From IMG/VR virus record IMGVR_UViG_3300025669_000174, positions 1-25,833 of that record: a stretch of 25,833 bases of DNA, one strand, 5' to 3'. The notes under the pieces were generated by a model. That model did not search any database, was not told the DNA's origin, and worked only from the letters and a program-made list of their open reading frames with translations. Below are positions 1 to 25,833 of the stretch, in pieces. Origin of the DNA: a virus. The first letter of the stretch is position 1. Each line of letters starts with the position of its first letter. Both the position numbers and the translations under genes were made by a program.

Positions 1-379
1 CTGGATCAGTATCAGTAGTTGGCATTGGTTCAGCTGTTTCATGTTCAGCGAGTTCCGTTGATCTTTGTATCAATTCTTTAGAGAATACTGTATGTAGTAC
101 TGAATTAATATCTCTTAATATAGTAACAACTTCACTCATATCAACCTTCTGAGGTACAGCGCTTGCTCCTGCTACTGGTGCTGGTGCTGGTGCTGGTGCT
201 GGTGCTTGTTCTTTAGGAAGCCATACAGCAGTTGTATATTGTCCTTGAACATACTCTTTAGTTTTTCTATCTTGTGACCACTTACATTCTTTATTCTTAC
301 AAGTGTAATCTGGTGACGTTGGGGATTTTTTGTTATTGGTGTTATCCCACATTAAGCCTTTACATACTGGGCAGTCCAT
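1..379 (-). CDS. Zinc-ribbon protein with Ala-Pro repeat linker (partial, runs off left edge)
   Basis: An open frame reads leftward from an ATG at 379-377 to the window edge without a stop, giving at least 126 residues; the C-terminus is missing. The N-terminus has a Cys-X2-Cys pair (CPVC, residues 3-6) and a second pair (CKNKEC, about residues 28-33), the pattern of a small zinc ribbon. A short Ala-Pro repeat linker follows at about residues 61-70, then a hydrophilic region with a probable helix (SEVVTILRDINSVL). It is the most distal visible gene of the leftward operon, directly after the PD-(D/E)XK nuclease gene. Zinc ribbon plus flexible linker fits a nucleic-acid-binding accessory protein, but that role is inference and the family is not recognised. 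Confidence 0.7.
   Translation of the reverse strand, partial: MDCPVCKGLMWDNTNNKKSPTSPDYTCKNKECKWSQDRKTKEYVQGQYTTAVWLPKEQAPAPAPAPAPVAGASAVPQKVDMSEVVTILRDINSVLHTVFSKELIQRSTELAEHETAEPMPTTDTDP
176..205. repeat. Five-copy 6-bp tandem repeat coding for Ala-Pro
   Basis: Five perfect copies of TGGTGC. Read on the minus strand they encode five Ala-Pro pairs forming the linker of the zinc-ribbon protein. The array is in frame, so copy-number change would alter linker length without breaking the gene. Confidence 0.9.
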
Positions 380-396
380 AATTATTTTCTTATTAC

Positions 397-1308
397 TTAA
401 TTAGATTTTTTTTGTGCAAAATTAACCCACTTACGAACTGGGAGCGCTGAGTAGAATGTGTCGCGATCAAATTCATAATTTTTATCAAAATTCATAATTT
501 CAATATTATTCTCAATCATTTTATACTTATACGTCTTAGGATTCCATTCTGGTATTTCAAGTGTCTTAGGTAGGCGTACAATGATTCGTTTATCAATCTT
601 TATTCCATACTTTTCGAATGTTGCGACATACCCGGCAAGTTGCAATGAGTATTCATCTGAGATGTGTGATGCAAATTTGTAATCAATAATCGCAGATGAT
701 CCGTCATTCATTATCGCCATAGCATCTAGTGTCCCAGCGTATTCACGTTCTGGGTCACATACACGCGCTTCTGATAGTAGCCATAGCTTTATATTCTTCT
801 TTTCCCATTCAAGGAATTGTTTTAATGGACGTTCAAGCATTCCTTCTGGCATATCCGGAGCCTTCTCTCCACGCATTTGAGTTTTAATATACCGCTCAAT
901 CCAATCATGTCCAATTTTACCATCGAGCATAGCATCTTTTGATTTTCTGAACGCTGCACCCTTTGCTTCCTTGAGTATAGCGACATACTGTTTGATTGTT
1001 TTACATGCTTTAATCTTTTTAAGCATTGTCTCTGCAATCTCTACGTCTTCTGGGAAGTCTGAGAACCCTAGAAACTTTACAGATTCTTTAGCACCCCACG
1101 CTGCAAGCCATTCTTTCGGTACAAGACTCGTTACAGATGTAACGCCAGCTAATAGTTTCCCATCTGATACCCGGGTATACGTGTGTTTACCTTCATCAAA
1201 AAGCACCTTACCCATCATATCGAGTACCGCATTTTGAATGTTCTGCTTCAATACTATAATTGGCATGTACTGCTCAATTTCAGCAAGTTTTTTTAGGTCA
1301 ATTTTCAT
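397..1308 (-). CDS. PD-(D/E)XK superfamily nuclease (RecB/Cas4-like)
   Basis: A 303-residue protein with the ordered motifs of the PD-(D/E)XK nuclease fold: a His in GKIGHDW (H134), Asp in AGTLD (D195), the core IIDYK (D209, K211) and a Gln/Tyr motif QLAGY (Q223, Y227). This His-Asp-DxK-Q/Y order is that of RecB-like and Cas4-like exonucleases, which use two-metal catalysis. Phages commonly encode such a nuclease in the replication or recombination module. It lacks the four-Cys iron-sulphur cluster of Cas4: the few Cys residues (C102, C183) do not form that pattern. It lies in the leftward operon among zinc ribbons and small proteins, so DNA processing during replication or host DNA breakdown is likely. 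The fold call is firm, the biological role is inference. Confidence 0.85.
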   Translation of the reverse strand: MKIDLKKLAEIEQYMPIIVLKQNIQNAVLDMMGKVLFDEGKHTYTRVSDGKLLAGVTSVTSLVPKEWLAAWGAKESVKFLGFSDFPEDVEIAETMLKKIKACKTIKQYVAILKEAKGAAFRKSKDAMLDGKIGHDWIERYIKTQMRGEKAPDMPEGMLERPLKQFLEWEKKNIKLWLLSEARVCDPEREYAGTLDAMAIMNDGSSAIIDYKFASHISDEYSLQLAGYVATFEKYGIKIDKRIIVRLPKTLEIPEWNPKTYKYKMIENNIEIMNFDKNYEFDRDTFYSALPVRKWVNFAQKKSN

Positions 1309-1319
1309 ATATATCTTTA

Positions 1320-1526
1320 TTAATCATTTTCTAAATTATATTGTACTTCGCCTCGTAACTTTTCATCTAAAAGTTTTTGACGACTATGATGGTTTGCTAA
1401 TATCTTTCTACACTTATAGCATATCTCTACTTCGAGATCTTCTGGAAATAAATCTGGATCAAATCGTACTAAGTTTCTTGATGCGCAATTCGTACATATA
1501 AATGACCACTCTTTTTTATCTTCCAT
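1320..1526 (-). CDS. Small zinc-ribbon protein
   Basis: A 68-residue protein with two Cys-X2-Cys pairs: CTNC (residues 11-14) and CYKC (residues 36-39), spaced as in a rubredoxin-like or zinc-ribbon knuckle. A charged C-terminal helix follows. Its start codon touches the stop of the upstream 145-residue gene at 1526, so the two are translationally coupled. The family is not recognised; a nucleic-acid or protein-binding zinc ribbon is the simplest reading. Confidence 0.7.
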   Translation of the reverse strand: MEDKKEWSFICTNCASRNLVRFDPDLFPEDLEVEICYKCRKILANHHSRQKLLDEKLRGEVQYNLEND

Positions 1527-1963
1527 TATAATTCTTTTATCTTTAGATGTTTAAGTCCAAATTCATTTAAGCAATAATCGTATAGTTCTTCTCCTCCATC
1601 TCCTAGCCAAATATCTACTCTATTAGAATACGTTGTACTTGTTACTGTGTCCACTCTACGTTTTCCTATGCCTTCGATTTCTAACCATGTACCTTGAGGG
1701 AATTGATATGTAGCTACTGATACCTCATCTTCCCTGCCATTAGCTCCATGTGATTCATAGCCTGTGTAACATGATACTTCGTATGTATCCCCATTTATAT
1801 TAGCTTGAGGCACTTCAGATTGCTCTGTATGGGTTTTAATTACAGGTTGTGTGGAATAGGATAGTTCATCTTGTAATTGACTGTATGAGACGAATGTTGC
1901 CATAGCACTTATTGCCATTATCATGATGATTGCGTAGTATTGTTCCTTTGTTTGTTTTGCCAT
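1526..1963 (-). CDS. Membrane-anchored 3D-domain (double-psi beta-barrel) protein
   Basis: A 145-residue protein with an uncleaved-looking hydrophobic N-terminal segment (about residues 10-27) after a short basic tail, a Ser/Thr/Gln-rich linker, and a C-terminal domain resembling the 3D domain named for three conserved aspartates. Here the candidates are D105 (RRVDT), D117 (NRVDIW) and D122 (GD), followed by a small FGLKHLKIKEL strand. In known proteins this double-psi barrel occurs in MltA-type lytic transglycosylases and resuscitation factors that act on peptidoglycan. The layout predicts a single-pass protein with the barrel outside the cytoplasm. A role in the cell envelope (lysis, entry or exclusion) is inference; no separate catalytic domain is present. 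Confidence 0.65.
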   Translation of the reverse strand: MAKQTKEQYYAIIMIMAISAMATFVSYSQLQDELSYSTQPVIKTHTEQSEVPQANINGDTYEVSCYTGYESHGANGREDEVSVATYQFPQGTWLEIEGIGKRRVDTVTSTTYSNRVDIWLGDGGEELYDYCLNEFGLKHLKIKEL

Positions 1964-2072
1964 TTGTTTTTGTTTAATTAATTAATAAATCTTTATTCTC
2001 GTGTACGTTTCCGATTTCATTTTTCTTCCAAGTTTTCTTGAAAGCTCTAACCTTTATTTGTCTCATATTAGT

Positions 2073-2300
2073 TTAGTTCAAATTCAAATTCTTAAAGCTG
2101 TTGCTCCCCACAAATATTATATTACCGGCTGGGATTATTCTGCACCTTTGCCCTTTGCGACAATTACTCTCACATACACCATATAAAAATTTTCCATCTC
2201 CAGCTTCAGCTGGTCTACAATAGTTTTTATATACCCTTACAACAACGTCACCTTTTTTTATATGTTTTCTTGCTATTAAATTTGGTGCTATTCTAAACAT
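2073..2300 (-). CDS. Hypothetical protein, beta-rich, Cys-containing
   Basis: A 75-residue protein, probably mostly beta strand (KKGDVVVRVYKN, then GNIIFVG), with three cysteines around a CESNCRKGQRC stretch. The stop is two bases from the next leftward start region (75-aa stop at 2073, upstream 76-aa gene ending at 2302). The last residues (FVGSNSFKN) are encoded by a 26-bp sequence repeated in the neighbouring gene in another frame, so the C-terminus may be a recombination product. No family recognised. Confidence 0.55.
   Translation of the reverse strand: MFRIAPNLIARKHIKKGDVVVRVYKNYCRPAEAGDGKFLYGVCESNCRKGQRCRIIPAGNIIFVGSNSFKNLNLN
2089..2114. repeat. 26-bp direct repeat, copy 1
   Basis: Identical over 26 bp to 2457-2482. 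Here, on the minus strand, it encodes FVGSNSFKN near the end of the 75-residue protein. Flanking bases differ on both sides. Confidence 0.9.
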
Positions 2301-2301
2301 A

Positions 2302-2532
2302 TTATTTACATTTAATTTCCCATAGATGCTCTCCCCAACTTCTAACCTCTGCTACGTCACATGCTAAGAGAGCGTCTTTGTAATGGTCTGATTGTGTTAT
2401 TTCTGCCTCTACTATGCCGGTGTCTGTTACCTCTGGGACTATTGTTGTGTTTCTGTTTCTTAAAGCTGTTGCTCCCCACAAAATAATAAGGATTATGATG
2501 AGGAATAATAAGTAGTTGAGTAGCTTTTTCAT
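2302..2532 (-). CDS. Small single-pass membrane protein
   Basis: A 76-residue protein that begins MKKLLNYLLFLIIILIILWG, a short basic start followed by a strong hydrophobic helix (about residues 4-20), then a polar, acidic domain with two Cys near the C-terminus (CDVAEV and KCK). This predicts an inner-membrane anchor with the remainder outside; the two Cys could form a disulphide. There is no lipobox, so it is not an obvious outer spanin. The gene sits between other tiny genes with gaps under 10 nt. Function unknown. Confidence 0.6.
   Translation of the reverse strand: MKKLLNYLLFLIIILIILWGATALRNRNTTIVPEVTDTGIVEAEITQSDHYKDALLACDVAEVRSWGEHLWEIKCK
2457..2482. repeat. 26-bp direct repeat, copy 2
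   Basis: Second copy of the 26-bp sequence at 2089-2114, 368 bp away. Here it is read in a different frame and encodes LWGATALRN at the end of the membrane helix of the 76-residue protein. The sharing is therefore at DNA level, not protein level. Confidence 0.9.
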
Positions 2533-2538
2533 TATAGT

Positions 2539-2769
2539 TTAATTAATTTCAGCTAATGTAATATGGGCGTACCCATCAAACGTATGTGAGTTGATAAGAG
2601 CATCAATAGACTTGAGGTCTGCCGTTAATACATCCATATACATATTGCCATCAATTGCATCTTGGACTGTCATTGTTGGATTTGATAACAGATCGTGTCT
2701 CTCGGATTTAAGAGATACTATTTCTGCTTTGTGGTAGTCAGCTTGCATTAAGTGTTTTGCTTTTGTCAT
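2539..2769 (-). CDS. Hypothetical small helical protein
   Basis: A 76-residue hydrophilic protein with probable amphipathic helices (HKAEIVSLKSERHDLL and VLTADLKSIDALIN). It has no Cys, no membrane segment and no motif I recognise. Tight spacing with genes on both sides supports its being a real member of the leftward operon. Confidence 0.5.
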   Translation of the reverse strand: MTKAKHLMQADYHKAEIVSLKSERHDLLSNPTMTVQDAIDGNMYMDVLTADLKSIDALINSHTFDGYAHITLAEIN

Positions 2770-2773
2770 ATAT

Positions 2774-2878
2774 CTAGTCTTTAATTTTATATATTTTAGC
2801 TATGATAATTCCCATGATACATGCAAAAACTATTACTCCTGTAAGATACTTTACTGTTAACATATAGATTTCATTCAT
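2774..2878 (-). CDS. 34-residue single-pass membrane protein
   Basis: A very short reading frame from ATG at 2878-2876 to TAG at 2776-2774. The protein starts MNEIYMLTVKYL, has a hydrophobic run (about residues 12-28, GVIVFACIMGIIIA) and ends in a basic tail (KIYKIKD). It fills the otherwise empty gap between two genes. Charge distribution predicts the C-terminus inside. Function unknown; short size lowers confidence. Confidence 0.5.
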   Translation of the reverse strand: MNEIYMLTVKYLTGVIVFACIMGIIIAKIYKIKD

Positions 2879-2884
2879 ATATTT

Positions 2885-3352
2885 CTAATTAATATTTATT
2901 TTTGACGCGAAGTATGTTTCCATTTCCTCTTCGCTTTTTGTCTTTGGCCACGAGATCGACTCCTCTCGTACCTCTAATTTACTTACTAAATCATTAAACC
3001 CTCGTAGTTCTCCATCTGAACATTGAATCATTACTTTCCCGAACTTCATTATTGCCCTTTGGTTTTCATAGTAGAATGTTTTTAACTTCGTCATCTCAAG
3101 ATTTCCAGCAACAAATTCAGGAAGTTTCATTTTAACAGTATTCATTGTCCATTCTGAGTATCGTTCATTACATATATCCATGCATCCGACGATTTCCTTT
3201 ATAGTACGTTCATTCATAAACATCGTTTTGATTGCTTGTTGTATTGGGAGATGTTCTGATCCCTGCAATTTTATTCCCTTGAGTTTTTCATACTTATCGA
3301 TAACCCCGGCGTATGCCTCTTTGGGGAACTTTGTATTCTTTCTTGTATCCAT
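2885..3352 (-). CDS. Hypothetical protein, possibly replication-related
   Basis: A 155-residue, mixed-charge protein. The middle (PIQQAIKTMFMNERTIKEIVGCMD, cited here only as about residues 36-59) looks like the short helical region seen in some phage replisome-organiser or helicase-loader proteins, but the similarity is weak and I would not assign a name. The rest is helical with a C-terminal acidic stretch. It is preceded on its own strand by about 140 nt without a convincing gene. Confidence 0.55.
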   Translation of the reverse strand: MDTRKNTKFPKEAYAGVIDKYEKLKGIKLQGSEHLPIQQAIKTMFMNERTIKEIVGCMDICNERYSEWTMNTVKMKLPEFVAGNLEMTKLKTFYYENQRAIMKFGKVMIQCSDGELRGFNDLVSKLEVREESISWPKTKSEEEMETYFASKININ

Positions 3353-3494
3353 AAAGATTTTTTTAATGCGTAGATTAACTGTACTAGCCGTTATCCCCTC
3401 TGAAACACCCTACTGCTTGTCGTGATATAACATGAAGTCATATCAATAGTTTGTTAGCTGAGTAGTACAATAGGTAATACAGTTGAGTCACGCA

Positions 3495-3632
3495 TTAATT
3501 TGTAAATAAGATCTCTAGTGCTTTTCTAATAACCCCGGCGAATGACATATCATGTTTCTTCGCGTACCTCTTAACCTCTACAAAGGTTTTATTAGGCAAC
3601 CATAGGTTGTAGCTTTTTTCCTTTAACTTCAT
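3495..3632 (-). CDS. Ribbon-helix-helix DNA-binding protein (Arc/CopG-like)
   Basis: A 45-residue frame starting at the ATG at 3632-3630; the stop position is good to within two bases. The protein has a beta-strand segment (KSYNLWLPNKTF, residues 6-17), a first helix (VEVKRYAKKHD) and, after a short turn, a second helix (SFAGVIRKALEIL, residues 30-42). That is the ribbon-helix-helix plan, in which a dimer inserts its paired strand into the DNA major groove. Its start overlaps by 41 nt, in another frame, the 3' end of the upstream 60-residue gene. Being near the leftward promoter and a phased array of short dyads, it is a good candidate for a local repressor; this is inference. Confidence 0.7.
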   Translation of the reverse strand: MKLKEKSYNLWLPNKTFVEVKRYAKKHDMSFAGVIRKALEILFTN

Positions 3633-3774
3633 TTGATAGGTGTTTAATTACATAAGTTCTATGCATTTTACAGAGATGCTTAAACTCTTTCTTGTTTTCT
3701 GGTTTGTATAATCCATCTAGTATGAGTGAGTCTATTCGTTGATTGATTGTTTTTGTAAATTCGTACTTTGTCAT
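3592..3774 (-). CDS. Hypothetical small basic protein, first gene of leftward operon
   Basis: A 60-residue basic protein (many Lys, with KEFKHLCKMHRTYVIKHL in the middle) with no membrane segment. It is the first gene after the promoter at 3805-3833; its ATG lies about 24 nt from the predicted transcription start. There is no Shine-Dalgarno in front of it. The last 41 nt overlap the ribbon-helix-helix gene. Basic composition and position suggest a small early DNA- or host-protein-binding factor, but no family is recognised. Confidence 0.55.
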   Translation of the reverse strand: MTKYEFTKTINQRIDSLILDGLYKPENKKEFKHLCKMHRTYVIKHLSNEVKGKKLQPMVA

Positions 3775-3804
3775 ATTTTTGTTTTTATTGATCTAACATA
3801 AGGT

Positions 3805-3833
3805 AGTATACACCCTATAGTATATACCGTCAA
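3805..3833 (-). promoter_or_regulatory. sigma70-type promoter for the leftward operon
   Basis: On the minus strand: TTGACG (3833-3828), a 17-bp spacer and TATACT (3810-3805). The predicted start is near 3798, 24 nt before the first leftward ATG at 3774. The spacer contains a repeated AGTATA-like motif that could be an operator. Confidence 0.75.
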
Positions 3834-3976
3834 GTGAGCTAACCTAAGGCAAAAGAAACACATTGAGATTAAATTAAAAAATTAATAGTTAATTTTAATG
3901 GCATAACCTACAATAGGTGTTGATAAGTCTGTTTTTTGGCTAACCTTCCATAAAGATTTTTTACATTGTTACATTC

Positions 3977-4004
3977 TTGTTACTTTTTTCTATTATGATA
4001 TAAT
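3977..4004 (+). promoter_or_regulatory. Candidate plus-strand promoter with extended -10
   Basis: TTGTTA (3977-3982), 16-bp spacer, TATAAT (3999-4004) preceded by TGA giving an extended -10. It would start a transcript about 280 nt ahead of the first rightward gene, running through the repeat arrays. In such AT-rich DNA chance matches are common, so this is less secure than the site at 4219. Confidence 0.4.
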
Positions 4005-4084
4005 TACATGGTTTTATCATATACATTTAATCATGTATCTGGCATAATATACTGTCATTTTTAGTGATATAATTTACAATCGTT

Positions 4085-4119
4085 TTCTAGAAAGTTCTGG
4101 AAAGTTCATGAAAGTTCTG
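4085..4119. repeat. Phased TTCNNGAA array (10-bp period)
   Basis: Three tandem 10-bp units GAAAGTTCTG, GAAAGTTCAT, GAAAGTTCTG (4090-4119). With the preceding TTC they form three dyads TTC-NN-GAA at exactly 10-bp spacing (4085, 4095, 4105). One dyad per helical turn places all half-sites on one DNA face, as in cooperative repressor arrays or origin iterons. Confidence 0.8.
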
Positions 4120-4122
4120 GTC

Positions 4123-4156
4123 TAACTTAACTTAACTTAACTTAACTTAACTAACT
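4123..4156. repeat. TAACT tandem repeat (six copies)
   Basis: Six perfect TAACT units (4123-4152) followed by a partial AACT. The 5-bp period is half a helical turn, and the array abuts the 10-bp array with only three bases between. Confidence 0.9.
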
Positions 4157-4160
4157 CTTG

Positions 4161-4181
4161 GGTTCGAAATAAATTCGAACC
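4161..4181. other. 21-bp perfect inverted repeat (operator-like)
   Basis: Arms GGTTCGAA and TTCGAACC are perfect complements around a 5-bp spacer (ATAAA). It lies about 38 bp ahead of the -35 box of the rightward promoter. A dimeric regulator site is the simplest reading; as RNA it could also form a hairpin. Confidence 0.7.
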
Positions 4182-4218
4182 ATGTTGATAACTCTAGAAA
4201 TACAAGACCTTTGGTTAC

Positions 4219-4247
4219 TTGCAAGTAAAAATCACCTGTGCTACAAT
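4219..4247 (+). promoter_or_regulatory. sigma70-type promoter for the rightward operon
   Basis: TTGCAA (4219-4224), 17-bp spacer, TACAAT (4242-4247) with an upstream TGC giving an extended -10. The predicted start near 4254 leaves a leader of about 35 nt before the first gene at 4289. No other equally good plus-strand site was noticed ahead of the head genes. Confidence 0.7.
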
Positions 4248-4288
4248 ACCCCCGTGATGGTTATTCGAGCAAAAATTAACTAACAATC

Positions 4289-4453
4289 ATGGATTTCTTA
4301 AATGGCAAAAAAACATACATCGTAGCCGGAGCGGCCGCAATCACTTTGTTTTTAGGCTTCATCGACGTAATAACACCAGTGCTTACCGAGCAGATTCTAG
4401 TGCTTCTTGGATTTGGCGGACTAGTAGCGTTACGTCATGGCGTAACAAAATAA
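4289..4453 (+). CDS. Small membrane protein, holin-like position and shape
   Basis: A 54-residue protein with two hydrophobic segments: about residues 10-26 (YIVAGAAAITLFLGFID) and about 32-48 (ILVLLGFGGLVALRH). A short polar turn lies between them and the tail is basic (RHGVTK). Two-helix hairpins of this size occur among phage holins and among uncharacterised virion or membrane proteins. It is the first gene behind the rightward promoter. No endolysin gene is adjacent, so calling it a holin would be a guess; membrane location is secure. Confidence 0.6.
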   Translation: MDFLNGKKTYIVAGAAAITLFLGFIDVITPVLTEQILVLLGFGGLVALRHGVTK

Positions 4454-4473
4454 TCACAATATTTCAGGCGGTT

Positions 4474-4577
4474 GCTGAACTCCCCCGGGAGCATCAGAAC
4501 TGAAGGCGATAGGGCCATAGGCCACACAATCTCGACGTAAAAGTCTGGACAAAATGCAAATAATTCATCTATCGCCT
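4474..4577 (+). other. Structured RNA candidate between membrane protein and zinc-ribbon genes
   Basis: This gap has no good gene but several stems. The outer stem pairs AGGCGATAG (4504-4512) with CTATCGCCT (4569-4577), nine perfect pairs. Inside is GGCC-ATA-GGCC (4513-4523). Just upstream CTGA/TCAG (4475-4478 and 4494-4497) encloses CTCC/GGAG (4480-4483 and 4488-4491). The segment is more GC-rich than its surroundings. No known RNA family is recognised; it could be a small RNA, a processing site or an mRNA-stabilising structure. Confidence 0.5.
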
Positions 4578-4604
4578 AAAGTGTTGTGGTAATAACAAAT
4601 TTTA

Positions 4605-4718
4605 ATGAATGAAGATATTAATGAAATAGAAAAAAGTATATCAGAGTGTTGCAACGCTGATATTTCGGTAATTGAGGGTTATGGATATTGCCGTAAATGC
4701 GGTGCTAAACTAAAATAA
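4605..4718 (+). CDS. Tiny zinc-ribbon-like protein
   Basis: A 37-residue protein with an adjacent Cys pair (ECCNAD, residues 15-16) and CRKCG (residues 29-33), a short treble-clef-like spacing. The stop is two bases from the next ATG. There is no Shine-Dalgarno. An in-frame alternative start is absent; an ATG four bases downstream is out of frame. Function unknown. Confidence 0.5.
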   Translation: MNEDINEIEKSISECCNADISVIEGYGYCRKCGAKLK

Positions 4719-4720
4719 TT

Positions 4721-5014
4721 ATGGAATTAGATCAAAAGTATTTAGAATCAATAGTAAAACCATTGTGTGAATATCCAGAGGATGTTAGTACCGAGCGCAA
4801 GGTTGATGAAATGGGAGTATTAATTTCATTACGAGTTAATGACGATGACGTACCATTCATTATAGGAAAACGCGGGTATGTAGCATCTGCTATCAGAAAA
4901 GTTTTAAGATTATACGGCGCAAAACATAAGAAGAATATAACACTCCGGGTACTACAACCAGATGGGTATGTAAAAGAAGAAAGAGATCCTGTTACATCAT
5001 TTAGGCCGATATAG
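4721..5014 (+). CDS. KH-domain RNA-binding protein (KhpA-like)
   Basis: A 97-residue protein in which residues about 5-80 match the plan of bacterial KhpA: a helix (YLESIVKPLCEYPEDV), a strand (GVLISLRVNDDD), and the GXXG loop IGKRG (G49-G52) followed by the KH helix (VASAIRKVLRLYGAK) and a last strand (NITLRVLQ). KhpA is a single-KH RNA chaperone that in bacteria partners KhpB and affects RNA stability and translation. A phage copy could alter host or phage RNA fate. Its stop codon lies inside the start of the tRNA gene, so the two overlap by 10 nt. Family call is good; the phage role is inference. Confidence 0.75.
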   Translation: MELDQKYLESIVKPLCEYPEDVSTERKVDEMGVLISLRVNDDDVPFIIGKRGYVASAIRKVLRLYGAKHKKNITLRVLQPDGYVKEERDPVTSFRPI

Positions 5015-5076
5015 CCGAATGGTAAGGCACATCCTTTGTAAGGATAAGATTGTGGGTTCGATTCCTACTATCGGCT
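5005..5076 (+). tRNA. tRNA-Thr (anticodon TGT)
   Basis: A 72-nt cloverleaf: acceptor GCCGATA (5005-5011) with TATCGGC (5069-5075) and discriminator T5076. The D-stem is GCC/GGC (5014-5016, 5026-5028). The anticodon stem is 5030-5034/5042-5046 with one C-A mismatch at its base and loop TTTGTAA (anticodon TGT, 5037-5039). The variable loop has 5 nt. The T-stem is GTGGG/CCTAC (5052-5056, 5064-5068) with loop TTCGATT. CCA is not encoded. It would read ACA, a frequent Thr codon in these AT-rich structural genes. Confidence 0.9.
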
Positions 5077-5183
5077 ATTTATCCCTGTTCGTGTGAGCCG
5101 CAAGGCAGATCCCAGATCCCATAGCACATGAGCAGAGACAAACATGATAATACTCAAAACATAAATTTCAATGAATCAAATAT

Positions 5184-5348
5184 ATGAAAAATAACGGAAT
5201 AGCAACAATAGACGCGCATTGCTTCAATTTCATGATGAGACATATTCGACGCGAAATATCTTACAGAGAAAGAGATGAAATTATTGTTGATATAGTAAAC
5301 AGCATTTGTAAGTTAAAATATGTTTATAAATCTTATATAAAGAGTTAA
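5184..5348 (+). CDS. Hypothetical 54-residue protein
   Basis: A small basic protein (FMMRHIRREISYRERDEIIVDIVN in the middle) with probable helices and no recognisable motif. It starts after the 107-nt gap behind the tRNA and ends 9 nt before the next reading frame. No Shine-Dalgarno. Coding assignment rests on the open frame and compact packing only. Confidence 0.4.
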   Translation: MKNNGIATIDAHCFNFMMRHIRREISYRERDEIIVDIVNSICKLKYVYKSYIKS

Positions 5349-5357
5349 ATAAATAAT

Positions 5358-5509
5358 ATGCCAGATACATTTTACCAAGACAAAATTACAATCGAGGAAG
5401 CGAAGACTGAAAAGGCGTGGGGTAAATGTAAACACAACTTCCTCTTAAAGGTATTTATGAGATCGCAAATAGTACACCAACAGAAGAAGAAATAAAAGCA
5501 CAATACTAA
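5358..5509 (+). pseudogene. Small gene split by a -1 frameshift
   Basis: The first frame (from ATG 5358) gives MPDTFYQDKITIEEAKTEKA and continues to NFLL at about codon 30, then degrades into a Lys/Gln run and stops at 5495. In the -1 frame the same DNA reads KGIYEIANSTPTEEEIKAQY and stops at 5509, with protein-like composition. Switching frames at CTCTTAAAGG (about 5443-5452) gives one coherent protein of about 50 residues. The switch point is not a classic slippery heptamer, so a real mutation or a base-calling error is as likely as programmed slippage. Function unknown. Confidence 0.5.
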
Positions 5510-5513
5510 TTAT

Positions 5514-5675
5514 ATGAGTAAAGAAGAACTAAAACACTCATTATGCTCCAACTGTCATCGCTTAAAGACTGTTTTATATGGAGATCATAATGGTAAGGTG
5601 TATATCCCTAATGACAAATTTACCTTTGCTAAATTTAAGGAGAAATATGGTAATAGTAAAACAATAATAAACTAA
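5514..5675 (+). CDS. Small Cys-pair protein
   Basis: A 53-residue protein with one CSNCH knuckle (residues 11-15), then a beta-like stretch (TVLYGDHNGKVYIP) and a basic helix (FAKFKEKYG). Only one Cys pair is present, so a metal site would need the His residues or a partner chain. It ends 4 nt before the small-terminase-like gene. Confidence 0.5.
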   Translation: MSKEELKHSLCSNCHRLKTVLYGDHNGKVYIPNDKFTFAKFKEKYGNSKTIIN

Positions 5676-5679
5676 TATT

Positions 5680-5967
5680 ATGCCATTCAAAAGTGGTAAG
5701 GATTGGAACGGTAATGCCAATGGAAGACCTAAGAATCCCGCAATACATGAGCTTGAAGAAGCTATTAAAACAGTAGAGAAGAAGAAAAAGAAAACCTTAC
5801 TTCAACATTTTGTTACCCGTGCATTCAAAGAAGACAAGGTATTAGTAGCCGTAATGAAGAAACGAGTACCTGATCTATCATCAGTTGACATGACAGTTGA
5901 TGTAGACGGTGCAATACAAATCGTTATGGATGGTAAAAAGACAGATAAACCTAACAAAAAGAAATGA
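5680..5967 (+). CDS. Small-terminase-like protein (DUF5681-type N-terminus)
   Basis: A 95-residue protein that opens with FKSGKDWNGNANGRPKNP, a version of the FKxGxSGNxxGRPKG signature found at the N-terminus of DUF5681 proteins next to phage terminases. A Lys-rich helix (residues 26-40) and a mixed middle follow, and the tail is again Lys-rich. Position one gene ahead of the large terminase suggests the DNA-recognition partner of the packaging motor, but it is shorter than classical small terminases. The stop overlaps the next start by four bases (ATGA). Confidence 0.55.
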   Translation: MPFKSGKDWNGNANGRPKNPAIHELEEAIKTVEKKKKKTLLQHFVTRAFKEDKVLVAVMKKRVPDLSSVDMTVDVDGAIQIVMDGKKTDKPNKKK

Positions 5968-6281
5968 ATTTCAATATATTAAAACGAATTTTCAAGAACT
6001 TATTAACTAACTTCAAACCAATGGACGAAGAAAGTACTCCAGTAGAAGCTCCTGAAGTAGAAGCTCCAACTGAGGAAGTAGCAGAAGCTCCTGTTGAGGA
6101 ATCAACAGAAGAAGCTACTACTGAAGAAGCTCCAAAAGAAGACGACGAACCTTCTGGTTCAGACCCATCTTACGTTTCAGGCCCTGAAGATGCTCTTAGC
6201 GAAGAAGCAATAGCTCAAAATGCTAAAGAGAAAGAAGCAGGATCAGATCACACAGACGAAGAGAAGAAAGAAACTGAATAG
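5964..6281 (+). CDS. Acidic low-complexity protein
   Basis: A 105-residue protein with a basic N-terminus (MNFNILKRIFKNLL) followed by about 85 residues rich in Glu, Ala, Pro and Thr (for example EAPTEEVAEAP), predicted disordered. An internal ATG at 6021 would give the acidic part alone (MDEEST), but the four-base overlap with the previous gene supports the first start. Such acidic proteins beside terminase or scaffold genes can mimic DNA or act as assembly chaperones; no specific role can be shown. Confidence 0.55.
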   Translation: MNFNILKRIFKNLLTNFKPMDEESTPVEAPEVEAPTEEVAEAPVEESTEEATTEEAPKEDDEPSGSDPSYVSGPEDALSEEAIAQNAKEKEAGSDHTDEEKKETE

Positions 6282-6287
6282 AAATGA

Positions 6288-8783
6288 ATGCAAAAAGTAA
6301 AGTTTTCAGAACTTGCTAAGTTTTTCCCAAAGCAACTCGAAGCGAGTAAAGCTGCTTCCTCCCATAAATTCACACTATATGGCGGAGCTATGGGAGGGGG
6401 AAAACTATTAAGACTTAATGAGGATATACCAACTCCCAATGGATGGATAAAAAATAAAGATATTATTGTTGGTGACTATGTATTAGGTGAAAATGGGAAA
6501 CCCGTCATGGTTATGGGTGTTACTGAACCAACAGAGGATGAAGCATACGAATTGTTTTTCTCTGATGGAACATCAATGATTGCTGGACAAAGTCATCTAT
6601 GGAAGACGATGACTATTCGAGAAAGAGGAATAGCATCTAGGCGAAATGATGTATATCGACTCAAAAGAAAACAAACAAGAGTAAAGCTAGGTACTGGTAA
6701 ACGACCAGATCTTGCAATACTGAATACAAAACGTACCTTTAATTATTTAGAACCCTCGACTGGGACAATAAGAACCACGAAAGAAATAGCTGAAACCGTA
6801 TTAGTTGATGGTAATAATAATCACTCTATAGAACAACCAGAGCCATTAGTATTGCTAGAGAAGAATCTACCGATTTCCCCTTATACACTTGGTGCTTGGC
6901 TCGGTGATGGAACCTCAATCAGTGGTGGTATAACTGGGATTGATAAAGAGATTTTTGAAAATATAGAGAGAGATGGGTTTACTGTCACTCATCATGCTAA
7001 TATAAAATCACACAATATTACTGGTTTTATTGGATTGATTCGTAAATATGGATTGTATAGAAATAAGCATATACCGAGTGAATATTTAAGAGCTTCGCAT
7101 AATCAGCGATTGGCACTTTTGCAAGGGGTTATGGATACAGATGGTTGGTGCGATAAAGACGGTGGTATAGGAATAACACTTAAAGATAAACGGTTATTTG
7201 AGAATGTAGTAGAATTGATTAGAACATTTGGCATCGTTGTTCATACTTCATTGGTGGAAAAGACGTGTTACAACAATGGTAAGATAGGAATGTATCATAA
7301 TGCTAAGTTTATAACTACCATCCCAGTATTCCGTTTAAGCAGGAAAGTGTCTCGACAAAAACATAAGATTAATTCTAGAAATAACAGGCGATATATCGTC
7401 GATGTACAGTTAGTTGGTAAACAGAAGATGAGGTGTATACAGATTGCAAACCATGATGGAATGTATATTGCTGGCAAGCAGTTTATACCAACTCATAATA
7501 GCTATTGGATACGTTGGCATGTAGCTGAGTATCTATTAGAGAAAACAATTGAAACTGGATTAAAAGGAATTGTAGGAGGTATATTCTGCGAGGATTATCC
7601 AGCATTAAAAGATAGACACCTTTCAAAACTAACATTTGAGTTCCCGGAATGGTTGGGAGATTTCCACGCAGATCATAAACAGTACGGAAAAGCATTCATT
7701 GCCAAGCCACAATATGGTAGTTGGGTAATAGTATTTCGTAACCTAGATGATCCTAGTAAGTATAAATCAGCAGAATTTGCCATTATTGCAGTAGATGAGC
7801 TTACTATGAACTCAAAAGACAAGTTTGATTTCCTTAGAACGCGTCTCAGGTGGCCGGGTGTCACTGATGTACGCTTCATTGCAGGAACAAATCCCGGTGG
7901 AATAGGGCATGGTTGGGTTAAACAATTATGGATGGATCGAGTCTTTGAAGAGACAGAGAAGGAAGCAGATCAATTTATATTCGTTCAATCTAAAGCAGAT
8001 GACAATCCCCTACTTAATAAGAGCTACTATGACTCATTAGATGGCTTACCAGAATCAATGCGTAGAGCATTCAAAGATGGTAATTGGGATGTATTTGAAG
8101 GACAAGCATTCACTGATTGGAACCAAAGTAAAGTAGTTGTAAAGCCTGAAGACATGCCGATCGAAGCTGAATATGAGAAGTTTATGTGCTTTGACTACGG
8201 TTTCACAGCTCCGGGTGCATTATACTGGTGTGCAATAGATTACGAAGGTAACATAATTGTATACAGAGAGATCTACAGCACTGGGAAGACTTACAAAGAT
8301 TGGGCTGAAGACGCTAGAGACTACTCAGGATTCACAGAGACAGAAGACCCATCACGACGTGAAGCAATCAAATACATAGTAGTTGGAGTAGATTCATTCA
8401 AGAAGAACGAACAAACGCGCAAGAGTGGTGTTGAAGTAATGCGAACAATATTCCCCATACGCTATGAACAAGCATATACAAACAGACATCAAGGTAAGAT
8501 TGAGTTCCATCAACGCTTAAAAGGCCCAACAATATTCTTCTGGAACACTTGTAAAGAAGCAATCAGAACAATACCAGAACTCATTACAGACAAGCATGAC
8601 ATTGAAGATGTTGATTGTGGAGAGGATCACGCCTATGACTCGATACGATACGGAATGATGAGCAGACGTATCAAGACTAAATCAGCTGCACCACTTGATC
8701 CAGTACAACAGAAGTTCGAAGAATGGAAGAGAAAGGATAGAGATTTTGCTAGTAAGACTAATAAACGTTTCCGCTCACTATAA
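6288..8783 (+). CDS. terL: Terminase large subunit, interrupted by a class 3-like intein
   Basis: An 831-residue precursor; removing intein residues 40-404 leaves a 466-residue terminase, a normal size. The Walker A motif is restored only after splicing: GAMGGGK (ending K39) joins S405. Walker B is FAIIAVDE (D503, E504), and GTNPGG (533-538) is the coupling motif. The C-terminal RNase H-like nuclease has acidic residues at D636 (CFDYG), D702 (GVDSF) and D784 (HAYDS). The enzyme is the ATP-driven motor and nuclease that packages DNA through the portal. Without splicing the P-loop is broken, so packaging should depend on intein activity. Upstream is the acidic gene; the next small gene starts in the stop codon (TAATG). 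Confidence 0.95.
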   Translation: MQKVKFSELAKFFPKQLEASKAASSHKFTLYGGAMGGGKLLRLNEDIPTPNGWIKNKDIIVGDYVLGENGKPVMVMGVTEPTEDEAYELFFSDGTSMIAGQSHLWKTMTIRERGIASRRNDVYRLKRKQTRVKLGTGKRPDLAILNTKRTFNYLEPSTGTIRTTKEIAETVLVDGNNNHSIEQPEPLVLLEKNLPISPYTLGAWLGDGTSISGGITGIDKEIFENIERDGFTVTHHANIKSHNITGFIGLIRKYGLYRNKHIPSEYLRASHNQRLALLQGVMDTDGWCDKDGGIGITLKDKRLFENVVELIRTFGIVVHTSLVEKTCYNNGKIGMYHNAKFITTIPVFRLSRKVSRQKHKINSRNNRRYIVDVQLVGKQKMRCIQIANHDGMYIAGKQFIPTHNSYWIRWHVAEYLLEKTIETGLKGIVGGIFCEDYPALKDRHLSKLTFEFPEWLGDFHADHKQYGKAFIAKPQYGSWVIVFRNLDDPSKYKSAEFAIIAVDELTMNSKDKFDFLRTRLRWPGVTDVRFIAGTNPGGIGHGWVKQLWMDRVFEETEKEADQFIFVQSKADDNPLLNKSYYDSLDGLPESMRRAFKDGNWDVFEGQAFTDWNQSKVVVKPEDMPIEAEYEKFMCFDYGFTAPGALYWCAIDYEGNIIVYREIYSTGKTYKDWAEDARDYSGFTETEDPSRREAIKYIVVGVDSFKKNEQTRKSGVEVMRTIFPIRYEQAYTNRHQGKIEFHQRLKGPTIFFWNTCKEAIRTIPELITDKHDIEDVDCGEDHAYDSIRYGMMSRRIKTKSAAPLDPVQQKFEEWKRKDRDFASKTNKRFRSL
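6405..7499 (+). mobile_element. Intein with LAGLIDADG endonuclease; Trp-Cys-Thr (class 3) signature
   Basis: Residues 40-404 of the precursor (365 aa). The first residue is Leu, so the usual Cys/Ser/Ala nucleophile is missing. Instead the class 3 set is present: Trp after the block B His (SHLW, H103 and W105), Cys at block F position 4 (MRCIQI, C383) and Thr in block G (PTHN, T402), ending in Asn404 with Ser405 as the +1 residue. In class 3 inteins the block F Cys starts splicing. The central domain has two LAGLIDADG-type motifs, LGAWLGDG (201-208) and LLQGVMDTDG (277-286), both with intact Asp, so the homing endonuclease looks active. The insertion point is between Lys and Ser of Walker A. 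Confidence 0.9.
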
Positions 8784-8944
8784 TGAAAGTTCACTTTAGA
8801 AGAAAATCTATTCAGATACTCATACCAGTAAAAGGTGGACAGCATGAGATGAAGACTGAAACATACCAGAAGTACAAAAGAGATTCAGAAGGATTCAAGG
8901 AACTCCAGAGATTAATACAAAAGATTAAGAATGAATTTGAATAG
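8783..8944 (+). CDS. Hypothetical 53-residue basic protein
   Basis: The ATG overlaps the terminase stop (TAATG). The protein begins with a beta-like stretch (MKVHFRRKSIQILIPV) and ends in a charged helix (FKELQRLIQKIKNEFE). It overlaps the next gene by 14 nt. Translational coupling to the terminase suggests a packaging or head role, but it matches no family I know. Confidence 0.5.
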   Translation: MKVHFRRKSIQILIPVKGGQHEMKTETYQKYKRDSEGFKELQRLIQKIKNEFE

Positions 8945-9170
8945 AGTAAAAATCGTATCGAGTCATAACAATGGTCATCTCCATCTGTATTTGTTACTAA
9001 TACTCCATTTGCATAATTTCGAAGACATAAGCGAAGAGAAGGAACGCTTTTGGAGACAAGCTATAATAGACTCAAGTATCATTACAGTCAACGATGTTAT
9101 TGACATATACACAATATTAAAAAATAATAAATTACTTACCAAATTAAAAGATGGCAGACAAAAAGATTAA
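8931..9170 (+). CDS. Hypothetical 79-residue protein
   Basis: Overlaps the previous gene by 14 nt and the portal gene by 20 nt. The N-terminal third is unusual (His/Leu-rich, HLHLYLLLILHLHNF); the rest is a normal charged helical protein (ISEEKERFWRQAIIDSS). A later start is possible. The compact overlaps favour a real gene. No family recognised. Confidence 0.45.
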   Translation: MNLNRVKIVSSHNNGHLHLYLLLILHLHNFEDISEEKERFWRQAIIDSSIITVNDVIDIYTILKNNKLLTKLKDGRQKD

Positions 9171-11181
9171 AAAAGAAGACTTCGATGAGAAGAAAGAATG
9201 GTCAAAACAGTCTGAACCAGAGATGGTTGATACTTATGATTGGCTTGATAATCGTATTGACGAGGAATTAAAACGTTCTCGCGAAAGTGTATTTGGCAAG
9301 AACCTTGATGAATTATGGAAATCCATAGACAATATTTACATACCACAGAAACTTTCAAAGCAAGACGGTGGAACAGTAGCATTCGCATCAGATGATGAGA
9401 AAGGCTGGCTATCTCGCCCAGTTAAACTCGGAGATGATGACTGGCAATCAGATATATCCACTACAGACTTCTATAGTAAGCTACAAACAGCAGTTAGTAT
9501 CCTTGTAGAACGTAATCCAGAGGGTGTATTCATACCAAAGGCACGTAAATTTGAAAAAAACACAAAACTAGTAGAAGCTCTTTACAAAGACTCATGGCAA
9601 AAAGGAAAATCAAAACGAAAGTATTTACTACCATTTACATTCAACTTAGTTAAATACGGATGGTCTATTGGACGTACATATCCTAAACTAGAAGTACGCA
9701 CAGTAGCTGATGAGGATGGTAATGAAAGAGAAATAGAAGATTACAACGGAGTATTTCGTGAAGCATTAGATCCCAAGAGATGCTGGATTGATGACATGGC
9801 AAAGGCTGATGACCAAGATTCAGCACGTGATTGGTGTTGGGAGATTGATTATGGATACGATGTATTCAAAGAGTTATTCCCCAAAGAAGAATACAATAAT
9901 ATAGATTCAGTCAAACCACCTAGTAAAAAAGATGAAGACGATGAGTCAGGTGAATCATATCAAGACAAAGAAATCATTACATGTGTATTCTATGAAAACA
10001 AAAGTAGAGATATATTCGCAATCCGTGCTAACGGAGTATGGATTCTAGTAGACTCACTACCAGCAGATCACAAGAAACTCTCATGCTCATGGACATATTG
10101 TACTGAACGAAACACAAACACTCCATATGGTATAGGACTCATAGAAGCTATGAAAGAGTCTAAGGCGCTTAAAGATAAGCTCATAAACATGACCATGGAT
10201 CAACTCGTGCTCTCAATCTATAAGATGTTCTTCCATACTGGCACAGATCAGATCGATGGAGATGGACGTATAGAGATTGAACCGGGTGTAGGTATACAGG
10301 TTATGGATCCAAAGAATATCGAATGGATGAATATTCCCGGTCCGGGACAAGAAGCATGGAAAGGTATTGATCTTGCAGATCAACAAATCGATGAAGACTC
10401 AGGTATTACCAAAGGTGTTGAAGGTCAAGTAACAGGTGGAACACTTGGTGAAGTATTCCAAGCTAAAGAAGCTGCACTTAAACGATTAAAGATTCCTCTC
10501 TGGAATATTGTAGACGCATTAGAAGTTGATGCTCAGCTTACAATCGCTCTCAATGAGCAGATCATGTCAGTACCAGAGGTTATTCAAATAACAGATTCCG
10601 AAACTATCCGTAATTACATGCAGGAGATTCAGAGTGATCCAGAGTTATTCTTCAGAAAGGACAACGAAGAGACTGGTGAAGAAGAGTTCTTCGCTAAACG
10701 ATTCCCTGAAACATATATCAACTTAGAATCAGACAAGGAAGGAAACCTCAATGAAACAGAAGACGCTCGATTCTTCAGAACAAAACCATCTGGACTTTCA
10801 TGGAACGGTATAGTCTATATCAAACCTCAATCAATCCTAGAACATACAAAGGAGCTTGATAAACAAATGACGTTAGAGATGAGCAATCTAGTGATCCCAT
10901 TGATTCAACAGTATGTTGTAGGAGCATTTTATTTAGAGAAACCTATCAGACAGATCCTCAAGATATACGATCGAAAATGGGAAGACTGGATGCCTACACA
11001 AGAAGAGCAACAGCAACAAGTACAGCAAGGAGCGCCACAACAGGGTGCACCACAGCAATCTGGAGCACAAACAGTTGTACCACCGGGTGATGTAGGTACT
11101 AAACCCAAAGAGGGTACTGGTGGATTACTCAATAGAATAGCTGGTGGAGTACGTAATATCTTTAAGGGAGAAAATAGATAA
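9151..11181 (+). CDS. Portal protein
   Basis: A 676-residue acidic protein directly downstream of the large terminase, the standard place for the portal, the dodecameric ring through which DNA enters the capsid. Length, a charged N-terminus, a central region with the order expected of portals (FREALDPKRCWIDDM, then AIRANGVWILVDSLPADHKK) and a long helical region (SKALKDKLINMTMDQLVLS) support this. The tail from residue 616 is Gln/Pro-rich (QQQQVQQGAPQQ) and ends in a Gly/Lys amphipathic segment (GGLLNRIAGGVRNIFKG). Similarity was judged by eye, so the subfamily is open. The gene starts inside the upstream gene by 20 nt. Confidence 0.75.
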   Translation: MADKKIKKEDFDEKKEWSKQSEPEMVDTYDWLDNRIDEELKRSRESVFGKNLDELWKSIDNIYIPQKLSKQDGGTVAFASDDEKGWLSRPVKLGDDDWQSDISTTDFYSKLQTAVSILVERNPEGVFIPKARKFEKNTKLVEALYKDSWQKGKSKRKYLLPFTFNLVKYGWSIGRTYPKLEVRTVADEDGNEREIEDYNGVFREALDPKRCWIDDMAKADDQDSARDWCWEIDYGYDVFKELFPKEEYNNIDSVKPPSKKDEDDESGESYQDKEIITCVFYENKSRDIFAIRANGVWILVDSLPADHKKLSCSWTYCTERNTNTPYGIGLIEAMKESKALKDKLINMTMDQLVLSIYKMFFHTGTDQIDGDGRIEIEPGVGIQVMDPKNIEWMNIPGPGQEAWKGIDLADQQIDEDSGITKGVEGQVTGGTLGEVFQAKEAALKRLKIPLWNIVDALEVDAQLTIALNEQIMSVPEVIQITDSETIRNYMQEIQSDPELFFRKDNEETGEEEFFAKRFPETYINLESDKEGNLNETEDARFFRTKPSGLSWNGIVYIKPQSILEHTKELDKQMTLEMSNLVIPLIQQYVVGAFYLEKPIRQILKIYDRKWEDWMPTQEEQQQQVQQGAPQQGAPQQSGAQTVVPPGDVGTKPKEGTGGLLNRIAGGVRNIFKGENR

Positions 11182-11182
11182 T

Positions 11183-11422
11183 ATGTTTGAAGATCAACGC
11201 AACGAGCAATTAAGAAAGTTAATACAATCACCTCAATGGAAAGCGTTTGAAGATCTGGAACTATCACTTAGGGGAAAGTTACGTGGAAAACGAATCTCAG
11301 CAGTTGGTAAAACATTAGATCAAATAGCAATTAATACATTGGAAATTGAAGGGAAGATAGAGGGTATGCGTTATTTATTAGAAGAAGCATATCGATTAGC
11401 AAGAGAACAACCTAAAGAATAA
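11183..11422 (+). CDS. Hypothetical 79-residue helical protein
   Basis: The preferred start is ATG 11183, one base after the portal stop, with AAGGGAG about 13 nt upstream; a longer frame from 11144 would overlap the portal without need. The protein (MFEDQRNEQLRKL...) is almost all helix and charged, with heptad-like spacing (LDQIAINTLEIEGKIEGMRYLL). A head-assembly or connector accessory role is plausible from position only. Confidence 0.6.
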   Translation: MFEDQRNEQLRKLIQSPQWKAFEDLELSLRGKLRGKRISAVGKTLDQIAINTLEIEGKIEGMRYLLEEAYRLAREQPKE

Positions 11423-11425
11423 TAT

Positions 11426-11845
11426 ATGGAAAAAGGAGAAAAAGAAAAACAAGAAGAATCAAAGTTCGATGAGTACCGTGATATGAGTATCCCACTTCAA
11501 GGAGGTGGACAGATCGATATTACAGTCAATTGGAACAAAGAAGTTACACCAAGTAAGTATATTAAACTTAAATGGGATGACAAAGAAGGTGTTGTATGGC
11601 GTGGTGATCTCCACAATATAATGTTGATGCTTGCTAACCTCGCGCAACAAAAGGAATTGATACAAAAAGACTTCGCTAGTGTAAAGAGTTATGATACAAT
11701 ACTAGGAATAAAGGCTCATAGAGCTGTTGAAGTAGGAGAAGAGTTGAAGATTGCCTGCACAATACAATACGATCCAAATGGCATGAGAGAGCCAAAGATC
11801 TTTACAACAGGTAAGACTCCAATTAAATCTCAGTTTGAAATATAA
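11426..11845 (+). CDS. Hypothetical 139-residue protein
   Basis: A Lys/Glu-rich N-terminus (MEKGEKEKQEESKFDEYRD), then a probable beta-rich domain (GGGQIDITVNWNKEV, KYIKLKWDDKEGVVWRG) with one helix (HNIMLMLANLAQQKELIQK). Lies in the portal-to-scaffold segment, 3 nt after the previous gene. No family recognised; a minor head protein is possible. Confidence 0.55.
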   Translation: MEKGEKEKQEESKFDEYRDMSIPLQGGGQIDITVNWNKEVTPSKYIKLKWDDKEGVVWRGDLHNIMLMLANLAQQKELIQKDFASVKSYDTILGIKAHRAVEVGEELKIACTIQYDPNGMREPKIFTTGKTPIKSQFEI

Positions 11846-11859
11846 TTAATAAGAACATT

Positions 11860-12483
11860 ATGAAATGTCCACATTGTGATAAAGAATACAAAAGAGAGGA
11901 TTTTTACAACAAACATCTAGTATCAGTTCATTCTGATATTGAACCGAATGCAACACAGTTACCGGATAGACCAGCAGATAAACCGATGGAGGATGAAACA
12001 GTATCAGGTTCACCAACAGCAGATATAGATCAAGGTCCAGTAGGTAAACCAGAGGAAAACACAGAACAACCCACTCCTATTATACTTCCCACCCAACCTG
12101 AAACAAGTATAGACCCAACAAGTGATATTGATGCTGAGATAGAAGCTAAGAAGCTTAAATTAAAAGAACTTGACGACCAGATTACAGGTAAAGTAAGTTA
12201 CGTTCCCGGTGAAATTCGCGCAGTAATTGATGACGTACTAGGAACCGAGTTTGAAGCAGAAGTAAACACTCGATCTGATATGCCAGTATTTGAACTAACA
12301 ATCTATGTACCAGACGAATACTCATCACTTCCAAAAGAAGAGAAGGAAATGATTGGCGGACGAGATAAGAGATTTATAGTAATTAAGAATAATGAAGGAG
12401 TCGATGGAACTCGTAACTACTGTAAGCTCGTAAAACAAAATATAAAACAAAACATGGAAGAAAGAATTAAACAACCATCATAA
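11860..12483 (+). CDS. C2H2-type zinc-finger protein with disordered linker
   Basis: A 207-residue protein. Residues 3-24 form one classical finger, CPHC followed 12 residues later by HLVSVH (C3, C6, H19, H24). A Pro/Thr/Asp-rich, probably disordered stretch runs to about residue 90, then a charged helix (AEIEAKKLKLKELDDQI) and a folded C-terminal half (GEIRAVIDDVLGTEFEAEVN, VFELTIYVPDEYS). Single C2H2 fingers are unusual in phage head modules. DNA or protein binding by the finger is likely; the C-terminal domain is unknown. Confidence 0.6.
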   Translation: MKCPHCDKEYKREDFYNKHLVSVHSDIEPNATQLPDRPADKPMEDETVSGSPTADIDQGPVGKPEENTEQPTPIILPTQPETSIDPTSDIDAEIEAKKLKLKELDDQITGKVSYVPGEIRAVIDDVLGTEFEAEVNTRSDMPVFELTIYVPDEYSSLPKEEKEMIGGRDKRFIVIKNNEGVDGTRNYCKLVKQNIKQNMEERIKQPS

Positions 12484-12510
12484 ATAAATAATCAATATAA
12501 CCCAATTTGA

Positions 12511-12520
12511 AGGGAGGTGA
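12511..12520 (+). promoter_or_regulatory. Strong Shine-Dalgarno (AGGGAGGTGA)
   Basis: Nearly full complement to the 16S rRNA 3' end, 4 nt before ATG 12525. It fixes the start of the next gene, since the longer frame from 12507 would place this site inside the coding region. It stands out because most genes in the window have none. Confidence 0.85.
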
Positions 12521-12524
12521 CAAT

Positions 12525-12872
12525 ATGAAGAAAATTAATCTAAATGTAGGGGAGATACTATCAGCACGATTGATAGTTAATGAAGTAAAAGGACTACTAT
12601 CAGAAATTCGTAAGGCGTTAAAAATACTTGATAAAATCGAATTAACAGAAGCAGAACATAAAACTGTCGGAATGACAGAAGCTACAGGTGGTCAGATTTC
12701 TTGGAAAGATCAAAAATTTACCAAAGAAGTTGAACTATCAGACGAACAAGTTGAACTTATGAAGATTCAATTGAAAGGAAAAGCAGATTTTTCAGTAGTA
12801 GGTGCTCAATATGCAGTATCACTAGCTGAAAAACTTGACCCTGAAATGTTCAAAGAAGAAGATAAAAAATAA
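12525..12872 (+). CDS. Hypothetical 115-residue protein ahead of the scaffold gene
   Basis: Start chosen at ATG 12525 (MKKINLNVGEIL) because of the strong Shine-Dalgarno. The protein is mostly helical (IVNEVKGLLSEIRKALKILDKI), with a short beta section (GQISWKDQKFTKEVELS) and an acidic-basic tail. Heptad-like leucines suggest self-association. The strong ribosome site suggests high output, as for an abundant assembly or virion protein. Family not recognised. Confidence 0.6.
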   Translation: MKKINLNVGEILSARLIVNEVKGLLSEIRKALKILDKIELTEAEHKTVGMTEATGGQISWKDQKFTKEVELSDEQVELMKIQLKGKADFSVVGAQYAVSLAEKLDPEMFKEEDKK

Positions 12873-12887
12873 AATGCACATTACAAT

Positions 12888-12988
12888 TTAGTAAAGGGAT
12901 ACACTCCGTGTTTAGGGGAGCTCGCTGAAGCCTGTCTAACACACGTCTTAATTTAGTATCCCTTTATTAGGTTCGTGTTTTAGATAGG
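12888..12988 (+). promoter_or_regulatory. Structured leader RNA with alternative or pseudoknotted stems
   Basis: An outer stem pairs TAAAGGGATAC (12892-12902) with GTATCCCTTTA (12956-12966), 11 perfect pairs extendable by about three more. Inside, CGTGTTTAG (12907-12915) pairs with 12936-12945 with one bulge. The strand 12931-12945 can instead pair with CGTGTTTTAGATAGG (12974-12988), 14 of 15 positions counting one G-U, which crosses the outer stem. The element ends about 86 nt before the scaffold start. No known riboswitch class recognised. Confidence 0.6.
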
Positions 12989-13074
12989 TTCCGGTGAGTT
13001 TCTCTCGCGGGAGCTTATTTAATTTATTCAATACGCTGGCCACTTCATGCCAGTATAAAAGGAAGAGAAAACGT

Positions 13075-13956
13075 ATGGGCGATATAATTAACAATCCTGA
13101 GTTTGATACCTCAGGGACATTAGAGGAAGAGAAACAAGGGGAGAGCGAAGAAACTCCAGTCGAATCTTCCGACGACGAACAAACCGATCCCAATGCCGAA
13201 CCTCAAGAAGACGACACTTCTGAAGAATCATCAGAGGAAGATGAAGTTAACGAAGAGGAAGAGGATGCTGACGAAGCCGTTGAAGGTGGAGACAGTGAGG
13301 GAGATGATAGTACAGACGATGACGATGAGGACGAAGAGACAACTGGTCTATTAAACCAGAAACAGAAACTCAGAGATGAGATTTCTGACCTTCGTAGGGA
13401 AAGGAGATCGGAACGTGGAGATGATAGGTTACCTAAACAGGTTGGCCCACAAACGACTCAACCCCAAGAAAAACCTCAACCTGATGACGACCTAAGCGAT
13501 TATGATGCTGAAGAGATCGAAAGACTCGACAAATTCTTAAAAGTTAAAGGATACGTCAAAAAGGGTGACATACAAGCCACCCAACAGGAAGACATCGAAG
13601 GAGAAGCACTCAGCACATTCATGGATACACATCCTGAATATGATGACGATGATTTATGGGCAAAATTCAGGGAGGAATCGCGTTTCTACGCAAGACCAAC
13701 CGAGATGAAGCCTTCTGAATCGAGAAAATGGTACAAGACATTGTTTAGTAAAATTCACAATTCTATATCAGGTGATTCTTCGTCTAAGACTTCACAGAAA
13801 GAAATCAGCAAGAAAAAAGACACTATAAAGCGAGCCGGTGTCGGAGCTGATAAAGGTGGAGGTACTACCAAGGTCACAAGTTCAAAAAAAGGAGTCTCAG
13901 ATAAAGACCGGCAACATATGCAGGGCTGGGATGACAAAGAACTTGATGATATGTAA
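13075..13956 (+). CDS. Capsid scaffold-like protein
   Basis: Start chosen at ATG 13075 (MGDIINNPEF) with GGAAG about 10 nt upstream; the longer frame from 12994 runs through leader RNA. The 293-residue protein is highly acidic over its first 110 residues (runs of Asp, Glu and Ser), has a coiled-coil segment (LLNQKQKLRDEISDLRRERR), a second acidic middle, and a basic C-terminus with many Lys (KEISKKKDTIKRAG). Acidic, coiled-coil, with a basic C-terminal helix immediately before the capsid genes is the pattern of scaffolding proteins that shape the procapsid and then leave. The identification rests on composition and position. Confidence 0.7.
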   Translation: MGDIINNPEFDTSGTLEEEKQGESEETPVESSDDEQTDPNAEPQEDDTSEESSEEDEVNEEEEDADEAVEGGDSEGDDSTDDDDEDEETTGLLNQKQKLRDEISDLRRERRSERGDDRLPKQVGPQTTQPQEKPQPDDDLSDYDAEEIERLDKFLKVKGYVKKGDIQATQQEDIEGEALSTFMDTHPEYDDDDLWAKFREESRFYARPTEMKPSESRKWYKTLFSKIHNSISGDSSSKTSQKEISKKKDTIKRAGVGADKGGGTTKVTSSKKGVSDKDRQHMQGWDDKELDDM

Positions 13957-13979
13957 CTTACTAACTTAACGCTAAAACT

Positions 13980-14426
13980 ATGCCAGCATTTGAAATTATC
14001 GCCGATGGCGGTGACACAGCAAATGTCAAAGAGGTGACTGTTGCTTCAATAACAGCATCTGCAGGCGATCTATTAGAATTAGAAGTTGGAGCAACAGCAT
14101 GGACTGTTGCAGCTGCTACTACAGAGAATTGGCAACGATTAGGAATCCTTATGGGAGACTTAACAACTGCTGATACTACTGCAGAAGTTAAAGAATTATC
14201 AGATGGTATGACAATTCGAGCAACTTCAACCAACAACAGTTCGACATCAGACAATGGTGATCGAATGGTTCTATCTTCAAAAAGTGCAGTGAATAACACT
14301 GGCACTGACAGTACAGCCGAAGAAGCTGTTTTCATTCAAGAAAACGCATCTGGAGTCACTGGAGACAAGAAGATTACAGGTCGCTTCATTCTTGGTGGAC
14401 AAGGCGTTAATCCTGATGCCGCTTAA
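13980..14426 (+). CDS. Capsid decoration-like protein
   Basis: A 148-residue protein, beta-rich, Ala/Thr/Gly-rich, without Cys, between scaffold and major capsid genes. Sequences of this style (FEIIADGGDTANVKEVTVASI... KKITGRFILGGQG) and place are typical of small head-decoration or stabilising proteins that bind the mature capsid. There is no Shine-Dalgarno; a CTAACTTA-like stretch precedes the start, as it does for the major capsid gene. Role assigned by context. Confidence 0.5.
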   Translation: MPAFEIIADGGDTANVKEVTVASITASAGDLLELEVGATAWTVAAATTENWQRLGILMGDLTTADTTAEVKELSDGMTIRATSTNNSSTSDNGDRMVLSSKSAVNNTGTDSTAEEAVFIQENASGVTGDKKITGRFILGGQGVNPDAA

Positions 14427-14439
14427 TAAAAACTAACTT

Positions 14440-15435
14440 ATGAGTCTTACAATAGGAAAAGCTGCAGATCTTATTAACAAAGCTGTTAATAAAATCTGGC
14501 TCAAGGCTAGCGAGAAAGGTACAGAAGATTTCAAGAAGTATGCCGGAGTAGAAACCGGAGTAACAGATTACTACTTCAAAGATTCTTCACTTTCTGGATT
14601 AGGTTATGCGTCTAGGATTATAGAGGATGCTGTAATTACAGAACAGACACCAGTACAAGGTTTTGATCAAACTTATACTCAAGTAAACTACGGATCTTTT
14701 ATGTCGTTTTCCGAGAAAATGTGGAAATTCGGTATAAAGAAACGTGATCTTGAGAAGGTAACGAACGAAGCTTTCGCTGCGTGTTCTGACTTACGTGAAC
14801 AACTTTTCGCAGAAAGATTAGAGAATGCTTTTGCAACTTCTTACACTCATTCCGATGAGGGTGGAAATTTCTCAGTAGCTACTGCAGGTGGAAACACTGT
14901 AGAGCTGATCTCTAATTCTCAAACACGAGAAGACGGTGGAACGGTAAATAATAACCGTATCACTGATGGCACGACTGTAAATATGGCACTCGACTACGCC
15001 GGTTTGAAGGCTGCTCATAGGACTGCTTCTTTAATGAAGAGCCCTAAGGGTAAACCTTTGAACATAAATCTTGACACTATCGTAGTTGCACGTGGTTCCG
15101 CGAATCACTTCAAAGCAATCGAATTGCTTGGTGCAATTAAGAAGGGCAAGATGCCAGAATCCTTTGACAACGATGGCGCGGGTGTAATGGGGTATCAAAT
15201 ACTCCCATTAGCACACTGGGTAAGCAACACTGGTTATTGGTATATGATCGATTCCGCTCAAAAGAGTGGTCGTTATCCTTCATTGATGTACTTTGAAGCT
15301 CAAGGTATTCAAAAAGAAGGCCCTAACATTGTCTTTAAGACAGGTCAAATCCAACACAAAGCCAGCATGTGGTTTGCTTATGGTCACAATGACTATCGCA
15401 ATATTGTCGGTTCAAAAGGAACAGACGCCGCTTAA
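14440..15435 (+). CDS. Major capsid protein (HK97-like fold expected)
   Basis: A 331-residue protein at the canonical site after scaffold and decoration genes. Features fit an HK97-type capsid subunit: an N-terminal helical arm (IGKAADLINKAVNKIW), a long helix with acidic and basic residues (RDLEKVTNEAFAACSDLREQLFAERLENAF), a glycine-rich loop region, LDTIVVARGSANHF and a C-terminal strand region (KASMWFAYGHNDYRNIVGSKG). About 330 residues is a usual length. Stop at 15435 is followed by hairpins. Fold is inferred; structure prediction would be decisive. Confidence 0.75.
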   Translation: MSLTIGKAADLINKAVNKIWLKASEKGTEDFKKYAGVETGVTDYYFKDSSLSGLGYASRIIEDAVITEQTPVQGFDQTYTQVNYGSFMSFSEKMWKFGIKKRDLEKVTNEAFAACSDLREQLFAERLENAFATSYTHSDEGGNFSVATAGGNTVELISNSQTREDGGTVNNNRITDGTTVNMALDYAGLKAAHRTASLMKSPKGKPLNINLDTIVVARGSANHFKAIELLGAIKKGKMPESFDNDGAGVMGYQILPLAHWVSNTGYWYMIDSAQKSGRYPSLMYFEAQGIQKEGPNIVFKTGQIQHKASMWFAYGHNDYRNIVGSKGTDAA

Positions 15436-15492
15436 CAGCCTTGATATTTGGAGTGTTATCACAGCTCTTTTACTCAATGTGGTAGAAGTTAT

Positions 15493-15567
15493 GGGGTTCT
15501 TCTCTAAAAACCCCAATCTAATTAATTCAGATGAGAACGCTTTAAGGAAATTAGCAGGGCATGCTAA
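15493..15567 (+). terminator. Hairpins between capsid and fibre genes
   Basis: First hairpin GGGGTT (15493-15498) with AACCCC (15509-15514), loop 10 nt, followed by AT-rich DNA but no clean T-run. Second hairpin ATTAGCA (15550-15556) with TGCTAAT (15562-15568) and a 5-nt loop. Together they may attenuate transcription after the capsid gene or protect its mRNA end. A strong terminator is not shown. Confidence 0.4.
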
Positions 15568-15606
15568 TCCAAACCGAAGGCTACTCGTCTTAGAAAGGTC
15601 AAAAAT

Positions 15607-15840
15607 ATGCCAACAATAGATACAAATCCCTTCACAGGGATACGAAACCTGAACTTAAAGGAAGGTATACTTAGGTTTGCCGATACTTTTAGTTCAAACC
15701 CTGTATCAAACGATACAGCAGGATATAGTCTCTACATCAATAGCTCAGGAAGTCTAGTTTATTGGGATGGTTCTACAACAACAACTCTTGGTGCTGCAGG
15801 TGCTGTCTCAAACTTTAGTCTAAATGATGCATACGACGAT
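15607..15840 (+). CDS. Fibre-like structural protein, exon 1
   Basis: Codes the first 78 residues (MPTIDTNPFTGIRNLNLKEG... SLNDAYDD) of a protein completed by exon 2. An AAAGG about 8 nt upstream supports the start. The naive frame stops at a TAA (15841-15843) that lies in the intron. The N-terminus resembles the anchor of beta-rich phage fibre or head-fibre proteins, with a SGSLVYWDGSTTTTLG stretch, and SLNDAYDD is the conserved-looking hinge where the intron sits. The joined protein is 554 residues. Location after the capsid gene allows a head fibre or tail fibre. Confidence 0.75.
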
Positions 15841-15926
15841 TAATTCTAGTTGTCGAAAAATCTTCTCTGATTAATGGGGAAAGTCCTGAAGAGGATAACC
15901 CTCAAGAACCTTTACATCAAAATAGC

Positions 15927-15955
15927 TTGTATTCGTCCACTACTGAGTGTATAAT
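15927..15955 (+). promoter_or_regulatory. Promoter for the intron LAGLIDADG gene
   Basis: TTGTAT (15927-15932), 17-bp spacer, perfect TATAAT (15950-15955). The ATG at 15964 begins 8 bases after the -10 box, so the transcript would have almost no leader. This region is also part of P6 of the intron. Confidence 0.5.
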
Positions 15956-15963
15956 AAGATTAT

Positions 15964-16398
15964 ATGAATAAATATGAATTATCTTATTTTGCTGGTTTAA
16001 TGGATGGAGAGGGATGTTTCAATATAAACTTCAATAAGAAGAGAAACACCTATCAAGCTCGCCTTACTATGTCTAACACTGATACTAATTTAGTTGAGTG
16101 GTGTAGAGATAGAGTCGGTGGTAAAATATACCTCCGCAAAAAATATGCTGTTCACCATAAAGATAAATATGAGTGGATGTCGTGGGGCGATAAAGATACA
16201 TTATTAAAGTTACTACAAGAGACACTTCCGTTTCTTGTAGGAAAACGTGAGCAGTGTAAAACTCTAATTCGTTTTCAGAAAACCTTGAATAGAAAAGGTG
16301 AAAATAAAAGAATTAAAGAGTCTGACAAAAAGCAACGTGAATTACTTTATAAACGTATTAAAATTTTGAATGCTAATGGGCTTGCAACGACTGAGTGA
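15964..16398 (+). CDS. LAGLIDADG homing endonuclease (intron-encoded, single motif)
   Basis: A 144-residue protein with one LAGLIDADG motif near the N-terminus (LSYFAGLMDGEG, residues 6-17, with the catalytic acidic residue), followed by the usual beta-rich DNA-binding saddle (NINFNKKRNTYQARLTMSNTD) and a basic C-terminus. One motif implies a homodimer cutting a near-palindromic site. The gene sits in the P6 loop, and its last codons and TGA stop form the P7 and P3 strands of the ribozyme, so gene and ribozyme share bases. Such enzymes cut intron-less alleles and copy the intron into them. It may also have maturase activity, which cannot be judged here. Confidence 0.85.
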   Translation: MNKYELSYFAGLMDGEGCFNINFNKKRNTYQARLTMSNTDTNLVEWCRDRVGGKIYLRKKYAVHHKDKYEWMSWGDKDTLLKLLQETLPFLVGKREQCKTLIRFQKTLNRKGENKRIKESDKKQRELLYKRIKILNANGLATTE

Positions 16399-16495
16399 GA
16401 AGACCCTTAAAAGGGAAGCGACAGTCTGAACTCTACGTATAACAATATGAAGGTAGAGAGAGAAACCCGAAGAGGTTTCTCCGCACATTAAAAAC

Positions 16496-16524
16496 TTGAT
16501 TTATTACGAAGATGGTACTATAAT
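16496..16524 (+). promoter_or_regulatory. Promoter for the intron HNH gene
   Basis: TTGATT (16496-16501), 17-bp spacer, perfect TATAAT (16519-16524). The ATG at 16531 is seven bases after the -10 box, exactly where transcription should start, predicting a leaderless mRNA. Confidence 0.6.
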
Positions 16525-16530
16525 GTTTAT

Positions 16531-17061
16531 ATGGTAAAAGGCAGTAAACATACAAAAGAATCATTAAGGAAAATAAGTATTAGTCAATCTAATCGCAATA
16601 TTGTAGCTTGGAATAAAGGTACAAAAGGGATTATGAAAGCTAATAAAACATCTTTTAGCAAAGGACATACTCCTCCTCATAAAGGGGAGAAGTTACGACC
16701 TGAAGCTATAGAGAATATTCGAAAAGCACATCTTCTAAGTAATAAGGGTAAAGGAAAAAACCATTATAATTGGAAAGGTGGAATCACTGAAGAAAATCAC
16801 AAAATAAGAACTTCGGTGGCATATAGAGAATTTAGAATGGGAGTATTAAGAAGAGATAGATTTACTTGTATAAAATGTGGTTATAAAAGTAAAGGAAGTC
16901 AATGTAAAGACATTGTAGTAGACCACATAAAGCCATTCTCCCTTTATCCAAAATTACGTCTCGTTATATCTAACGGGCGTACCTTATGTAAAAAATGTGA
17001 TTATAAATATGGGTATAACTATCATAGGGATAAAAATAAAATCAAGTTTAATGTGAAGTAA
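16531..17061 (+). CDS. HNH homing endonuclease with NUMOD3-like repeats (intron-encoded)
   Basis: A 176-residue protein. Residues about 7-70 hold NUMOD3-like DNA-binding repeats (HTKESLRKISISQSNRN and RPEAIENIRKAHLLSNKGK), the usual targeting module of phage HNH endonucleases. The nuclease domain has CIKC (113-116), VDHIKPF (D131, H132), SNGR (N148) and CKKC (153-156). The His that usually follows the last Cys is Asp157, so the enzyme may be an HNN/HND-type variant or weakened. The gene occupies the segment between P9.1 and the 3' splice site, ending 8 nt before the intron end. It is a second endonuclease in the same intron. Confidence 0.85.
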   Translation: MVKGSKHTKESLRKISISQSNRNIVAWNKGTKGIMKANKTSFSKGHTPPHKGEKLRPEAIENIRKAHLLSNKGKGKNHYNWKGGITEENHKIRTSVAYREFRMGVLRRDRFTCIKCGYKSKGSQCKDIVVDHIKPFSLYPKLRLVISNGRTLCKKCDYKYGYNYHRDKNKIKFNVK

Positions 17062-17069
17062 CAAAATTG

Positions 17070-18500
17070 GGAAGTACAATTACTGTTGATACCGGGACTA
17101 TTACTCTTGATGCTAATATCACAGCCCCAGCCCTTACGATTTCACAATCTGGGTCTGGTGGAGATATTCTAGGTACAGCAAGTACGTGGTCTGTTTCTAA
17201 AGCCGGTGTAGGTGTGTTTACTAAGCTCGACTTACTAGACAATGAACCAATCGAATTTGGAACTGGAAATGATGCAACGATTCAATGGAACGGGTCATTA
17301 TTGAATGTTGCAGGTGCAACAGACTTCGATGACGCTGTAACTACACAAGGTACACTCACAGTAGGAACTACATTTGTCGTAACTGGTGGAGCTGGTTCTG
17401 ATGCTATTACACTTACTGCAGGAGACGTTCAGATTTCTGATGGGTCTCTTAATGTAGTGGATGGAGATACTGGTAATACAGTAACTGTTACAAATAACAC
17501 TCATAGTACTGGTTCAGCTACTACTGGTGGTGTTGTAGAATTTCAATCTACATCACTTACTACTGGTGCTTTACTTAATCTTGAGTTAACTGAAGCTACA
17601 TTAAACGGTGGACAATACCTCCGTGCGTATGATGTAACTGGAACAGAAGATGTCTTCACTCTCGGTGAAGATGGTGCAATTGTTATTAAGGGTAATGCTG
17701 CAGGCACAAACTCAATCACAATAACAGCAGGTGATATTACTCTAACTTCTGGGCACATTGTTCAGACTGCAGGTGATTTCACAATGACAGTTGGTGATGC
17801 ATTACTAAGTGATGGATCATTAACAATCATAGATGCTGATAATGCAAATACTGTTGCTGTAACTAACAACACTATTACTACAGCTGATTTAATGGATGTT
17901 AATTCAACATCTATATCAACTGGAGCTTTAGCTAAGTTCAATGCGAACGCAGCTGCTCACGATGGTGAAGTTCTTGAAGTTATCTCTGCTGGAGACACAA
18001 CAAGTACACCTGTCGGTATTTCAGTTTCTATCCCATCTGTAACTACAGGTGCTGCTAGAGGACTTGAAGTAACTATGGCAGGTGCTACAACAACCGCTAA
18101 AGGTATTGTGGTAACTATGGATGCAATCACTACTGGTGATATGCTTTACCTCGATAACGGTGGAGCATCAATGACTGGTGATGGTAAGTTCATTAATTGT
18201 AACGATGACAATGCTTCTGTATTTGCTGTCGCTGCTGGTGGTAATACAACTATCGCTGGTACGTTAGCTGTAACAGGACAAATCACTGCTGCTGCTGGAG
18301 TTCAAGGCATCTTAGGTACAACTGCTGACTTAACAGTCACAACACCTACAAGTGCAGAATTTGATACTGCCTTCGGAGCTGGGAACAAAACCAAAGGTGG
18401 ATTTACAGGAGTAGTTGAAGATAGTTCGTCAGGAGTAACATATCTTGTTGCATCTGATGGTACTACATGGCACTTCGCTCTTATGACTGCTGCCGGTTAA
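17070..18500 (+). CDS. Fibre-like structural protein, exon 2
   Basis: Contributes residues 79-554 of the spliced protein, beginning GSTITVDTGTITLDA. A TTG at 17067 could act as a start but lies in the intron and is not needed. The sequence is rich in Thr, Gly, Ala and Asp and contains internal repeats: SDGSLNVVDGDTGNTVTVTNN recurs later as SDGSLTIIDADNANTVAVTNN, and GDITLTSGHIVQ-like units recur, the pattern of a beta-solenoid or trimeric fibre shaft. The C-terminus (VTYLVASDGTTWHFALMTAAG) looks like a compact tip. A virion surface fibre is likely, host-receptor binding is inference. Confidence 0.75.
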   Translation, partial: GSTITVDTGTITLDANITAPALTISQSGSGGDILGTASTWSVSKAGVGVFTKLDLLDNEPIEFGTGNDATIQWNGSLLNVAGATDFDDAVTTQGTLTVGTTFVVTGGAGSDAITLTAGDVQISDGSLNVVDGDTGNTVTVTNNTHSTGSATTGGVVEFQSTSLTTGALLNLELTEATLNGGQYLRAYDVTGTEDVFTLGEDGAIVIKGNAAGTNSITITAGDITLTSGHIVQTAGDFTMTVGDALLSDGSLTIIDADNANTVAVTNNTITTADLMDVNSTSISTGALAKFNANAAAHDGEVLEVISAGDTTSTPVGISVSIPSVTTGAARGLEVTMAGATTTAKGIVVTMDAITTGDMLYLDNGGASMTGDGKFINCNDDNASVFAVAAGGNTTIAGTLAVTGQITAAAGVQGILGTTADLTVTTPTSAEFDTAFGAGNKTKGGFTGVVEDSSSGVTYLVASDGTTWHFALMTAAG

Positions 18501-18501
18501 C

Positions 18502-18587
18502 ATTCAGGTTTTTGAATCTAGGGAGAAGTTCTTTCTCCTTAGTACAAAGGTCTTAATATAAAAAAATAAAGAAGTTAGTCACTTCTT
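18502..18587 (+). terminator. Three hairpins after the fibre gene
   Basis: ATTCA/TGAAT (18502-18517); GGAGAA/TTCTCC (18522-18538), extendable outward by three pairs including a G-T; and AAGAAGT/ACTTCTT (18569-18587) behind an A-run. None has a clean T-run on the plus strand, so partial termination or mRNA-end protection is more likely than a strong stop. The 116-nt gap holds no gene. Confidence 0.4.
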
Positions 18588-18616
18588 ATAAACTAATAAA
18601 CTTAAATATAAAAAAG

Positions 18617-18997
18617 ATGACAGGAGAATTATTCCCAGTTATAAATGGCTCAATAGCTACTGTAGCTGCAGCAGACGCAGCAAAAGTAAAGATTGGTGAC
18701 GCAAGTGCTGTAACAATACAATTCACTCGCGCAGATCATGATTCAGGAAGTAGTAACTTCGAAGTTGAAGTTTCAAACGATGGTACAAATTGGGTTGTAT
18801 ATAACAAATTGATTACAAATGCTACGAATACAAATGGAGAAACATTATTGAGAGCAGCTGCTCCAACACTTTCGTCTGATACAAGTGAAGTACATACAAT
18901 ATCACCTGAAGATTCATTCCAGTATCTTCGAGTATCTTACGTACGTACTACTGATGGAACTACCGATTGTGATGTCTGGGTACAAAGACGACAATAA
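18617..18997 (+). CDS. Hypothetical beta-rich structural protein
   Basis: A 126-residue protein of beta-sandwich character (AAKVKIGDASAVTIQFTRADHD, FEVEVSNDGTNWVVYNK), rich in Thr, Ser and Asp, ending VWVQRRQ. The SNDGTNWVVY stretch is common in phage virion beta-domains. Between the fibre and adaptor genes, it is probably a minor virion component. No Shine-Dalgarno; an A-rich tract precedes the ATG. Confidence 0.55.
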   Translation: MTGELFPVINGSIATVAAADAAKVKIGDASAVTIQFTRADHDSGSSNFEVEVSNDGTNWVVYNKLITNATNTNGETLLRAAAPTLSSDTSEVHTISPEDSFQYLRVSYVRTTDGTTDCDVWVQRRQ

Positions 18998-19010
18998 TTA
19001 ATACAACACG

Positions 19011-20408
19011 ATGAAACCAACAATACGAACAAATAATTCAAATGTTGGTATAGAGGTTTTTATTCTGAATCCAGACTTAAAAAACCTTGAATCAACATAT
19101 CTAACAGCCGATGCGGCTGCTAGTGCATCGTCATTCACAGTACAACGTGGTACTGGATTTAGTGCTAATACATATATCGTTGCTGATTACAAAACAGAAT
19201 ACGCTGAATTGTTATTAGTTGGTGCATCTGCAGCCACAACACTATCTAGCATTTCACCATCTACTAGCTACGCTCATACACAAGATACAGAAGTACGATT
19301 CATCCCATATAATATGGTAGAGATTTATACCTCATCTGATGATTCTACGTATTCGCTCTTGACAACAGTTGCTATTCAACCAGACAAAGATAAAACAATA
19401 TATCTTCATACAACTGGTACTGCCGCTACATACTACAAAATACGTTTCAAGAATAGTACGGACACGACATATTCCCCATACTCTGATTCATTACTTGGAT
19501 CTGGGTTTGGTGACAATACTGTTTACTCAGTTAAGAAACGTGCATTAGGTAAAACAAACGAAAAGATTGGTAATGTTATTACCGATGAATACCTCAATGA
19601 CGAACTATGGGAAGCAAGGCGTATAGTACACGACTCATTAAAACGCTGGTCATTTAGACAAGAATTCCAATATGATCTTGGAACAGTATCAGCAGGAGAA
19701 CGTTCAGTCACAACTCCAACTAATCTACAAGATCGTAATACAACTAAAAACATTAGCGCAATACATATTGGTACTGAGGAGAATATGACAACCATGACAA
19801 AGCGTGAATGGGACGAGGAATATGAAGGAGTTGCAGTTACAACAGTAGCGACACAAACAGCATCCGGGGATACTACACTCGTACTTGCAGACACCGCAGA
19901 CCTTGAAGACAGTGGAACAGTTGCTATTTGGACATCTGGATCAAAGAACAGTATTACATACACATCAAAGGATGATGCTACTAATACACTTTCTGGAGTA
20001 CCAGCATCTGGGACTGGATCAATTGATGCAACTCACGTAGTTGGAACGAATACATGGCAAAATGGTAACTTTGGTTTACCACTTCAATTCACTGTATTTG
20101 AAAATACAATCTACTTTGATGTTGCAGTTGGCGAATCATATCATGGAGAAAACATTTGGATTGATTACTACAAAGCAGTAGTTGCAAACGATTCTGATGC
20201 AGATACATTCGATGAACCAATGTATGACTTTTATGTTAATTACCTCATCTACTCTATTCGAAAAGCTCGTAATCAAGGAGTGAGTTCTGACTCTGATCCT
20301 GATTATAAATTATTCAGTATAGGAATTGCACGTATGATGAAGAATGAAGTATCAAATCAAAAGATAAGACTCATACCACAATATCCAAGATATAAACGAA
20401 CAAAATAA
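19011..20408 (+). CDS. Head-tail adaptor-like structural protein with beta insertions
   Basis: A 465-residue protein. The N-terminal ~165 residues are beta-rich (YTSSDDSTYSLLTTVAIQ). From about residue 185 a helical adaptor-like part appears (ITDEYLNDELWEARRIVHDSLKRW), then beta domains with TASGDTTLVLADTADLEDSG, and a C-terminal helical end (DFYVNYLIYSIRKARNQG) finishing in a basic tail. Helical connector elements of this type occur in gp4- or gp11-like ring proteins that seat the tail on the portal. The stop and next start overlap (TAATG). The mixture is unusual for a plain adaptor; the assignment rests on helices and gene order. Confidence 0.5.
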   Translation: MKPTIRTNNSNVGIEVFILNPDLKNLESTYLTADAAASASSFTVQRGTGFSANTYIVADYKTEYAELLLVGASAATTLSSISPSTSYAHTQDTEVRFIPYNMVEIYTSSDDSTYSLLTTVAIQPDKDKTIYLHTTGTAATYYKIRFKNSTDTTYSPYSDSLLGSGFGDNTVYSVKKRALGKTNEKIGNVITDEYLNDELWEARRIVHDSLKRWSFRQEFQYDLGTVSAGERSVTTPTNLQDRNTTKNISAIHIGTEENMTTMTKREWDEEYEGVAVTTVATQTASGDTTLVLADTADLEDSGTVAIWTSGSKNSITYTSKDDATNTLSGVPASGTGSIDATHVVGTNTWQNGNFGLPLQFTVFENTIYFDVAVGESYHGENIWIDYYKAVVANDSDADTFDEPMYDFYVNYLIYSIRKARNQGVSSDSDPDYKLFSIGIARMMKNEVSNQKIRLIPQYPRYKRTK

Positions 20409-21859
20409 TGTCAGAAGAATCATTACCAGTAATACCACTTAGAGACTTTGCATCAGGTGTTTACCGTTCTAAGGAAATATCAGAATACATGCGTCCACTC
20501 AATTCAGTAGAATTAGGCATAAATTGTCACTTCGATTCAAAAGGAGCGATACGTGGTCGTCTAGGATACACAGCACTTGGAGATCAAATAGTATCTGATA
20601 AAAACATACTTGGATTGTATGACTTTAGAGATGCAGGAGCCGGAACAAATAATCAAGCACTAGCAGTTGTATCTGATGGAACGAACAATGACATTTATTA
20701 CAACAATTCAGGTACATGGACTAAGACACTCGAAGACGATACGAAGGATCTAAAGACTCGGTTCGCAACATTCTCTGATTTAGTAATACGTGTTAATGGT
20801 ACAGACAATGCTAAGTCATGGAACGGGAACCCAGCTACAGCTTGGGCCACAACAGGAGGAAACCTTGATATTGGAGATGCACCAGTTGGTCATTTAGTTG
20901 AAGTATACAAATCAAGACTTTATATAGGGAATAATACTGATCGTCTCTACTACTCATCCATACCAAACTCATCTGGAGTTGTTACATGGACAGTAGCATC
21001 TGATTTTGTAGACATTAATCCGAATGATGGAGATAACTTTACCGCATTGAAACGATATGGATTAGAACTTCTTACATTCAAAAAGAATTATATCTACAGA
21101 TGGCGTGGAGTTGAAGGAACAGATCCTGATCCATTAATCTCAATAGGAACATGGTCACAGGAAAGTGTTGTAGAAACAAAGATGGGTATTATGTATCACA
21201 ACCCTAACGGCATATATGTATATGCAGGTGGGTACCCAAATGAAATATCACGACCAATATCTGATTTCATAGATAACGTATCCTCAAGTGAATATGGAAG
21301 TGTCGCTTCATGGGAAGACGGAGACCATGCTTACTTCTCAGTAGGTGATGTGACGCTTAGTGGCGTTACATTTACCAACGTAGTATTGCGATACACAATC
21401 TCAAGTCAAGTATGGACTATATATTCAACAGCAGATCGAATGAGAATTGGAACACGATATATCAGCGGTACAACTGATTCACGAATAGTAGGTGGATCTG
21501 ATGGGTATGTTCATACATGGAACTCTGGGAATACAGACAACACCACAGGGATCTCGTATCAACTTGTAACTGGATATTACGAAGTTGGAGCAATAGCATC
21601 CGCCACATCAACAATTAATAAGTTAGCAACCATCGCATCAAAAGCTCAAGGAATGAAAATAGCATTCCAAGTAGATGATGAAGAACGATGGCATCCAATA
21701 GGACAGATTAGAAAATACATTACAATCTTTGGAAGTAGTGATGTAAATATTAAAGGTCATAGAGTCCGATTCAAACTTCTAGGAGTCACATCAGCAGAAC
21801 AATGGATATTCGAAGGGATAGAAATATTAAGAGGAGTTAGAAGCGGAGTAATTAAATAG
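20408..21859 (+). CDS. Tail nozzle-like protein (beta-propeller type)
   Basis: A 483-residue protein that starts with LRDFASGVY..., followed by repeated blades each with short beta strands and aromatic-Gly turns (LYIGNNTDRLYYSS, ILGLYDFRDAG, IYVYAGGYPNEI, RYTISSQVWTIYS). Proteins of this length and shape just after an adaptor match the nozzle of short-tailed phages (T7 gp12 or P22 gp10 type), which ends the DNA channel. The C-terminal part (GHRVRFKLLGVTSAEQWIFEGIEIL) is a conserved-looking beta domain. It is coupled to the previous gene and ends one base before the next start. Confidence 0.6.
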   Translation: MSEESLPVIPLRDFASGVYRSKEISEYMRPLNSVELGINCHFDSKGAIRGRLGYTALGDQIVSDKNILGLYDFRDAGAGTNNQALAVVSDGTNNDIYYNNSGTWTKTLEDDTKDLKTRFATFSDLVIRVNGTDNAKSWNGNPATAWATTGGNLDIGDAPVGHLVEVYKSRLYIGNNTDRLYYSSIPNSSGVVTWTVASDFVDINPNDGDNFTALKRYGLELLTFKKNYIYRWRGVEGTDPDPLISIGTWSQESVVETKMGIMYHNPNGIYVYAGGYPNEISRPISDFIDNVSSSEYGSVASWEDGDHAYFSVGDVTLSGVTFTNVVLRYTISSQVWTIYSTADRMRIGTRYISGTTDSRIVGGSDGYVHTWNSGNTDNTTGISYQLVTGYYEVGAIASATSTINKLATIASKAQGMKIAFQVDDEERWHPIGQIRKYITIFGSSDVNIKGHRVRFKLLGVTSAEQWIFEGIEILRGVRSGVIK

Positions 21860-21860
21860 T

Positions 21861-23618
21861 ATGCCAACAATAGCCACAGAAGAAAATCCACTAGACAATC
21901 ACTTACGAATTTTCGATCTCGGTTATGATAAAGGATTATATAGAGTAATAGTCGAAGGAGAAGAGGGTGACGGTAAAACTTTGTTTACATCAAAGTCTCA
22001 TTTTAACTTTGTACCACAACTAGGTGGTGAAACAACTCCTTCTATTGGCAGTACGAGTCAAGGTGGTGGAGAAGCTGGTGGCGGTACACAAATCTTTACT
22101 GGTGAACTTGTCGGTGGCCAATTACACGTTCCATCTAAAAATGGTGAAGCAAACTCATTCCACGTTAGTCAATCAGGTAGTGCATATTGGGGAGCTGAAT
22201 TTAGTGACATACTTTCAAGTGAGGATAATGCAAACGCTTATATTCTAAAAACGGGTGTAGTTAAATTTATATCTGGTACGATTGCCGGGTTCACACTAGC
22301 GTCATCTACAATGACAGCAACTAATTTCATATTAGATGCTACAAACCAGAAAATCGTCCTAGGAACAGGAAATGACATATTTACGGCAGATGCATCAGAT
22401 GCGACGTATAGACTCGCCATAGGGCATGCTACGTACGCCTCAGCGCCTTTTAGAGTAGGTAAGGATGGTACATTCACTGCTACATCAGCAACAATCACCG
22501 GATCTATCACAGCTGACTCAGGGAATATAGCTAACTGGTTTATTAACACCAATACACTATCAAGTGGAGCAGATGAAAGCACATCAAATGTTTTAATAGA
22601 TTCAGCAAACAATTTAATACGACTAGGACCAACATCAGGAGACTATATAACAATAGATGGAGAGAATCAAAGAATAAGAACTTCTAACTACGCTTCTGGT
22701 ATAACAGGCGCAGGATTTAATATAGAACCATCATTCGCAGAGTTTGGAGACATAAGAGCTAGAGGTAAATTTACAACAGCAGTATTTGAATCTGGGACAA
22801 TATCATCTATAGCTGGGTTCATGCTTATGACAAAGGGTGCGGATGTATTGGATGCAGACATGACAGCTCTTGACGCTTCTACAATGAATATCCCTACTGG
22901 TATTTATGCGGTGGTTGGTGATATTTTAAGATTAAAAGACGGGATAAACGATGAGTGGATTGAAGTAACCAACACGGATAGTGCGCCAACATATACTGTT
23001 ACAAGAGATAAGTCTGGAAATTATAGTGCTAATAATAACCCTACGTGGAAAAAAGGAACTGCTGTAGTGAATTATGGAGGTGCGATTTCTGGAGATGGAG
23101 GTATTTTAATGAGTTCTTATCTTGGACCAGAAATAAATATCTTTACCCACACAGGTACACCATGGGTTGGAAGTGCAGTCACAGAACACGTGAGATTGGG
23201 TGACTTAGGTGGGTTTGCTTCTTTAGATGAAATACCGTCTAACGTATATGGTATAGCGATTGGCGATAGTAGTGATTATCTTTATTCATATCACGATGGT
23301 ACAAATGTAGTATTTAAGTTGGGTCTTACATCTGCTGGGAGTAATGCAAAGATAGATGTTGGGATTGATGGATATTTACAAAATGGACAGACTGCTTATA
23401 ATACTGGCACTGGTTGGTGGTTAGGAAATAGTGGTGGAGCATACAAAGCAAGTATAGGAGACTCGTCTCAATTTTTAACATACGCATCAGGGGTATTGTC
23501 ATACAAAGGAGCAATTACCGCAGCATACCCAATCACACTTAAATCATACACAACAGCTAATTTACCAGACCCTATAGTCGACACGGGTTATAATAATCCA
23601 ACAGCAACAGCAAGCTAA
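21861..23618 (+). CDS. Tail fibre-like protein
   Basis: A 585-residue protein with a short N-terminal region (MPTIATEENPLDNHLRIFDL) suited to attachment, a Gly-rich linker (GGGEAGGGTQIF) and a long repetitive beta region with fibre-like motifs (GTIAGFTLASSTMTATNFIL, ITGSITADSGNIANWFI, TISSIAGFMLMTKGADVLDA). The repeated GxIxxF/W-type turns indicate a trimeric beta-helical shaft. The C-terminus (YTTANLPDPIVDTGYNNPTATAS) may be the tip. It probably helps recognise the host. Fibre type is clear, receptor role is inference. Confidence 0.65.
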   Translation: MPTIATEENPLDNHLRIFDLGYDKGLYRVIVEGEEGDGKTLFTSKSHFNFVPQLGGETTPSIGSTSQGGGEAGGGTQIFTGELVGGQLHVPSKNGEANSFHVSQSGSAYWGAEFSDILSSEDNANAYILKTGVVKFISGTIAGFTLASSTMTATNFILDATNQKIVLGTGNDIFTADASDATYRLAIGHATYASAPFRVGKDGTFTATSATITGSITADSGNIANWFINTNTLSSGADESTSNVLIDSANNLIRLGPTSGDYITIDGENQRIRTSNYASGITGAGFNIEPSFAEFGDIRARGKFTTAVFESGTISSIAGFMLMTKGADVLDADMTALDASTMNIPTGIYAVVGDILRLKDGINDEWIEVTNTDSAPTYTVTRDKSGNYSANNNPTWKKGTAVVNYGGAISGDGGILMSSYLGPEINIFTHTGTPWVGSAVTEHVRLGDLGGFASLDEIPSNVYGIAIGDSSDYLYSYHDGTNVVFKLGLTSAGSNAKIDVGIDGYLQNGQTAYNTGTGWWLGNSGGAYKASIGDSSQFLTYASGVLSYKGAITAAYPITLKSYTTANLPDPIVDTGYNNPTATAS

Positions 23619-23619
23619 T

Positions 23620-25833
23620 ATGGCACAGACAACATTTAACGTACAAGATAATACATATAACTCTATTGGGTATAATGGGGCAGCAACTTGGAATGAAGTA
23701 CACGATGCTGTAAGTGGTGGTGTTACAGCAAATTTTTATACCACAAGTGCTGATGATTCAGGAATCGGATATTCTATATATCGTTGTTTTCTTGTGTTTG
23801 ATACATCGTCAATCCCAGATACAGATGTAGTTTCATCAGCAGAATTGAAAATAAATGTAGCTAGTATTGATCCATTACTATATGGTCATTCTGGCACAAG
23901 AACAATAGGAGTAGTTCAGACAACACAAGCATCAACATCTACATTATCAAATTCTGAGTTTGATTTATGTGGTTCAGTTGATAGTCCAACTGAGGGGGCA
24001 ACTCGTATTGCAGTGACATCAACTGGGGTGAAAACATTAACCCTTAATTCAGCTGGTCGTGGATTTATTTCTAAAACTGGTTCTACGAAATTAGGAGTTA
24101 GGGCTTTTCAAGATTTAGATGATTCAACTCCAACAGACGGTAGTAATGAATTTGATATATCACTAAATCCTACAAGCACACAACTCGTAGTAAATCATTG
24201 GGGATTAGATAGATATTGGGTAGGTGGCACAGGGAACTGGAACGATACAGCAAATTGGTCAGATACATCTGGTGGAACAGGTGGCGCACCAGTACCAACA
24301 TCATCTAACGATGTATACTTTGATGCAAATTCTTTTGATGGAGCAGGACAAATAGTAACAGTAGACGCTACATCATATGCGGATACACTAGATTGGACAG
24401 GAGCAACAAATAGTCCAACGCTCACTGGTTCGAATAAACTTTATGTTTATGAAGATTTTACTACAATAGCAGCAATGACATGGGAGCTTTCTGAGCAGCT
24501 TAATCTCGAATCACAAACTGGAGCAACAATTACAACAAATGGATTAGAGCTTACAAATACACATGTTGTTATTAACAGAAGCACACAAACCTTCACACTA
24601 GCAGACGCACTCACATGCAATAGGATGTCAGTAGTTAGAGGAAAATTTGATACAGCTGATTTTGCTCTTACAACAGCAAGTACATTCCAGTCAGCATATA
24701 CAACAACAAGAGAAATAGACTTTGGTGCATCAACAGTTACAGTTGGTGGACAATTTAATACATCTATTACAACAGGTCTAACCATGACTGAAGGAACATC
24801 AACCATAGTAATGACTGGTGATGATGTTTACTTTGATGGTGGTGGAGAAACATTTAATGATGTTACGCTTTCAGGTGACAATATAGAAATAAGAAGTTCA
24901 AATACATTTGCAGATTTAACACTTACAGCAAATAAGCAAACTAATCTTACTGCAGGAACTACACAAACAGTTACAAGTCTTACTGCGACTGGTTCTGCTG
25001 GTAATTTAATCACTGTCCACTCTACTGTCGCAGATACAGCAGCTACTCTTTCTGATGCAGGAGCTAATACATGCGACTTCCTTTCACTTAAAGACATCAC
25101 CGCAGCAGGTGGTGGTGTATGGACTGCTGGCGATAACTCAGTAGATGAAGGTGGAAATACTGGATGGGTAAACGCATGGACAAACCCAGCAAACGCCTAT
25201 ACTTCAAATGATACTTATGCAACTCATACCGCACCAAACGGTAATATTTATGTAAAACTATCTAAAGACGGAGGAACAACGTGGGAAGAAACAATTTCAG
25301 TAACACATACGGGAGCTGAGGCTGAGAAAACATTTGGAGATGGTACAACTGAATTGTGGTCAACAACTTGGGTTGGTAGTGATGTTCATGACGCTAATTT
25401 TAGACTAAGACTTTATGCTGGTTCAGCAACCTCATTTAATTGGGTAGATTTTTATGACTTTGCTTTTGATGGAGAAATCGCTGTTGGAAAAGTAATCACT
25501 GGAATTGAAGTAATATCAGAAGCTAAATGGGATGGAACAACAACATCCTTAGACCACGTTAAAGTTCGTGTTTATTCTGGAGATTCTCCACTTGAAATTG
25601 AAGAGGGGTCTATTACTTACGATTCAACAAAAGATAAGCCAGTCTATTACGAAGGAGCATCAGCATCATGGAAAGAAGTTATCACAGAAGATGATTTAGC
25701 AACAAGTTCAGTAAAAGGAATAGCAAGCTTTGATGAAGATTCATTTACTGTAACAAGTGGAGATGTTAAACCACAGTTTATAGGCTTCAGAGCATACCTT
25801 TCGAGTAATACTTCTTACGGAGATAGTTCAACA
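23620..25833 (+). CDS. Large beta-rich structural protein (partial, runs off right edge)
   Basis: An uninterrupted frame starts at ATG 23620, one base after the previous stop, and is open for 738 codons to the window edge. The N-terminal ~190 residues look like a carbohydrate-binding-like beta domain (YRCFLVFDTSSIPDTDVVSSAEL). Residues 199-207 begin YWVGGTGNW, with NWNDTANWSDTSGG and VYFDANSFDGAG after it. This signature is seen in repetitive surface and phage virion proteins. Long Thr-rich beta repeats follow (AATLSDAGANTCDFLSL, TAGDNSVDEGGNTGW). It is probably a second, larger fibre or adhesin. The C-terminus is not in the window. Confidence 0.8.
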   Translation, partial: MAQTTFNVQDNTYNSIGYNGAATWNEVHDAVSGGVTANFYTTSADDSGIGYSIYRCFLVFDTSSIPDTDVVSSAELKINVASIDPLLYGHSGTRTIGVVQTTQASTSTLSNSEFDLCGSVDSPTEGATRIAVTSTGVKTLTLNSAGRGFISKTGSTKLGVRAFQDLDDSTPTDGSNEFDISLNPTSTQLVVNHWGLDRYWVGGTGNWNDTANWSDTSGGTGGAPVPTSSNDVYFDANSFDGAGQIVTVDATSYADTLDWTGATNSPTLTGSNKLYVYEDFTTIAAMTWELSEQLNLESQTGATITTNGLELTNTHVVINRSTQTFTLADALTCNRMSVVRGKFDTADFALTTASTFQSAYTTTREIDFGASTVTVGGQFNTSITTGLTMTEGTSTIVMTGDDVYFDGGGETFNDVTLSGDNIEIRSSNTFADLTLTANKQTNLTAGTTQTVTSLTATGSAGNLITVHSTVADTAATLSDAGANTCDFLSLKDITAAGGGVWTAGDNSVDEGGNTGWVNAWTNPANAYTSNDTYATHTAPNGNIYVKLSKDGGTTWEETISVTHTGAEAEKTFGDGTTELWSTTWVGSDVHDANFRLRLYAGSATSFNWVDFYDFAFDGEIAVGKVITGIEVISEAKWDGTTTSLDHVKVRVYSGDSPLEIEEGSITYDSTKDKPVYYEGASASWKEVITEDDLATSSVKGIASFDEDSFTVTSGDVKPQFIGFRAYLSSNTSYGDSST

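Follow-up and report, generated by a model that had tools for sequence, protein, structure and literature searches.

How can a phage terminase be restored when its P-loop is interrupted by an intein that begins with leucine, a residue with which standard class 1 splicing cannot start? The locus lies in a viral sequence of 25,833 nucleotides (IMG/VR record IMGVR_UViG_3300025669_000174, positions 1 to 25,833; hereafter the window), and the interrupted terminase gene and all features of its intein are on the plus strand. Terminase inteins are the commonest in mycobacteriophages, where site a follows the Lys of the P-loop and precedes its Thr; a Trp-Cys-Thr (W-C-T) set of residues is carried by class 3 inteins (PMC5050341, Kelley et al. 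2016). Terminase inteins have also been reported from crAss-like phages (PMC7886860). An earlier note on this DNA, made from the sequence alone, had proposed a class 3 intein here, describing the class as a small group and the terminase P-loop as a notable host site. Both descriptions need correction: 1,701 class 3 inteins were present in nr in 2020, 82.5% of them with LAGLIDADG motifs (PMC7891396), and the P-loop is the classic published site TerL1-a (PMC5050341). The idea that class 3 inteins have a phage origin comes from Tori and Perler, as relayed in PMC3196547.

The interrupted open reading frame, at positions 6288–8783, encodes 831 residues, with the intein in frame and no in-frame stop codon. 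Judged by its sequence, it is a phage terminase large subunit (TerL), as indicated by a Walker A motif, a Pfam Terminase_3 match in the C-extein (1.5e-9), matches to PHROG terminase families and homology to other TerL proteins. The N-extein (6288–6404) comprises 39 residues ending in the Walker A sequence GGAMGGGK, and is 42–50% identical over 38 residues to the intein-free TerL proteins of two uncultured-virus contigs (L024 and L021). The C-extein (7500–8783, stop codon included) starts with the +1 residue, Ser (7500–7502), and aligns by tblastn with phage TerL at 28–32% identity, with 85–98% of its length covered among the matches listed. For annotation purposes, this TerL should be counted as 466 residues once spliced, as opposed to 831. 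A tRNA gene (5005–5076; Rfam RF00005, 68.5 bits) lies upstream of the packaging genes in surroundings with few long open reading frames.

The intein itself spans positions 6405–7499 and is 365 residues long, from Leu1 to Asn365 (TerL residues 40–404). The insertion begins LLRLNEDIPTPNGW and ends FIPTHN, after which the terminase resumes at Ser405. Excision in silico restores the Walker A region as GGAMGGGK/SYWIRW (the slash marking the junction), which is unbroken in intein-free relatives. Three such relatives, L024, L021 and L022, are uncultured-virus contigs that were retrieved with a pattern for the uninterrupted GGGKSYWI site. Compared with the joined window TerL, L024 is 47% identical over 444 columns and reads GGAMGGGKSYWIRW at the site, the same residues as the joined window protein; L021 is 41% identical over 471 columns; and L022 is 54% identical over the first 237 residues and 33% in its other piece. 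The L022 terminase is split mid-gene by a frame change at about 3894–3898 (reverse strand), with its tblastn pieces meeting at mature residue 237, a disruption that might reflect either an error in sequencing or a gene that is broken.

Because these intein-free relatives align across the joined site, the insertion point can be placed precisely, after the Walker A Lys and before the Ser, and residue 1 of the intein is Leu. The claimed start in Leu, without Cys, Ser or Ala, is thus borne out by both the reading frame and the relatives. The earlier note had named a different true junction before residue 40, with a Cys or Ser, as the finding that would undo its reading; this candidate was rejected, given that L024, L021 and L022 fix the junction and the intein-free relatives read GGGKSYWIRW without a gap. 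Moreover, no Cys or Ser is present between Gly32 and the core of block A. Of the six IMG/VR hits that matched the pattern exactly, none was an intein-free allele of the same virus, and a search for direct or inverted repeats at the intein borders gave only one imperfect 16-nt pair, arising from similar codons (IPTP and IPTH).

Within these borders, the splicing blocks can be assigned throughout. Block A (LLRLNEDIPTPNG; 6405–6443) has no nucleophile at position 1. Block B (6558–6605) contains His64 (B:10) and Trp66 (B:12; codon 6600–6602), block F (7425–7472) contains Cys344 (F:4; codon 7434–7436), the proposed first nucleophile, and block G, the FIPTHN region (7479–7499), contains Thr363 (G:5), His364 and Asn365. 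In TerL numbering these residues correspond to Leu40 (6405), His103 (6594), Trp105 (6600), Cys383 (7434), Thr402 (7491), His403 and Asn404 (7497), followed by Ser405 at +1 (7500); Trp105, Cys383, Thr402, Asn404 and Ser405 all sit at the positions given for them previously. The only Cys residues of the intein are 249, 288 and 344 in intein numbering, the last being Cys383 of TerL. From composition, the chance of a random Trp, Cys and Thr at three fixed positions is about 2e-5.

An alignment of 169 inteins, recruited by similarity to the window and therefore leaning towards class 3, has Trp at B:12 in 168 of its members, and all 169 share His B:10, Cys F:4, Thr G:5 and Asn G:7. Leu occupies position 1 in 14 of the 169, the window included, and by sequence is a minority yet recurrent choice. 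One position departs from the majority. Most class 3 inteins have a His at F:13 that is reported to aid Asn cyclization (PMC7891396), and the window has Gly. This counts against splicing, but only weakly, Gly being the second most common residue there (35 of 169 aligned inteins, including the window).

Comparison with solved structures points to the same class. A phmmer search of the PDB placed the mycobacterial class 3 DnaB inteins first (6rix at 3.8e-15, then 6riy and 6bs8), with the class 1 intein gp41-1 far weaker (wild type 6qaz, 9e-4; W-C-T mutant 6riz, 3.6e-5) and LAGLIDADG endonucleases also among the weaker matches, far behind the DnaB inteins. With a 41-sequence profile, the class 3 DnaB inteins reached 5e-40, PI-SceI about 2e-16 over the endonuclease part and wild-type gp41-1 1.5e-12. 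On these sequence comparisons, wild-type gp41-1 is the nearest class 1 relative among solved inteins, at a much weaker level than DnaB. An AlphaFold2 model of the intein (mean pLDDT 93.2, pTM 0.90) displays an intein fold joined to a LAGLIDADG endonuclease fold. Using Foldseek, the model matched PI-SceI, an intein plus endonuclease, over its whole length (1.6e-18), and the splicing domain matched class 3 DnaB inteins over 69 columns at 0.9–1.0 Å rmsd, 39% identity and a TMt of about 0.8. In a tree built without a broad class 1 set, and in which most deep branches are weak, the nearest sequences are all W-C-T inteins. The class 3 assignment is therefore well supported by motif, sequence neighbors, placement in the tree among W-C-T inteins and the modeled fold. 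Alignment to class 3 inteins and structural modeling had been suggested in the earlier note as a check, and its class 3 reading came through both: the W-C-T columns are complete and conserved, the model is an intein fold with a pLDDT of 93, and the class 3 DnaB inteins are the nearest solved relatives.

Between the splicing blocks, the sequence and the model predict a two-motif LAGLIDADG homing endonuclease. The first motif (TLGAWLGDG; 6885–6911) was placed by alignment and the PI-SceI match, and the second (LQGVMDTDG; 7119–7145) by Pfam LAGLIDADG_3 (1.7e-6). The catalytic Asp is kept in both (Asp168 and Asp246), and the intein is predicted from its sequence to be probably active and mobile. 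Elsewhere in the window, two adjoining endonuclease-like genes (15964–16398 and 16531–17061) both match PHROG HNH families, the former with a LAGLIDADG-like start (AGLMDGEG). This pair lies just downstream of a weakly major-head-like open reading frame, and no Rfam intron was found.

Four near-identical contigs (the window, L002, L003 and L018), whose similarity is too high to gauge purifying selection, have zero changes within the intein, which is present in each of the virus's other contigs. The contig L003 differs from the window by a five-base indel at window positions 4123–4127, the contigs being otherwise near-identical. Base composition is not decisive for a recent foreign acquisition: the intein has a GC of 0.36 and a GC3 of 0.26, compared to 0.40 and 0.33 for the C-extein, and 365-codon windows of neighboring genes range from 0.375 to 0.412 in GC and from 0.16 to 0.35 in GC3, such that the intein lies slightly below its neighbors in GC and inside their range in GC3.

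We are highly confident that a full-length class 3 intein, with a HINT domain that a two-motif LAGLIDADG endonuclease interrupts, separates the Walker A Lys from the Ser in this phage TerL, and it is predicted to splice by the class 3 route. We infer this mechanism, with high confidence, from kinship: the order of block F Cys, then the +1 residue, then Asn has been established for other class 3 inteins (PMC5222942, PMC7664689). By analogy, Cys344 would attack the Lys39–Leu40 peptide bond to form a branched thioester, and the N-extein would then pass to Ser405 by transesterification. Cyclization of Asn365, assisted by the block G His364, would release the intein, and an O-to-N acyl shift would yield GGGK-S with an intact P-loop. 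Because the P-loop would be intact in the spliced protein, we propose that the packaging ATPase may be active only after splicing. The endonuclease, in turn, would cleave terminase genes that lack the intein, at their P-loop site, allowing the element to spread. A further proposal is that conditional splicing, for example redox control via Cys344 or a response to temperature, gates assembly of the packaging motor and makes the intein a regulator rather than a parasite; we regard this as very unlikely.

Several other explanations of the locus were weighed against class 3 splicing. The intein might have decayed and no longer splice, leaving a dead terminase gene or a virus that uses another copy. 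One class 3 intein, Arth_1007, is a known pseudogene (PMC3196547), and the Gly at F:13 could be taken the same way; however, the known pseudogene lacks the Cys F:4 that is kept here, nothing has been lost from the catalytic residues, the two endonuclease Asp residues or the frame, and the two exteins are likewise undamaged and can be aligned with relatives. We thus hold decay to be highly improbable. Even harder to credit is a class 2-like reaction in which Ser+1 itself makes the attack on the N-terminal scissile bond, with no need for the block F Cys. A position 1 without a nucleophile is a trait of class 2 as well, but reports of class 2 inteins are confined to KlbA (PMC3196547) and the host here is TerL. 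In addition, the window intein has the full set of Trp B:12, Cys F:4 and Thr G:5, its closest relatives of solved structure belong to class 3, and in those class 3 inteins that have been tested the +1 residue is unable to initiate the reaction (PMC5222942). That the insertion is some other in-frame element or an assembly chimera has a negligible probability, with nothing found in its favor, and was in effect already refuted, since the same arrangement recurs in three other contigs with an intein that is 100% identical in amino acids, a high-confidence model predicts a HINT domain with a LAGLIDADG endonuclease, and intein-free relatives align across the joined junction.

Searching with the intein by tblastn matched 700 phage records, 636 of them with a coverage of at least 80%. 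Inteins with W-C-T following the P-loop Lys of a terminase occur in Mycobacterium phage Kanye (GK/AL, THN/T), Escherichia phage kvi (GK/AL), Klebsiella phage Muenster (GK/LL), Bacteroides phage B124-14 (GK/EL), Salmonella phages SPLA3 and PAT1 (GK/AL) and the crAss-like cr111_1 (GK/AF). Among the matches listed, all 156 full relatives (77 from IMG/VR, 79 from bacterial genome contigs), which are a sample of the closest relatives and not a census, have W-C-T. Residue 1 in the 77 viral relatives listed is A in 38, L in 10, M in 8, G in 8, Q in 5, P in 3, R in 2, D in 2 and C in 1, the N-junctions being extrapolated from the alignment, such that a few (e.g. L072 and L080) may be off by one or two residues. 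An intein after GGxxGxGK, as in the window, was seen in 14 of the 77 viral and 3 of the 79 genomic relatives among the matches listed. By path length on the tree, L028, L027 and L031 are nearest to the window, in no well supported small clade. A single clade of all GGxxGxGK terminase inteins was considered and is unsupported, with 8 changes along a tree whose deep branches are weak.

This wider set shows that P-loop class 3 inteins are common in uncultured phages, and its rare forms combining Cys1 with a block F Cys could bear on the origin of class 3. One such form, in Lactococcus phage AM5 (L015; KY554772.1), runs from CLDIMT to VTHN over residues 32–385 of an AAA protein and has Cys1, Cys F:4 and Thr G:5, with Ile at B:12. 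On the tree it falls on a long branch within the W-C-T inteins, adjoining the SPLA3 and cr111_1 TerL inteins; it might have reverted to class 1 or represent an intermediate. Another (L092; IMGVR_UViG_3300049456_000051, about 2501–3580) combines Cys1 with all three W-C-T residues; the large phage open reading frame that holds it does not resemble a terminase.

Set beside known systems, the window intein is of a known kind, a class 3 insertion in the terminase P-loop with no departure from known members. The TerL1-a intein of Kanye gp10 (L001) is likewise class 3, with W-C-T and LAGLIDADG, between the P-loop Lys and Ser/Thr, and by our reading of the text of PMC5050341 its junction is the published site a. 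It differs in having Ala1 rather than Leu1 and Thr rather than Ser at +1, in its terminase exteins, which are of another type, and in its intein sequence (about 31% identical). Closer are the TerL inteins of uncultured phages at GGxxGxGK (L027, L028, L031 and others), which share the Walker A site and the full W-C-T at 36–45% identity; these belong to different phages, and we found no annotation or description of them. Leu1 recurs in the uncultured-phage inteins L028, L031, L033, L036 and L038 and in L107, from a bacterial genome contig. The Muenster intein (L013) is also class 3 with Leu1 in the P-loop (GK/LL) and a THN/T C-junction, but it sits in the T4-type terminase of a jumbo phage and is 26% identical. 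The mycobacterial class 3 DnaB inteins (6bs8, Msm DnaB1; 6rix, Mch DnaB1) share W-C-T and the splicing domain fold, whereas they are mini-inteins without an endonuclease and reside in a helicase. Finally, AceL NrdHF (PMC7891396) is similarly class 3, metagenomic and probably from a phage; in contrast to the window intein, it is split, has Met instead of Trp at B:12 and carries a GIY-YIG endonuclease between its halves in place of an internal LAGLIDADG domain.
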